From: Provencibacterium sp.
GTDB lineage: Bacteria; Bacillota; Clostridia; Oscillospirales; Ruminococcaceae
Length of the DNA stretch: 64,000 nucleotides
Assembly (NCBI GenBank): GCA_022792175.1
Contig: JAAWAN010000020.1
Coordinates: 60,745-124,744 of the forward strand
Direction of reading: 5' to 3'
Shown: positions 1-64,000 of the stretch, piece after piece
How the letters are laid out: every line of letters begins with the position of its first letter
Position numbering within the stretch: position 1 is the stretch's first letter
Program-made: the position numbers and the translations under genes
The notes under the pieces: model-generated
What the model saw: only the letters and a program-made list of their open reading frames with translations
What the model was told of the DNA's origin: nothing
Databases searched by the model: none

Positions 1-1
1 C

Positions 2-253
2 CTTCTCTATGGGGCGGGGGATGCGGCCGCCCTGTCGGCGGCAGTTGCTGCCCGCTTTACCCCTCTTTCGGCGCTGAGCTTTATGGTTTTCTGCCTGCTG
101 TATCCTCCCTGCCTTTCGGCATTTGTCACCATCTGCCGGGAGCTGGGCAGTCTTCGCCGGGCTCTGGCAGCCGCTGCTTTTCAAACGGGGGTGGCCTATC
201 TCGTTTCTTTTCTCATCTATTCCTTCGGGCTTATCAGCCCGCTGAACGGCTGA
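2..253 (+). CDS. feoB: Ferrous iron transport protein B, C-terminal fragment (truncated by window edge)
   Basis: Frame 2 reads ...LSALSFMVFCLLYPPCLSAFVTICRELGS...FGLISPLNG*, typical of the FeoB C-terminal membrane domain; followed by a small Cys-rich partner. Confidence 0.8.
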   Translation, partial: LLYGAGDAAALSAAVAARFTPLSALSFMVFCLLYPPCLSAFVTICRELGSLRRALAAAAFQTGVAYLVSFLIYSFGLISPLNG

Positions 254-271
254 AGGGGAGGGAAGGGTTTT

Positions 272-427
272 ATGCATCTTCTGGTTTTGACCGGCAGTGT
301 CTACCTGATTCTGACAGGGATACGCCTTTTTGCCGCCTCCATTTTGAAAGCACTGGAGGGCGGCTGCATCGGATGCCCCTGCCAAGAGGCCTGCCGGCAA
401 AAGCCCCGGAAGGGAGAGAAAGACTGA
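272..427 (+). CDS. FeoB-associated Cys-rich membrane protein (51 aa)
   Basis: Translation MHLLVLTGSVYLILTGIRLFAASILKALEGGCIGCPCQEACRQKPRKGEKD*; one TM plus GCxGCPCxxxC, directly downstream of feoB. Confidence 0.7.
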   Translation: MHLLVLTGSVYLILTGIRLFAASILKALEGGCIGCPCQEACRQKPRKGEKD

Positions 428-443
428 AAACAGGTCCCGATGA

Positions 444-492
444 AAACCGGGAGCAGTAAAGGCAAAAAACTTTACTGCTCCTGGTTTTTTAT
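444..492 (+). terminator. Rho-independent terminator after feoB operon
   Basis: aaccgggagcagtaaag-loop-ctttactgctcctggttttttat stem plus T-run. Confidence 0.8.
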
Positions 493-499
493 ATGGGGG

Positions 500-1084
500 T
501 TAAAAATCAGTCTGCTTGGGGCGTTGCCGGGCAAAGGGCGTTTTTTCGTTCTCTTTTTCCCATCTCTCGGCGTTTATCAGTATTTCATCAATCATGGTCT
601 GCTTATTCTGGGTATAGGAGCCGCGGTCGTTTGGATATTTTTCGCACAGTGCCTTCTTTAAGCTGGAATATGCCCCGGCCTCCTCTTCGTGGCAGTTAAG
701 ATAATCGCGGAAAAGAAGATAGTGCCGCCAATCCTCCCGGCCCCAGAGGACTACATGAATATGATGGGTTCGGATGTCGTTGGCGGTGTCTCCCAGCACA
801 TACAGCAGCTGCCCCTTTACATCCTCCCCCCTGAAAAGAAAGCCGCCTTTTTCGAGCTGCCGGTCATGCTTTCTCATATCCTCAAGCTTTTCGACGCCGA
901 CCGCAATATCCACAATCGGCTTGGCCATAATCGTTTTTATGGAGGTGCTGCCGATGTGCTGAATATCCCGCGCATCCTCCTGTAAAATACCCTTCAGAGT
1001 ATGGATAACCTGCTGTGCAGATATCTCCCAGGCCGCATCGTGCGGCTCCAGCTTCACCGTTTTGCGCTTTAATCCCAATGACAT
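500..1084 (-). CDS. GrpB family protein (nucleotidyltransferase-like)
   Basis: ORF 194 aa; IQHIGSTSIKTIMAKPIVDIAVGVE and HHIHVV motifs typical of the GrpB/UPF0157 family. Confidence 0.8.
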   Translation of the reverse strand: MSLGLKRKTVKLEPHDAAWEISAQQVIHTLKGILQEDARDIQHIGSTSIKTIMAKPIVDIAVGVEKLEDMRKHDRQLEKGGFLFRGEDVKGQLLYVLGDTANDIRTHHIHVVLWGREDWRHYLLFRDYLNCHEEEAGAYSSLKKALCEKYPNDRGSYTQNKQTMIDEILINAERWEKENEKTPFARQRPKQTDF

Positions 1085-1208
1085 AACCTGTCCGCTCCCT
1101 TCGCCGATAGATTCTTTTTTTCAGGTCTTTACATTCTGTCTGTCAGAAGACCGGGGAAAGCTTCTTTTCAAAGGGAAAATCTGTCTGCCGGTATACGTTT
1201 TTGAAAGC

Positions 1209-2165
1209 TCAGGGGAAGGGAAAGCCATCGCCGCAGTCTGCCTTGCGGGCGGATTTAAAAAGCGCCCCATCCCTTTTGCGGATAACCGGCTCGGCGAGCC
1301 CTTCGGGGGTGCATAAGCGCAGCGAGACCCTTCCGGGTTCAATATAGGGGTGCCGCAGAATCCGGGCGGGAGCCGGCTGAGGGGGGGACTTTACCAGCGC
1401 CAGATAGCAGAACTTCTCATCTTCATAGGGGACATCCCCGCCTTTGAGCTGCTTATGCAGCCGGCTTCTCTCAACCCGGCAGGTGAAATGGCACCAGTCC
1501 TCCTGCGAAAGGGGACAGGCGCCCATATGCGGGCAGGGGGCAGCGATAAACGCCCCCTGCTTTAAAAGCTCTTCGTGGGCGCGGCGGATAACGGCATAAC
1601 CTGCGGGCGTTCCCGGCTCGAGGATGAGCAGCATCTCTTCGGCCGCCTCCCAGAGGCGCTGCAGCGCCGCCGAAAGCGCCTCTTCCCGAAGCTCGTTTAA
1701 GAGATAGGAGGCGGTTACGAGCCCTGCTTTTACAGGGAAGGGCTCCAGCACATCCCCCTCCTGCCAGCCGGCGGAGCATAGCGGCGTTTCGCGCATGAGA
1801 AACTGTCCGGTTCTTCTCATTTCCGGTTCACGCTCGAGCAGCGTTATCTGCTGCAGAGAGAGCAGCTCCTCTGCTGCGAAGGCGGCGGCCCCGGTGCCGG
1901 CGCCTACATCCAGCAGGCTTTCGGGATGGCAGGGGACGCACTCCAGCGTCCACCGCAGGGCCGAATAAACGGCGCAGAAGGTGGCGGGCATGCGGGTGAG
2001 GGCATAGGCGGCCGTTTCGATGGCGGTTGTGGCCAGCCTTTTTCCGCTTCCGTTTTCCGAGCGGTAGCGCAGGCTGAGCTGGCGGGCGGCATCGGCGCAG
2101 GCAGCGGCGCCATATTGCTGCGCGAGCGCCTCAAGCGGCGGGCGAAGCATTTCCGGCAGTTGCAT
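1209..2165 (-). CDS. Rsm22-like small ribosomal subunit methyltransferase
   Basis: ORF 318 aa; PESLLDVGAGTGAAAFAAEEL SAM motif, Cys-rich segment and C-terminal layout like the Rsm22 family. Confidence 0.7.
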   Translation of the reverse strand: MQLPEMLRPPLEALAQQYGAAACADAARQLSLRYRSENGSGKRLATTAIETAAYALTRMPATFCAVYSALRWTLECVPCHPESLLDVGAGTGAAAFAAEELLSLQQITLLEREPEMRRTGQFLMRETPLCSAGWQEGDVLEPFPVKAGLVTASYLLNELREEALSAALQRLWEAAEEMLLILEPGTPAGYAVIRRAHEELLKQGAFIAAPCPHMGACPLSQEDWCHFTCRVERSRLHKQLKGGDVPYEDEKFCYLALVKSPPQPAPARILRHPYIEPGRVSLRLCTPEGLAEPVIRKRDGALFKSARKADCGDGFPFP

Positions 2166-2201
2166 AAAACATCCCTTTCTGAGGCGGCGGTGAAAATGCG
2201 C

Positions 2202-3719
2202 CTAGTGCATCTGAACCAGCTTCCATTTTCCGGAGTTATAGCGCAGTAAAACGAGCAGCGAACGCAGCAGCTGGTCGGCGACCAGCGCGATCCATGCGCC
2301 CCAGAGCCCCCAGTGAAAAACGTTCACCATGATAAGCGCCAGCCCGGGACGAACGAGCAGAACGGTGATAAAGGTGATAAAGGCGGTCGAGCGGGTATCG
2401 CCTGCGCCGCGCAGCGCGCCGGCCAGAATAAACTGGGAGGACTGAAACGGTTGGGTCAGGGCAACGAGCATCAGAATCTGCGCGCCGGTGGAGATAACAG
2501 CGGGTTCATCGCTGTAAAGAGCGGCAATCGGGCCGCCGAAGAAGAAAAAGACAAGTCCCAGAATAATGGAGATGATCATCCCGATGCGGCGGGTGCGCCG
2601 GGAATAGGCCTGCGCCATATCCGGCCGCTTTTTGCCCAGGCTCTGTCCCACCAGCGAGGTGGCGGAAACGGCGAAAGCCTGCCCGTTCATAAAGGAGAGC
2701 GCCTGAATATTCATACAGACCTGGTGGGTGGCAAAGGCAATAGTTCCGAGCGACGCCACCGTTTTGGAATAGATGATGATGCCCGCGCGCATGACCAGCT
2801 GCTCCACCATGGCGGGCGCGCCGATATTCCAGATATTAAGAAGATGCTCGCGGTTGGGCCGCCAGTCATCCTTTATCCGCAGGCGCAGATAGCTCTTCTT
2901 CCGGCAGACGGCCATCATCGCCAGAATAAAGGCCACGAACTGCCCGATAATGGTTGCCAGCGAGGCGCCCGCCACCTCCATGCGCGGGAAGCCGAAATGC
3001 CCATAGATAAGCAGATAGTTGAAGACAACGTTGACGGCGTTGGCCGTCAGGTTGTAGAGCATGGCGGTGCGGGAATTGCCGATGCCGCGCAGCGTTGCGG
3101 TGATGGTGGAGGTCAGCGCCATAAAGACGAAGCCTATCATCTGAATCTGCAGGTAAACGGTGCCGCCGTCGAGCGATTCGGCATCTGCCGCGCCCATAAA
3201 GCGGACCATCGGCTCTGAGGCAATATAGCCGACAACCGAGGTGAGAACAGAAATGATCAGCGTCAGCAAAAAGGACTGGCGGAGAATGGCATTCGCCTTC
3301 TCCGGCTCCCCTGCGCCCTTGTAGCGGGCAACCATGGCCGTTGCGCCGACGTTCATCGCCATTACCATGGTCATCATCAAAAATTTGGGCTGGGTAGTCA
3401 GCCCCACTGCCGAGAGCGCCCAGGGGCCGAGCTGGCCGACCATCATCAGATCCACCATTGATGCCAGCTGGGTGAGCGTCAGCTCCACCATCGAAGGCCA
3501 GGCGATACGTACAACATCCTGATAGAGCATTTTTGAGTTCACTTCGGGCGGCAGATGGTTGTTGACCCGTTCCTGTCCGCCATAGCTGTCGGCCTGGCCA
3601 TCGCCCATGGGTACCAGATCGAGCGCCATGCGCGGGGCTGAGGCAGCCTGCCGTGGCATTTTTTCAGTTTTCTCCATTTTTTCTTCTGCCGGGCCTGCGG
3701 GCGGCGCCGGCTGCTTCAC
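2202..3719 (-). CDS. MATE family efflux transporter (GTG start)
   Basis: ORF 505 aa; IAWPSMVELTLTQLASMVDLMMVGQLG...MATE signature and 12-TM pattern. Confidence 0.88.
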   Translation of the reverse strand: MKQPAPPAGPAEEKMEKTEKMPRQAASAPRMALDLVPMGDGQADSYGGQERVNNHLPPEVNSKMLYQDVVRIAWPSMVELTLTQLASMVDLMMVGQLGPWALSAVGLTTQPKFLMMTMVMAMNVGATAMVARYKGAGEPEKANAILRQSFLLTLIISVLTSVVGYIASEPMVRFMGAADAESLDGGTVYLQIQMIGFVFMALTSTITATLRGIGNSRTAMLYNLTANAVNVVFNYLLIYGHFGFPRMEVAGASLATIIGQFVAFILAMMAVCRKKSYLRLRIKDDWRPNREHLLNIWNIGAPAMVEQLVMRAGIIIYSKTVASLGTIAFATHQVCMNIQALSFMNGQAFAVSATSLVGQSLGKKRPDMAQAYSRRTRRIGMIISIILGLVFFFFGGPIAALYSDEPAVISTGAQILMLVALTQPFQSSQFILAGALRGAGDTRSTAFITFITVLLVRPGLALIMVNVFHWGLWGAWIALVADQLLRSLLVLLRYNSGKWKLVQMH

Positions 3720-3760
3720 TTCCTTTTCTTCATGAAAAATGATTTACACTCTTTCTTCAA

Positions 3761-3789
3761 ATTATAGTACTTTTCCCGGAAAATGTCTA
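3761..3789 (-). promoter_or_regulatory. Predicted sigma-A-like promoter for MATE gene (TAGACA-N17-TATAAT)
   Basis: Minus-strand TAGACA (3789-3784) and TATAAT (3766-3761) with 17-bp spacer. Confidence 0.6.
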
Positions 3790-3791
3790 TG

Positions 3792-3828
3792 TTTATTCGT
3801 ATAACTTCTGAATTTATTCGTATAACTT
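3792..3828. repeat. Two perfect 16-bp direct repeats TTTATTCGTATAACTT with 21-bp period
   Basis: Copies at 3792-3807 and 3813-3828, directly upstream of the MATE -35. Confidence 0.85.
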
Positions 3829-3939
3829 ATCTGCGCCGGTCTTTTCGGTTCTTTTTTCTTTGGCAGCGTTTAAGGAAACTTTAAAGATAAATTAGAGATG
3901 GATATGGTAGGATAAGGCCAGAAAAGGAGATGGGGAAAG

Positions 3940-6249
3940 ATGAGGCTGCTGAAAAAAAGGCTGCTGGCTGTGCTGGCGGGAGCATCTCTGCTGCTGGGAG
4001 CCTGCTCGGGACAAAGCGGGCAGAAAGGTCTGGAAGGCATGTCTTCTTCTGCTTCACAGGAAGAAAACCTGGCCATGGGGCGGTATATTGAGGAAGAATG
4101 TGCGCTGCCCGGCGGCTTTCCTATTCAGGCGCTGCATGAAACACAGCCGGGGGAGCTGGAGTGCTTTGTCAGCCCGGAGGATGCGCCGCAGGATTGGGGT
4201 GTTTACCGCTCGGCCGACCTGGGAAAGAGCTGGGAAAAGCAGGAGCGGCCTTACCTGCAGGATTTTTTTGAACAGCAGGGGCAAAATCTGACCTCTGCGG
4301 CCTTCGGGGAGGACGGGAGCTTATACATCCTTTTCTATCAGGACGATCCGGAGCTGACAAAACGCCGGGAGGAGAAGGAGGCGAAAGGGGAACAGCTGGA
4401 TTTTGCCCATGATTTTCCGCAAAACCGCCTGGTCATTTTCCCCGTGCAGGGCGGCATGACCGAAACGGAACTTGCCTTCGAAGGAACGGACGGGATGGCG
4501 GGCAGCGAGCTGATTCTCAGGCCAAACGGCGAAAAACAGCTGCTCTGCGCCAGCTACCGGATGCTCTATCAGTTTGACGAGGCGACGGGCGAGGCGCTGC
4601 ATATCTTCACCTGCGAGGATCAGATTTTTAACTATGCCGTAAAAGCAGGGCAGGTTTTTGCGGTGGTCTACAATGAAAAGGAAATCCAGCGCTTTGATCT
4701 TTCCACCGGAGAGGAACTGGAGCGCCTCGTTCAGCCAAATGAGATGACAGGCAGCGATTCGGTGCTTTCCGCTTCTCAGTCGGAGGATGCACTGCTCATG
4801 AGCGAGCGGACAGGGCTTTACCGCTATGTGCTGGGCGGCAGCCTCTGGGAGCGGGTGGTAGATGGGGAGCTGACCTCTCTGGGGCTTCCCTCGCTTTCCG
4901 GGCGCATGCTGATCGATACGGTGGACGGCTCCTACTACATTTTAAGTACGCAGGTAGCCGGGGGAAGGCGCCAGCAGATGCTTTACCGCTATACGTATTC
5001 CGAGAGCGTGCCGGCCGTTCCTCAGGGGGAGCTTACTGTTTATTCGCTGAAGGATAACGACACCGTCCGTCAGGCCATAGGCCAGTGGCAGCGCCGGAAT
5101 CCGAATATGCGGGTGAACTATCAGCTCGGGCTGGATGAGCAGGGTGCCGTTACCCGGCAGGACGCCATCCGCGCCTTAAACACCGCCCTGCTCGCCGGAA
5201 AAGGCCCCGATCTGCTGATACTCGATGGGCTGCCGCGCCAGTCATATGTAGAAAAGGGCGTACTGTATGAGCTGTCCTCCTTTTTGGAGCCGAAGCTGCA
5301 GAAGGGAGAATTGCTCGAAAATATGGCCAATGCCTGCCGGCAGGAGGGGAAAATTTATGCCGTTCCCGCCCGTTTCGGCGTTCCCCAGCTCTGGGTGAGC
5401 GAGGAGGGTGGAACGCATGCCGGTTCGCTCTCGGAGTTTGCCGGCTGGCTCTCGAAGCAGCGGGCAGAAAATGGGTGGATCTATCCCGACATGACCCCCG
5501 AGGGGCTGATGCGCGTTTTTTCTGTCAGCTGCATTCCCGCCTGGAAGCAGGCGGACGGGAGCTTAAAGCGGGAACCGCTCGCAGCCTTTCTCGAGGATAT
5601 CCGGCGCATGAGCGAGACCGAGCCGGAAAGCGAGCAGGAATATATCAGCCTGCCGGAGGATATGCCGCCTTTATCGCTACTGGGCCTTTCCTTTACAACA
5701 GGAGGTGTGCTCGTTCTTCCCGGCGTTTCACAGGGCTTTTCAGAGGCGAAGGATGCCTGTGCTGGCATTGGGACGATGCGCGACGGGGTCTGCCTGCCGA
5801 TGCCCGGGCAGGCGCAAAGCCTCTTTGTCCCGCAGACGGTGCTGGGGGTGAATGCCCGCTCCGCCAAACAGGAGCAGGCGCTGGAGCTAATCGAAGCTAT
5901 CCTTTCCGAGGCGGTTCAGCAGATGGACTTTGAGGATGGCTATCCGGTAAATGCGGCGGCTTTTGAAAAAAGCTGGCACAGTCCCTACAGCGAGATAGGG
6001 GTCGCTTATACCTTTTCCGGGGAAACGGCGGATGGGCAGTCCTACGAGCTGTCCGTCTCCTGGCCGGATGAAGCGTTCATGCAGCGGCAGGCCGGGTGGA
6101 TTCGGGAGCTTTCCGTTCCCAGCGAAGAGGATACGGTGCTGCTGGAGATGCTTATCAGCGAAACGAAAGGCTTTTTTGCCGGGGAGAAAACAGCGCAGCA
6201 GGCAGCCGATGCGGTCATCAAACGCACGGAGGCCTATCTTTCCGAATAA
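3940..6249 (+). CDS. Lipoprotein: beta-propeller/BNR-like N-terminus fused to ABC extracellular solute-binding-like domain (paralog 1)
   Basis: Lipobox LLLGACS; Asp-box-like SADLGKSWEK; C-terminal half RALNTALLAGKGPDLLILDGLP typical of family-1 SBPs. Confidence 0.75.
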   Translation: MRLLKKRLLAVLAGASLLLGACSGQSGQKGLEGMSSSASQEENLAMGRYIEEECALPGGFPIQALHETQPGELECFVSPEDAPQDWGVYRSADLGKSWEKQERPYLQDFFEQQGQNLTSAAFGEDGSLYILFYQDDPELTKRREEKEAKGEQLDFAHDFPQNRLVIFPVQGGMTETELAFEGTDGMAGSELILRPNGEKQLLCASYRMLYQFDEATGEALHIFTCEDQIFNYAVKAGQVFAVVYNEKEIQRFDLSTGEELERLVQPNEMTGSDSVLSASQSEDALLMSERTGLYRYVLGGSLWERVVDGELTSLGLPSLSGRMLIDTVDGSYYILSTQVAGGRRQQMLYRYTYSESVPAVPQGELTVYSLKDNDTVRQAIGQWQRRNPNMRVNYQLGLDEQGAVTRQDAIRALNTALLAGKGPDLLILDGLPRQSYVEKGVLYELSSFLEPKLQKGELLENMANACRQEGKIYAVPARFGVPQLWVSEEGGTHAGSLSEFAGWLSKQRAENGWIYPDMTPEGLMRVFSVSCIPAWKQADGSLKREPLAAFLEDIRRMSETEPESEQEYISLPEDMPPLSLLGLSFTTGGVLVLPGVSQGFSEAKDACAGIGTMRDGVCLPMPGQAQSLFVPQTVLGVNARSAKQEQALELIEAILSEAVQQMDFEDGYPVNAAAFEKSWHSPYSEIGVAYTFSGETADGQSYELSVSWPDEAFMQRQAGWIRELSVPSEEDTVLLEMLISETKGFFAGEKTAQQAADAVIKRTEAYLSE

Positions 6250-6472
6250 ATTTTCAAGACTCTTTCAAGAATTGACCGCTATAGTAGGTACATTCGAAAA
6301 AGCGGCGCGGCACTTTTCATCCGGTGTGCCTCCGGCATGCAGGGTGTGCAGGGCATGCGAATGTCAGCTATGCGGTCAAGAGCGAAAGCCGCCGGGCGCC
6401 TGCTTTCTCCAACAGGGAGAAGGGTTTTAAGGCAGACCGGCTTCGGACACAGGAAAGGATGGTTGACAAACG

Positions 6473-8758
6473 ATGAATAAGACTCTGCAAAAGTCGGGCG
6501 CGCTGCTGCTCGCCGCCAGCCTGTTTTTTGCCGCCTGCTCTTCCGGAGAAGGACAGGCGCCCGCTTCCTCCGCTGCAGAAAGCGAAACGGCTATGGGACG
6601 CTATGTGGAAACGGTCTACCCCTGGCCGGAAGGGCTCAGCCACACAGAAGGCCTGATGAGCCGGCCAGATGGGTCACTGGAGATGATCGGCAGCAAAAAC
6701 GAAACGAGCATGAGCGGCCCATGGGAAATCTATACCTCCTCCGACGGGGGAAAGAGCTGGAGCCAGAAGGCTGCCCCCTGGTTTTCCGAATTCGCCGATG
6801 CGGTCATCGGCGGCGCGGATTATGATGAGGAAGGAAACCTTTATCTGGCGACGGTTACCTATCCGCCGGAATTCGAAGAGCTGCTGCTGCAGGCGATGGA
6901 AACAGGCGTTGCCCCTCCTCCAGAGGCGTATCCGCCATATCTGCTGTACAAGGTATCGCCGGATGGGCAGGTGAGTGAAATCCCGATTGACTGGAAGATA
7001 GAGGAAGGCGCGCAGCAGATGCTTGTTTATGGGCTTAGCTGTGCTGGGCAGGAGCGGATAATCGTTAACCACTATGGAAGCTATGTGCTTTATGATCTCC
7101 AAAGCGGGCAGGCGGTTTATACCTTTTTGACGGATGGCGGCGACCCGATTATCTATCAGAATATCTTTGCGGTGGCCGGGGAAAAGGGGATTGAGCAGTA
7201 CGACCTTACGACCGGGGAAACGCTGGACACAATTCCCTTTGATGAACCGGGCGGCTCGATGAGTCTGCAGGTGAGCAGCGATGGGAAGGCCATCTACCGC
7301 TGCGATGCGCGCGGCATCTACCGCTATGTGCTGGGCGGCAGCGTCTGGGAGCGGGTGGTAGATGGGGAGCTCTCCTCCCTCGGTATGCCTTCGGTTTATA
7401 TCGGCTCGTTCGCTGTGCAGCCAGACGGCGATTTTCTGGTGATTACCACCAGCGGAAACGATTTTGTTCCCATCCACTTTTCCTTCGACAGCTCGGTGCC
7501 CTCGGTGCCGGTAAAAGAGATGAACGTTTACTCGCTTTATGAAAATCAAACGGTGCGCCAGGCCATCGGCCTGATGCAGCGCGCTCATCCGGAAATGCAG
7601 GTCCGCTATACGGTAGCGGTGGATGAGGGCGGCGCTATCAGTGCTTCGGATGCCATCCGCGCCCTCAATACCGCGCTGCTCGCCGGAAAGGGACCGGATG
7701 TGCTGCTGCTCGATTCTCTGCCGATAGAATCCTATATCGAAAAGGGCATTCTCTCCGATCTTTCGCAGGCGCTGCAAACGGCGCAGGCCTCTGAAAAGCT
7801 GCTCGATAATATGACAGGAACCTACCAGAAGGATGGGGCACTCTATGCACTGCCGGCCCGCTTTTTTGTTCCCGAGATGTGGGGAAGCGAAGAATTTATT
7901 GAGAAGGCCGCGGACCTCTCCTCCCTGGCTGCATGGGCACAGGCGGCCCACGCAGAGAACCCGGCTGACAGGCTTCTTTACCGGATGGAGCCCGCACAGC
8001 TTTTAGAAGATTTTTACTATACCTGCGCGCCCGCCTGGCGGGCGGAGGACGGAAGCATCCGTCCACAGGAATTTGCCAGCTTTCTGAGCGATATTAAGCG
8101 CATTGCCGATACGGCCGCCGAGCCCGATCTCAGCGGGATGGGCGAATGGGGAGCCTATATGGATTTTTCCGCCCCCTTTGATTTCATGTATGCAGGCATC
8201 TACTGGGCGAACGGGCTGATAAAAGCCGCCTGCGGCCTTTCCGGCAGCATGGAGGACTACAGTGCGCCGGATGCGGCGGCAGAGTATCTGGGCGGCGGCG
8301 GGTTTAACCTGCTGGCCGGGCAGGCGAAAAACGTCTATGTGCCCGCGGTGATACTGGGGCTCAACAAAAATTCGGAGCAGCAGCAGATGGGGGAGGAGTT
8401 TATCCAGCTTGCTTTGAGCAAAGCGGTGCAGCAGCATAATTTTTCGGACGGTTATCCGGTGAATGAGGCGGCTCTTTTGGAAAACGCCCAAAACCCCTAT
8501 TTTGAAGGGGATGATGGGATGCAGGCCCCGGTTTTTGAAAACGGGGAGATGAAGATTCTCTTCATTTTCTGGCCGCGGGAGAGCTTTATGCAGGGGATTT
8601 TAGACTGCATTTCTTCCCTCGATACCCCCTGCACGATGGACAGAGTGCTGCTGGAGATGATGATAGACGAAACCCGGGAATATTTTGCAGGGAGCATTCC
8701 GGTGGAGCAGGCGGTTTCGGCGGTCGTTGAGCGCACGCAGGCCTACCTTGCGGAATAG
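6473..8758 (+). CDS. Lipoprotein: propeller-SBP fusion (paralog 2)
   Basis: Lipobox FFAACSS; SSDGGKSWSQK Asp-box; RALNTALLAGKGPDVLLLDSLP; collinear with paralogs 1 and 3. Confidence 0.75.
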   Translation: MNKTLQKSGALLLAASLFFAACSSGEGQAPASSAAESETAMGRYVETVYPWPEGLSHTEGLMSRPDGSLEMIGSKNETSMSGPWEIYTSSDGGKSWSQKAAPWFSEFADAVIGGADYDEEGNLYLATVTYPPEFEELLLQAMETGVAPPPEAYPPYLLYKVSPDGQVSEIPIDWKIEEGAQQMLVYGLSCAGQERIIVNHYGSYVLYDLQSGQAVYTFLTDGGDPIIYQNIFAVAGEKGIEQYDLTTGETLDTIPFDEPGGSMSLQVSSDGKAIYRCDARGIYRYVLGGSVWERVVDGELSSLGMPSVYIGSFAVQPDGDFLVITTSGNDFVPIHFSFDSSVPSVPVKEMNVYSLYENQTVRQAIGLMQRAHPEMQVRYTVAVDEGGAISASDAIRALNTALLAGKGPDVLLLDSLPIESYIEKGILSDLSQALQTAQASEKLLDNMTGTYQKDGALYALPARFFVPEMWGSEEFIEKAADLSSLAAWAQAAHAENPADRLLYRMEPAQLLEDFYYTCAPAWRAEDGSIRPQEFASFLSDIKRIADTAAEPDLSGMGEWGAYMDFSAPFDFMYAGIYWANGLIKAACGLSGSMEDYSAPDAAAEYLGGGGFNLLAGQAKNVYVPAVILGLNKNSEQQQMGEEFIQLALSKAVQQHNFSDGYPVNEAALLENAQNPYFEGDDGMQAPVFENGEMKILFIFWPRESFMQGILDCISSLDTPCTMDRVLLEMMIDETREYFAGSIPVEQAVSAVVERTQAYLAE

Positions 8759-8800
8759 CGCCAGCAGGCAGTTTTTGGAGGAAAGGATGGGAACCGATAA

Positions 8801-11083
8801 ATGAAACAGGTAGGTTATTTTCGCCGGCTGCTGGCTGGGCTTTGTACACTGGCACTGCTGGCCTCGTGCAGCTTTGCGCCGAAGGAGGGGACTGCCTCCG
8901 GTTTGGAAGCTTCAGGCAGCGATGCCTCCAATGTAGCGATGGGGCGCTACATAGAAGAGGAATACGCTCTGCCTGCCGAAATCAATATTCTGGCGGATGG
9001 GATAGACAGCATGCCCGATGGACGCCTCAGCTTTATCGGCTGCAGCCATGAGCTGGAGCATCTGGGCCCCTGGTCGCTCTTTTACTCGGAGGATGGCGGA
9101 AAGAGCTGGGAAAAACAGGAGGCCCCCTGGCTGCAGGGGATGGACAGCGAGGTCATTTCTCACACCGCCTACGGGGCGGACGGCAGCTTCTATTTTATCA
9201 CCCAGAGCTATACCGATGCGTTTCAGGAGACGCTCAGCGCCGCCATGCAAACGGGGGTAATGCCCGCGCCGGAGGAGTACCCGCCCTATATTCTGCATCA
9301 GGTGGCCCCCGACGGAAATATGAGCGATATTCGCATTCAATGGGTACCGGATGAGGATGGATATGTGAACCTGCTGGCGCTGCATATTGCGGAAAACGGC
9401 GATATTGTCGTGCAGCATCAGACATCTGCCGTACATTATGACCGGCAGACGGGGAAAGCAAAGCATACCTTTCTTACCGGCTTTGCCAACTACAATGCTT
9501 CCAGCTTTCTTTATGATGATATCTATGCCTTTGTAACCAACAACGAGGTTCAGCAGTACAGCCTTGCAAATGGGGATACGCTTGATTCCATTTCTCTTGC
9601 GGAGGGGGATGGCAGCGCCCTGTTCGTCCCGAGCAGGGACGGCAAAGCCCTTTACCGCTGCGACGGGCGAGGCATCTACCGGCTCGTCAAGGGCGGCAGC
9701 ATCTGGGAGCGGCTGCTGGATGGGGAGTTAAGCTCACTGACGCTGCCCTCGGTGCGCCTGCAGAGCCTGTTGGAGAAGGAGGAAGGCTTTCTGGTGCTGG
9801 TCAGGGAGGAGGGGAGAAATATCCCGCTCTCCTACCGCTTTGATGAGACGGTCCCCACCGTTCCGGAAAAGGCGTTTACCATCTATTCGCTGTATGAAAA
9901 CAGCACCATCCGTCAGGCGGCCGGGCTGATGCAGCGCGCCCACCCGGAAGTCCGGGTGGACTATACGGCAGCGCTCGCGGAAGAAAGCGGACAGACGGCA
10001 TCCGACGCGGTGCGCGCTCTCAACACCGAGCTGCTGGCCGGAAAGGGGCCGGATGTGCTCCTGCTGGACGGTCTGCCGCTGCAGTCCTATATAGCGAAGG
10101 GGGTGCTGCTGGATTTAAAGGAGGCGGTGGCGCCGGAAGCAAACGTGCTCCTGCCTAATATCGCGCAGGCCTTCCAGCAGGAAAGCGGTCTTTTGGCTAT
10201 CCCGACCCGCTTCGCAGTGCCACACATGTGGGGGAAGGATGCCTTTATTGATGCGGCGGCAGATTTTGAGTCGATGGCCGCCTATATTGAGGAGTATCAC
10301 CGGCAGAATCCCGATTCCAGAGCGCTGCTTTATATGGCCCCCAGCGAGCTGATGGAGGATTTTTACTACACCTGCGCCCCCGCCTTTCGCGCGCAGGACG
10401 GTAGCATCCGCCGGGAAGAGTTCATGCAGTTTTTGTCCGGCATCAAGCAGATTGCCGACACTGGCGATATGCAGGAAATCGGCTATCCCTATGATGCTGG
10501 CATCCGCTCCATCCTCTGGGCTTCGGATGACGGGGAGGGCACGCAGCCAGAGATTCTCTGCTACCTTTCGCAGAGCATGGAGGACCTGGCCTTCCCGGAT
10601 GCCTACTGCGCCTTTGTGGGCGGCAGAAAATTTGCGCTGATGGCCGGGCAGGCGGAAAATGTTTTCGTTCCTCAGGGGATTTTAGGGGTCAACCGCGCCG
10701 GGCAGCAGGAGCTGGCGAAGGAGTTTGTCGCTCTAGCGCTCTCCGAGAGGGTACAGGGCTGCGATTTTGAGGATGGCTACCCGGTTCGCCTCGATATGCT
10801 CCAGTCCCTGAGCGCCTCTCCCTATCCGGAAGGGGATGACGGCAAGCAGGTGCAGATTTTTGTAGACGGCGAGGAGAAATGGCTGCAGGTGCTCTGGCCT
10901 TCAGAAGAATTCATGCAGGGCATTCTGGAAACGATGCAGTCCCTCTCGACCCCCAGTATCCTGGACCCGGTGCTGCTGCAGATGATAGTAGAGGAAACGC
11001 GGGAATATTTTGCGGGCAGCAAAGGGCTGGAGGAAACGGCAGATGCCGTCATCGAGCGCACACAGGCCTATCTTTCCGAATAG
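8801..11083 (+). CDS. Lipoprotein: propeller-SBP fusion (paralog 3)
   Basis: Lipobox LLASCS; SEDGGKSWEKQEAPWL Asp-box; RALNTELLAGKGPDVLLLDGLP; collinear with paralogs 1 and 2. Confidence 0.75.
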   Translation: MKQVGYFRRLLAGLCTLALLASCSFAPKEGTASGLEASGSDASNVAMGRYIEEEYALPAEINILADGIDSMPDGRLSFIGCSHELEHLGPWSLFYSEDGGKSWEKQEAPWLQGMDSEVISHTAYGADGSFYFITQSYTDAFQETLSAAMQTGVMPAPEEYPPYILHQVAPDGNMSDIRIQWVPDEDGYVNLLALHIAENGDIVVQHQTSAVHYDRQTGKAKHTFLTGFANYNASSFLYDDIYAFVTNNEVQQYSLANGDTLDSISLAEGDGSALFVPSRDGKALYRCDGRGIYRLVKGGSIWERLLDGELSSLTLPSVRLQSLLEKEEGFLVLVREEGRNIPLSYRFDETVPTVPEKAFTIYSLYENSTIRQAAGLMQRAHPEVRVDYTAALAEESGQTASDAVRALNTELLAGKGPDVLLLDGLPLQSYIAKGVLLDLKEAVAPEANVLLPNIAQAFQQESGLLAIPTRFAVPHMWGKDAFIDAAADFESMAAYIEEYHRQNPDSRALLYMAPSELMEDFYYTCAPAFRAQDGSIRREEFMQFLSGIKQIADTGDMQEIGYPYDAGIRSILWASDDGEGTQPEILCYLSQSMEDLAFPDAYCAFVGGRKFALMAGQAENVFVPQGILGVNRAGQQELAKEFVALALSERVQGCDFEDGYPVRLDMLQSLSASPYPEGDDGKQVQIFVDGEEKWLQVLWPSEEFMQGILETMQSLSTPSILDPVLLQMIVEETREYFAGSKGLEETADAVIERTQAYLSE

Positions 11084-11113
11084 TGAACTTTCCGTAAAAA
11101 ATGCCAGAGGCGC

Positions 11114-11143
11114 TTGACAGGCATATGACTATTGCAGTAGTAT
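11114..11143 (+). promoter_or_regulatory. Predicted promoter TTGACA-N18-TAGTAT upstream of permease genes
   Basis: TTGACA at 11114-11119; TAGTAT at 11138-11143, inside a dyad. Confidence 0.45.
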
Positions 11144-11170
11144 ATCAAAGAGGTTACTACTGCAATAGTC
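11127..11170. repeat. 16-bp perfect inverted repeat GACTATTGCAGTAGTA / TACTACTGCAATAGTC, 12-bp spacer
   Basis: Arms 11127-11142 and 11155-11170; each arm is itself a near-palindrome centred on TGCA. Confidence 0.9.
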
Positions 11171-11206
11171 TTCCTGCAGGCTGCAAGCGAAAGAAGAGGG
11201 GAATGG

Positions 11207-12064
11207 ATGAAGCAGAAAAGGAGAAGGATTCGAGGGAGCTTCGGCTGGTTTTTCTTTGTTCTGCCGAGCCTTATCGGGGTAGCGGTGTTTGTGCTGGTGC
11301 CCTTTGCCGATGTTATCCGCCGGTCCTTTGCGGAAACGATGAGCGGCACGCCGGTAGGGCTGTGCAACTATCAAACGGTTTTTGCCAACCGGGCGTTTCA
11401 GCAGGCCTCCTATAATACCATCCGCTTTGTTTTGATCTGTATGCCGGCGCTGCTTCTGCTTTCGCTGCTGGTTGCGCTGATTTTACATGGGCAGCCGGAG
11501 CGTTCCGGCCTGTTTAAAACCACCTTTCTGCTGCCGATGGCCGTGCCGGTGGCCTCGGTCGTACTGCTCTGGAAGGCACTTTTCCACCAGAACGGGCTGC
11601 TCTCTTCCTTTATGGTTTCGGTCGGAGCACAGCCGCAGGACTGGATGAAGACCGGCTGGGCCTTCTGGGTGCTGGTTTTCAGCTACATATGGAAGAATCT
11701 CGGCTATGATATGATTCTCTGGCTGGCCGGGCTGGCGGGCATATCGCCGAGCCTCTATGAGGCCGCGCAGGTGGATGGGGCAGGGAGACTGCGCTGTTTT
11801 ACGGCCATTACCCTTCCCAATCTGCTGCCTACGCTGTATACGATAACAGTGCTTTCCTTTTTAAATTCCTTCAAGGTATTTCGGGAGGCCTATCTGGTCG
11901 CGGGGGATTATCCGCATTCGAGCATGTATATGCTGCAGCATCTTTTTAACAACTGGTTTGCCGATCTGGATATGGATAAGCTCTGTGCGGCTGCGGTGGT
12001 TGTGGGGTTTGTTATTTTCCTGCTGATTCTACTGCTGCGAAGGGCCTGGGAAAAGGATATATAA
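11207..12064 (+). CDS. Sugar-type ABC transporter permease (MalF/UgpA-like)
   Basis: ORF 285 aa; EAAQVDGAGRLRCFTAITLPNLLPT EAA-loop motif and TM pattern. Confidence 0.88.
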   Translation: MKQKRRRIRGSFGWFFFVLPSLIGVAVFVLVPFADVIRRSFAETMSGTPVGLCNYQTVFANRAFQQASYNTIRFVLICMPALLLLSLLVALILHGQPERSGLFKTTFLLPMAVPVASVVLLWKALFHQNGLLSSFMVSVGAQPQDWMKTGWAFWVLVFSYIWKNLGYDMILWLAGLAGISPSLYEAAQVDGAGRLRCFTAITLPNLLPTLYTITVLSFLNSFKVFREAYLVAGDYPHSSMYMLQHLFNNWFADLDMDKLCAAAVVVGFVIFLLILLLRRAWEKDI

Positions 12065-12089
12065 AAATGCCAGGCATTTTTATATATCC
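12055..12089. repeat. Perfect 17-bp-arm palindrome spanning the stop codon of permease 1
   Basis: GGATATATAAAAATGCC-A-GGCATTTTTATATATCC. Confidence 0.9.
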
Positions 12090-12187
12090 TCCTGACCTGA
12101 CAGGATGGATGGCTTTCTGCAGGACTGCAGGGTTCCTCTTTACAGATAAAAGCCTTTCGGTCAGAGAGAGAAAGGGGGATAATCAGG

Positions 12188-13033
12188 ATGAAAAAAAGAA
12201 AGCTGCTTGCGCTGCTGTTGCCGGCCGCGCTGGCGCTGTTGGTCTGGCTGCCGGCGGCTCTGCTCATTGGCGGCTCCTTTATGGGAAAGGCGGAGGTAAG
12301 CGAATGTCTGGGGCCGGTCATCGGCAGCGAGAAGGGATATGCCAGCTGGCATCTGATTCCCCTTTATCCAACGCTGCGGCCCTATGTGGAGCTGCTGCTC
12401 GATTCCCCGCAGTTTTTTGCCATGTTCTGGAACTCGGTTAAAACAGTGGCGCTGATTCTGGCCGGACAGTTTCTGTTCGGCGCACCGGCAGCCTGGGGAT
12501 TTTCCCGCGCAAAGGGGCGCTTTTCGAACCTGCTGTTCACGGTTTATATCGTTCTGATGCTCATGCCCTTTCAGGTAACAATGGTTTCGAGCTACCTGGT
12601 GCTCGACCGGCTGAGGCTGCTGGATACGCTCGGCGCGCTGATTCTGCCGGCGGCGTTTTCCACCTTTCCGGTGTTTATCATGTACCGGTTTTTCTGCGGC
12701 ATTCCGCCGGAGATGCTGGAAAGCGCCTCGCTGGATGGGGCGAACACCCTGCAGGTTTTTCTGTTTATCGGCGTTCCGCTGGGGGCCTCAGGCATTATGT
12801 CGGCCATGGTTTTGGGCTTTCTCGAATATTGGAGCATGATTGAGCAGCCGCTGACCTTTCTGCACGATAAAACGCTCTGGCCGCTGTCGCTGTATCTGCC
12901 GAACATTGTAGCGGATAAGGCGGGACTGGCGCTGGCTGCCTCAGTCGTTACGCTGCTGCCGGCCATTCTCATTTTTATGCTGGGGCAGCAGTATCTGGAG
13001 GCGGGTATCAAGGCGGCGGGCCTTAAAGAATAA
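12188..13033 (+). CDS. Carbohydrate ABC transporter permease (MalG/UgpE-like)
   Basis: ORF 281 aa; LESASLDGANTLQVFLFIGVPL EAA-loop. Confidence 0.88.
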   Translation: MKKRKLLALLLPAALALLVWLPAALLIGGSFMGKAEVSECLGPVIGSEKGYASWHLIPLYPTLRPYVELLLDSPQFFAMFWNSVKTVALILAGQFLFGAPAAWGFSRAKGRFSNLLFTVYIVLMLMPFQVTMVSSYLVLDRLRLLDTLGALILPAAFSTFPVFIMYRFFCGIPPEMLESASLDGANTLQVFLFIGVPLGASGIMSAMVLGFLEYWSMIEQPLTFLHDKTLWPLSLYLPNIVADKAGLALAASVVTLLPAILIFMLGQQYLEAGIKAAGLKE

Positions 13034-13075
13034 CCGGCACAGGGCAGATTCCCTGGGAAAGGAAGGGCGATAGAT

Positions 13076-14539
13076 ATGCAGATTAAAGAGCTGCTGCACT
13101 GGCAGCAGGGAGAAAAGCAGCTGGGGCGGCAGGGCAGGCTTCTGCGGCTGCTGGCCGGGTTTATCGGGCTGATGCTGGTGCTGACGCTTATCTCCCGTGC
13201 GGCGGATTCCCTGACGGTTGCCAGAGTAGACACTGAAACACCGAAGAGCGGCGCGATTGAGCATGCGTTTGATAAGCAGGGCGTTTTAACCGCCAACCGG
13301 GAGGTAGCGGCGACGACGCTCGGCGGCGTTCTGGTCGAAAGCGTTCAGTCCTATGTGGGGGCGGCCGTTCAAAGCGGAGACCTGCTGTTTACGCTCGATG
13401 TGCAGAGCCTGCAGGAGCAGCTGCAGGAAAAAAACATCGAGAAGAAAAAGCTGCAGATTCAGCTGCAGAGCGCCTACCTGAGCCAGCAGAATCAGGATGA
13501 GCTGAGCGATGTAGCCCAGCAGCGGGCCGATGAGGATTATACCTACACCGAGCTGGAATCGGGCGAGCGGGTGCGCCGCGCCCAGAACGATTTAAACGAT
13601 GCCCGGGATGACATTAATGATTTCTGGAAAACCCATGACCGCGATGAGTTCGACCACTGGTGGAACGATAACTGGTATAACGAGGCGGATGATTGGGATG
13701 AAAACGACAGCTGGGGAACTATCGGCTCTTCCTCCTCGGGAGCCAAGGCCGAGCTGGAGGGGCTGATGAAGGCCTACCAGAGCGCCAAGCGCGCGCTGGC
13801 CGATGCAGTTCTTGCGGAGGAAAAGGCCCTTTTGGAGGCCGAGCGCAGGATAGAGGACGCTGGGCGGGAGAATGTAAAAAGCTCCGACCCGCAGCTGCTT
13901 TCGCTGAACATTCAGCTTCTGGATATTCAGATTGAGCGCCTGCAGCAGCTGATAGAAGCGAACGGAGAGGTACGAAGCCCGGCCAATGGGGTAGTGCAGA
14001 AGCTGGAGGTGGCTACCGGCAGCCGCACTCTGGATACCGCTTCGGCTGTCATTGCCGAGAGCTCGGGAGGCTTTCGCTTTACCGCAACGCTCAGCGAGGA
14101 GGAAGCGAAATATGCCGCACGCGGCGATAAGGTAACCATTACCCTGCAGGGGAAACAGAGGGGGAGCGAGGCAGTGATTGAGAGTGTATCACCCAGCGCA
14201 AAGCAGGCGGGCGGCGTAGAGGTCATGGTGCTGCTCAGCGAGGGGGAAGCGGGACAGGCGGCCAGCATGCATATCTCCAAGCGCTCGGAAAGCTTTCCCC
14301 AGTGCGTTCCGCTCTCGGCGCTGCGCGGAGCTTCGGGTGACCAGTATGTGCTGGTTATGGAGGAGCGGCAGACGGTACTCGGAAATGAAAAGGTGGCGCG
14401 GCGGGTCAACGTGAGCGTTTCTGATTCAAACGACAGCCGGGCCGCCGTTTCCGGCGCGCTGCAGAATCAGGATAAGGTGATTACCGGCAGCACCAAAAAT
14501 ATCGTAGAGGGCGACCGAGTGCGCCCAAGCGAATCGTGA
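13076..14539 (+). CDS. HlyD/MacA-like periplasmic adaptor (membrane fusion) protein
   Basis: N-terminal TM, GVLTANREVAATTLGGVLVESVQSYVGAAVQSGDLLFTLD biotinyl-lipoyl-like half, coiled coil, second half EVRSPANGVVQKLEVATGSRTL. Confidence 0.75.
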   Translation: MQIKELLHWQQGEKQLGRQGRLLRLLAGFIGLMLVLTLISRAADSLTVARVDTETPKSGAIEHAFDKQGVLTANREVAATTLGGVLVESVQSYVGAAVQSGDLLFTLDVQSLQEQLQEKNIEKKKLQIQLQSAYLSQQNQDELSDVAQQRADEDYTYTELESGERVRRAQNDLNDARDDINDFWKTHDRDEFDHWWNDNWYNEADDWDENDSWGTIGSSSSGAKAELEGLMKAYQSAKRALADAVLAEEKALLEAERRIEDAGRENVKSSDPQLLSLNIQLLDIQIERLQQLIEANGEVRSPANGVVQKLEVATGSRTLDTASAVIAESSGGFRFTATLSEEEAKYAARGDKVTITLQGKQRGSEAVIESVSPSAKQAGGVEVMVLLSEGEAGQAASMHISKRSESFPQCVPLSALRGASGDQYVLVMEERQTVLGNEKVARRVNVSVSDSNDSRAAVSGALQNQDKVITGSTKNIVEGDRVRPSES

Positions 14540-15573
14540 GCGCGCTGCGCCGGGCTGTTCCGGCTGTTCTGCTTTTGCTGCTTTTGCCGCTGTTTTGGAT
14601 AGGGGCATTTCGGGCGGGCAGCGAGCTGCAGGCGATGCCCGCCTGCGTTTTTCTGCGCTACCAGAGCTGGTCGGTGGTGCCGGAAGAGCTTCAGCGTCTC
14701 AGAGAGAGCGAGGCGGAAAATGAACAGCCCCTGCCCTTTTCTGCCTTCAGCCAGCTTTCTGCCCGGCCGGTACAGAGCAAAAATTATGGACGAAAGACGC
14801 AGGCAGATATTCTGCTGTTTGACGGGGATCTGCGCCAGATTCTGCAGGCGGGCCTGCCGGAAGAGGACTTCGCCTTTTCGCAGGATGATAAGGGCTGCGC
14901 ACTCGACCGGGATACCGCTTTTGCACTTTGGGGAAGTGACAGAATAGAGGGGGAAACGCTGCTCTTTGAGGGGGAAGAATATATCGTTCGGGCGGTGCTG
15001 GATGCTCCAAAGCGAACGGTCGTTCTTCCTGCCTTGCAACAGACCGCGCTTTCGGTGCTTGCGCTGGAAACTTTAGATGGACAGGATGAGCGCCTGCAGG
15101 CGGAGCAGTTTTATCAGCGGCACGGGCTGCCCGTGCCGGATGCACTCACAACCAGCAGCTGGTATCTGCCGCTTTGCCGTTTTTTCTGTCTGCTGCCTGT
15201 GCTGCTGCCGGTGGGAGCCTTGCTGGCGGCCATTCTTCGCGAGCTGTGGGAGATGCGCAAAACGCCGGTGCTCTGCCTTCTTTGGAGCCTTCTGACGGCG
15301 GCAATTTTCTGCGGGCTGGCGGTTCTTTCAGGCGTGCATTTTTCCTTTCCACAGAGTATGGTGCCTACCCGCTGGTCGGACTTTGAGTTTTGGAGCAGGC
15401 TGCTGCGCAGCTTTTTTGAAAGCCTGCGCAGCGCCCTGCTGACGCCGGTGCTCGCGCCCGACCGAACGGCAGGGACGGCGCTGATAAAGCTGATTCTCTA
15501 TAGCCTGCTCGCGGCGGCAGATATGGCGGCGCTGATGGTGATTTACAGAAAAAAGGTAAAACAGCGCGGATAA
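14536..15573 (+). CDS. Membrane protein with MacB-like periplasmic segment
   Basis: Overlaps the adaptor stop by 4 bp; N-terminal TM, CALDRDTAFALWGSDRIEGETLLFEGEEYIVRAVLD resembles MacB_PCD-type segments, several C-terminal TMs. Confidence 0.5.
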   Translation: MSALRRAVPAVLLLLLLPLFWIGAFRAGSELQAMPACVFLRYQSWSVVPEELQRLRESEAENEQPLPFSAFSQLSARPVQSKNYGRKTQADILLFDGDLRQILQAGLPEEDFAFSQDDKGCALDRDTAFALWGSDRIEGETLLFEGEEYIVRAVLDAPKRTVVLPALQQTALSVLALETLDGQDERLQAEQFYQRHGLPVPDALTTSSWYLPLCRFFCLLPVLLPVGALLAAILRELWEMRKTPVLCLLWSLLTAAIFCGLAVLSGVHFSFPQSMVPTRWSDFEFWSRLLRSFFESLRSALLTPVLAPDRTAGTALIKLILYSLLAAADMAALMVIYRKKVKQRG

Positions 15574-15640
15574 AAAAGCTGCCTGCAGGGGCACGCTGCA
15601 AAATGTTTATTCCGGCTTGCAGAAACCGGAAAAAGAGCGG

Positions 15641-15741
15641 TTTCGCCCGCGAATTGCGGGCGAAATTTGACTCCGGTGGAGTCAAAAGCCGTTTTTCAGA
15701 AGGGGCTGTTGCAAAATGCCAGCATTTTGCAACAGCCCCTT
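15641..15741 (+). terminator. Array of three consecutive hairpins ending the operon
   Basis: tttcgcccgc/gcgggcgaaa (15641-15665), tttgactcc/ggagtcaaa (15666-15686), 20-bp arms aaggggctgttgcaaaatgc/gcattttgcaacagcccctt (15700-15741). Confidence 0.75.
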
Positions 15742-15854
15742 GAGCAGCCTTTTTCTGAAAGCCGGGTCAGGATTCGGTCATAAGTACAGTGATTTTGCCG
15801 GGAAAGCTTCTCTGCACATCGGCGGGATGCACAGAAGCAGGCCGGATGGTGGAA

Positions 15855-16364
15855 TCAGTCCAGATGAAGGGTATAATAGGAGGCATCAAAGGTTTCGCTG
15901 CCGTCAAAGCGGGAATACTGCCCGCAGCGCTCAAAAACGAAGCCGCATTTTTGAATCACCCTTTTGGAGGCGGTGTTGGCGTTCGCATGATTGGCGGTAA
16001 AATCTCTTGCGCCCAGGGTATGATAGGCCCAGTCAATCAAAGCCTTTGCCGCCTCGGTGGCGTAGCCGTTTCCCCAAAAGGCACGGTTCAGGTTGTAGCC
16101 CAGATTATAGGCTTTTCTCTTTTGGCAGTAGCAGATGGAGCCGGCGCCAATCACCTTTCCGGCCGCTTTGAGAAAGAAGCCGAACTCGTTATCCTCCGGC
16201 CGGATACCGGCAATCCATTCGCTGACCTGCCGGATATTTTGATAAAGCGGGTAGGGCATATACCGGTTTACAGCGGGATCGCCCGTCCATTCGAAAACGT
16301 CTTTGGCATCCTCTCCGGTGAGCGGGCGCAGAATCAGCCGCTCTGTTTCCATGAAGCGCTCCAT
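15855..16364 (-). CDS. GNAT family N-acetyltransferase (RimJ/RimL type)
   Basis: ORF 169 aa; METERLILRPLTGEDAKDVFEW...RAFWGNGYATEAAKALIDWA...NANTASKRVIQKCGF. Confidence 0.88.
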   Translation of the reverse strand: MERFMETERLILRPLTGEDAKDVFEWTGDPAVNRYMPYPLYQNIRQVSEWIAGIRPEDNEFGFFLKAAGKVIGAGSICYCQKRKAYNLGYNLNRAFWGNGYATEAAKALIDWAYHTLGARDFTANHANANTASKRVIQKCGFVFERCGQYSRFDGSETFDASYYTLHLD

Positions 16365-16434
16365 TTTGTTCTCCTCCTTTTTCGCTGACTTTCGCGAAAC
16401 CGTTTGCGTGGCAAAATGGCTGAAACAGGGACTT

Positions 16435-17658
16435 TCAGTTTCTGGTAATCTGAAAGATATAGAACTTTAGGTAGTCGGTTTCCGGCACATTCCAGAGAAT
16501 GGGATGATCAGGAGACTGCTGCCGCGCTTCTATCTGCCGCAGGCAGACGCCTGCATCCGCGGCCGCCTCCCGAAGCATGCTGCGAAACAGAATGTCGCTC
16601 ATAAAATGCGAGCAGGAGCAGGTGGCAAGGTATCCGCCGCCGGAAAGAAGCTGCATGGCGCGCAGGTTGATCTGCTTGTATCCGCGTATCGCCCTGTCAA
16701 TCGTGCGGCGGGATTTGGTGAAGGCGGGCGGGTCGAGAATGATGAAATCATATGCCCCGCGCTTTAAGGTGGGCAGCAGGTCGAAAACGTTGGTTGCCTC
16801 AAAACGGATATTTTCCTCCACCCCGTTCAGGCGCGCATTTTCCTGCGCCAGGCGGATGGCCTCCTCCGAGATATCCACCGCATGCACCGATTCGGCGCCG
16901 GCCGCTGCGGCGTTGAGAGCGAAGGAACCGGTGTGGGTAAAGCAGTCGAGCACCCTTTTTCCGCGGCAGAGCCTGCCGACAGCCTGCCGGTTTCTTTTCT
17001 GGTCGAGAAAAAAGCCGGTCTTCTGCCCGTTTTCAAAATCCACCTGATAGCGGATATTGTTTTCAGTGATGACCGTTTTGGTGCAGGCAGGGGGCGTTTC
17101 CCCCTCGAGCGGGAAGAAGCCCTTATTCTGCAGGAGCCCCTCCAGCTCCCGGATGGCGACATCGTTTCGCTCATAGATGCCCTTAATCTGCTGCCCATCC
17201 TCCCGGAGAATGCGGCAGAGGGTGGGAAAGAGGAGGGGCTTTAGCCGTTCCATCCCCAGAGACAGCGTCTGCGTAACGAGGATATCGGAAAAGCGGTCGA
17301 CCGTCAGCCCGGGAAAAAGATCGGCCTCGCCGAAAATCAGGCGGCAGCAGTCGAGTGCATCCGGCATTACCGTTTTGCGGTATTCCCAGGCGTGGCGCAG
17401 CCTGCGCTCGAAGAAGGCGGCATCCATGCAGTCGTTGGCGTTGTGGGAGATGAGGCGGATGCGGATTTTGGAATGGTCGCTGATAAGGCCGGTACCCAGA
17501 AACTGGCCGCGCTCGCCGGTGACCTCGATAAAGCTTCCGTTTTCATAAGGCCCGCTTATGCCGGTAATCTCTGTATCATATATCCAGGGATGTCCGGCGC
17601 GGATGCTTAAAAGCGCCTTGTGCGTTACCTGTGCTTTGGGGAAGGAACGCTCTGTCAT
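16435..17658 (-). CDS. Class I SAM-dependent rRNA methyltransferase (RlmI-like)
   Basis: PUA-like N-terminus, FFLDQKRNRQAV, VLDCFTHTGSFALNAAAAGA, FIILDPPAFTKS; likely start MTERSFPKAQ inside the longer ORF to 17730. Confidence 0.85.
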   Translation of the reverse strand: MTERSFPKAQVTHKALLSIRAGHPWIYDTEITGISGPYENGSFIEVTGERGQFLGTGLISDHSKIRIRLISHNANDCMDAAFFERRLRHAWEYRKTVMPDALDCCRLIFGEADLFPGLTVDRFSDILVTQTLSLGMERLKPLLFPTLCRILREDGQQIKGIYERNDVAIRELEGLLQNKGFFPLEGETPPACTKTVITENNIRYQVDFENGQKTGFFLDQKRNRQAVGRLCRGKRVLDCFTHTGSFALNAAAAGAESVHAVDISEEAIRLAQENARLNGVEENIRFEATNVFDLLPTLKRGAYDFIILDPPAFTKSRRTIDRAIRGYKQINLRAMQLLSGGGYLATCSCSHFMSDILFRSMLREAAADAGVCLRQIEARQQSPDHPILWNVPETDYLKFYIFQITRN

Positions 17659-17847
17659 AAAATACCTCCAGTTGTGAAAGACCTTTGCCGGAAGAGCCGC
17701 TGAACGAATCCGAACAGGATAGGCTGTCACATCAACGCGGGGCTTTGCCGGTTTTGGGTTATGATATCATTAAGCGCATTTTCGCCGCAGGGGCGGCGGG
17801 AAAGTTCCGCTTTTCTGCCTGCAGCTATTATTACACCAATTTATTCA

Positions 17848-17892
17848 GCCATCCTGCAGATATGACCTATTATACCACAACTGCAGGATGGC
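17848..17892. repeat. 12-bp inverted repeat GCCATCCTGCAG...CTGCAGGATGGC flanking an extended -10 box
   Basis: Arms 17848-17859 and 17881-17892; minus-strand TGGTATAAT lies between them. Confidence 0.75.
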
Positions 17893-18052
17893 CGAAATAA
17901 GCCCAGTAAATTTTTCATCGATTCAGAAAGAAAAGATAAAAAATTTTCCATTTCCGGAGAAAACGTGCTATAATAAAAGCAGAAAAGTCCTTTTCTTTTT
18001 TTAGAGCATGGAAAAGACCAAATTCGTGAACCACCGGAAAGGAGCGGTAAGC

Positions 18053-18673
18053 ATGAAGAAAACCATTATCACCATCAGCCGGCAGTATGCCAGCGGCGGC
18101 CGTCAGATCGGGGAGAAGCTGGCAAAGTCCCTGGGGATTTCCGTTTATGATAAGGAGCTTATCAGCCTTGCGGCCAAGCAGAGCGGCTTTTCCGAGAAGG
18201 TCTTCGAGAATGTGGATAAGCAGTCGGCCAACAGCCTGCTCTATTCGCTTTCCACCGGTATGTATAACGCCATCGGCCATTTTGATGGGGCGAATAACCT
18301 TCCGCTCAATGATAAGGTTTTCCTTGTGCAGTATAATGTCATCCGCGACCTGGCCCAGAAAGAATCCTGCGTCATTGTCGGGCGCTGTGCCGATTATGTT
18401 CTGCGGGATAATCCGGATGTCATCCATGTCTTTATCCATTCGGATATGAAAAGCCGCATCCGGCGTGCGGTGGAGGAATACGGCATGGTCCCCGATCACG
18501 CGGAATCGATGATTTTAAAGGGAGACAAACGCCGCGCCGCCTACTATGATTTCTATACCGGCATGAAATGGGGACGGGTGGAAAATTACGATTTAACGAT
18601 AGACAGCGACAGCATCGGGCTGGATAATGCCGCAAAGCTGATTGAAGACTATACCCGTATGCGGCAGGAATAA
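18053..18673 (+). CDS. Cytidylate kinase-like family protein
   Basis: MKKTIITISRQYASGGRQIGEKLAKSLGISVYDKELI; SD ggagcgg before ATG at 18053. Confidence 0.88.
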   Translation: MKKTIITISRQYASGGRQIGEKLAKSLGISVYDKELISLAAKQSGFSEKVFENVDKQSANSLLYSLSTGMYNAIGHFDGANNLPLNDKVFLVQYNVIRDLAQKESCVIVGRCADYVLRDNPDVIHVFIHSDMKSRIRRAVEEYGMVPDHAESMILKGDKRRAAYYDFYTGMKWGRVENYDLTIDSDSIGLDNAAKLIEDYTRMRQE

Positions 18674-18741
18674 AAGGGAAAACGGCAGAGGGAAAAATCC
18701 CGCTGCCGGCACCCTTGTAAAGGGGACAGGAGAGAAACGTT

Positions 18742-19875
18742 TTGCAGAAGGTATTGCTGATTCCGGATTCGTTTAAAGGCACGATGTCCTCTGCGGATAT
18801 CTGCGAGAGGATGCAAAGGGCGGTTCATCGCTTTTATCCGCAGGCGCAGACGGTTTGTATCCCGGTGGCGGATGGTGGGGAGGGCAGCGTAGACTGCTTT
18901 TTAGCGGCAATTGGTGGCGAAAAGGTGTCCCTGCGGGTCAAGGGGCCCTATATGCAGGAGATGGAAGGCTTTTATGGCCGCCTACCGGATGGGACCGCCG
19001 TTGTGGAAATGGCGGCCTGCGCCGGCCTTCCGCTGGTGGGCGATGAGAAAAACCCGCTGCAGACAACGACCTTCGGCGTTGGCGAGCTGATCCTGCATGC
19101 GGCGTGCTCAGGCGCGCGGCGGATTATCGTGGGCCTGGGCGGCAGCGCCACCAACGATGGCGGCGCTGGCGCGGCTGCCGCTGCGGGCGTGCGCTTTTAT
19201 GACCGGGAGGGGAACTCCTTTATCCCGGTGGGAGGCACGCTGGAGAAGATTGCGCGCATCGATATGCGGGAGAGAGATGCTGCTTTAAACGGGGTAGAGA
19301 TTGTCGCCATGTGTGATATTGACAATCCCCTGTGCGGCGAAAACGGCGCGGCGGCGGTGTTCGGCCCGCAGAAGGGGGCAACCCCTGAAATGGTAAAACA
19401 GCTGGATGACGGCCTTTTTTCGATGGCCCAGGTGCTTTTGCGCGATACCGGAGAGGACCTTTTAAAGAGGCCGGGCGCGGGCGCTGCGGGCGGTATGGGC
19501 GCCGGAATGGTCGCCTTTTTCGGCGCGCGCCTGCAGATGGGCATTGAAACGGTGCTCGATACCGTTTCGTTTGACAAGCTTCTGCAGGGAGCGGACCTTG
19601 TCCTGACCGGCGAGGGCAAAATTGACGGACAGAGCCTGCGCGGCAAGGTGGTCATCGGTGTGGCGCGCCGGGCGAAAAGGCAGGGCGTTCCGGTCATAGC
19701 GGTGGTCGGCGATATCGGGGATGATATTGAGGGCGTTTATGAGCAGGGAGTCACCGGAGTGTTCAGCATCAACCGGGTGGCGGTCGATTTTAAGCAGGCG
19801 AAGGTGCGCAGCCGCAGCGACCTGGAAAAAACGGTAGAAAATCTCATGCGCTATATGCAGGCGATGGGATTATAG
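18742..19875 (+). CDS. glxK: Glycerate kinase
   Basis: VLLIPDSFKGTMSSADICERM...IPVADGGEGSVDCF...GLGGSATNDGGAGAAAAAG. Confidence 0.93.
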   Translation: MQKVLLIPDSFKGTMSSADICERMQRAVHRFYPQAQTVCIPVADGGEGSVDCFLAAIGGEKVSLRVKGPYMQEMEGFYGRLPDGTAVVEMAACAGLPLVGDEKNPLQTTTFGVGELILHAACSGARRIIVGLGGSATNDGGAGAAAAAGVRFYDREGNSFIPVGGTLEKIARIDMRERDAALNGVEIVAMCDIDNPLCGENGAAAVFGPQKGATPEMVKQLDDGLFSMAQVLLRDTGEDLLKRPGAGAAGGMGAGMVAFFGARLQMGIETVLDTVSFDKLLQGADLVLTGEGKIDGQSLRGKVVIGVARRAKRQGVPVIAVVGDIGDDIEGVYEQGVTGVFSINRVAVDFKQAKVRSRSDLEKTVENLMRYMQAMGL

Positions 19876-19904
19876 AGGCTGTCGCATCTTAAAGCAGCAA
19901 ACAG

Positions 19905-19937
19905 GCTGCCGCAAAATGTCCCGCATTTTGCGGCAGC
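19905..19937 (+). terminator. Hairpin GCTGCCGCAAAATG/CATTTTGCGGCAGC
   Basis: 14-bp perfect arms, 5-nt loop, downstream of glycerate kinase. Confidence 0.7.
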
Positions 19938-20138
19938 TATTTGTGCGGCCGGGTTCCCGGTTTAACGGCGGCAGAAGAGGGAAAGCTGATATTATCCGCC
20001 GCACTCGGAAAACGCAGATTTTTCTTTTCAGTGGTCCATCGGGTGTGCAGCGTACATATGCCTATGATGCAGACAGAAGCAGGCTGCCGGAACGGCCCTT
20101 TCATACCGGCATACGGAAGCAATCAATAAAGGAACGGG

Positions 20139-21554
20139 ATGATGGAAGGATTGAATAAATACCGCAAGCTGATAGGGAATACCCTTCTGATGGGCATAGG
20201 GACCTTTTCCTCCAAAATACTGGTTTTTCTTCTGATGCCGCTGTATACCCGCGTCCTTTCCAAGGAAGACTACGGCACAGTGGACCTGCTGGTTCAGATG
20301 TCCAACCTGATGCTTCCGCTGGTTTCGGCAGGAATACTCAATGCAATTATCCGCTTCGGGCTGGACCGCAGCAACGAAAAGAGCGATGTGTTTACGACCG
20401 GCCTTTTGGTCATCGGCGGCGGCTTTACGGTTTTTTTGCTGTTTAGTCCGCTTCTTTCGGTGATAGATTCGGTGGCGGGCTACACGCGATTTATTTATCT
20501 GTATGTATTGACCTCGCTTCTTCGCTCGCTCTGTAGCCAGTTTGTCCGTGCGCAGGAGCGCGTGCGCCTTTATGCGCTGGATGGCGTGATGGCGACCATC
20601 ACCGTTATTTTCTTCAATGCGCTGTTTTTGGTTGTGCTGCGCCTGGGGATTACCGGCTATATGCTGGCAACGGTGGCATCCGACTTCTGCTCAGCTGCTT
20701 TTCTTTTTCTGTATGGGCGGCTGTGGCGGTTTATCCGTCTGCGCCGCCAAACGAAGGGGATTTCCCGAGAAATGCTTCGCTATTCGGTGCCACTCATACC
20801 AACAACTGTTTTCTGGTGGATCACCAATGTTTCCAACCGCTTTATTGTCACCGAGATTCTGGGGGCGGGATATAACGGGCTGTATGCGGCCTCCTACAAG
20901 GTGCCGACGGTGGTCAATCTGGTTTCCAATATTTTTATCGAGGCCTGGCAGATGTCTGCCGTAACCGATGGGGAAGGGAAGGACCGCGGCCGTTTTTTCT
21001 CGAATGTGCTGGGGGCGTTCCAGTCGGTAGTTTTTCTCTGTGCCTCCGGGCTGATTCTGTTTTGTAAACTCATTATGCGGCTGCTGGTTGCAGAAAGCTA
21101 CTATCCCGCCTGGGAATATGTGCCGATTCTGGTGATGGCAACCGCCTTCAGTTGCCTGGTAACCTTTCTGGGCAGCATTTATATGGTGGAGAAGCGCAGC
21201 GTCCTGGCCCTGGTTACCACGATGGTGGGAGCGGGCCTCAATGTGCTGTTCAGTCTGATATTTATTCCATTTTTCGGGGTAAACGGCGCCGCCTCTGCAA
21301 TGTTTGTCAGTTATTTTATTGTTTTTCTTCTGCGCGCCGTTACGGCGCAGAGAATGGTGAAAATGCAGTGGAATATACCGAAGCTGATTGCTAATATTCT
21401 GATTCTGCTGCTGCAGAGCTTTATTATGATACAGGAACTTCCGCTCTGGATTTTGTGGGAAGGGCTGCTGACGCTGTTATCCATGGCGCTGAACCTGCGT
21501 CCCGTTTTGCTGCAGCTGCGGCAGATGCTGCAGGCGCGGCGCCGCGCCTCTTAG
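20139..21554 (+). CDS. Oligosaccharide flippase / polysaccharide biosynthesis membrane protein
   Basis: ORF 471 aa; GNTLLMGIGTFSSKILVFLLMPLYTRVLSKEDYGTVDL. Confidence 0.88.
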   Translation: MMEGLNKYRKLIGNTLLMGIGTFSSKILVFLLMPLYTRVLSKEDYGTVDLLVQMSNLMLPLVSAGILNAIIRFGLDRSNEKSDVFTTGLLVIGGGFTVFLLFSPLLSVIDSVAGYTRFIYLYVLTSLLRSLCSQFVRAQERVRLYALDGVMATITVIFFNALFLVVLRLGITGYMLATVASDFCSAAFLFLYGRLWRFIRLRRQTKGISREMLRYSVPLIPTTVFWWITNVSNRFIVTEILGAGYNGLYAASYKVPTVVNLVSNIFIEAWQMSAVTDGEGKDRGRFFSNVLGAFQSVVFLCASGLILFCKLIMRLLVAESYYPAWEYVPILVMATAFSCLVTFLGSIYMVEKRSVLALVTTMVGAGLNVLFSLIFIPFFGVNGAASAMFVSYFIVFLLRAVTAQRMVKMQWNIPKLIANILILLLQSFIMIQELPLWILWEGLLTLLSMALNLRPVLLQLRQMLQARRRAS

Positions 21555-21759
21555 CCTGGCGATTATTTTCCATTCATAACCTTTTGCAGCCGGGGAACGA
21601 TAATTTTAAAAAACCCGGTTTTCCTCTATAGACGGAGGAAGCCGATATAACGATTACAGAGATGAAAAATCCGGCGTGCCGCGGCCGTTTAACCGCGGTT
21701 ACCTCCGGTCTGCAGACAGGCGGTCGGGGGATGATGTCACAACAGGGAGGCTTTTATTG

Positions 21760-22638
21760 ATGAACAGACCATGCAAGAGGATAGCGGCAGCTGTTTTCTG
21801 CTGCCTGATGTTGCTGCCGATGGCAGCCTGCGTCGGCAGAAATCAGGGCAGCTCGGATTCTGAGTCGGAGCAGCAGGTTTCCTCCTGGGAAAACCCGCCG
21901 GTGACAGAGCGGCCGGAGAGCGATTTTCAGCCGGAGATTCCCGAGGCGGCCGACCAACTGCAGACGGCGATCTCCCAAAACAGCGATACCGTCGGCTGGC
22001 TGATCGTTCCGGGAACCGAAATCAACGAAGCGGTGGTCCAGACGACCGATAACGAATATTATTACCGGCGGGATGCCCTGAAAAACTCCTCCTTTGCCGG
22101 CTGCCTCTGGATGGATTACGAAAGCTCTATCGGCGATGGGGAGGCGGAGAACTTCTCCCGCAATACAATTATTTATGGGCATAACCTCGGCAGGCCGCAG
22201 GGCGTTCGGGACGATGCAAACGGGGAAAAGTTTGCCCAGCTTTTTAAGTTCGATGATCTGGAGTTTGCGAAGGAGCACCCCTATTTCTATTTTGTCACCA
22301 CTAAGGGAACCCATATTTATGAGATATTTACCGTTTTTTATTCGGAGGATAAGCTGAGCCCGGTTCCCTATCACTATGCCTCCTATTCGGATAAGGACTA
22401 TGAAGCGCTTTTAAATGATGTGCGCACCCGCTCCCAGTTTGATTATAACGTTTCTGTCGATAAGGAGGATAAAATCATCACCCTTTCTACCTGCACCTAT
22501 AAATATGGGACTTATTCCCAGAATCCGCATCAGCGCTTTGTCGTTATGGGCCGGCTGGCCAATGGAGACAAGAATTTTTATGAAACGGCCGACCTGCAGG
22601 TCAATCCCGACCCCAAAGCGCCAAGTTTTCCCAGATAA
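21760..22638 (+). CDS. srtB: Class B sortase with lipoprotein-type signal
   Basis: GWLIVPGTEINEAVVQTTDNEYYYRRD, YGHNL, IITLSTCTYKYGTYSQNPHQRFVVMGRL; lipobox-like PMAAC at the N-terminus. Confidence 0.88.
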   Translation: MNRPCKRIAAAVFCCLMLLPMAACVGRNQGSSDSESEQQVSSWENPPVTERPESDFQPEIPEAADQLQTAISQNSDTVGWLIVPGTEINEAVVQTTDNEYYYRRDALKNSSFAGCLWMDYESSIGDGEAENFSRNTIIYGHNLGRPQGVRDDANGEKFAQLFKFDDLEFAKEHPYFYFVTTKGTHIYEIFTVFYSEDKLSPVPYHYASYSDKDYEALLNDVRTRSQFDYNVSVDKEDKIITLSTCTYKYGTYSQNPHQRFVVMGRLANGDKNFYETADLQVNPDPKAPSFPR

Positions 22639-22640
22639 AA

Positions 22641-22685
22641 AACAGGCTGCTTCAAATGGTAAAAACGATTTGAAGCAGCCTGTTT
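22641..22685 (+). terminator. Terminator aacaggctgcttcaaat/atttgaagcagcctgttt
   Basis: 17-bp stem with T-tail after srtB. Confidence 0.85.
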
Positions 22686-22762
22686 AAAAATATTTTAGTT
22701 TCATGAGAATCCGATATCAATATAAACCGGTGATTTTTAGACAAAAAATGGAGTGGTGATAG

Positions 22763-23314
22763 ATGATATATCTGGAAACAGAACGCTTGATTCTGAGAGA
22801 TTACCGTAAAGAAGATTTTCATGAATACTATCGATTAAAATCAGATGCCAAAACGATGTATTATTTGCAGGATATACGGCTATTTACACAAGAACAGGCT
22901 AATGAGGATTTTCATAAAGTTTTGGACGATATGTCACAACCAGATAGAAAATTTTATTTTATACATATGGAGTTAAAAGGTTCCCATGAGCAGGTCGGGA
23001 GTGTCGGCTATACGGTAACAGACGATACCCCTGTAGGAAAAATTGTGGGTGCGGGATATTTTATTTATCCGAAATTCTGGGGAAAGGGATATACAACGGA
23101 AGCGTTTCAGCGGGTTTTGGAGTTTGCATTTTCTGAAAATAACGTCTACAGAGTATCTACAGGATGCTTAGCTGAAAATGCAGGTTCTGAAAGAGTTATG
23201 CAAAAGTGCGGCCTGATAAAGGAAGCCGAACACATAGATTATGAATGGCATGATGGAAAGATGAAAACGCGATTGGAATATCGGCTATTAAAAAGAGAAT
23301 GGCGGCAGAAGTGA
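22763..23314 (+). CDS. GNAT family N-acetyltransferase
   Basis: YLETERLILRDYRKEDFHEYYRL...YPKFWGKGYTTEAFQRVLEFAF...NAGSERVMQKCGL. Confidence 0.9.
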   Translation: MIYLETERLILRDYRKEDFHEYYRLKSDAKTMYYLQDIRLFTQEQANEDFHKVLDDMSQPDRKFYFIHMELKGSHEQVGSVGYTVTDDTPVGKIVGAGYFIYPKFWGKGYTTEAFQRVLEFAFSENNVYRVSTGCLAENAGSERVMQKCGLIKEAEHIDYEWHDGKMKTRLEYRLLKREWRQK

Positions 23315-23426
23315 ATCGGGTTTATAAGAAAAAGCGGGATATCACCTTGCCATTTAAAGATTTTTGCAGCGCTTTTTAAGGGAAGGGCATATTCTACATC
23401 TATGCTGCGGCAAAAGGAGAAAAAGG

Positions 23427-24305
23427 ATGTTTGAACTCATACAAGCCCAAGAAAACAGCTATTATATTCAAAGCCCGGCCAAAATCGGCCTCGTGCGGCT
23501 AAAGGGCGACAGTGTCTGTCTGATTGACAGCGGGAATGATAAGGACGCAGGCCGCCGGATACGCCAGCTGCTGGAAAAAAACGGCTGGAGCCTGCAGGCA
23601 ATCTACAACACCCACTCGAATGCTGACCACATCGGCGGCAACCACTATCTGCAGGAGCAGACCGGCTGCAGCATCTATACGCCGGGAATCGAGCAGGATT
23701 TTACCCGTCATCCGCTTTTGGAGCCCTCCTTTTTGTTTGGTGCCTTTCCGCCTCGGGAGCTGCGGCACAAATTTCTGTTGGCCAAAGAAAGCCGGGTGCA
23801 GGAGCTTTCAGAGGACTGCCTGCCGGAGGGATTCTCCATTCTGCCTTTGCCGGGGCATTTTTTTGACATGGTGGGCTACCGGACGCCGGATGACGTTGTC
23901 TATCTGGCAGATTGTCTTTCCAGCGAGCAGACACTGGAAAAATACCCCATCAGCTTTTTGTATGATGCTGCAGCCTACCTTCAAACGCTCGAACTGGTGA
24001 AGACGTTGCAGGCAGCGCTGTTTATTCCCTCGCATGCAGAGCCGGCAAAGGATATTGCGCCGCTGGCGCAGAAAAATATCGATCAGGTCTACAGGATTGC
24101 CGAATCGATTCTTGAAATCTGCAGCGAGCCGCTCTGCTTTGAGCAGCTTCTGCAGAAACTCTCACTCAAATACCGGCTGCAGATGAGCTTTGAGCAGTAT
24201 GCGCTGGTGGGGAGCACCGTTCGCTCTTATCTCAGCTGGCTGAAGGATAGCGGACGGCTGCAGGCATATTTTGAAGACGGTCTGCTGCTCTGGGAGAAAG
24301 ACTAG
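23427..24305 (+). CDS. MBL fold metallo-hydrolase
   Basis: CLIDSGNDKDAGRRI, THSNADHIGGN, LPLPGHFFDMVGYRT, YLADCL; start chosen at SD-preceded MFELIQ. Confidence 0.85.
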   Translation: MFELIQAQENSYYIQSPAKIGLVRLKGDSVCLIDSGNDKDAGRRIRQLLEKNGWSLQAIYNTHSNADHIGGNHYLQEQTGCSIYTPGIEQDFTRHPLLEPSFLFGAFPPRELRHKFLLAKESRVQELSEDCLPEGFSILPLPGHFFDMVGYRTPDDVVYLADCLSSEQTLEKYPISFLYDAAAYLQTLELVKTLQAALFIPSHAEPAKDIAPLAQKNIDQVYRIAESILEICSEPLCFEQLLQKLSLKYRLQMSFEQYALVGSTVRSYLSWLKDSGRLQAYFEDGLLLWEKD

Positions 24306-24318
24306 CTGCAGCAGATAT

Positions 24319-24744
24319 TTACCGGGCGGCGATCAGGTCCAAAAAGAAGAGGCCCTCTGCGATATTGATAAAAATATCCTTTTCCCTCAGCAGATGGGCC
24401 TTCCCGTTATAAAAAACTGTATCCGGACCGGCGGCCGCCTCATAGATACGGCCGCTTTTATCCATATAGCGGATGCTTATCTGCGCTTCGCCCTCCCCGG
24501 CGGACCAAGGCTGGTATTTTAAACAGCCGATACAGCTGCGGGCCAGGCGGATATTTTCTTCATCGGTAAAAATGAGGGTCTCCTGCAGGGCGGCATGCGA
24601 AATTTCCACCTGCATAATCTCCTCAGCCTGCGGAATTCCCAAAAGCGGCATTCCGTGCCAGAAGAGCTCAATCAGGATAACGAGCGCCGTACTGCACAGT
24701 ATTTCCAGCAGAAGGCGAAGAAGCCCCTTCATTGTTTTTTTCAT
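24319..24744 (-). CDS. Hypothetical membrane-anchored protein
   Basis: MKKTMKGLLRLLLEILCSTALVILIELF signal/TM; SD GGGAGAACGCACC before ATG. Confidence 0.5.
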   Translation of the reverse strand: MKKTMKGLLRLLLEILCSTALVILIELFWHGMPLLGIPQAEEIMQVEISHAALQETLIFTDEENIRLARSCIGCLKYQPWSAGEGEAQISIRYMDKSGRIYEAAAGPDTVFYNGKAHLLREKDIFINIAEGLFFLDLIAAR

Positions 24745-24950
24745 GGTGCGTTCTCCCTTTTGGATAAAGATGGATAAACAGAGTATAGCATCTTTCGGCG
24801 GCTGTTTCAAGCGGGCAGCCTCTCTGCGCCGCCTGTGTGCGGCCAGATCTTTGAGGCTAATCGCCGTCTTTACAAATTTCGCCAAAGGGGCTATACTAGA
24901 GGTGCCGCCGGGCGGTAATTGACTTTATTGACTTTTAGGAGAATAAAAGG

Positions 24951-25589
24951 GTGGAGCAGACGGTTTTTATTTGGGACTTGGATGGGACGCTGCTGGATTC
25001 CTATCCGATTATTGTTCAGAGCCTGAGGCAGGCACTGGCTGAACAGGGCGTTTTTCGGGAGGTAGAAGAGATATACCGGCATGTTATTGCCTATTCGGTC
25101 GGTTCGTTTATCGAAAAAACGATAGGGGAGGCCTCCCTGTGCGCCGAACAGCTTCGAAAAAGATACGCGCAGCTTAATCATGAAAGGGATATGCAGATTA
25201 AGCTGATGCCGCATGCACAGCAGGTTTTGCAGCAAACGGCAGACAGAGGCTGTCGCCACTATGTCTATACCCATAAGGGGAGCGCATCCTGCGCGATACT
25301 GGAAAACACCGGGATTCTTCCCTTTTTTGAGGAGGTTGTTACGAGCCGGAACGGTTTCGCCTCAAAGCCCAACCCGGCCGCCCTCGATTATCTGATTGAA
25401 AAATACCGGCTAAAAAAGGAGCATTGCTTTTATGTCGGCGACCGCAGGGTGGATGTGGAATGCGCAGTGAATGCGGGCATCAAAAGCATCTTGTTTCTTC
25501 CAGAAGGCGGCTATGGAGAAAAAACCGGGAAAGAGGACAGGGTCGTTTTCGATCTGCTGGATATTATCGATCTCTTCCGGCAGCAGTAA
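24951..25589 (+). CDS. HAD-IA family hydrolase (phosphoglycolate phosphatase-like), GTG start
   Basis: FIWDLDGTLLDSYPIIVQSL...YTHKGS...FYVGDRRVDVECAVNAGIKSI. Confidence 0.88.
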   Translation: MEQTVFIWDLDGTLLDSYPIIVQSLRQALAEQGVFREVEEIYRHVIAYSVGSFIEKTIGEASLCAEQLRKRYAQLNHERDMQIKLMPHAQQVLQQTADRGCRHYVYTHKGSASCAILENTGILPFFEEVVTSRNGFASKPNPAALDYLIEKYRLKKEHCFYVGDRRVDVECAVNAGIKSILFLPEGGYGEKTGKEDRVVFDLLDIIDLFRQQ

Positions 25590-25658
25590 GGCCGCAGGGA
25601 TTGACGGTCAGAATTTTGCAGCTGGGCGGGATGGCCCGCAAAGAGGAGGAGGCTTCAT

Positions 25659-26390
25659 ATGGGAAAAGCCGGCCATGCTAAAAAGCGGAAAAAATATCGC
25701 CTGAAGCCGCAGGCAAAACGTTTCTATAAACGGGCGCTGCTCGTTATCGGCCTTGTTCTGGTGGCTACTCTGGCGCTGCGCTTTACCGTTTTCCGCAAAA
25801 CCTTTACCCTTTATGGATATAACGCTTCCCAGCCTTTCGAGGTGCAGAGTCTGCTGCTGGAGAAGATAAATCCGAAGCAGGAGGAGAACCTGATTTTAAT
25901 GGATCTCACCCTGCGCACCAACAGTAGCGCTGAGGTGACTTCCTTTCAGCTGGATATGATAGAGCTGATTTCCAATGAGCGTTATCAGGAATGGACGCTG
26001 CAGGTCAGCGGGGGCCGCGCGAAGCTGCGCAAAGGAAGCCGCGCTTCCGGCAATCTGACCGAGCAGAAAAACCGTTTCCCTTCCATTCAGCAAACGACCG
26101 CCGCTTTGGGGCGCATTCCGCTGCTTTCCCTGGTGACGAATGAAAAGCTCTCCGGCAAACAGCAGCTGGAATTTACCACCAAGAACTACCGGCCGAACGT
26201 CAACCCCACCTTCAGCGATAAAGCAGGGGAAGGGGTCAGTATTATGTGGGTGGCGGCCACCGGCTCTACCTCGAGCGCGCAGGCCGACTGGATTCCCTAT
26301 ACGAACTATATGGCGCTGGACTGTGCCGTCTATACGCCGTCGGAGGATACCTCGATCAAAAAATATGTGATTTTGCTGGAAACGGTTTGA
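25659..26390 (+). CDS. Hypothetical membrane-anchored protein
   Basis: Basic N-terminus plus single TM then extracellular domain; no family recognised. Confidence 0.55.
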   Translation: MGKAGHAKKRKKYRLKPQAKRFYKRALLVIGLVLVATLALRFTVFRKTFTLYGYNASQPFEVQSLLLEKINPKQEENLILMDLTLRTNSSAEVTSFQLDMIELISNERYQEWTLQVSGGRAKLRKGSRASGNLTEQKNRFPSIQQTTAALGRIPLLSLVTNEKLSGKQQLEFTTKNYRPNVNPTFSDKAGEGVSIMWVAATGSTSSAQADWIPYTNYMALDCAVYTPSEDTSIKKYVILLETV

Positions 26391-26433
26391 CAGGCAGGGG
26401 ATGTAAAGCTCCTCTGAGAATATTTATAAACGC

Positions 26434-26482
26434 TGTGTCAGCCGCCGGAATCCCCTAAAAGGACTCCGGCGGCTGACGTTTT
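26434..26482. terminator. Bidirectional terminator between convergent genes
   Basis: gtcagccgccggaatcc...ggactccggcggctgac. Confidence 0.75.
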
Positions 26483-26499
26483 AAAAAGAGGAGGCGAAA

Positions 26500-28830
26500 T
26501 CAGGAGGCAATCTTATGTATCTGCAGCGCAAAAACAGTAATGTCATCATCATGCAGCTCGGTTCGCCGCAGCTTTGCCAGTGCGGCAATCCGGTCGCAGA
26601 ATCCCTGCATATCCGAGCCGTTAAAGCGCTCCAGCTCATCGAGCACCCAGTCCTCGCCCGTTTGCGTAACGCCATCGGAAACCAGCAGGACGATATCCCC
26701 CTCCTCCAGCTGCAGGCGGGTTTCTTCAAATTCCACCGGGCTGAGTATGCCGGCAGGCAGCGAAGCAGACTCAATATAGCCAACCCTGCCGCCCTTGCGG
26801 ATATAGCTGGGGGCAGCTCCCGCTTTATAGAGGGTAACGCATCCGCTGTAGAGATCAGTGAGGCAGATATCCACCGTTGCTAGCGATTCATCCCCGCTTT
26901 TAATCAGCATGGCGGAATTGACCAGCTTGAGCGCCGCTTCCAGCCCTATCTGGGCGCGGATCAGCCGGCTGATGAGCGAGGTAGCCATAGAGGAATCGAT
27001 AGCGGCCAGCGATCCGCTGCCCATTCCGTCGCTGAGAATGACCATCGAGCGGCCGTCCGTCTCCTCGAGAAATTTGAAGCTGTCTCCGCAAAGGCGCTTT
27101 CCGGTGCTGCAGGCCTGCGCCACACCGCTGCACAGCCGGTAGAGCGGCCGTTCATGAAAAACAAAGAGCACGCTTCCTGGCTGTTCCACCCGCTCGGGCA
27201 GTGAAAAATCGCGTTCGCAGATTTCCGAAAAATCAAAGCTCAGCTCGGTCCGATCCAGGTTATTGGAAATAGCCGGGGCAGTCTCCAGCTCAATAACGAT
27301 GTGGCCCCCGTTATCCTCATAGCAGCTCAGGCTTTGAAAGTTAATCCCGCGGCGGCGCAGATATTCCCGAATGCGCGCGCTGGTGTGCTCGCTTTGCAGC
27401 GCAATTCGGGTGATATCCGAGGAGATATCGCCAATCATCTGTTCAATTCCCTTCCACTGATCGAGCACGATGGCGCGCAGCTGAACATTTTTAGAGAACC
27501 CCTCCTCCAGCCGGCGCTGCTGGCTGCAGCTTTCAGTAAGGGCGCAGAGCAGCTCCTGCGGCCTTTTGCAGGCGGAAAGGAGCGGCTCAGGAAAATCCTC
27601 CGGCCCTGGGTTTTTTCCCTGCTTCATCTGCAAAACCAGCTCGGAGAGGGCAGAGGAGGTAGAATTGAAATTTTCCTGCCAGCAGTAGAGCTTGTAGGGG
27701 CATTTTTTGCAGACCCGGTCGGCAGTTGCCGCCTGAACATCAAAGGGGGATTTATCCAGCTTCTGCAGCCTGCCGGCTACCTGCTCGGTAATGGTGGAAA
27801 TGTCGCCCAGCGCCCGGCGGACAGCATAGAGCCGGTTGAGAATAATGCTTTTCACCGAATCGGCGGAGATGGCCTGTCCGGCGCTGGGGGTAAGGGTCAT
27901 CCTTCCCAGCAGCCTCTGCGGCAGCAGAATGAAAAGCACACTGGCGATACAGGCCTCATAAACCGGGCTGAGTGCGACTGGGCGCACTAAAACGGCGAGC
28001 GCACAGCTAATACCGTTGACAACAATAAAGGCGGCGGCGCAGCCGAAGCGTCCGAAGGAACTGAAAACGCCGGCCATCAGCCCGCCGAAGCCATAGGAGC
28101 CCATTAAAAAGGCGAAGGCATAATCGTGCAGGCAGGCGGCTACTCCCGCGGCAATCCCGCTGATTGCACCGCCTGCTTCTCCGGATTTCAGCGCGCAGAG
28201 CAGAATTACCAGTACAGCGGCCGTCCGCCCCAGAGAGACACCGCCGAGCGAAAATCCGCAGAGCGCTACGACCAGCAGCCCAAAGGTGATGGCTGCACAG
28301 CTCAGGTCACTCTGGCAGAATGGGACTGCTTCCTTTCTCCCCAAAAGGGAAAAGGTACGCATAAAAAAGAAGGCGGCTCCTGCGGCCAGCAGCACCTCAG
28401 AGAGCAGGAGAGTCAGCTCATAGCCATCCGGGCTGCCAGTCATCAAAACGGCAAATCCGGCGGCTCCCAAAACCGTGCCGGCCAGCAGCGGGGAGAAGAG
28501 CAGATTGGAGCGCAGCCGTTCGTGGCCGGATACCGCCCATTTTACCGCTCCCACCACCAGAATGGCTGCCATATATTTCATTTTGAACTCAATTCCCGGA
28601 GCCACCAGCGTACCGATTGCCGCGCCGAGAACGGCAGCAAAGCTGAGGTCTCCCGATGCGGCCGCCGTAATGGCAATGCCAAACGGGGCAATCTGGGAAA
28701 AGAGCACCGAGCAGGAAAGCAGGAGGGAAAGAGCGGCCATTCCTGCATAGGAAAGAATATCCCCATAGCTGCGCAGCCTTGCGCCGGCCCTGGAAAAAAA
28801 GGAGAGACCAACGATTTCTGAGTGTTTCAA
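26500..28830 (-). CDS. spoIIE: Stage II sporulation protein E (PP2C phosphatase); TTG start proposed
   Basis: Multi-TM N-terminus, CKKCPYKLYCW, VILSDGMGSGSLAAIDSSMATSLI PP2C motifs; TTG at 28830 preceded by aggaggaag. Confidence 0.85.
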   Translation of the reverse strand: MKHSEIVGLSFFSRAGARLRSYGDILSYAGMAALSLLLSCSVLFSQIAPFGIAITAAASGDLSFAAVLGAAIGTLVAPGIEFKMKYMAAILVVGAVKWAVSGHERLRSNLLFSPLLAGTVLGAAGFAVLMTGSPDGYELTLLLSEVLLAAGAAFFFMRTFSLLGRKEAVPFCQSDLSCAAITFGLLVVALCGFSLGGVSLGRTAAVLVILLCALKSGEAGGAISGIAAGVAACLHDYAFAFLMGSYGFGGLMAGVFSSFGRFGCAAAFIVVNGISCALAVLVRPVALSPVYEACIASVLFILLPQRLLGRMTLTPSAGQAISADSVKSIILNRLYAVRRALGDISTITEQVAGRLQKLDKSPFDVQAATADRVCKKCPYKLYCWQENFNSTSSALSELVLQMKQGKNPGPEDFPEPLLSACKRPQELLCALTESCSQQRRLEEGFSKNVQLRAIVLDQWKGIEQMIGDISSDITRIALQSEHTSARIREYLRRRGINFQSLSCYEDNGGHIVIELETAPAISNNLDRTELSFDFSEICERDFSLPERVEQPGSVLFVFHERPLYRLCSGVAQACSTGKRLCGDSFKFLEETDGRSMVILSDGMGSGSLAAIDSSMATSLISRLIRAQIGLEAALKLVNSAMLIKSGDESLATVDICLTDLYSGCVTLYKAGAAPSYIRKGGRVGYIESASLPAGILSPVEFEETRLQLEEGDIVLLVSDGVTQTGEDWVLDELERFNGSDMQGFCDRIAALAKLRRTELHDDDITVFALQIHKIAS

Positions 28831-29055
28831 GTGAGCTTCCTCCTGTTCTTTTTGTGTGTAAAGCTTATAAGCATTACAGATGTTTCTTTCAGGATAGTCA
28901 GAAATAAGGGGGCCTGGCCATTTTGGGAATATATCTGCCTTTCTCTGCATAACCTTTAAATTTAGGGTATCATGTGTCAAGGGAGAAAGCCTGTCAGATG
29001 CTGAGGGGCATTTTTGTAAAAGAAACGGCGATTGCGGCAAAAGAGTGGGATTCTC

Positions 29056-29085
29056 TTGACAAAATGGAAAGGGAGGTGGTAAAAT
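29056..29085 (+). promoter_or_regulatory. Predicted promoter TTGACA-N18-TAAAAT for gltX
   Basis: Direct reading. Confidence 0.6.
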
Positions 29086-29154
29086 GTAGCGAATATACCG
29101 ATTATTTAAGCAGCGGCAGAGCGCCTCTGCCCCTTTACTTTAGGGAGGTTCAGT

Positions 29155-30612
29155 ATGAGTACGTTTGATACCGTCCGCACCCGGTTTGCGCCCAGCCCGA
29201 CCGGATATATGCATGTTGGCAACCTGCGCACTGCCCTTTACACCTATCTGATGGCGAAATCCAAGGGCGGAAAATTTATTCTGCGCATTGAGGATACCGA
29301 TCAGGAGCGCTTTGTGGAGGGCGCGGTAGATGTTATCTATAACACGCTGCGCGAAACCGGCCTTATCTGGGATGAGGGCCCGGATATCGGCGGCCCGGCC
29401 GGTCCCTATATTCAGAGCGAGCGGATGGGGCTGTTTAAGGAATATGCCCTGCAGCTGGTCGAGAAGGGCGCGGCTTATTACTGTTTCTGTGATAAGGACA
29501 GGCTGGAGGAGGCACGCATTATTCAGAAGGCCTCCGGCATGACCCCCCGCTATGATGGGCACTGCCGCAATCTCTCGCCGGAGGAGGTGCAGGAGAAGCT
29601 GCAGGCCGGTATTCCCTATGTCATCCGCCAGAAGATGCCCCAGACCGGCACCACCTCCTTTCATGATGAGGTGTTCGGCGATATCGTCGTAGAAAACGAA
29701 ACGCTGGATGATCAGATCCTGTTAAAGTCGGATGGGATGCCCACCTATAACTTCGCAAATGTGGTGGATGACCACCTGATGGGGATTACCCATGTTATCC
29801 GCGGGAGCGAATATCTTTCGAGCGCCCCGAAATATAACCTGCTCTATGAGGCATTCGGTTGGGAGATACCGGTCTATATCCACTGCTCACCGGTCATGAA
29901 AAATGCGACCGAGAAGCTCTCCAAGCGCAATGGGGATGCCTCCTATCAGGATTTGATTGCCAAGGGCTATCTGACCCCGGCTGTTCTCAACTATCTGGCG
30001 CTGCTTGGCTGGAGCCCGAAGGGTGAGCAGGAAATCTTCTCACTGGAGGAGCTGGTGCAGGAGTTTGATGTTTCCGGCATCTCCAAGTCGCCGGCCATCT
30101 TTGATATTCAGAAGCTCAATTTTATCAATGCCGCCTATATCCGCGCGTTGAGCCCGGAGGATTTTTATAATCGCGCTCTGCCCTATATCCGCCGGACGGT
30201 GCGGGGCGAGTTTGATATGAAAAAGATTGCCTCACTGCTTCAGCAGCGCTGTGAATTTTTAGGGGATATTCCTGAGCAGGTAGATTTCTTCGATCAGCTG
30301 CCGGAATATGGCAATGATCTTTATACCAACAAGAAGATGAAGACAACACCGGAGAGCTCGCTTGAGATGCTGCAGAAGGCGCTGCCGCGGCTGCAGGCGC
30401 TGGAGGATTTCAGCGCAGAGAGTATTCATGCGGCGATGTTCGGCCTCATTGAGGAGCTGGGCGTTAAAAACGGGGCTGTCCTCTTCCCGCTGCGGGTTGC
30501 AGTCAGCGGAAAGAAGTTTACTCCCGGCGGCGGCATTGAACTCTGCGAAATTCTGGGGAAAGAGGAATCCTGTGTGCGTATCTGCAAGGCAATTGCGCAG
30601 CTGCAGGGCTAA
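29155..30612 (+). CDS. gltX: Glutamyl-tRNA synthetase
   Basis: [33 protein letters not shown]. Confidence 0.96.
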
Positions 30613-30702
30613 AGGGGGCTCCTGTGGGGGCTGTAGATTCGAGAAACACAGCTTTCGCCATAGCCGCCCTTTGCAGGCAATTTCGGGAGGACAGAAAAAA
30701 TA

Positions 30703-30742
30703 AAAAGCGCTATACAGCGGAAATATCCGGCTGCATAGCGCC
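30703..30742. repeat. Imperfect hairpin repeat, copy 1
   Basis: aaaaagcgctatacagcggaaatatccggctgcatagcgcc; similar to the inverse of 31985-32026. Confidence 0.7.
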
Positions 30743-30891
30743 AAGGCTGGATTGGAGCAGCGAAGAAGCGCTGGATAACCTGGGGAACCTGTTGGCAGAC
30801 GACAGACACATATGCTTTCAAATGTATATCTGGAATCCGACTATAGAGTCACGGTTATTTACTTTAAAAATGAGAAAGTGTGCTTTGGGAA

Positions 30892-31278
30892 ATGATGACA
30901 GAAGTAGTTGCGGCACTGGTTTGGAATCAGAACAGGTTTATGATCTGCCAGCGCCCGGCCCATAAGGCCAGGGGCCTGCTATGGGAATTCGTGGGGGGCA
31001 AGGTGGAGCCCGGCGAAACCAGGGAACAGGCCCTCATCCGGGAGTGCCGGGAGGAGCTGGCTGTCACGCTGGACGTGAGCGAGCCTTTTATGGAGGTGAC
31101 CCATGAATATCCAGACCTGACTGTTCATTTGACACTTTTTTATGCTACCATCAGGGAAGGCGTTCCCCAGAAGCTGGAACATAACGATATCCGCTGGATT
31201 ACAGTAGATGAAATTGAACAATATGCATTTTGTCCGGCGGATGAGGAGATATTGGGAAGACTGCAGAATGACTACTAA
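30892..31278 (+). CDS. NUDIX hydrolase, MutT/8-oxo-dGTP diphosphatase-like
   Basis: GKVEPGETREQALIRECREELAV Nudix box. Confidence 0.9.
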   Translation: MMTEVVAALVWNQNRFMICQRPAHKARGLLWEFVGGKVEPGETREQALIRECREELAVTLDVSEPFMEVTHEYPDLTVHLTLFYATIREGVPQKLEHNDIRWITVDEIEQYAFCPADEEILGRLQNDY

Positions 31279-31587
31279 AAATTACCACAAACTGGTTCGT
31301 GACCGCATTCCGGAGATCATCGAAGCAAATGGAAAAGCCTGCACTTATGAAACCCTTTCTGACGAAGACTATCTCCGTATGCTTGACGCCAAGTTAGATG
31401 AGGAGTTGGCTGAATACCACAAGGATCAGAACATGGAAGAGCTGGCTGATCTGCTCGAGGTTATTTAGCGGCGGCCAAAGCCCGCGGCTATTCTTTGGAA
31501 CAGCTCGAAGCCATCCGGGTAGAGAAGGCGGCTAAACGAGGTGCCTTTGAAAAGAAGCTTCTTCTAAAGCAAGTCATTGAGAGGTAA
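31268..31587 (+). pseudogene. MazG-like / phosphoribosyl-ATP pyrophosphohydrolase-like gene with 1-nt deletion frameshift
   Basis: MTTKNYHKLVRDRIPEIIEANGKACTYETLSDEDYLRMLDAKLDEELAEYHKDQNMEELADLLEVI*; the next frame continues AAAKARGYSLEQLEAIRVEKAAKRGAFEKKLLLKQVIER*. Confidence 0.75.
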
Positions 31588-31667
31588 GGTACCCCCTGCC
31601 GCTCTGCCTCGAGCAGCAGCGCCGAGAACCTATTTATTGGGCTATTCTCGGATACCTTCGGCGCCGG

Positions 31668-31973
31668 GAAAGTTGGCTGATTTCTGCTTCCAGTACCCTT
31701 TTTCTGACATCTGTCAGAACGGCCGGTTTGCCGCCTTTTCAGTGGAGAACGGCGAGCGGAGGATGGCGATCAAGATCGATGACAAAGCCTCCCATAGTCT
31801 CAAAAAGGTCTACCAGAACAGGTTTTAGGACGACCTGTTCAAGCAAAACAATATGATTTTACCCAGGTTGAGCTGTGTTCCGATGGGTGACGCGGCAGAT
31901 GCAGCAGCCGGAAGCGGTCAAGGAGGAGTTTCAGGTTTTCCTGGGTCAGCCTTCCCGGTTTTCAAGAAGATAG
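31668..31973 (+). pseudogene. Degraded gene fragment, probable helicase-associated domain
   Basis: Composite reading across frames: ADFCFQYPFSD..GRFAAFSVENGERRMAIKIDDKASH..KVYQNRF*DDLFKQNNMI // RWVTRQMQQPEAVKEEFQVFLGQPSRFSRR*. Confidence 0.5.
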
Positions 31974-31984
31974 GAGACTGCCTC

Positions 31985-32026
31985 AGTGCTATACGTCGGA
32001 AATACCCGGTCATACAGCGCTTTTTA
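31985..32026 (+). repeat. Imperfect hairpin repeat, copy 2 (terminator-like with T5)
   Basis: agtgctatacgtcggaaatacccggtcatacagcgctttttaac. Confidence 0.65.
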
Positions 32027-32050
32027 ACAAAATGCAGGGAAAAGAGCAGG

Positions 32051-32649
32051 ATGAAAAAAATCAGAGATTCCAGCGAAGCGGAGATGATTTTGAGCTTTTT
32101 AAAGGGTGAAATCGCTTCGCCGAGGTTTCATGAAAAGCTGTGCGGGATTCTGAAGCAGATGGGGCTGGAGAGCAGCATAACCCGGAGGATGCAGAGGAAG
32201 CCCGGCTGAGAAGGGAGATTATGGGCCAGTTTCGGGACTATCCCGATAAAGAGATGTTTGAAAATTTTCCGCAGCCCGGCCGCTGGGAACTTGTGCGGCT
32301 CGAGCAGGAGGATTTCCCCAAAATCTATTGTATCGATTACAGCTACTGGAATGAGCTTTCCAGCTACATGCGAAAGCCTTCGGCAGCAGCCGTCAATATC
32401 CGAAACGGTGTGGAAATCTATGGGGTATCCAATCAGCCGTTTTGGGAGGGAGCGGACTACCTGAAAAAGGGCAGCTTCTCTTCGATAATTCTGCTCAGCT
32501 GCAAAAACGAAAAATACCTCATCGTTGAAGGACATTCCAGAATGACCGTTTATGGACTGGTTCCGCAGAAATTTGCCGGAAGCTGCGGCTATATCGGTTA
32601 TGTAACGGTGGAACAGATGAGAAAATATGATGAATGGATGAGCCGCTGA
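32051..32649 (+). pseudogene. Frameshifted gene of unknown function
   Basis: 5' part MKKIRDSSEAEMILSFLKGEIASPRFHEKLCGILKQMGL in one frame continues as ...EEARLRREIMGQFRDYPDKEMFENFPQPGRWELV...VEGHSRMTVYGLVPQKFAGSCGYIGYV in another; switch around 32155-32180. Confidence 0.6.
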
Positions 32650-32710
32650 AAGGAGCCCGGCGGCGCAGCCAAAAGCGCGCAGGAGTCCTTTGCCCGGTCT
32701 GATGATATTG

Positions 32711-32746
32711 AAAACGGCTTTCGGTTCATGGACCGAAAGCCGTTTT
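32711..32746. terminator. Bidirectional terminator aaaacggctttcggt/accgaaagccgtttt
   Basis: 15-bp perfect stem, 6-nt loop. Confidence 0.85.
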
Positions 32747-32908
32747 AAGAGCAGGACGAAAAGAAGCCTCTGCTTTAGAAAAGGGCGAGCTGTCAAGCCG
32801 CATTTCGATTTGCAAAAACCGGAAAAACGCAGCCTTATATGACAGAGAGCACCCGGCTTTATCAAAAATCAAAAGCAGATTTTCGAAGGGAAAACCTTCA
32901 TCCTGCAA

Positions 32909-33652
32909 TCAGGCATAGATGAAAAGCTGTGTCCAATAGAGTCTGCCGGTAGTATCCTGGTAGCAGCCGACGCCGATTTCGGTGTATTCCTCCCGCAGAA
33001 TGTTGGCGCGGTGGCCGGGGGAGTTCATCCAGGATTCCATTACCTCTTCGGCGCTGCGCTGGCCATAAGCGATATTTTCGCCCGCGCCCATGTAGGAGAT
33101 GTCCACTTCGTCCAGAACGGTGGAAAAGCGCGCGCCGTTCGGACGGGTATGTGAGAAGGAAACGGTTTGCTCCTGACAGCGAATCCGTGCGGCCTTTGTG
33201 AGCTCTGAATTGACCTTGAGCGCAGAAAGGCCTGCTTTTTTCCGCTCGGCATTTACCAGAGAAACAACCTGTGCCTCATAGGAGGAAAGGCCGGCCGCCT
33301 CCTCTGCATCAGAATCTTCCTTCGTTTCTTCATCGTCCTTCTCCGGTGTATCTGCCGGAGGAAGGGGGGAATCCGGCTCGCTGCTGTCCGGCGGCGATTG
33401 TGTTTCGGGCGGCAGAATCTCTGGGCAGGAGGAAGGAAGCTGGAAGGAAAAACTGCAGTCCCCCTTTTTCAGCAGAGCGAGAAGCCCTTCAAGGTCCGGG
33501 CAGGCGTTTATCCTGCTGGAAGAGAACAGCCGCAGGCCGCTGCGGTTCGGGCAGGCATTTTCCGACTCACCCGCATAGGCGGGGGCAGCGAACAGCGCGC
33601 TCAGGCAGGCGGCAGTGCAAAGAGCAGTGATACTTTTCTTCATTCGAACCAT
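32909..33652 (-). CDS. Secreted CAP/SCP (PR-1-like) domain protein
   Basis: Signal peptide; VSLVNAERKKAGLSALKVNSELTKAARIRCQE...GENIAYGQRSAEEVMESWMNSPGHRANIL. Confidence 0.92.
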   Translation of the reverse strand: MVRMKKSITALCTAACLSALFAAPAYAGESENACPNRSGLRLFSSSRINACPDLEGLLALLKKGDCSFSFQLPSSCPEILPPETQSPPDSSEPDSPLPPADTPEKDDEETKEDSDAEEAAGLSSYEAQVVSLVNAERKKAGLSALKVNSELTKAARIRCQEQTVSFSHTRPNGARFSTVLDEVDISYMGAGENIAYGQRSAEEVMESWMNSPGHRANILREEYTEIGVGCYQDTTGRLYWTQLFIYA

Positions 33653-33776
33653 AAAGTTTACCTCGCTTTCATGAATGTACCTCCCATGATAGCCGGTTTT
33701 TAGGGAGGATGCAAATGCAAGTTCTGGTAAGGGAAAGTGTGGTCAAAGCGGCTGGAACAGGCTGCCGGAAAAGAGA

Positions 33777-33824
33777 AAAGCCGGATGTCTGGGCCTCCAG
33801 AGGCTGCCAGACATCCGGCTTTTG
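33777..33824. terminator. Terminator aaaagccggatgtctgg/ccagacatccggctttt
   Basis: 17-bp stem. Confidence 0.8.
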
Positions 33825-33840
33825 AGGAAAAATGAACCAA

Positions 33841-34644
33841 TCAGTCCTTAGGACACTCCACTCCATAAACCTCCCACTGGCTGAGAGCGGGGAAGGGAGA
33901 GGGATCTTCCGATTGGATCAGATTGGAGAGGCGAATCCATTCTACCCGCTTTTTCTCCGGCAGAGGGATTTCATGCGGCTCCACCGATTTTTCCAACGGC
34001 TGGGTGAGCGTGCTTTTGTCCGAGAAGGTGAAGGTAACGCTGACCCAGTAGTTATCGTGCGGGAAGTCTGCGCGGGTGACGAGCACCATCCGGTCTATTT
34101 CCACCGTCCGGCCGAAATAGAGGGTGATTTCGGCATCATCCTGCCGGTTGATGCCCCAGGATTCATAGGGCCAGGGCCCATGCCAGGTGTTGCAGCAGTT
34201 GCCGTCAATGGCATTGCGTGCGGCGAAGACCGATTCTCCCCGCGTTTCCACATTGGCGGCGGCATGCGGGAACAGCCCGGGTTCGCCATGCTGGTCATAG
34301 GCATTGCGGGCAAGATTTTTGTAAAGCGCGATTTCTCCCTCTGTAGCCAGCCGGGCACGCAGCAGATGGCGGTCCCCATCAAAGCTTCTGGGGGAGTAGG
34401 AGATGTGCTTTTCTCCGAAGGGGATGGTATAAATAAGCGGGGAGGAGGCCAGATAGACGAATTCCTCGGCCATTGCGTCATCCAGCTGCAAGATGAGATA
34501 AATCCCTGTGCGGTCGCTGTGCAGCGAGATAGTATCCCCCTCCTGATAGGCCTCAGGATAAACAAGGCTGACCGCCCGGCTTCCGCTCGAGCAGCCCAGC
34601 GATTCCCCCTGCTTGTTTTGAACTTCCAGCGTCAGTGCCGACAT
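33841..34644 (-). CDS. Hypothetical protein with C-terminal galactose-binding/F5-8 type-C-like segment
   Basis: ARNAIDGNCCNTWHGPWPYESWGINRQDDAEITLYFGRTVEIDRMVLVTRADFPHDNYWVSVTFTFSD; start overlaps the MFS 3' end (operon). Confidence 0.55.
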   Translation of the reverse strand: MSALTLEVQNKQGESLGCSSGSRAVSLVYPEAYQEGDTISLHSDRTGIYLILQLDDAMAEEFVYLASSPLIYTIPFGEKHISYSPRSFDGDRHLLRARLATEGEIALYKNLARNAYDQHGEPGLFPHAAANVETRGESVFAARNAIDGNCCNTWHGPWPYESWGINRQDDAEITLYFGRTVEIDRMVLVTRADFPHDNYWVSVTFTFSDKSTLTQPLEKSVEPHEIPLPEKKRVEWIRLSNLIQSEDPSPFPALSQWEVYGVECPKD

Positions 34645-36002
34645 TTTTCATTCTCTCCTTTGACGATAGTTTGGTTATTTTCGGCTGCGGGTGCCTGCGA
34701 CTGCAAAAGCGTTCCCTCCGATTCGCTCCAGCGATATTTTTTTAAGATAACGCTGAAAATCAGGCAGACCAAAACACCGCAGATACCTATGACAAAAAAC
34801 AGGGCGGCGGCTCCTGCTCCCTTTCCCATACCAAAAATCCGCACGGGGAGGCTGCCGGATGGCTGCACCACCATCAGCGGTTCAAATACTTTGTCCACCA
34901 GCAGCCCGCCCAGCAGATAGCCCGCCGGAATGGTAAAAAACTGCAGGGTATTGCGGCAGGAATAAACCCTTCCCTGCATATTGGAAGGGATACTGATGCG
35001 AAAGATCACATCCATATTGGCATTCATGATCGGAATCGTCAGCCAGCCGACCAGCGCGCCGATACACCAGATAAGCGGATGGTTTCCGAATGCGAGCAGG
35101 AAGTTTTCGGTGCTCATGGAAACAAACAGCGCCAGACAGATGACCTTTACCCGGTCTCTAGGGACGGAGAGAAGGGTGAAAAGCAGGCTGCCGAGTAAGG
35201 TTGCGATGCCTGCGCAGCTGTTCACCGCTCCGAGAACCGTTTCTCCGCCGTTCGGCCTGGATAAAATCAGGGCGGGAAGGGCCGCATTATAGACCGAGGC
35301 CACCAGATTGATGCTTGCCAGAAACAGGATCAGATTTAAAATCAGCGGATTTTGCTTTAGCCAGGAAAGCCCGCTGCGCGCTGAAAGCAGCAGACTTTCC
35401 CCGGCATCTTTTCTTTCTTTGTCCTCCGGAACAGAGATACCCAGCCAGAGGGTCAAAAATGCCGCTGCAAAGGTAACAAGATCGAATGCGATAACCGCCT
35501 CTATGCCGGCGAACGAAAAAAGCACCGTTGCCAGCACCGGCGTTAAGATGGTATTCAGCGACGCGGAGAGGGAGCGCAGGCCGCTGGTTTTCTGATAAAA
35601 CGTCTTCGGAATCAGGAGCGTGGCTGCCACCTCGCTTGCGGGCTGCTGAACGGTATTCATCAGTCCGCCGAGCGCATTGAGCAGATACAGATGTATCGGG
35701 CTGAGAATGCCGGCTTTTATCAGTATCCATATGATTACTGTTCCGAGTGCTGCGATAAAATCGCAGATAAGCATCGTTCGCTTTTTATTCCACCGGTCGC
35801 TCAGCGCTCCCGCAAATATGCTCATGAGCACATAGGGCGCATAGGTGCAGATAGATAAAAGCGCAGTTTGAAGCGCCGATCCGCTTTTCTGATACAGCCA
35901 AAGCACCAGTGCATAGCCGGTCATGCCGCTGCCGAGAGCGGAGAGCGACTGGGTGCTCCAAAGCAGAAGATAGGGCCGAAGCTGCCGATATTCTTTTTTC
36001 AT
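34632..36002 (-). CDS. MFS transporter (macrolide-efflux/enterobactin-exporter-like clade)
   Basis: LLLWSTQSLSALGSGMTGYALVLWLYQKSGSALQTALLSICTYAPYVLMSIFAGALSDRWNKKRTMLICDFIAAL. Confidence 0.88.
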   Translation of the reverse strand: MKKEYRQLRPYLLLWSTQSLSALGSGMTGYALVLWLYQKSGSALQTALLSICTYAPYVLMSIFAGALSDRWNKKRTMLICDFIAALGTVIIWILIKAGILSPIHLYLLNALGGLMNTVQQPASEVAATLLIPKTFYQKTSGLRSLSASLNTILTPVLATVLFSFAGIEAVIAFDLVTFAAAFLTLWLGISVPEDKERKDAGESLLLSARSGLSWLKQNPLILNLILFLASINLVASVYNAALPALILSRPNGGETVLGAVNSCAGIATLLGSLLFTLLSVPRDRVKVICLALFVSMSTENFLLAFGNHPLIWCIGALVGWLTIPIMNANMDVIFRISIPSNMQGRVYSCRNTLQFFTIPAGYLLGGLLVDKVFEPLMVVQPSGSLPVRIFGMGKGAGAAALFFVIGICGVLVCLIFSVILKKYRWSESEGTLLQSQAPAAENNQTIVKGENEKCRH

Positions 36003-36120
36003 TATAGACTTTGCTCCTTTTAAAATGCTTTAGCAGAATGAAAGATATCAAGGATGCAAAGTCTGAGGACAGTGCTTTATCCTCCATGCAGCGTCCTCAA
36101 ACTCTGCATGGAGCAAAATC
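36003..36120 (-). promoter_or_regulatory. Predicted translational attenuator / 5' leader structure of MFS gene
   Basis: Hairpin CTCCATGCAG/CTGCATGGAG (36113-36104/36091-36082), loop TGAGGAC complementary to GTCCTCA (36070-36064), AGACTTTGC-A-TCCTT complementary to SD AAGGAGCAAAGTCT. Confidence 0.65.
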
Positions 36121-36135
36121 AATGCAAAGAATCAT
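36097..36135 (-). CDS. Putative leader peptide MILCIDFAPCRV
   Basis: ATG ATT CTT TGC ATT GAT TTT GCT CCA TGC AGA GTT TGA with SD GGGGAGG 8 nt upstream. Confidence 0.6.
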   Translation of the reverse strand: MILCIDFAPCRV

Positions 36136-36263
36136 TCGCGTTTCCTCCCCGTAATCGCAAAATAGAAATAGGAAGAAGGCTGCAGCGCCTTAAAACATGC
36201 CGGAGAAAGGTGTGTCGGGCATTGGGAAAACGGACGTCCGGCATAGGAGAACTTCTTTCGGAT

Positions 36264-36292
36264 ATTATATCATAGGCGCCTTAAAATGAAAA
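36264..36292 (-). promoter_or_regulatory. Candidate promoter for MFS leader (TTTTCA-N17-TATAAT)
   Basis: Minus strand -10 TATAAT at 36269-36264, weak -35 at 36292-36287. Confidence 0.45.
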
Positions 36293-36537
36293 GGGAGAGA
36301 CAAAAAATAGGGGTATTTTTCTTTTTTCATCTCTGTGCAGCCGGTGAAAAAAGGTATGCGACAAAAAGGTTTTTCTCCTTTTTCCCAGCAGAGGAGCAAA
36401 AAAACCAACATAAAAATCAAAAGTATTACGCTGTCTTCATGATTTATACATCACTTTAGCCGCTTTTTATGTTATAATAACAAAATATTAATATTATGAG
36501 ACGAATAAATAGTCTATGATGAAAGGAAGTAGGACGA

Positions 36538-37902
36538 ATGGCAAATCACCTGTATGAAGTAACGCCGGAGATTTTAAGGCTGTCCGGTCTATGCGAAAAG
36601 AATGGGCTTATTGATGCGGAGCTCTATAATCGTTATGATGTAAAACGCGGCCTGCGGGATCTGAACGGTAAGGGCGTTTTGACAGGACTGACGGAGATAT
36701 CGGAAGTCCGCTCCAAAAAAATGGTAGACGGGCAGGAGGTACCCTGCCGGGGCAAGCTTTATTACCGCGGGTATGATATTGAAGAGCTGGTAGGCGGTTT
36801 CATCCGTGAAAAACGCTTTGGTTTTGAAGAGGCTGCCTATCTGCTGCTTTTTGGCGAGCTGCCGGACAGGGAGCAGATGCAGAACTTTTGGGATCTTCTC
36901 GCTAACTACCGCTCGCTTCCGACCAGCTTTGTGCGCGATATTATTATGAAAGCACCGAGCCGGGATATGATGAATACGCTGGCGCGCAGCGTTTTAACCC
37001 TCTATTCTTATGATGATTATGCCGATGATATCTCGATTCCCAACGTTCTGCGGCAATGCCTGCAGCTGATAGCGCTCTTCCCTCTGCTTTCGGTCTATGG
37101 CTATCAGGCCTATAACCACTATCATGAGGGGCAGAGCCTGTTTATTCATGCGCCGCTGCCGGAACTCTCCACTGCCCAAAACGTTCTGCACCTGCTCCGG
37201 CCGGACGGGAGCTATACCGAGCTGGAGGCGCGGGTGCTCGATGTGGCGCTGGTGCTGCATGCCGAGCATGGCGGCGGAAACAATTCCACCTTTACAACCC
37301 GGGTGGTTTCCTCTTCCGGTACGGATACCTATTCGGCAATTGCCGGGGCAATCGGCTCGCTCAAGGGTCCGCGGCATGGCGGCGCCAACATCAAGGTGGT
37401 GCGCATGATTGACGATATGAAGGAGCATCTCCGCGACTGGACAGACGAGGAGGAGATTAAGGAGCACCTGCGCCGACTGCTTCATAAAGAGGCCTTTGAT
37501 CATTCCGGGTTGATTTATGGCATGGGCCATGCGGTCTATTCGCTTTCCGACCCCCGCGCGGATATCTTCAAGCGGTTTGTGCAGAATCTTTCAGAGGAGA
37601 AGGGGAGAAGCGAGGAGTTTCAGCTCTATTCTCTGGTTGAGCGCCTCGCCCCGCAGGTGATTGCTGATGAACGGAAGATCTATAAGGGCGTCAGCGCAAA
37701 CGTTGATTTTTACAGTGGGTTCGTTTACAGCATGCTCGATCTGCCGCTGGAACTGTATACACCCATCTTTGCCATTTCGCGCATTGCCGGCTGGAGCGCT
37801 CACCGCATTGAGGAGCTGGTGAATGCGGGCAAGATTATCCGCCCGGCCTATCGTAATGTGGGGGAGCGCAGGGAGTATCTGCCCATCAGAGAGCGCGGAT
37901 GA
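36538..37902 (+). CDS. Citrate synthase / 2-methylcitrate synthase
   Basis: GKLYYRGYDIEELV, HAEHGGGNNSTFTTRVVSSSGTDTYSAIAGAIGSLKGPRHGGAN, MGHAVYSLSDPRA. Confidence 0.92.
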   Translation: MANHLYEVTPEILRLSGLCEKNGLIDAELYNRYDVKRGLRDLNGKGVLTGLTEISEVRSKKMVDGQEVPCRGKLYYRGYDIEELVGGFIREKRFGFEEAAYLLLFGELPDREQMQNFWDLLANYRSLPTSFVRDIIMKAPSRDMMNTLARSVLTLYSYDDYADDISIPNVLRQCLQLIALFPLLSVYGYQAYNHYHEGQSLFIHAPLPELSTAQNVLHLLRPDGSYTELEARVLDVALVLHAEHGGGNNSTFTTRVVSSSGTDTYSAIAGAIGSLKGPRHGGANIKVVRMIDDMKEHLRDWTDEEEIKEHLRRLLHKEAFDHSGLIYGMGHAVYSLSDPRADIFKRFVQNLSEEKGRSEEFQLYSLVERLAPQVIADERKIYKGVSANVDFYSGFVYSMLDLPLELYTPIFAISRIAGWSAHRIEELVNAGKIIRPAYRNVGERREYLPIRERG

Positions 37903-38011
37903 AAGCGCTTTCCAAAACAGCCGCAGCAGTTGGCGGCGCTTGAATTTCCGCAGGGAAAATGCTATAATGGCAGCGAAATTCCCATAAACGCAGACAGGGA
38001 GGTTTTTGAAG

Positions 38012-38590
38012 ATGAAAAAAATGTCCAAAGGCCTGATCGCCCTTATTGCCATACTGGTTGTGGCTATTCTGCTGGCAATATTGGCATTTGGCAACTATAA
38101 TTCGCTGGTCAGCCTCAGTGAGGATGTGCGCAGCAGTCAGGCGGATATTGAAACGCAGCTGCAGCGCCGCAGCGACCTGATTCCCAACCTGGTGAATACC
38201 GTAAAGGGCTACGCCGCCCATGAGCAGGAGGTATTCTCTGCGATTGCTGATGCCCGTGCGCAGCTGGCCGGGGCGGGCAGCATTGCGGATTTGGCAGAGG
38301 CAGACAGCAGCCTTACCAGCGCGCTCAACCGCCTGATGGTGGTGGTGGAAAACTATCCGGAGCTTAAATCGGATGCACAATATACCGCTTTGATGGATGA
38401 GCTGGCCGGTACGGAGAACCGCATTGCCGTTGCCCGGCGCGACTATAATGAGCAGGCGCGCACCTATAACGGGAAGATTCGTTCCTTTCCAACCGTACTG
38501 GTGGCGGGGATGATGGGCTTTGAGAGGGTGGACTATTTTGAGGCATCCCCTGAGGCGCAGTCTGCTCCGCAGGTGGATTTTGGCGCATAG
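38012..38590 (+). CDS. lemA: LemA family protein
   Basis: N-terminal TM; YNSLVSLSEDVRSSQADIETQLQRRSDLIPNLVNTVKGYAAHE. Confidence 0.93.
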   Translation: MKKMSKGLIALIAILVVAILLAILAFGNYNSLVSLSEDVRSSQADIETQLQRRSDLIPNLVNTVKGYAAHEQEVFSAIADARAQLAGAGSIADLAEADSSLTSALNRLMVVVENYPELKSDAQYTALMDELAGTENRIAVARRDYNEQARTYNGKIRSFPTVLVAGMMGFERVDYFEASPEAQSAPQVDFGA

Positions 38591-38621
38591 CTGGTAATGG
38601 ACAGGGGAGAGGGGGAAAAAC

Positions 38622-39428
38622 ATGAAACGTGCAGCCGGATGGATGCTTGCTTTCTGGTGCGGCTTGGTTCTTTTTTGTGTCTTTCCGGCAGCCGCAGACT
38701 ATGAGCAGCCCACAACCCTTTTTTATGCGGCAGACTATGCCGGGGTGATCAGCGAAGAGCATGAGAAATACTATGTGAGCCAGGGCGCGGCGCTGCAGGA
38801 GGCGACAGGCGCGCAGATTGTGGTAGCCACCGTTCCCTCTCTGCAGGGAGAAACGATTGAGGAATATGCCAACGCCCTGTTTCGAAGCTGGGGAATCGGC
38901 GATAAAAAAGAGAACAACGGTTTACTCATCCTACTGGCCGTTTCAGACCGGCAGCTTCGCACCGAGGTTGGCTATGGACTGGAGGGAGCGCTCAACGATG
39001 CCAAAACCGGCCGCCTGACCGATACCTATGCCATCCCCTATCTTAGGGAGAATGATTTTGACGAGGGGCTTTTTCAGCTCTATAACGCCTATCTGTCGAT
39101 TGTCTATGAGGAATATGGCCTGCAGCCTCCGGAAAATGCGCAGCCAGTGGAGACGGCGGAAGAAGAGGATTCTTCAGCGGACTATCTGGTCATTCTGGTC
39201 ATTTTTGTCCTTCTGATTGCCTTCTCTCAAAGCCGCCGCGGCGGCCGTGGTGGCCGGGGAGGCGGAATGTGGCTGGGCGGCTTTGGCACAGGTTTCTATG
39301 GAGGCGGTTTTTCTGGCGGCAGAAGCTCCTTCGGCGGTAGTCCCCCCAAAGGAGGATCCTTTGGGGGCGGAGGCTTCTCGGGCGGGGGCGGCAGATCTGG
39401 CGGCGGGGGAAGCTCCCGCAGCTTTTAA
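38622..39428 (+). CDS. TPM-domain (YgcG-like) protein with Gly-rich C-terminus
   Basis: DYAGVISEEHEKYYVSQGAALQEATGAQIVVATVPSLQGETIEEYANALFRSWGIGDKKENNGLLIL; GGxGG tail; adjacent to lemA. Confidence 0.9.
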   Translation: MKRAAGWMLAFWCGLVLFCVFPAAADYEQPTTLFYAADYAGVISEEHEKYYVSQGAALQEATGAQIVVATVPSLQGETIEEYANALFRSWGIGDKKENNGLLILLAVSDRQLRTEVGYGLEGALNDAKTGRLTDTYAIPYLRENDFDEGLFQLYNAYLSIVYEEYGLQPPENAQPVETAEEEDSSADYLVILVIFVLLIAFSQSRRGGRGGRGGGMWLGGFGTGFYGGGFSGGRSSFGGSPPKGGSFGGGGFSGGGGRSGGGGSSRSF

Positions 39429-39498
39429 GGCAATTACTGTTTTGGCCTTTTTAAAAGTTGCCCTTCATATCCTTTTAAAAACCGGCAGGCTTTGGCCG

Positions 39499-39537
39499 CC
39501 GGCTGCTGAAAATTAAGCAGCCGGCGGCCCTTTTTTG
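39499..39537 (+). terminator. Terminator ggccgccggctgct/agcagccggcggcc-cttttttg
   Basis: 14-bp stem, T6. Confidence 0.9.
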
Positions 39538-39647
39538 TTTTGACATGCAGGATCAGAACAACATAAAAATGTGTGTAGCAGATGGCCGAAATACAGTCGT
39601 CCTTTCTTCGCCTGAAAGGAAGCTTTCTGGAGCGGCTGTTTTTGAGC

Positions 39648-40757
39648 TTATATTGCTGGATGCTTTTCGAAAGGGGGCATGGCGGCGAGAATTCGCCTGC
39701 GGTTATCCTGCAGGCGCTCGTTATCGGGAGAGAGGCGCAGCGCTTCCTCTACCATCTGCAGGGCACGGTGGTAGTTCCCCAGCCAGTAGCAGGCGATGGC
39801 GCCATAATCATAAGGCGCTGTGCCCCAGGCCTCCGGCTCACTTATGTAGGAGAGAGGGCGCTCGGTAATTTTCAGTGCGCTGAGCACCATAAACAGGACG
39901 CCCTCCCACTCCTGCTGCCGGTAGAGCAGCGCCGCCATCTCCATATAGGGCTCGCGCAGGTGGGGCGTTTCTCCCATCGCACGGTAAAGCCAGCTCTTCG
40001 CCTGTTCCGCTTCCCCCTTTGCCTCATAGGCACAGGCAATATAGCGCATCGAAGCTGAGCGCTCATCTGCCCAGGTGGCCTGCGGCATGCTAAGATGCCA
40101 TTTCAGTGTTTTAATACAGTCATCCCATCTTCCCCGGAACATATATTCCCGCCCAAGGTAGTGCCTATTCCGGTCATCTTCTGGACATTCCTTTACTGCC
40201 ATTTCCAGCATGGGCAGATACTGACCGCGAGATTTTTCGGCATCTGGATGGTGGTCCAGCTGCATGCCGGGAACACTGACCGTTTCATAGCCGCCTTCTT
40301 CCAGATACTGCAGAACCTCATGGACCGGGTGAATCCACCGAAACTGGCGGTTGGCGTGTATCTTATCCAGCCAGAAAACCACCCCCTCATTGCCGTCCGG
40401 CAGAAAGCTCCAGGTGTAACGGTAGCGGGCCCGTTTGGTGCCATTTTTCCAGGCTGCTTCCAGCCGGGCGCGCCAACCCAGATGAAAAACTTCATCCAGA
40501 TCGGTGCAGACACAGATATCACTTTCCGGCGGAACCAGCTCAAGAGAACGGTTGCGCGCCCGGTCAAAGCGCCAGGGGACAATGGCCTCCTGCCATACCT
40601 GTGCGCCGCGGCTGCGCAGCCTCTCTACCGTTTTATCCTCCGAGCCGGTGTCCAGGACCACAATGCTGTCTGCTTCTGACATGGAATCCATCCAGCGATC
40701 CACAAATTTTTCCTCGTTTTTGCAGATGGCATAAACGCAGATATGGTATTTCCCCAT
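39648..40757 (-). CDS. Glycosyltransferase family 2 with C-terminal TPR-like region
   Basis: ICVYAICKNEEKFVDRWMDSMSEADSIVVLDTGSEDKTVERL...DLDEVF. Confidence 0.85.
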   Translation of the reverse strand: MGKYHICVYAICKNEEKFVDRWMDSMSEADSIVVLDTGSEDKTVERLRSRGAQVWQEAIVPWRFDRARNRSLELVPPESDICVCTDLDEVFHLGWRARLEAAWKNGTKRARYRYTWSFLPDGNEGVVFWLDKIHANRQFRWIHPVHEVLQYLEEGGYETVSVPGMQLDHHPDAEKSRGQYLPMLEMAVKECPEDDRNRHYLGREYMFRGRWDDCIKTLKWHLSMPQATWADERSASMRYIACAYEAKGEAEQAKSWLYRAMGETPHLREPYMEMAALLYRQQEWEGVLFMVLSALKITERPLSYISEPEAWGTAPYDYGAIACYWLGNYHRALQMVEEALRLSPDNERLQDNRRRILAAMPPFEKHPAI

Positions 40758-41018
40758 ACATTCCTCTCCTCCTTCTGACTTACTTCAGTATATGCAGCAG
40801 GGAAGAAGTACGAAAAGGAAAGTAAGTTTTAGCCATTTTTAACTGCCGGATAGGCCAGTTCAGGAACTCAAAACTTATTAACATGAATAATTCAATTAAA
40901 TAAATGAATAAAAGATTGATATTAAGGATAACAAATAGTGTATAGAAGCTTAAGTCATGATTCTTGAAAACAGAGAAAAGGCATGGTAAAATAGGAAAAA
41001 GAAAGGGGAGAAGGGCGA

Positions 41019-41516
41019 ATGGGCTTGGAATGGATGGGACGGTATCGAAAACTGGTGGAGCAACTGCAGGGCTTTTGCAGCCGTTATGCTTTGCAGTATA
41101 ACCGGGAGATCAGTTGCGGGCCGGGTGTGCGCCTGTCGCCCGCCCAGCTGCAGATACTGGAGTATCTGGTAGATCATGAAGACCAGAACCTGAAGATGTC
41201 CCAGGTGGCAAAAGGAATGGATATTATGCAGAGCACCTTCTCCAAATGCATCGGCAGAATGTCTGAAAAGGGACTGATTGAAAAATATCATACGGCAGAA
41301 AACCGCAAGGATGTGATTATCCGGGCATCAGCTGCCGGACGGGAGGCCTGGCTGCACTACAGCCTGCAGCTTTATCCGGTATATCAGCAGTTTTTTGCCG
41401 CCTTAGAGGGACTGCCTGACCCGGCGATTGACCAGCTGGCGGATGCGCTCAGCTATCTGCTGCCTGTCTCCTCTCAAAAGGAGGAGCAGAAGAAGCAGCT
41501 GATCCGGATAAAATAG
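41019..41516 (+). CDS. MarR family transcriptional regulator
   Basis: LSPAQLQILEYLVDHEDQNLKMSQVAKGMDIMQSTFSKCIGRMSEKGLIEKYHTAENRKDVIIRASAAGREA. Confidence 0.85.
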   Translation: MGLEWMGRYRKLVEQLQGFCSRYALQYNREISCGPGVRLSPAQLQILEYLVDHEDQNLKMSQVAKGMDIMQSTFSKCIGRMSEKGLIEKYHTAENRKDVIIRASAAGREAWLHYSLQLYPVYQQFFAALEGLPDPAIDQLADALSYLLPVSSQKEEQKKQLIRIK

Positions 41517-41614
41517 GTAATTTTAAAGGGCAGAAATTTTTTCCGCCTGCCCTTTGGTGGTTTCTATTTGATGCTGCGCATGCTATAATAAAGAGAAATT
41601 GGAGAAAGAAAGGA

Positions 41615-42301
41615 ATGAGGGCTTTTATGGTGAAAAAAATAACGGCGCTGCTGTTGGCGGTCTCTCTTTCGATGCTGGCCGCTGGCTGCTTTCAGAATAA
41701 AAAGGCGGCAGAACCGTCGGCCTCTTCAGCAGTCTCTTCGCAAAGCGGTGTCCCCTCTTCTTCCGAGGAGGAAGAGGAACCGGAAGAAGGAACGCCGGCT
41801 GCAGCCGTAGCCGATATGCTGGATGCATTTCAAAAGGCCGAAATGGAGCAGCTGGAGAATGTGATGGAGGATGCTGGTATTCTGGCGCTTGCCGAGGATG
41901 CACAGCAGCTTTTAAAGGAGCTGGCCCAAAATATGCGCTATGAGCTGGGGGAGACGAAGATAACGGGCGATACCGCCATCGTTTCTGCCGATATTACCAA
42001 CAGCGATTTTTCCGGTGTTACCGAACAGCTGATCGCTGCGCTCGTCGGGATTGCGCTGACTAATCCGGATGCCGACCGGCAGGAGATGGGCGGTCTCATT
42101 TTGGAGGAGCTTTCCGATTTAGTGAAGGACTCCGGGAATGAAACGGTTCATTTTGAGGTAGATATTCCGATGGTTCGGGAAAACGAGGAATGGAAGATAC
42201 AGCAGCAGCCGCTGCCGGAAGAGCTGCTGAACGCAGTTTCAGGAGGCCTGTATAAAGAGCTGATGGAGATGGCCGGTCAGCTGGGTTCCTTAGTAGGCTG
42301 A
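41615..42301 (+). CDS. Putative lipoprotein (DUF4878/5105-like)
   Basis: Lipobox LAAGCF; AAVADMLDAFQKAEMEQLENVM; possible start MVKKITALL at 41630. Confidence 0.6.
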   Translation: MRAFMVKKITALLLAVSLSMLAAGCFQNKKAAEPSASSAVSSQSGVPSSSEEEEEPEEGTPAAAVADMLDAFQKAEMEQLENVMEDAGILALAEDAQQLLKELAQNMRYELGETKITGDTAIVSADITNSDFSGVTEQLIAALVGIALTNPDADRQEMGGLILEELSDLVKDSGNETVHFEVDIPMVRENEEWKIQQQPLPEELLNAVSGGLYKELMEMAGQLGSLVG

Positions 42302-42391
42302 TCCTGATGCGGCAAAATGTCTTTTGAGCAGGAAGATCGGTTTTTTAAGACAGCTTCGATAAAGCAAAAATAAAGACAGAGGGGTTAAACG

Positions 42392-44158
42392 GTGGAAAAG
42401 CTGATAGAGCAGTTGGAAAAGGAAATGGCAGGTGCCTTTCAGGCCTGCGGATATGATGCGAAATATGCGCGGGTGACCTTATCAGACCGGCCGGATTTAT
42501 GCGAATTTCAGTGTAATGGCGCATTGACGGCGGCGAAGGAATATAAAAAGGCGCCACTTGTTATTGCCAAAGAGGTGACAGAAAAGCTTGCAGAAAGCGA
42601 GGTTTTCTCCTGCGCCGAGGCGGTGAAGCCGGGCTTTTTAAATCTTCATATCCGTGAATCTTTTCTGGCAGGGTATCTTTGCCACATGCAGCAGGAAAAA
42701 AACTACGGCAATGAAAAGACCCGGGCGCCCAAAACGATCATTATTGATTATGGCGGGCCGAATGTGGCAAAGCCGCTGCATGTCGGTCATCTGCGCTCGG
42801 CGGTAATCGGGGAGAGCATCAAGCGCATGGGCCGCTATGTCGGCCATCGGATGATCGGGGACGTACACATGGGCGATTGGGGCCTGCAGATGGGGCTTAT
42901 CATCACCGAGCTGCAGCAGCGCCGGCCGGAGCTAATCTACTATGATGACAGCTTTATGGGGGAATATCCCAGAGAGGCCCCCTTTACCATCTCCGAGCTG
43001 GAGGAAATCTATCCGGCGGCCAGCGCCAGATCCAAAGAGGATGCAGCGTATAAGGAGCGCGCCATGCAGGCGACGCATGAGCTGCAGCAGGGCCGCCGGG
43101 GCTATCGGGCGCTGCTGCAGCATATATTGGATGTATCGGTGGCTGATTTAAAGAAAAATTATGAGACACTGAATGTATCCTTTGATCTCTGGAAAGGGGA
43201 GTCGGATGCGCAGCCCTATATCCCGGCCATGGTGAAAAAACTGAAAGAGGAGGGGCACGCCTATCTTTCAGATGGGGCATTGGTGGTGGATGTCCGGGAG
43301 CAGACGGATACTAAGCCAGTGCCGCCCTGCATGATTTTAAAATCGGATGGAGCATCCTTATACAATACGACCGACCTTGCCACTATTGTGCAGCGGATGG
43401 AGGGCTATTCTCCGAATGAAATCATCTATGTGGTAGATAAGCGTCAGGAGCTTTACTTTACCCAGATATTCCGCTGCGCACGCAAAACGGGGCTGGTCGG
43501 TGCGGATACCAGACTGACCTTTCTCGGCTTTGGTACGATGAACGGGAAAAACGGCAAACCCTTTAAAACCCGCGAGGGTGGGGTGATGCGTCTGTCTGCC
43601 CTGCTGCAGGAGGTTCACGAAAAGGTCTATCAGAAAATTCTGGAAAACGGCACCATGAGCGTGCAGCAGGCCGAAGAGACGGCGAAGATCATCGCCCTGT
43701 CTGCCGTTAAGTATGGCGACCTTTCCAATCAGGCTTCCAAGGACTATATCTTTGATGTCGACCGTTTTACTGCCTTTGAGGGAAATACCGGCCCTTATCT
43801 GCTTTATACCGTCGTCCGTATAAAATCCATTTTAAATAAATATGAGCAGACGGGGAAAAACGCGGAAAAGGGGAGGATTCTCCCGGCCGCTTCCCCCAGT
43901 GAGAAAGAGCTCATGCTGGAGGCTGCCAGGTTTAACGGCATGATTGCCGGCGCATTTGAAGAGCTTGCTCCGCACAGGGTCTGCGCTTATCTGTATGGCC
44001 TCGCCAACGCCTTCAATCATTTTTATCACGAAACCAGGATTTTAACGCAGGAGGATGCCGGCCGGCAGGATAGTTATATCCAGCTGCTCAGGCTCTGCAA
44101 GGGGATTATGGAGAGCTGCATGGAGGTACTCGGGTTTTCGGCGCCGGACCGGATGTAG
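42392..44158 (+). CDS. argS: Arginyl-tRNA synthetase
   Basis: IIIDYGGPNVAKPLHVGHLRSAVIGESIKRM; KTREGGVMRLSALL. Confidence 0.95.
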   Translation: MEKLIEQLEKEMAGAFQACGYDAKYARVTLSDRPDLCEFQCNGALTAAKEYKKAPLVIAKEVTEKLAESEVFSCAEAVKPGFLNLHIRESFLAGYLCHMQQEKNYGNEKTRAPKTIIIDYGGPNVAKPLHVGHLRSAVIGESIKRMGRYVGHRMIGDVHMGDWGLQMGLIITELQQRRPELIYYDDSFMGEYPREAPFTISELEEIYPAASARSKEDAAYKERAMQATHELQQGRRGYRALLQHILDVSVADLKKNYETLNVSFDLWKGESDAQPYIPAMVKKLKEEGHAYLSDGALVVDVREQTDTKPVPPCMILKSDGASLYNTTDLATIVQRMEGYSPNEIIYVVDKRQELYFTQIFRCARKTGLVGADTRLTFLGFGTMNGKNGKPFKTREGGVMRLSALLQEVHEKVYQKILENGTMSVQQAEETAKIIALSAVKYGDLSNQASKDYIFDVDRFTAFEGNTGPYLLYTVVRIKSILNKYEQTGKNAEKGRILPAASPSEKELMLEAARFNGMIAGAFEELAPHRVCAYLYGLANAFNHFYHETRILTQEDAGRQDSYIQLLRLCKGIMESCMEVLGFSAPDRM

Positions 44159-44318
44159 TACGTTGCGTTTATTGCTCCTGTCAGGCGAAGAAGCTGGTTT
44201 CTCGCCGCGAAGATAAATAAAATTTATCTATAAATCTCGAATGCTGACTTTTAAATTTCGGTGAGATATGCTATAATAAGCGCAGGAATGATAGGAGCTG
44301 AAAAAAGGGGGTTTTTTT

Positions 44319-45362
44319 GTGGATTTGATGAATATGGCGCAGATGCACAAAAGCTTTGAGGCCATCGGCCTGGGGGAGGTTATGCTGCGCCTTTCTCCGG
44401 AAAGAAACGAGCGGCTCAGCCAGTGCGAAACGCTGGAAAACCGACCGGGCGGCGCCGAGCTCAACGTGGTTTCCGGCATATCGCTTTTGGGACTGCGTAC
44501 CGGTATCGTAACCAAGGTGCCGGATAATGCGATGGGACGCTTTATTAAAAACAAGATTCGTTTTTATGGGGTCAGTGATGACCTGCTCATCTATGATAAA
44601 TCTCCGGAAAAAAGAATAGGCATCTATTATTATGAATATGGTGCCTATCCGCGCAAGCCCTCTGTTACATATGACCGCCGGAACTCTTCCTTTAACAGCA
44701 TCTCGATTGATGAGCTGGACACTTCTATCTACTCCCAGACAAAGGTTTTCCATACCAGCGGCATCACGCTGGCGCTCAGCGAGCGTACGCGGGATACGGC
44801 GGTTGAAATGATCCGCCGTTTTAAAGAAGGCGGGGCCTTTATCTCCTTTGATGTGAACTACCGTGCAAACCTCTGGGATGAGGATACAGCCCGCAAAACC
44901 GTTCTGGAAGTTCTGCCCTATGTGGATTTCCTCTTCGTTTCCGAGGAGACCTCCCGCAGGATGATGCAGCGCAAGGGAAGAATCGAGGAAATTATGCGAG
45001 ACTACTGCGAAGATTTTGATATCAGCCTTGTCGCCTGCACCGACCGGGTAGTCAAAAGCCCGAAATGCCACTCGTTTAATTCTACCATCTATTATCATGA
45101 TGAGCGCCATTGCTACACCGGGAAGGCCTATGAAAATATCGATGTAATCGACCGCATCGGCAGCGGCGATGCCTATGTGGCGGGCGTACTGTTCGGGCTG
45201 CTGAAATATGGCTCTGTCCAGGAGGCTGTGAACTTCGGCAATGCCATGTCTGCAATGAAAAACACTGTGATGGGCGATATGCCGGCGAGCGATTTTGAAG
45301 AGATCAGCCGGGTGGTCCGGCAGCATAATTCCGATCAAAGCTCGGGAGAAATGGACCGCTGA
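44319..45362 (+). CDS. PfkB family sugar kinase (2-keto-3-deoxygluconate kinase-like)
   Basis: AIGLGEVMLRLSPERNERL...RPGGAELNVVSGISLLGLRTGIVTKV...DRIGSGDAYVAGVL. Confidence 0.9.
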   Translation: MDLMNMAQMHKSFEAIGLGEVMLRLSPERNERLSQCETLENRPGGAELNVVSGISLLGLRTGIVTKVPDNAMGRFIKNKIRFYGVSDDLLIYDKSPEKRIGIYYYEYGAYPRKPSVTYDRRNSSFNSISIDELDTSIYSQTKVFHTSGITLALSERTRDTAVEMIRRFKEGGAFISFDVNYRANLWDEDTARKTVLEVLPYVDFLFVSEETSRRMMQRKGRIEEIMRDYCEDFDISLVACTDRVVKSPKCHSFNSTIYYHDERHCYTGKAYENIDVIDRIGSGDAYVAGVLFGLLKYGSVQEAVNFGNAMSAMKNTVMGDMPASDFEEISRVVRQHNSDQSSGEMDR

Positions 45363-45403
45363 GCCACAGGAAGCCTCTTGCTGAAAATGCATATTTTTCT
45401 TTT

Positions 45404-45442
45404 GATAAGCGCCGTATTATGCGGCGCTTATCGCACTTTTTG
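45404..45442 (+). terminator. Terminator gataagcgccg/cggcgcttatc-gcacttttt
   Basis: 11-bp stem plus T-run. Confidence 0.8.
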
Positions 45443-45653
45443 GAAAAATATGCAGTCTATCTGCAAATCTTATGCATTTTCTTGAGAATATTCCCGCAAA
45501 AATGCTTCTATAAATTGTTTTATTCTCCAAAAATGCCCATTTCAGTTTAAAAATAGGGGATAGAAATTGCCTTTTTTCTGCCAGTATGCTATTATTTGAA
45601 TAAATTATTTCCAAAGCAAGGCAATCAAATGAACAAAAGGGGAGAAAAACGGA

Positions 45654-47225
45654 ATGGATGCAATTCAAGTGGGCTTTCTGTCCATACTCCCGCCGGTTAT
45701 TGCAATCGGCCTGGCACTGGTGACCAAAGAGGTAATATCCTCTCTCATCATCGGTATTCTTTCAGGAACGTTTATCTACTCGGCATATACTGCCTCCGGT
45801 GTGCTGGGCGTTCTGGTTAAGACCTTTTCTACCACCACCGGGCTGATGGCAGCAAAGCTGGGGGATAATGCAGCCATTATCCTGTTTTTAGCGCTGCTGG
45901 GTGCGCTGGTTGCAGTCATAACGATGGCTGGGGGATCCAAGGCCTATGGGGATTGGGCAGTCAGCAAGCTCTCCTCTCGCGTAGGCGCCCAGCTGGCCAC
46001 CAGCGCACTGGGTGTACTGATTTTTATAGACGACTATTTTAACTGCCTGACTATTGGAACGGTGATGCGTCCAGTTACCGATAAACACCGCATTTCGCAT
46101 GCGAAACTGGCCTATATTATCGATGCGACGGCGGCGCCGATCTGCATCATCGCGCCGGTTTCTTCCTGGGCGGCCTCGGTCATCTCGCAGATGGATGGCA
46201 CCGGACTGGATGGGATGTCCGCTTTCATGCAGACGATTCCCTATAATCTCTATGCGCTGCTGACCATCATGATGGTGGTGGTGCTCTCGGTTTCCAAGCT
46301 GGAGTTCGGCCCGATGGCGCGGTTTGAGAAAAACGCGCTGGAGAAAGGGGATCTGGATTCCTCGGTGGGCGGTTCAGCGGAAAGTGCGGCCGATGAGCTG
46401 GATACCATCGCCGTTTCCCCGCGCGGCAAGGTGATCGACCTGATTATCCCGATTATCGCGCTCATCATCTTCTCGATTCTTTCCATGCTCTATATCGGCG
46501 GATATTTTGAGGGCGGCATGACGCTGGCGGACGGCTTTGGCAACACCGATGCCGGTCCGGCGCTGGCGCTCGCCGGCCTGGGAGCGCTGATTGTCGCCTT
46601 TTTCCTGTTCGTCCCGCGCAGGGTGCTCTCCTTTAAGCGCTTCATGGCGGGAATCGGTGTCGGCGTTAAATCGATGGTGCCGGCCTTCATCATCCTGACG
46701 CTGGCCTGGACGATCAGCGGCGTCTGCCGCGACCTGCTTTCGACCGGCGAATATGTCGGCAATCTGGTTGCCTCCTCTAATATGCCGCTTGCGCTGATTC
46801 CGGTTATCGTCTTCATTGTCGCGGGTTTCCTCTCCTTCTCGATGGGCACCTCCTGGGGCACCTTTGGGATACTGATTCCGATTATTGCGCTAGTCTGCGA
46901 GCGGGTTGCGCCGGAGCTGACCATCATCTCGCTGGCGGCGACACTGGCTGGTTCGGTCTTTGGAGACCACTGCTCGCCGATATCGGATACGACTATCCTT
47001 TCTTCCACAGGCGCCAACTGCGATCACATCAACCATGTTGCCTCGCAGATTCCTTATTCCATAACGGTAGCCGCCTGCTGTGCGGTTGGCTATATCGTAG
47101 CCGGATTTACCAAAAATCTGTTTCTGACTTTACTGGTTTCCTTCGGCCTGCTGGCTGCCGCACTGGTGCTGCTGCACAGGTTCTATCTGCCGAAAGAACC
47201 GGCGAGCGGGAAGAATCGTGCATAA
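45654..47225 (+). CDS. Na+/H+ antiporter NhaC family protein
   Basis: GTSWGTFGILIPIIALVCERVAPELT...GSVFGDHCSPISDTTILSSTGANCDHINHV. Confidence 0.92.
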   Translation: MDAIQVGFLSILPPVIAIGLALVTKEVISSLIIGILSGTFIYSAYTASGVLGVLVKTFSTTTGLMAAKLGDNAAIILFLALLGALVAVITMAGGSKAYGDWAVSKLSSRVGAQLATSALGVLIFIDDYFNCLTIGTVMRPVTDKHRISHAKLAYIIDATAAPICIIAPVSSWAASVISQMDGTGLDGMSAFMQTIPYNLYALLTIMMVVVLSVSKLEFGPMARFEKNALEKGDLDSSVGGSAESAADELDTIAVSPRGKVIDLIIPIIALIIFSILSMLYIGGYFEGGMTLADGFGNTDAGPALALAGLGALIVAFFLFVPRRVLSFKRFMAGIGVGVKSMVPAFIILTLAWTISGVCRDLLSTGEYVGNLVASSNMPLALIPVIVFIVAGFLSFSMGTSWGTFGILIPIIALVCERVAPELTIISLAATLAGSVFGDHCSPISDTTILSSTGANCDHINHVASQIPYSITVAACCAVGYIVAGFTKNLFLTLLVSFGLLAAALVLLHRFYLPKEPASGKNRA

Positions 47226-47260
47226 GGGGGATTCGCCGCCCTTCTAACCGTCTTTTTTCT

Positions 47261-47300
47261 GCCCGGCCTGTCCCTATTCTGGAACAGGCCGGGCGTTTTT
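47261..47300 (+). terminator. Terminator gcccggcctgtcc/ggaacaggccgggc-gttttt
   Basis: GC-rich stem plus T-run. Confidence 0.85.
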
Positions 47301-47340
47301 CTGAAAACCGGCGGATTTTGCCCCGTCTGCCGCCGGCCTT

Positions 47341-48015
47341 TTGCAGGGAGGGTTTATATTGAAACGAAAGAATCATATCCGCAGGAAGACGGACATTTTC
47401 CTCAGCGGCTTGCTGGTCCTTTCCTTCGCCGGCTGTGCCGCCTTTTCTGCTCTGGAGGATGCAGAAAAGACATATTTTTCCGTTTTGTCCGGTGAGGCTC
47501 CGCTGTTGTATACGGAGGAAGGAGAAGAGGTTTCACTGGATCTCGACCGGGTACCGGCCGTTTTCAGCCGGGAGAGCGATTATTCTTCTATCTGGAGGTT
47601 TACGGCCGTTGACCTGGATGGAGATGGGGAAACAGAGGTGCTCCTGCAGGTAATAGATGTGGCAGGGGATATGGGAGGATATATGATACTGCACAGGGAG
47701 GCTGAGGAGGTATATGGTTATTCTGCCAGCTATCGGGATTTCGAGGATCTCAAAACGGATGGCACCTATTCCTGCACCCATCCGGCAGGAACAGCGGTAA
47801 GTGTCTGCAGAAGCTGTTTCGATGGGGGAAGCTGTCTCACAGAGCCCCTCATCTGCAGCAGCACCGAAAACGGATGGGAAACAGCCGCCTATTTTATAAA
47901 GGGGCAGCCTGCTTCAGAAGAGGAGTATCTTGCCGCAATAGAAAGGCAGGCCGCAAAGCCGGATGCCGTGTGGCGTCCCTTTGATGAGAAAAACATTCGG
48001 GAGATGTTCGCATAA
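47341..48015 (+). CDS. Putative lipoprotein, unknown function
   Basis: Lipobox SFAGCA; FTAVDLDGDGETEVLLQV FG-GAP-like motif. Confidence 0.65.
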   Translation: MQGGFILKRKNHIRRKTDIFLSGLLVLSFAGCAAFSALEDAEKTYFSVLSGEAPLLYTEEGEEVSLDLDRVPAVFSRESDYSSIWRFTAVDLDGDGETEVLLQVIDVAGDMGGYMILHREAEEVYGYSASYRDFEDLKTDGTYSCTHPAGTAVSVCRSCFDGGSCLTEPLICSSTENGWETAAYFIKGQPASEEEYLAAIERQAAKPDAVWRPFDEKNIREMFA

Positions 48016-48062
48016 GCGGGTTTCCTGCCGGGGTAGACCGAAAATTATTTCGGCAAGAAGGC

Positions 48063-48091
48063 TTGACAAAATGGAGGCAGGCCGCTATACT
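48063..48091 (+). promoter_or_regulatory. Promoter TTGACA-N17-TATACT for infC operon
   Basis: Direct reading. Confidence 0.85.
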
Positions 48092-48097
48092 TGATAA

Positions 48098-48248
48098 GAA
48101 CAATAAAGCAGGATGTGCTTTCCCGCCATTCTCACCTGTGCATTTTAATGTACACGGTCAATACCTGTTCTTCTTTCAGCAATGAAGGAAGCAAGTGTTG
48201 TCTGCTGCAGCGCGAATGAGGGAAAATCATTCGCGCTTTTTTGTGGTA
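48098..48248 (+). ncRNA. Ribosomal L20-type leader with terminator, upstream of infC-rpmI-rplT
   Basis: ~150-nt leader ending gcgcgaatga-gggaaaa-tcattcgcgcttttttgt; location and architecture match Firmicutes L20 leaders. Confidence 0.7.
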
Positions 48249-48291
48249 CAAATGAGGGATTGAGCATGAAGGGCTTTGGAGGTGTTTTACC

Positions 48292-48828
48292 ATTAGCAAA
48301 AAAGAAATGCAGATCAATGAGGAGATCAGAGAAAAGGAAGTCCGTCTGCTGGGACCGGATAGCGAGCCGATAGGGTTCATGTCTTCCAAGGAGGCTCTCG
48401 AGCTGGCCATTCAGAAGAATCTGGACCTGGTGATGATCGCCCCGACTGCAACGCCGCCTGTCTGCAGGATTATGGACTATGGCAAATACCGGTTCGAACA
48501 GGCAAAGCGCGAGAAAGAGGCCAAAAAGAAGCAGAAGGTTATTGAAATCAAGGAAGTGCGCATGTCTTTAAATATCGATGTTCATGATTTCAATACCAAG
48601 GTTTCCCAGGCTGTGAAATTTATGACGGCGGGGGATCGTGTGAAGGTTTCCATCCGCTTTCGCGGGCGCGAGCTGGCACACACCAATCTCGGTTTTGGCG
48701 TTATGGAGCGCTTTGTACAGGCATGCAGCGAAATTGGTAATGTGGAAAAGCCGCCGAAGATGGAGGGCAGAAGCATGGTGATGTTTATGTCCCCCAAACC
48801 GGCAAAGCCCGTTAAAGCTGCCAAGTAA
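48292..48828 (+). CDS. infC: Translation initiation factor IF-3 (ATT start proposed)
   Basis: ATT AGC AAA AAA GAA ATG CAG ATC; MSKKEMQINEEIREKEVRLLGPDSEPIG; SD ggaggt upstream; ATG-only ORF begins at 48307. Confidence 0.92.
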   Translation: MSKKEMQINEEIREKEVRLLGPDSEPIGFMSSKEALELAIQKNLDLVMIAPTATPPVCRIMDYGKYRFEQAKREKEAKKKQKVIEIKEVRMSLNIDVHDFNTKVSQAVKFMTAGDRVKVSIRFRGRELAHTNLGFGVMERFVQACSEIGNVEKPPKMEGRSMVMFMSPKPAKPVKAAK

Positions 48829-48853
48829 AAAATGAAACGGAGGAATATAGATC

Positions 48854-49051
48854 ATGCCTAAGCTGAAAACCCACACTGGTGCGAAGAAACGCTTCAAGCT
48901 TACCAAGAATGGTAAAGTCAAGCGCGCGCATGCGTACAAATCCCATATTCTGAACAAAAAGAGCACGAAGCGCAAGAGAGGGCTGCGCAAGGCGGCTTAT
49001 GCCGACAAGACCAATGTGGCGGCCATCAAGCTGCTCGTTCCCTACAAATAA
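48854..49051 (+). CDS. rpmI: 50S ribosomal protein L35
   Basis: [37 protein letters not shown]. Confidence 0.97.
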
Positions 49052-49085
49052 ACTGAATAACAACCCTGAATCGGAGGTATAGAAT

Positions 49086-49439
49086 ATGGCACGTGTAAAA
49101 GGCGCGTTGATGACCCGCAAAAGAAGAAAAAAGGTCTTGAAGCTGGCCAAGGGCTATTTCGGCGGTAAATCCAGATTGTTCAGAACCGCTAAAGAAGCGG
49201 TGATGAAATCCGGTCAGTATGCGTATATCGGCCGCAAGCAGAAGAAGCGCGACTTCCGCCGCCTGTGGATTACCCGTATTTCTGCCGGCTGCAAGCAAAA
49301 CGGCATGAACTACTCCACCTTTATGAACGGACTGAAGAAGGCCGGGATTACTCTGAACCGCAAAATGCTTTCTGAAATCGCGATTCATGATCCCGCGGCG
49401 TTCACTGCACTGACCGAGAAAGCGAAAGCAGCTCTTTAA
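49086..49439 (+). CDS. rplT: 50S ribosomal protein L20
   Basis: [35 protein letters not shown]. Confidence 0.97.
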
Positions 49440-49447
49440 CCGGCAAA

Positions 49448-49481
49448 AACGCCCATGTCGATCATGACATTGGGCGCTTTT
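49448..49481 (+). terminator. Hairpin cgcccatgtc/gacattgggcg with T-rich tail
   Basis: Between rplT and the RNA methyltransferase gene. Confidence 0.55.
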
Positions 49482-49511
49482 ACTTGCTATGCCAGAGAAG
49501 GGGGAAATATC

Positions 49512-50285
49512 TTGCGGAGCATTATCTCGCCCGCCAATGAGCTTTGCAAGCATGTCCGCAGACTGTGTGAAAGCCGGCGTTACCGCCGGGAATGCGGCGA
49601 ATTTGTGCTGGAAGGCCAGCGGCTCTGGCAAGATGCGCTCCAGAGCGGGCTTGTGCCGCGCCATCTGCTTGTTGGTGAAAAGCTCGCAGGCGAGGCGCTG
49701 CCCGCCTTGGAAGCTGTTTGCAGCGATGTGGCGGTGCTCTCTGAAAATGCGCTGCGCTCCTGCGGAGATACCGTTTCTCCGCAGGGGCTGCTGGCAGTTT
49801 TCCCTTTGCCGGAGAATCATCAGAGCGCCCTCGCCCGCCGGTCGGTCCTGCTCTGTTCGCTGCAGGATCCTGGAAATGTCGGAATGATTATTCGGACGGC
49901 GGAGGCCTTTGGCCTCCCTGAGGTGCTGCTCAGTGCCGACTGCCCTGATCTCTATGCGCCCAAGGTGCTGCGGGCAAGCATGGGGGGCATTTTCCGGATA
50001 CCAGTGCGGACGGTGGAAAGTGTGGAGGAAACGATTGCCGCCCTGCGCAAAATGAATATCCCGGTTTATGCCTCCGCACTTTGTGAAGGGGCGCGTCCGC
50101 TTTGCGAGGTGGACTTAACGGGAGACTGCTGCCTGCTTATCGGCAATGAAGGAAACGGCCTGCCGCCCGGACTGATTGAGCGATGCAGCGGCTCGCTTGT
50201 TATCCCCATGCGCGGAAAGGCGCAGTCGCTGAATGCGGCAATGGCCGCGGGGATATTGATTTATGAAGTGATGCGCCAGGGCTGA
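49512..50285 (+). CDS. TrmH/SpoU family RNA methyltransferase (TTG start proposed)
   Basis: LCSLQDPGNVGMIIRTAEAFGLPEVLLSADCPDLYAPKVLRASMGGIFRIPV...LLIGNEGNGL. Confidence 0.88.
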   Translation: MRSIISPANELCKHVRRLCESRRYRRECGEFVLEGQRLWQDALQSGLVPRHLLVGEKLAGEALPALEAVCSDVAVLSENALRSCGDTVSPQGLLAVFPLPENHQSALARRSVLLCSLQDPGNVGMIIRTAEAFGLPEVLLSADCPDLYAPKVLRASMGGIFRIPVRTVESVEETIAALRKMNIPVYASALCEGARPLCEVDLTGDCCLLIGNEGNGLPPGLIERCSGSLVIPMRGKAQSLNAAMAAGILIYEVMRQG

Positions 50286-50309
50286 TAAGCACATGGGAGG
50301 AGCAGAAGA

Positions 50310-51524
50310 ATGGGGCAGTATGACAGAAGGATTTACTGGATATGGCTGGCGCAGGTGCTGGGAACCGGGAGTCACCGCGTGAATGCCCTGTGCGAACGCT
50401 TTCCTCATGCACAGGAAATTTATGAGATGAACGGACAGGCGCGGCGGGAAAGCCGCGCTTTCACCGAAAAGGAACTGCTGCGCCTGGAGACCTCCTCCAT
50501 TGCGAAGGCAGAGGCTGTTTTTCTGCGCGCGCAGGAGCTCGGATGTCACGTGCTTACACCGGAAGATGCGGCATATCCAAAGCGGCTGCGCAATATCTAT
50601 GCGATGCCGGCGGTTCTCTATGTGAAGGGGGATCTGTCGCGGATAGATGAAGAGCTGGTCGTTTCGGTGGTAGGCACCCGCAGCTGCACCGAATACGGCC
50701 GACGCGCAGCGCAAATGCTGAGCAAACAGCTGGCTGAAAAAGGCGCGGCCGTTATCAGCGGGCTGGCCGCCGGAATCGATACAGCTGCTATCGAAGGCGC
50801 CCTCTCTGCAGGGGGCCGGGCCTATGCGGTTATCGGCTGTGGAATGGATATAGTCTATCCTGCGCAGAATAAAAAGCTGATGGAGTGGATGTGCGAACAT
50901 ACGGCTGTTTTAACTGAATATCCGCCGGCAACGCCTCCTTATCCCGGAAACTTTCCGCAGCGAAACCGGCTGATTTCCGGGTTGGGCCTCGGAACGGTGG
51001 TTGTAGAGGCGGGAGCGGGCAGCGGCGCATTGATTACGGCGGGCCATGCACTCGAACAGGGGAAGGATGTTTTCGGCGTCACCGCCCGGATGGATGACCG
51101 CCGCTCTTATGGAGTATTTGAGCTGATTCGCGCTGGAGCAAAGCCGGTTTTTGAGGCGGAGGATATTCTGGAGGAATACCGTCATCTGCTCCCTGAAAAT
51201 GGGGAGTCTTTCAAAAAAACAGCGGCAGAGGATACGCCTGAATCCCAGGAGGGGACAGAGAAGAAAGAAGCGCCGGAAAAATTGCCGGAGAGCATTCGGG
51301 TCCCGGAAGGCCTGGATGAAACAGAAGAGAAGATTTTCAGCGCTTTGGGTGCAGAGCCGGTAAACGTGCAGATGATTGCAGCACGCACCGGGCTCGGAGC
51401 GGGGGAGCTGCTTCCCGCGCTGACTGAAATGGAGATTGAGGGAATTGTCTCTTCCGAGCCGATGGGCTGCTTTCGGCTGACAGCCGAATACAGGCAAAAG
51501 GAAGAGACTGCTAATAATTTGTAA
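50310..51524 (+). CDS. dprA: DNA processing protein DprA
   Basis: SVVGTRSCTEYGRRAAQMLSKQLAEKGAAVISGLAAGIDTAAIEGAL...GCGMDIVYPAQNKKL...FPQRNRLISGL. Confidence 0.95.
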   Translation: MGQYDRRIYWIWLAQVLGTGSHRVNALCERFPHAQEIYEMNGQARRESRAFTEKELLRLETSSIAKAEAVFLRAQELGCHVLTPEDAAYPKRLRNIYAMPAVLYVKGDLSRIDEELVVSVVGTRSCTEYGRRAAQMLSKQLAEKGAAVISGLAAGIDTAAIEGALSAGGRAYAVIGCGMDIVYPAQNKKLMEWMCEHTAVLTEYPPATPPYPGNFPQRNRLISGLGLGTVVVEAGAGSGALITAGHALEQGKDVFGVTARMDDRRSYGVFELIRAGAKPVFEAEDILEEYRHLLPENGESFKKTAAEDTPESQEGTEKKEAPEKLPESIRVPEGLDETEEKIFSALGAEPVNVQMIAARTGLGAGELLPALTEMEIEGIVSSEPMGCFRLTAEYRQKEETANNL

Positions 51525-51675
51525 AGTTTTGCTGCTCCTCTTGCATAATGGGAAGGGACAGCATACAATAGATAACGTTATTCATGCCCGCGTTCTGCAG
51601 GTTTGGGCAGAGCGCCCGGCAGCGGGCCGCTGCAGAAGTGGCAGCAGCAAAAAAGATATAGATGGGTGATATTTC

Positions 51676-53988
51676 ATGTCCAAACTGGTCATTGTGGAAT
51701 CGCCTGCCAAGGCGAAAACCATTCAGAAGTATCTGGGAAAGGGCTATACGGTTATCGCTTCGATGGGCCATATCCGGGATTTGCCGAAGAGCACGATGGG
51801 GGTAGATCTGGAAAATCGGTTTAAGCCTAAATATATCAACATCAAGGGCAAGGAGGCGCTCATCCGCGAGCTTAAAAATGCCGCCAAGGATTCGGAGACC
51901 GTTTTTCTTGCTACCGACCCGGATCGCGAGGGAGAGGCAATCAGCTGGCATCTGGCCAATCTTCTTTCCATTGATCCTTCGCAACCCAACCGCGTTACCT
52001 TCAATGAGATTACCAAAACCGGCGTTAAAAGCGGCATGGAGCATCCGCGTGCCATCGACCAGAATCTGGTGGATGCCCAGCAGGCCCGACGGATTCTGGA
52101 CCGGATTGTGGGCTATAAACTGAGCCCGTTTCTCTGGAAAAAGGTGAAAAGCGGGCTTTCGGCAGGCCGCGTGCAGTCGGTTGCCGTGCGGATGATTGTA
52201 GACCGCGAGGAGGAAATCCGCGCCTTTCAGGTGGAGGAATACTGGACGATTGATGCCCTGCTTCTGCCGCAGGGCGCCAGCAAACCGTTTGCAGCCAAAA
52301 TGCACTCCTATCAGGGAAAAAAGCTGGATACGGTGAAAACCGAGGAGGAGGCAAAGCGTATCGTCGCCGACCTTGCCGAATGCGCCTTTTCAGTTGTCGG
52401 CGTTAAAAAAGGAGTGCGGAAAAAATCACCTGCCCCGCCGTTTACCACCTCTACGCTGCAGCAGGAGGCCTCCCGCAAGCTCGGCTTTCAGGCGCGGCGG
52501 ACGATGAAGGCCGCTCAGGAGCTTTATGAGGGCGTCGATGTGCAGGGACAGGGTGCCATCGGCCTGATTACCTATATGCGTACCGACTCGCTGCGCCTTT
52601 CTGAAGAGGCGATGGATGCGGCGGAGAGCTTTATCCGCGGACGTTACGGAGAAAACTACTTGCCAGCACAGCGCCGCATTTATAAATCAAAAAAGGGTGC
52701 GCAGGATGGACATGAGGCGATTCGGCCGTCGGTCCCCTCCATTACCCCTGAGCAGGTCAAAGGCTCGCTGACTAGCGACCAGTATAAGCTGTACAGGCTT
52801 ATCTGGGAGCGCTTCATCGCCAGCCAGATGGGCAACTGCTTGCTCGATACCGTTTCGGTCGATATCGGGGCGGAAGACTATCTTTTCAAATCTTCAGGTT
52901 ATACCGTCAAGTTTCCCGGCTATACCGTTCTCTATGAGCAGGGGAGCGATGACGAGGAGGAAAAGAGCGAGGTTCTTCCCGAACTGCACGAAAACGATCC
53001 GCTCACCGCTGCCGCTCTCACTCCCAATCAGCACTTCACTCAGCCGCCTGCCCGGTATACCGAGGCATCGCTCATTAAAATGCTGGAAGAAAAAGGAATT
53101 GGACGGCCGAGCACCTATGCGCCGACAATTACCACCATTCTGGCGCGCAACTATGTGGAGCGGGAGGGCCGGCAGATAAAGCCCACCATTCTGGGCGAAG
53201 TGATCACCGGGCTGATGCGTGAGCAGTTTCAGAACATTGTGGATGCCGATTTTACTGCCCGCATGGAGCAGCAGCTGGATGACGTGGAGGATGGGAAGAC
53301 CGACTGGGTATCTACGCTGGACAGCTTCTATCAGGATTTCAGCCAGACGCTGGAGAAGGCTGAACGGAATATGGATGGTACACGCATTAAGATTCCTGCT
53401 GAGGAGACCGACGTCATCTGTGAAAAATGTGGCCGCAATATGGTGATCAAAACTGGACGCTTTGGGAAGTTTCTGGCCTGTCCCGGATATCCGGAGTGCA
53501 AGAACACCAAAAAGATTGTCAAAGAGACCGGGGGCATCTGTCCCGAATGCGGCGGCAGGATTCTGGAAAAGAAATCCAAAAGCGGTAAGGTCTTTTTTGG
53601 CTGCGAAAAATATCCGGACTGCACGTTTACTACTTGGGATACCCCCATATCCGATCTTTGCCCGGAATGCGGCTCTACGCTGTTTCGCAAAAAGGGGAAG
53701 CTGGGGAAGGTTTACTGCCTGAAACCGGGCTGCGGTTATGAGCAGGGGCAGTCCGCGCCGGCCGCGGAGGCGGAAAATCCCGATATGCTCGATGAGGATA
53801 TGCCGGAGAAGCCCGCGAAAAAGACCGCCTCCAAAACGGCGGCAGCTAAGAGCAGCAAAACGGCTGCCGCGAAGGGGACGGCAAAAAAAACGGCTTCCAA
53901 GACCCCGGCGGCTAAAACCGGTAAAACGGCTGCCAAAAAGGCTCCTGCCAAAAAGAAGGGCGCCGCAGCGAAAGAACATGAGAGTTAA
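51676..53988 (+). CDS. topA: DNA topoisomerase I
   Basis: SKLVIVESPAKAKTIQKYLGKGYTVIASMGHIRDLPKS; C-terminal Cys4 fingers; Lys/Ala-rich tail. Confidence 0.97.
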   Translation: MSKLVIVESPAKAKTIQKYLGKGYTVIASMGHIRDLPKSTMGVDLENRFKPKYINIKGKEALIRELKNAAKDSETVFLATDPDREGEAISWHLANLLSIDPSQPNRVTFNEITKTGVKSGMEHPRAIDQNLVDAQQARRILDRIVGYKLSPFLWKKVKSGLSAGRVQSVAVRMIVDREEEIRAFQVEEYWTIDALLLPQGASKPFAAKMHSYQGKKLDTVKTEEEAKRIVADLAECAFSVVGVKKGVRKKSPAPPFTTSTLQQEASRKLGFQARRTMKAAQELYEGVDVQGQGAIGLITYMRTDSLRLSEEAMDAAESFIRGRYGENYLPAQRRIYKSKKGAQDGHEAIRPSVPSITPEQVKGSLTSDQYKLYRLIWERFIASQMGNCLLDTVSVDIGAEDYLFKSSGYTVKFPGYTVLYEQGSDDEEEKSEVLPELHENDPLTAAALTPNQHFTQPPARYTEASLIKMLEEKGIGRPSTYAPTITTILARNYVEREGRQIKPTILGEVITGLMREQFQNIVDADFTARMEQQLDDVEDGKTDWVSTLDSFYQDFSQTLEKAERNMDGTRIKIPAEETDVICEKCGRNMVIKTGRFGKFLACPGYPECKNTKKIVKETGGICPECGGRILEKKSKSGKVFFGCEKYPDCTFTTWDTPISDLCPECGSTLFRKKGKLGKVYCLKPGCGYEQGQSAPAAEAENPDMLDEDMPEKPAKKTASKTAAAKSSKTAAAKGTAKKTASKTPAAKTGKTAAKKAPAKKKGAAAKEHES

Positions 53989-55312
53989 GGTTATCGGGGC
54001 AGGGCTGGCCGGATGCGAAGCGGCTTGGCGGCTGGCAGAGGAAGGCTTTGCGGTGGAGCTCTATGAAATGAAGCCCCTCAAGTTTTCTCCGGCCCACCAC
54101 AGTGCCGGGTTTGCCGAGCTGGTCTGCTCCAATTCGCTGAAGGCAAACCGCCTCTCCAGTGCGGCCGGGCTGCTTAAGGAGGAGATGCGCCGCTGCGGCT
54201 CGCTGATACTGATGGCTGCGCGCAGTGCGGCGGTCGGGGCGGGCGGCGCGCTTGCGGTGGACCGTAGCTTCTTTTCCGACTATGTGACCGAAAAAATCCG
54301 CTCCCACCCGGCTATTCAGGTGCTGGAAGGGGAGGTCACTGAAATCCCGTCCGGACCTGCGGTCATTGCAACCGGGCCGCTGACCTCTGACGCGCTGGCA
54401 GAGGCGATATCCGCTCTTTGCGGGGAACCCCTCTCTTTTTTTGATGCCGCCGCTCCTATTGTTTCGGCAGATTCTATTGACCGGGACCGCGTCTTTGCTG
54501 CCGCGCGCTATGACCGAGGGGAGCCGGACTATCTGAACTGCCCGATGAACCGGGAGGAATATGAGGCCTTCCATGCCGCCCTAGTTGCGGCAGAAACCGC
54601 CGCGCTGCATGATTTTGACCGTCCCGCTGTTTATGAGGGATGCATGCCGGTGGAGGTACTGGCCCGCCGGGGGCTGGACAGCATTCGTTTTGGCCCCCTC
54701 AAACCAGTAGGGCTGCGAGATCCGCGCACCGGGCACCGGCCTTGGGCGGTTGTTCAGCTGCGCCAGGAAAACCGGCAGGCGACAATGTATAATCTGGTCG
54801 GATTTCAGACCAACCTGAAATTTCAGGAGCAGAAACGGATATTTTCCATGATTCCCGGACTACAAAACGCGCAGTTTCTGCGCTATGGTGTCATGCACCG
54901 GAACACCTTTTTGAATGCCCCAAGGGTGCTGGATGCCGGCTTTGCGGTGAAAAGCTCGCCGCTGCTTTTCTTTGCCGGCCAGATAACAGGGGTTGAGGGA
55001 TATATCGAGTCGGCCATGTCCGGCATCTGGGCAGGAATCGGGCTTTCCCGTGCGCTGCGCGGGCTGCCGCCCGCCATCCCCCCGGGGGATACCATGACCG
55101 GAGCGCTCTGCCGCTATGTAGCCGAGCCGAATCCGGACTATCAGCCGATGGGCTGCAACATGGGGCTGCTTCCACCGCTTGTCGAGCCTGTGCGGGATAA
55201 GCAGGCGCGCTATCAGCAGATTGCAGAGCGGGCGCTGCAAAGCTTTTCCGCCTTTTTGAAGGAGGAAGGCATCCGGGAATGGCCGGGGGAGTTTTCTCTT
55301 ACAGAAGATTAA
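53978..55312 (+). CDS. trmFO: tRNA uracil-54 C5-methyltransferase, FAD/folate-dependent
   Basis: MRVKVIGAGLAGCEAAWRLAEEGFAVELYEMKPLKFSPAHHSAGFAELVCSNSLKA; overlaps topA stop by 11 bp. Confidence 0.95.
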   Translation: MRVKVIGAGLAGCEAAWRLAEEGFAVELYEMKPLKFSPAHHSAGFAELVCSNSLKANRLSSAAGLLKEEMRRCGSLILMAARSAAVGAGGALAVDRSFFSDYVTEKIRSHPAIQVLEGEVTEIPSGPAVIATGPLTSDALAEAISALCGEPLSFFDAAAPIVSADSIDRDRVFAAARYDRGEPDYLNCPMNREEYEAFHAALVAAETAALHDFDRPAVYEGCMPVEVLARRGLDSIRFGPLKPVGLRDPRTGHRPWAVVQLRQENRQATMYNLVGFQTNLKFQEQKRIFSMIPGLQNAQFLRYGVMHRNTFLNAPRVLDAGFAVKSSPLLFFAGQITGVEGYIESAMSGIWAGIGLSRALRGLPPAIPPGDTMTGALCRYVAEPNPDYQPMGCNMGLLPPLVEPVRDKQARYQQIAERALQSFSAFLKEEGIREWPGEFSLTED

Positions 55313-55418
55313 AAAGGGGCGAAGGCAGGCTATACTCCGAATGAGGGGTGCCAAAACCCTAGGGAACGGCGCCGGCCGGAGAGCATCCGGCAATCTTTGG
55401 GAGAAGGACGGATGAAGG

Positions 55419-56450
55419 ATGAAAATCATTGTCGATGCATTTGGCGGGGACCATGCGCCGCGCGCCGTTATGGAGGGGTGCGCCATGGCAGTCGCGGAAT
55501 ATGGGATAGAAGTCCTGCTGGTCGGCGACCGCGCGCGCATTGAGCAATGCGCGCAGGAGAACGGGATTTCCATGGAGGGCATTTCGATTGAGCATGCCCC
55601 CGGTATTATGCCGGTGGAGGCGGAGCCGACCGATATCCGGAAAAAATATGCCGACAGTTCGCTGGCAGTCGGACTGCAAAAGCTGACTAAACAGGAAGGG
55701 GATGCACTGGTTTCCGCTGGGAGCACCGGCGCCCTGGTGGTCGGCGCCTCGCTGATGGTCGGGCGGATTAAAGGGATTAAGCGTGCCGCTATCGGCACCC
55801 TCATCCCCACCTTTAACGGCGCCTACCTGCTGCTGGACAGCGGGGCGAACGCCGAGTGCCGACCCGAAATGCTGCAGCAGTTTGCCGTTATGGGCAGCGC
55901 CTATATGCAGGCGCTGCAGGGGGTTGCCGCTCCCCGCGTAGGGCTCATCAATATCGGATCCGAGCCGAACAAGGGAACGCCGCTGCAGCAGGAAAGCTAT
56001 CAGCTTCTGCAGAATTCCCCCATCCATTTCATCGGCAATGTAGAGCCGCGGGAGCTGCCCGGCTGGGCCTGCGATGTCGCCGTTGCCGATGGATTTACCG
56101 GCAATGTGGTTCTCAAGCTGACCGAAGGGGTGGCGCTCTCGTTTGCGGGGGAGATAAAGCGTATGCTGAAAGCGAACACTTTTACGATGTTTGCCGCCTT
56201 GCTTATGCGCAAAAACCTGCAGGAATTTAAAAAGAAGATGGACTATACCGAGCATGGCGGTGCGCCGCTGATGGGAATCTCCCGTCCGGTTATCAAGGCG
56301 CACGGCAGCTCGAATGCCAAGGCCTTTAAAAATGCCATCCGCCAGGCGCGCGATTTTGCAGCGGGCGATGTTGTCGGCAGAATTGAAACCGCTTTGGCCG
56401 ATATCAAAGCGCACGAAAAGCAGCAGGAAAACGAATCCGCCCGTTCATAA
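55419..56450 (+). CDS. plsX: Phosphate acyltransferase PlsX
   Basis: KIIVDAFGGDHAPRAVMEGCAMAV...SAGSTGALVVGASLMVGRI. Confidence 0.95.
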   Translation: MKIIVDAFGGDHAPRAVMEGCAMAVAEYGIEVLLVGDRARIEQCAQENGISMEGISIEHAPGIMPVEAEPTDIRKKYADSSLAVGLQKLTKQEGDALVSAGSTGALVVGASLMVGRIKGIKRAAIGTLIPTFNGAYLLLDSGANAECRPEMLQQFAVMGSAYMQALQGVAAPRVGLINIGSEPNKGTPLQQESYQLLQNSPIHFIGNVEPRELPGWACDVAVADGFTGNVVLKLTEGVALSFAGEIKRMLKANTFTMFAALLMRKNLQEFKKKMDYTEHGGAPLMGISRPVIKAHGSSNAKAFKNAIRQARDFAAGDVVGRIETALADIKAHEKQQENESARS

Positions 56451-56526
56451 AGGAAAAAACCGGCCGGAAACAAAGCGCTCATAAACGTGCTGCTTTAAAG
56501 AGGACAAGGAAGGGAGGACTGAGAAT

Positions 56527-57204
56527 ATGCCGGAAATTGCGCGGCTGGAAAAGGAAATCGGTTATATTTTCCAGGATAAAAGTCTGATTGAGGTGGCTCT
56601 TACCCATTCCTCCTATGCAAACGAGGTCAAGCGGCGGACAAAATATAACGAGCGGCTGGAATTTTTGGGAGATGCGGTTCTTTCTATCATTGTATCTGAC
56701 TATCTGTTTCACAAATTCCATCTGCCGGAGGGGGAGCTGACCAAGCTGCGCGCCTCTCTTGTCTGCGAAAAAACGCTGGATCTGTTTGCGCAGAAAATAG
56801 CGCTCGGCGAATATCTGCGCCTCGGCAAGGGGGAGGAGATGACGGGGGGGAGAAAGCGCCCCTCCATCTGCTCGGATGCCTTTGAAGCGCTGATAGCGGC
56901 TATTTATCTGGATGGGGGAATCGAGCCTGCCCGCGCCTTTGTGCTTCCTTTTGTCGTGGGAATGCTGGAGGAGCACGCGACGCCCTTTAAGGACTATAAA
57001 ACGCTGCTGCAGGAGATCATTCAGCAAAACCCGGAGGAGCGGCTGCACTATGTGCTCGTCGAAGAATCCGGTCCTGACCATGATAAGCATTTTGTCGTGG
57101 AGGTTCATCTCAACAGCAACGTAATCGGCTCGGGAGAGGGGCGCTCCAAAAAAACAGCTGAGCAGCAGGCGGCGCGCCGGGCGCTGGAGCTGATGGGGAA
57201 ATGA
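56527..57204 (+). CDS. rnc: Ribonuclease III
   Basis: YNERLEFLGDAVLSIIVSDYL; C-terminal dsRBD. Confidence 0.96.
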   Translation: MPEIARLEKEIGYIFQDKSLIEVALTHSSYANEVKRRTKYNERLEFLGDAVLSIIVSDYLFHKFHLPEGELTKLRASLVCEKTLDLFAQKIALGEYLRLGKGEEMTGGRKRPSICSDAFEALIAAIYLDGGIEPARAFVLPFVVGMLEEHATPFKDYKTLLQEIIQQNPEERLHYVLVEESGPDHDKHFVVEVHLNSNVIGSGEGRSKKTAEQQAARRALELMGK

Positions 57205-58193
57205 AACACGCTAATATCGCCTTTTTCGTTCCGCACGCGGGCTGCCCGCACCGTTGCAGCTTCTGCGATCAGCACGCTATCTCCGGAGAAGCGCAGCCGC
57301 CCTCTCCTGATGAGGTGTGCCAGACGCTGTCCGGCATTTTACAGCAGCAAAACCACCGGGAAACGGAGATCGCCTTTTTCGGCGGAAGCTTTACCGCTAT
57401 TGAAAGAAAAACAATGGTTGCCCTTTTAAAGGCCGCTTCTGTTTTTATCGGGCCGGGCCGCTTTTCCGGCATACGGATTTCTACCCGGCCGGATGCCATC
57501 GATCGGGAGGTTCTTTCGATTCTGCAGGCTTATAGGGTTACTTCCATCGAGCTGGGCGCGCAGAGTATGGATGAGCGGGTTCTGCTGCTGAATCACCGTG
57601 GGCATACGGCGCAGGATGTGCGCCGCGCCTGCTCACTCATCCGGGAGACGGGGTTTTCTCTCGGCCTGCAGATGATGACCGGCCTGTATGGGGATACCGA
57701 CACCGGCGCTTTGCAGACGGCGAAAGAGCTGGCCGCCCTTCATCCGGATACGATGCGCATCTATCCAACCGCCGTTTTGCGGGGCACCGGACTGGAGCGC
57801 CTTTTTCGGGAGGGAGCTTATCGTCCGCCGGGGGTGGAGGAGTCGATCCCCCTCTGCGCAGAGCTGTTAAGGTATTTTACTTCACATGGAATCCGGGTCA
57901 TTCGCATGGGGCTGCACGCCAGCCCGGAGCTGGAAGAGAGGCTGGTTGCAGGCGCCTATCATCCGGCCTTTCGGGAGCTCTGTGAAGGTGAACTGCTTTA
58001 CATAGAAATGAAGCGCCGGCTGCAGACGCTTTTGCCGGGCGCTTACCGGATAACCGTACATCCAACGATGGTTTCCCGCGCGGTCGGGCAGAAAAAACGA
58101 AATTTGCAGCGGCTGCAGGCAGCGGGCTATCATCTGCTTGTGCGTCAGGAGAACTCTCTTCCCGTTGCGGCGCTGAATATTGACCGGCTTTAG
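57201..58193 (+). CDS. Elp3-like radical SAM protein
   Basis: FFVPHAGCPHRCSFCDQHAISG; ATGA overlap with rnc. Confidence 0.9.
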   Translation: MKHANIAFFVPHAGCPHRCSFCDQHAISGEAQPPSPDEVCQTLSGILQQQNHRETEIAFFGGSFTAIERKTMVALLKAASVFIGPGRFSGIRISTRPDAIDREVLSILQAYRVTSIELGAQSMDERVLLLNHRGHTAQDVRRACSLIRETGFSLGLQMMTGLYGDTDTGALQTAKELAALHPDTMRIYPTAVLRGTGLERLFREGAYRPPGVEESIPLCAELLRYFTSHGIRVIRMGLHASPELEERLVAGAYHPAFRELCEGELLYIEMKRRLQTLLPGAYRITVHPTMVSRAVGQKKRNLQRLQAAGYHLLVRQENSLPVAALNIDRL

Positions 58194-58369
58194 TCGGATG
58201 CGCAGGATAAAGCAAAGAAAGCGGCTATGAACTTAAACCTGCCGGCTTTGCCGTTAATGCCATTAATCATAATAGGGAACACAATTGAGAAAAGGAACGG
58301 GCAGCTTTTATAAGGAGCGGACCTGAAAGCAAGAGAAAAATTTTTCAAAAATTTTATGGAAGGGAGGGC

Positions 58370-61300
58370 ATGCGCATGCAGCTGAAAGCGTTGGAAATGG
58401 TGGGCTTTAAATCCTTTCCCGATCGCATACAGCTTCAGTTTGATGAGGGAATAACGGCGGTGGTCGGACCGAACGGGAGCGGGAAGAGCAACATTTCAGA
58501 TGCCATTCGCTGGGTTCTTGGCGAACAGTCGGGCAAGACCCTGCGCTCCGGCAAAATGGAGGATGTCATTTTCACCGGCACCCAGCACCGGGGGCCGATG
58601 GGCTATGCTTTCGTTTCGCTGACGATTGATAACTGCGACCGCAGCCTCTCTTCAGACAGCGACGAGGTGACCATTTCCCGGAAAATTTTCCGCTCCGGCG
58701 AAAGCGAATACCGGATAAACGGGACCGCTGTCCGCCTGCGCGATATCAACGAGCTGTTTATGGATACCGGTCTTGGCCGGGATGGCTATTCCATCATCGG
58801 GCAGGGTCGCATTGCGGAAATTGTGGGGGCCAAAAGCGCGCAGCGCCGGGAAATATTCGAGGAAGCGGCGGGAATCTCCAAATTCCGCTACCGCAAGGAG
58901 CAGGCGGAAAAAAGGCTTCTGCAGGCGCAGGAAAATCTGCTGCGCTTAAAGGACATCCTTTCCGAGCTGGAGGGGCGGGTGGAGCCGCTGCGCATGCAGT
59001 CGCAAAAGGCGCAGGAATATCTCCGGCTCGCTCTGCGGAAAAAGGAGCTGGAAATTTCCCTCTGGCTGCTTTCAATCGAGCGGCTACAGGGGCAGCTCGG
59101 CTCTCAGGAGGATAAGCTGCTGCTGGCGGGGGAAGAACGTGAGCGGCTGCAGAAAGGGCTGCAGCAAACAGAGCAGCAGACAGCCGAAATCTATGAAGCT
59201 ATCCGCCGCTGCGATATTGAGGCCGATGAGCGGCGCCAGGAGATAAGCGCCCTGCAGGCTCTGGAAGCGCAGCAACACAGCCGCACGGCTGTGTTGCACA
59301 ATGATATGGAACATAACCGGGAGACCATTTCGCGCCTTCGGGAGAATATTGCCGGCCATACTGCCGGCAAGGAGCGCATAGAAGGGCAGCTGCAGCAGAT
59401 GGCTTTAGAAAACCGCGAGCGGGAAGAAAAGCTCGCGGCGCTGAACGGGCGGCAGTCTGAGCTGGAAAAAAAGCGGGAAGACCTGGAGGAGCAGGTCTTT
59501 CAGCTTGCAGAAAGCCAGACCGCTTTTACACAGGAGAAAGCGGCGCTTCTGCGCGAAATTTCTAACGAAAAGCTGCTGGGCGCCTCCAGCGCCGCCGTTT
59601 TGGAGCAGCTGCGCGAGAGCGAGCAGCAACTGCAGGCGCAGGCCGGGGAAACGCAGGCTTCCTTTGAAGAATGTATGCGTCAGCTCCAGCAGATAACTGA
59701 GCTGCTGCAGACGATAGAGGAGCAGCTGGTTTCTCAGCAGAATGTAAAAAAAGGATACCTGATGAAGCAGAAGTCGGTCTCCGATCGCCTGCTCCAGCTC
59801 AAAAAGGAGCAGGATGACCGCAGTGCCGAGCAGAAGAGCTACCTGCAGAAGGCAAAGCTTATCAGCGATATGGAAAAAAATATGGAGGGCTTTCAGCAGA
59901 GTGTCCGCTATATTATGAACCAGGCGCAGAGCGGAAACCTTCGAGGGATTGAGGGGCCGGTTTCCCGGCTGATTTCGGTAGAACCCCGTTATGCCTGCGC
60001 TATTGAGGTTGCTCTGGGTGCGGCGATGCAGAACATCGTTGTGACCACCGATTCCGCCGCCAAGGTGGCCATTGAGGCGTTAAAGCGCGCCCGTGCGGGT
60101 CGGGCTACCTTTTTGCCCATCTCGATTATCCGTGCCCGTTCGTTTGAAGAAAAGGGGCTTGATGGCTGCGAGGGGTTTATTGCACTGGCCAGCGACCTGG
60201 TCGGCTGCGGGGAAAAATACCAGGAGATTATCCGGAACCTGCTAGGGCGAATCGCCGTCGCCGAGGATATGGACTGCGCGGTAGCGATTGCCAGGCGCTA
60301 TGGTTACCGTTTTCGGGTGGTTACGCTCGATGGCCAGGTTATCAATCCCGGTGGCTCGATGACCGGCGGCTCCCTTTCACACAGCGCAGGTCTTTTAAGC
60401 CGCGCTGGCGAGATTGAAAGGCTGCAGGCGCAGGCGAAAGCAGTCGGGGAACAGATGGCGCAGAATGCGGCGGAGGTTAAAACAGCCGAGGAGGAGCTGG
60501 CGCAGCTGAATGCCTGGATTACCGGACTGGATGCGGATGTGCGCACGATGAGCGAGGACCGCATTCGCTATGAGGCAGAGGAGAAGCGCCTTCTTTTGCA
60601 GCGCGAAAGCCTTACCCGCCAGCAGCAGGAGGCTGTCCGCCATGCGCAGGAAGCCGGGCGCAGGCTTGCCGAACTGGGCGAGCAGAGCGTAAGCAGCGAA
60701 GAAAAGGTTCGCCGCCTGAATGAGCAGCAGCAGGCGCTGCAGCTGCAAATGGACACGCTGAGCACCCGGCAGCAGGAAGCTGCCCGGGAGCAGGCTGTAT
60801 GTCAGGAGGCCGTGGGGGCGCTGGCTATTGAGCGGCTGACGCTTGAAAAGGATATCGAGGCCCAAAAGCAGCTGGCGCTGCAGCTGCAAAGCCAGCTGCA
60901 GGAGAGCCAGGGCCGTTCGCAGGACCTCAGCGAGCAGATTGCCGCACTGGAAAAGGAGAACGTCCGGCTGCTGGAAGAGATCGATTCGACTGCAGAGCAG
61001 ATTACCTCCTTAAAGGATCGGACGCAGATCTGCTCGCACAAGATAAAAAAACTGATTGAACAGAAAAGCGGGTTGGAGCAGCAGAATGCGCAAAGCCGCC
61101 AGAGAGAACGGGAGATGCATGCGCAGATAGAAACACTTGCCCGCGAGCTGGCGCGGCTGGAGGAGCGGCGGGATACGCTGAAGTCCGAGAGCGATGCGCT
61201 TATCTCCCGCCTGTATGACGAATATGAGCTGACGCTGACAAAGGCGCAGGAGCAGAGGATCAGTCTGGAGGACCCGGATGGGGCGGGCCGCGAGCTGGTA

Positions 61301-61945
61301 GCGCTGAAAAATAAGATAAAGGCGATCGGCAGTGTAAATCTGGAAGCTGTTGAGGAATACCAGCAGATCAACAGCCGCTATCAGTTTTTAAAGGCGCAGC
61401 TGGAGGATGTGGAGCATTCCCGCGATGAACTCTACCGCCTGATTGCCGAGCTTTCAGGCGAGATGAAGGAGCTTTTCGTTAAGAACTTTCAGGAGATTGA
61501 CCGCCACTTCGGGAAAATTTTCGCCGAACTCTTTGGCGGCGGTAGCGCGCAGCTGCTGCTCAGTGAGCCGGAGAACGTTCTGGAATCCGGCATAGAAATA
61601 TATGTGCAGCCTCCGGGAAAGATTATTAAAAACCTGGCTGCGCTTTCGGGCGGCGAGCAGGCCTTTGTGGCCATTGCCATCTATTTTGCCATTCTCAAGG
61701 TACGTCCGGCGCCCTTTTGCCTGCTCGATGAGATTGAAGCGGCGCTCGACGATGTTAATGTTGTGAAATTTGCCGCCTACCTGCGCCGGCTTTCCGGCCA
61801 TACCCAGTTCATTGCCATCTCCCACCGGCGCGGCACGATGGAGGAGGCTGATGTTCTCTATGGGGTAACCATGCAGGAGGAGGGGGTTTCCAAGCTGCTT
61901 CGGCTGGATGTTTCCGAGCTGGAAAGCAAACTGGGAATGAAGTAA
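58370..61945 (+). CDS. smc: Chromosome segregation protein SMC
   Basis: [54 protein letters not shown] signature [18 protein letters not shown]. Confidence 0.97.
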
Positions 61946-62033
61946 AGGCCGGCTGCTGCTTTACATTGCCGCAGGCAAGGCCTTTTCGGCAGAAACATAT
62001 TCTCAAATCTGCAAGATAAGGAAGGAATGTGCA

Positions 62034-62951
62034 ATGGGCCTGTTTAAAAAGATCAGCGAGGGGCTGAAAAAAACCCGGGAAACGATGATGAGCGCCATTG
62101 AGGGGGTGGCGCACAGCTTTACTGTGATTGATGAGGAGCTTATCGAGCAGCTCGAGGAAATTCTGATCATGGCGGATGTCGGCACGGCGACGGCCGGGGA
62201 AATCTGCCAGCGGCTGCGCGCCCGCATCAAGGAGACCGGCGTTACCGACCCGGCCAAAGTAAAGGACCTGCTCAAGGAGATTATTGCCGGCATGCTCGAG
62301 GGAGACTGCTCGCTCGATCTGCGTTCTTCTCCCGCCGTTATTCTCATGATCGGCGTAAACGGCGTCGGGAAAACGACTACCATCGGCAAACTGGCGGACA
62401 GTCTGCGCGGGGAGGGCAAAAGGGTGCTGGTAGCGGCGGCGGATACCTTTCGCGCGGCAGCTATTGAGCAGCTGGAAATCTGGGCAAACCGCGCGAATGT
62501 CCCGATTGTCAAGCATACCGAGGGCGCAGATCCGGCCGCCGTTATTTTTGATGCTATCTCTGCCGGCAAGGCGCGGGGAGTGGATGTCATCCTCTGCGAT
62601 ACGGCGGGCCGGCTTCACAACAAAAAACACCTGATGGATGAGCTGGCCAAAATTGGTCGGATTATCGAACGGGAGCTGCCGGAATCTTCAAAAGAGGTAC
62701 TGTTGGTGCTGGATGCGACCACCGGACAGAATGCGGTTAACCAGGCGCGCGCTTTCAAGGAGGCGACCGGACTGACCGGCATCGTTTTAACCAAACTGGA
62801 CGGTACTGCCAAGGGCGGCGTCGTCATCGGTATTAAGCAGGAGCTGCAGATTCCGATTAAATATATCGGGGTCGGCGAGCAGATGGATGACCTTCGCCCG
62901 TTTGACCCGCAGCAGTTTGTAGAAGCGCTCTTTGAAGAAGAAAAGGAATAG
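62034..62951 (+). CDS. ftsY: Signal recognition particle receptor FtsY
   Basis: MIGVNGVGKTTTIGKLADSLRGEGKRVLVAAADTFRAAAIEQLEIWA; DTAGRLHNKKHLMDEL. Confidence 0.97.
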   Translation: MGLFKKISEGLKKTRETMMSAIEGVAHSFTVIDEELIEQLEEILIMADVGTATAGEICQRLRARIKETGVTDPAKVKDLLKEIIAGMLEGDCSLDLRSSPAVILMIGVNGVGKTTTIGKLADSLRGEGKRVLVAAADTFRAAAIEQLEIWANRANVPIVKHTEGADPAAVIFDAISAGKARGVDVILCDTAGRLHNKKHLMDELAKIGRIIERELPESSKEVLLVLDATTGQNAVNQARAFKEATGLTGIVLTKLDGTAKGGVVIGIKQELQIPIKYIGVGEQMDDLRPFDPQQFVEALFEEEKE

Positions 62952-62978
62952 CCAGGCCAAAAGGAAAGGGAGAAAAGA

Positions 62979-63584
62979 ATGACACAGATAATCGCAGCCA
63001 CCAACAATCCTCATAAGGTAGAGGAGCTGAGGCGGATTCTGGCGCCTATGGGCTTTGAGGTGCTTTCGCTCGGACAGGCAAACATTTCGGTGCATCCGGA
63101 GGAAACGGCAGAGACGTTTACCGGCAATGCCCTGCTGAAAGCGCAGACGGTGTTCGATTTGTGCGCTCTTCCTACCATTGCAGATGACAGCGGACTGTGC
63201 GTAAAGGCGCTCGGCGGACGTCCGGGGGTGCATTCGGCGCGCTATGGCGGCGAAGGCCTGAGCGATGCGCAGCGCGTTTCGCGGCTGCTTCAGGAGATGG
63301 AAGGGGTGCCGGAAAAGGAGCGGTCGGCAAAATTTGTCTGCGCCATCTGCTGCTTTTTGAATCGGGATACCGTTCTGGAATGCACGGGGGAATGCGAGGG
63401 CCGTATCGGATATGAGCCGGTAGGGGAGGATGGCTTTGGCTATGACCCGGTTTTTATGGTGGGAGGGCGCAGCTATGCCCAGCTCAACGCTGAGGAAAAG
63501 GATGCCATCAGCCATCGCGGCCGTGCGCTCAAAAACCTGCAGGAGCTGCTCGCCCCCTACCAGGCCCGCGCAGCAGCAGATTAA
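62979..63584 (+). CDS. rdgB: XTP/dITP diphosphatase (RdgB/HAM1)
   Basis: IIAATNNPHKVEELRRILAPMGFEVLSL...ADDSGLCVKALGGRPGVHSARYGG. Confidence 0.95.
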   Translation: MTQIIAATNNPHKVEELRRILAPMGFEVLSLGQANISVHPEETAETFTGNALLKAQTVFDLCALPTIADDSGLCVKALGGRPGVHSARYGGEGLSDAQRVSRLLQEMEGVPEKERSAKFVCAICCFLNRDTVLECTGECEGRIGYEPVGEDGFGYDPVFMVGGRSYAQLNAEEKDAISHRGRALKNLQELLAPYQARAAAD

Positions 63585-63639
63585 CGGATAATAGGGGCCT
63601 GCAGCCCGTTTATGAATATCAAAACCGGGGAGGAAGAAT

Positions 63640-63924
63640 ATGCTGAGTTCCAAGCAAAGGGCGCTGCTTCGCGGCTTCGCCAACGATCTGCCCACCATTC
63701 TTCAGATTGGCAAGGGCGGAATAACCGAAACCCTCTGCCGCCAGGCGGACGAGGCGCTTTTGGCGAGAGAGCTTATCAAGCTGCGCGTTTTGGAGAATGC
63801 GCCGGTGAATGCCCGGGAGGCGGCAGAGGAAATTGCCGGACGGGTTTCGGCGCAGGTGATACAGGTTATCGGTACGCGCGCCGTGCTGTTCCGGCAAAAT
63901 AAAGAGTCCCGCTTCCAGCTTTAA
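63640..63924 (+). CDS. yhbY: YhbY/CRS1-CRM family RNA-binding protein
   Basis: LSSKQRALLRGFANDLPTILQIGKGGITETLCRQADEAL. Confidence 0.9.
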   Translation: MLSSKQRALLRGFANDLPTILQIGKGGITETLCRQADEALLARELIKLRVLENAPVNAREAAEEIAGRVSAQVIQVIGTRAVLFRQNKESRFQL

Positions 63925-64000
63925 TGCGGGCGGAGCTCTTTAAAAGGGCATGGCCGCTATGTTTTGAGGCAGCAGGTTTCAGAGGAAGGTCCAAAATTTT

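What the first reader, a model, noticed from the sequence alone, without database searches (positions are those of the whole stretch)
36003..36292. Putative leader-peptide-controlled translational attenuator for an MFS exporter
On the minus strand upstream of the MFS gene there is a promoter-like TATAAT and a ~255-nt leader. A 12-codon ORF with a strong SD (GGGGAGG-N8-ATG) encodes MILCIDFAPCRV. Its 3' part lies in a 10-bp perfect hairpin (CTCCATGCAG/CTGCATGGAG) whose loop carries the leader stop codon. Downstream, AGACTTTGC-A-TCCTT is complementary to AAGGAGCAAAGTCT, which contains the exporter SD: 14 pairs with one bulged A. Separately, GATTTTGCTCC inside the leader ORF is complementary to the same SD (GGAGCAAAGTC, 11 pairs including one G-U). 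The hairpin loop TGAGGAC can pair with GTCCTCA next to the anti-SD, giving an H-type pseudoknot. This is the logic of drug-inducible erm/mef-type attenuators, but the peptide is not one I recognise. Which state is ON, and the inducer, are unknown.
Basis: partly seen in the sequence, partly recalled or inferred. Interest (0 to 1): 0.78.

Follow-up and report, generated by a model that had tools for sequence, protein, structure and literature searches.

The report
Conserved leader-peptide switch upstream of exporter
A short untranslated stretch before a drug-pump gene encodes a 12-residue peptide and a shape-changing RNA that are conserved across many gut Clostridia, and it looks like a previously undescribed switch that turns the pump on when an antibiotic freezes the ribosome at one particular spot.

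Summary
About 94 relatives of the MFS gene had enough upstream sequence to judge, across Oscillospiraceae, Lachnospiraceae and Ruminococcus; 92 carry the same leader. The peptide is M-x-L-C-I-x-x-A-P-C-K/R-V-stop. All four helices carry compensatory base changes. The family is absent from Rfam and from the papers searched.

The interpretation (translational attenuator) is supported and can be refined. In constrained folding of 75 leaders, the exporter ribosome-binding site is most open when a ribosome sits with codon 4 or 5 in its P site (69/75; median 3.7 kcal/mol against 8.2 free and about 11.3 with the ribosome near the leader stop). That is exactly where the peptide is selected at amino-acid level: Leu at 74/87 leaders, with all six Leu codons used.

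The same RNA core also precedes CatA-like acetyltransferase genes, one Cfr gene and CD3324-family genes. This points to antibiotics of the peptidyl-transferase centre, perhaps phenicols, but the inducer is unproven. New variant of a known kind.

The parts
36264..36292 (-). promoter-like TTTTCA-17-TATAAT with TG before the second hexamer
   Evidence: 10 of 12 matches, but 1.3 such sites expected by chance; in orthologs 36 of 89 leaders have a promoter-like pair within 110 nt against 10.9 expected
36144..36150 (-). leader ribosome-binding site GGGGAGG
   Evidence: SD-like sites precede the leader ORF in relatives
36097..36135 (-). leader ORF MILCIDFAPCRV-stop
   Evidence: consensus M-x-L-C-I-x-x-A-P-C-K/R-V-stop in about 90 loci
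36121..36129 (-). codons 3-5 (L-C-I), proposed stall site; P site on codon 4 or 5 gives the most open exporter RBS
   Evidence: Leu in 74/87 with all six codons used, Cys 60/90, Ile 61/90; RBS opening minimum at codons 4-5 in 69/75 leaders; shuffled control loses the dip
36104..36113 (-). helix P1, 5' arm CTCCATGCAG (inside the leader ORF)
   Evidence: 9 pairs scored, 98.1% paired, 5 pairs with compensatory changes
36082..36091 (-). helix P1, 3' arm CTGCATGGAG
36093..36108 (-). element 1' TGCAGAGTTTGAGGAC, 5' strand of the alternative (proposed ON) helix P3 and of its extension P2
   Evidence: 96.6% paired, 4 pairs with changes on both sides; 94.1% paired, 5 pairs with changes on both sides
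36050..36070 (-). element 3 GTCCTCAGACTTTGCATCCTT: partner of 1' (P2+P3) or of the exporter SD (P4)
   Evidence: three-way covariation of 1', 3 and 4 in rows such as L108, L110, L064, L093 of A2
36006..36019 (-). element 4 AAGGAGCAAAGTCT containing the exporter SD (AAGGAG 36019-36014)
   Evidence: P4 98.8% paired, 4 pairs with changes on both sides
34632..36002 (-). MFS exporter gene (456 aa)
   Evidence: PF07690 2.9e-29, TIGR00900 161 bits (below its cut-off), Mef(A) 94 bits (far below its cut-off of 675)

Best explanation
This is the 5' leader of an MFS exporter mRNA that works as a translational attenuator with three competing folds. (a) Without a ribosome, the exporter SD is masked, either by the anti-SD strand (P4) or, in the extended fold with P3, by the leader-ORF segment GCTCC. 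(b) When a ribosome translates the whole leader and reaches the stop, it covers strand 1'. Strand 3 is then free and locks the SD in P4: OFF. (c) When a ribosome is held with codon 4 or 5 (Cys-Ile of L-C-I) in its P site, its front edge lies just at the start of 1'. It strips the 5' arm of P1 and the GCTCC mask but leaves 1' free. 1' pairs with strand 3 (P3+P2), strand 3 can no longer hold the SD, and the exporter is translated: ON. The holding signal is most likely an antibiotic of the peptidyl-transferase centre or tunnel entrance acting on the L-C-I nascent chain. Shown by computation: peptide conservation, four covarying helices, and the match between the folding switch point and the L-C-I codons. 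Inferred: the stalling, the drug, and the exporter's substrate.
For: About 92 of 94 assessable MFS orthologs have the leader. P1, P2, P3 and P4 all covary. The peptide is under amino-acid selection at codon 3: all six Leu codons are used. L-C-I keeps its distance to the stop while the N-terminus varies, e.g. MLCIVFAPCKA, MQNISLPLCIASAPCRA, MYLYMLLCSVFAPCRV. Ribosome-masked folding of 75 leaders gives P3 as the dominant helix only with the P site at codon -3 (mean 0.80), and P4 at or above 0.92 from codon -2 onwards. RBS opening energy is lowest at codons -4/-3 in 69 of 75, median 3.7 kcal/mol against 8.2 free and 11.3 near the stop; for this window 4.5 against 13.2 free and 12.2. Shuffling the region between leader stop and SD abolishes the dip (-5.7 to -0.5 kcal/mol). 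No terminator-like site was found between leader and gene. The same element precedes CatA-like genes (leader MKFCIAVFPCKA has the similar core F-C-I-A) and a related one precedes Cfr.
Against: No expression, probing or stalling data exist here. The folding ignores pseudoknots and cotranscriptional kinetics, and assumes a footprint: a 3-nt shorter front edge moves the optimum by one codon. L-C-I is a preference, not invariant: M, I, A, E at codon 4 and S, N, A at codon 5 occur. In this window's free-RNA fold P3 is already present, so the OFF state without a ribosome rests on the GCTCC:SD mask, whose length is not conserved. The small conserved penultimate residue expected for chloramphenicol (Ala/Ser/Thr, PMC8987054) is only loosely met: mostly Cys. 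Most CatA-like genes in the class lack the leader.
Confidence: 0.72

Rival explanations
1. The stall is at the C-terminal A-P-C-K-V-stop, as in TnaC- or MsrDL-type termination arrest, and opens the gene by preventing P1.
For: A-P-C-K/R-V-stop is the most conserved part of the peptide and the stop codon lies in the P1 loop.
Against: A ribosome there covers 1', and P4 then masks the SD in 97-100% of leaders; RBS opening costs about 11 kcal/mol. Conservation of this end is largely explained by base pairing: Ala is GCT in 77 of 78, Cys TGC in all 86, and when the helix changes the peptide changes with it (APREV in L048/L065, ALCRV in L004, HPCRV in L091).
Confidence: 0.1
2. An amino-acid-starvation attenuator (cysteine, leucine or isoleucine codons) controlling an amino-acid or metabolite exporter.
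For: Cys at codons 4 and 10, Leu and Ile at 3 and 5.
Against: Cys-4 is replaced in a third of the leaders by I, M, A, E, L or T without loss of the element. There is no run of identical codons. The same element type precedes CatA-like and Cfr genes, which are antibiotic-resistance families.
Confidence: 0.05
3. An RNA-only regulator (riboswitch or thermosensor) in which the small ORF is incidental.
For: Strong helix covariation; the core is reused in another reading frame upstream of CD3324-family and Cfr genes.
Against: Leader start and stop are kept in about 90 loci, nearly always with an SD-like site. Codon 3 is Leu through all six codons, and codons 3-5 lie outside the helices. A bare sensor pocket is not apparent.
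Confidence: 0.07
4. Transcriptional attenuation (intrinsic or Rho) rather than translational.
For: Several macrolide-resistance leaders work so, e.g. mefA/msrD (PMC10314930).
Against: No U-run follows P1 or P4, and the single terminator-like site (36191-36176) lies upstream of the leader ORF and is at chance level. The 3' helix strand is the exporter SD itself in all rows of A2.
Confidence: 0.06

Closest known systems
cat-86 / catA / cmlA chloramphenicol-inducible translational attenuators
   Same: Short leader ORF ending inside an SD-masking RNA; a ribosome held at an early codon frees the SD of a resistance gene; CatA-like genes are among the targets of this element (from general knowledge for the cat systems; for the targets).
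   Different: In the cat systems one hairpin holds the SD and the stalled ribosome melts it directly. Here a separate alternative helix (1':3) does the switching, there are three mutually exclusive folds, and the peptide L-C-I..A-P-C-K-V is unrelated to the known cat leaders as I recall them.
ermC-type four-segment attenuators
   Same: Segments 1-4 with exclusive pairings (1:2 and 3:4 against an alternative), ribosome position decides; SD of the resistance gene in segment 4 (general knowledge).
   Different: In ermC the stalled ribosome covers 1 and 2 pairs with 3. Here the end of segment 1 itself (1') pairs with 3, so the stall must be earlier; the peptide differs, and the gene is an exporter.
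mefA/msrD leaders MefAL (MTASMRLR) and MsrDL (MYLIFM)
   Same: Leader peptide controlling a macrolide-class MFS exporter operon, with a distantly related exporter.
   Different: Those act by transcription attenuation (PMC10314930); no terminator here. No +x+ arrest motif. The exporter is only distantly Mef-like (94 bits against a cut-off of 675).
Rfam families (release 15)
   Same: None.
   Different: No match at gathering threshold in the window, and only chance-level matches at E up to 10.

Membership tests
Translational attenuator controlled by a leader peptide | Translatable short ORF with SD upstream of the regulated gene, conserved as an ORF | tested here: met
Translational attenuator controlled by a leader peptide | RNA helix that masks the SD of the downstream gene, with covariation | tested here: met
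   P4 98.8% paired, 4 pairs with changes on both sides
Translational attenuator controlled by a leader peptide | Alternative pairing, dependent on ribosome position, that frees the SD | tested here: met
   covariation of P3; computed switch and control; by computation only
Translational attenuator controlled by a leader peptide | Inducer-dependent ribosome stalling in the leader and induced translation of the gene | not testable with these tools
   needs toeprinting and reporter fusions
Chloramphenicol-type (Ala/Ser/Thr penultimate) arrest leader | Ala, Ser or Thr as penultimate residue of the nascent chain at the stall codon | tested here: inconclusive
   with the P site at codon 5 the penultimate residue is Cys 60, Ile 12, Met 7, Ala 5, Glu 4, Leu 1, Thr 1 of 90; often small but not the classical set (rule from PMC8987054)
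mefA/erm macrolide arrest leader | Arg/Lys-X-Arg/Lys arrest motif | tested here: not met
   no such motif in the consensus peptide; motif definition from PMC10314930
Transcriptional attenuator | Intrinsic terminator between leader ORF and gene | tested here: not met
Known Rfam cis-regulatory family | Score above the family's gathering threshold | tested here: not met
Mef(A) macrolide exporter (downstream gene) | NCBIfam NF000245 score over cut-off | tested here: not met
   94 bits against 675

The most novel reading that the evidence does not exclude
One undescribed class of ribosome-position sensor RNA is shared across Clostridia and has been placed upstream of several unrelated determinants against peptidyl-transferase-centre antibiotics (Mef-like MFS exporters, CatA-like acetyltransferases, Cfr methyltransferase) and of CD3324-family putative DNA-binding proteins. 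In its main form it has a new arrest motif (L-C-I) sensed at a fixed distance from a switching helix, so that only ribosomes held at that register turn the gene on, while both idle and freely translated leaders stay off.
Probability: 0.4. Interest if true: 0.82.

Novelty: new variant of a known kind. Interest (0 to 1): 0.72.

Why it matters
If right, hundreds of gut Clostridia carry an intrinsic, silent exporter that a ribosome-targeting drug switches on. The peptide would define a new drug-dependent arrest sequence whose inducer can be found by a simple reporter screen. The same RNA in front of CatA-like and Cfr genes would link otherwise separate resistance genes to one sensing device. It would also give the exporter family a testable substrate class. 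The RNA can be added to annotation libraries at once, since the covariance model gives a single hit, the element itself, in the window's genome.

Tried and rejected
- Exact hairpin pattern in viral contigs: no match.
- Rfam at gathering and relaxed thresholds: nothing relevant.
- Literature search for the peptide motif APCKV: only dengue epitope papers. No paper found on this leader among the terms tried. The library lacks most subscription papers, so 'not published' is not established.
- Plain SD-unpaired probability was a poor readout, because the GGA of the SD sits in an internal loop of P4; RBS opening energy was used instead.
- P2 as proof of a pseudoknot: rejected as proof, because the same pairs extend P3. 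A rough energy estimate with a pseudoknot penalty still leaves P3 folds better in most leaders.
- L140 model hit is a repeated element in a non-coding stretch: judged a false positive.
- Plasmid cfr(B) and cfr(C) copies and a CatA-like plasmid gene of Pusillibacter do not carry the element.
- Distant Mef-like paralogs (L014-L026, L028-L030) gave no model hit at E up to 1; L027 gave one weak hit (E 0.0038).
- No structural prediction of the exporter was run: it would not identify the substrate. A profile search of solved structures found none for the exporter.

Full report
WHAT IS THERE. On the minus strand, a promoter-like pair (36292-36264) is followed about 115 nt later by the SD of a 12-codon ORF (36150-36097), and then by the MFS gene (36002-34632). 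The MFS protein is an exporter related to TIGR00900 and, distantly, to Mef (161 and 94 bits, both below cut-off). Its substrate is unknown.

IT IS A FAMILY. Orthologs (43-74% identical) were collected from whole genomes of the same family and order, from the species-level genome collection (80 loci kept out of 587 confirmed relatives) and from viral-labelled contigs (2 loci). Of about 94 loci with enough upstream sequence, 90 show the leader by a degenerate pattern and two more (L009, L045) by the covariance model; L042 and L050 lack it. The peptide consensus is M-x-L-C-I-x-x-A-P-C-K/R-V/A-stop. Plasmid-labelled records of Monoglobus and Subdoligranulum carry it too. A model of the leader hits 29 of 391 genomes of the class and 4 of 399 of the phylum. 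In many relatives a promoter lies directly upstream of the leader: 36 of 89 against 10.9 expected, several with perfect TTGACA and TATAAT boxes 17-18 nt apart.

ANATOMY. Four elements recur. 1 = NCTCCATGCA inside the leader ORF; its continuation 1' = TGCARRGTYTGAGGAC spans the last codons and the stop. 2 = TGCATGGAG. 3 = GTCCTCRGACTTTGCA. 4 = AAGGAGCAAAGTC, the exporter SD. Pairings: P1 = 1:2, P4 = 3:4 (masks the SD), P3 = 1':3, and P2 = GAGGAC:GTCCTC, which either closes a pseudoknot over P1 or simply extends P3. Counted on 65 sequences, all four have compensatory changes above shuffled and slid controls: P1 98.1% paired and 5 double-changed pairs, P2 94.1% and 5, P3 96.6% and 4, P4 98.8% and 4. 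In several rows 1', 3 and 4 change together (for example L108, L110, L064, L093, L075), as expected if strand 3 must pair with both.

PEPTIDE OR RNA? The last codons (A-P-C-K-V) are conserved mostly as RNA: Ala is GCT in 77 of 78, Cys is TGC in all 86, and when P1 changes the peptide follows. Codons 3-5 lie outside the helices and behave differently. Leu-3 is kept in 74 of 87 through all six codons (third-position entropy 1.97 bits, amino-acid entropy 0.89 bits), followed by Cys (60/90), Ile (61/90) and Ala/Val/Asp. L-C-I keeps its distance to the stop while the N-terminus varies in length. This indicates selection on the nascent chain at a fixed distance from the RNA switch.

WHICH STATE IS ON. 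I folded 75 leaders with a ribosome footprint masked at each codon. P3 dominates only with the P site at codon -3 (Ile-5 in the window; mean probability 0.80). From the next codon on, P4 is at or above 0.92. The energy needed to open the exporter RBS is lowest at codons 4-5 in 69 of 75 leaders: median 3.7 kcal/mol, against 8.2 without a ribosome and about 11.3 with the ribosome near the leader stop. In the window the values are 4.5, 13.2 and 12.2. Shuffling the region between leader stop and SD removes the effect. A front edge 3 nt shorter moves the optimum by one codon. So the computed switch point coincides with the residues under peptide selection. A ribosome held at codons 4-5 removes exactly that mask. 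Hence idle RNA is OFF, a freely translated leader is OFF, and a leader held at L-C-I is ON. These are nested-fold calculations and say nothing direct about stalling.

WHAT IS SENSED. The same model finds related elements upstream of CatA-like acetyltransferases (L135, L136, L143; leaders MKFCIAVFPCKA, MKRGLDAAPCEA, MKRGLDNAPCEA; CatA family 210-214 bits, below the family cut-off of 270; HHxxxDGFH motif present), of one Cfr methyltransferase (L142/L175, over the Cfr cut-off) and of CD3324-family genes (L134, L137, L138, L139, L141, L144, L211 and others), the last two kinds with the leader in another frame (L-H/C-A/T-K-S). P3 again appears with the ribosome about 8-12 nt upstream of element 1 in several of these, but weakly or not at all in two of the three CatA-like leaders. 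Cat and Cfr both confer phenicol resistance, so a phenicol-like inducer is the most economical guess. The penultimate-residue rule for chloramphenicol (Ala, then Ser/Thr; PMC8987054) is only loosely met, and most CatA-like genes in the class lack the element. I give the phenicol guess no more than about one in three.

COMPARISON. It works like the ermC and cat translational attenuators, but the switching strand is different. It is not a mefA/msrD-type transcriptional attenuator (no terminator; PMC10314930) and it has no +x+ motif. It matches no Rfam family. I found no publication on it in the held library, which does not hold most subscription papers.

VERDICT. Real, conserved and apparently undescribed; a new variant of leader-peptide translational attenuation. 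Shown: anatomy, conservation, covariation, peptide-level selection, computed switch register. Inferred: stalling, inducer, exporter substrate.

Noticed in passing
L134, L137, L138, L139, L141, L144, L211, L212, L221, L222 (directly upstream of the gene): CD3324-family genes (about 88-aa Mor-like proteins, NF040785) carry a related RNA, mostly with longer leader ORFs containing L-C/H-A/T-K-S in another frame; a second, apparently undescribed attenuator subclass.
   Followed up: partly
L142:1501-1622 (-) and L175:2518-2639 (-): A chromosomal Cfr gene preceded by an Lsa-type ABC-F gene carries the same RNA type (leader ..RLHAKSDVLGDICME); mobile cfr(B) and cfr(C) copies examined do not.
   Followed up: partly
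L135, L136, L143: CatA-like acetyltransferases with leaders MKFCIAVFPCKA, MKRGLDAAPCEA, MKRGLDNAPCEA and a diverged copy of the RNA.
   Followed up: partly
window 33841-34644 (-): ORF overlapping the end of the MFS gene by 13 nt, with a weak F5/8 type C (discoidin-like) match; probably in one operon with the exporter.
   Followed up: no
window 36244-36197 (-): Hairpin ATGCCGGA/TCCGGCAT between promoter and leader ORF, plus a weak terminator-like site at 36191-36176 (chance level); not checked in relatives.
   Followed up: no
L116 around 1515-1640: A well-formed leader is followed directly by what looks like the 3' end of an exporter gene: seemingly a deleted remnant locus.
   Followed up: no
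alignment A2, first base of codon -2 of the leader: The codon after L-C-I begins with G in nearly all leaders (Ala, Val, Asp, Gly; first-base entropy 0.33 bits); unexplained, may concern the A-site residue.
   Followed up: no
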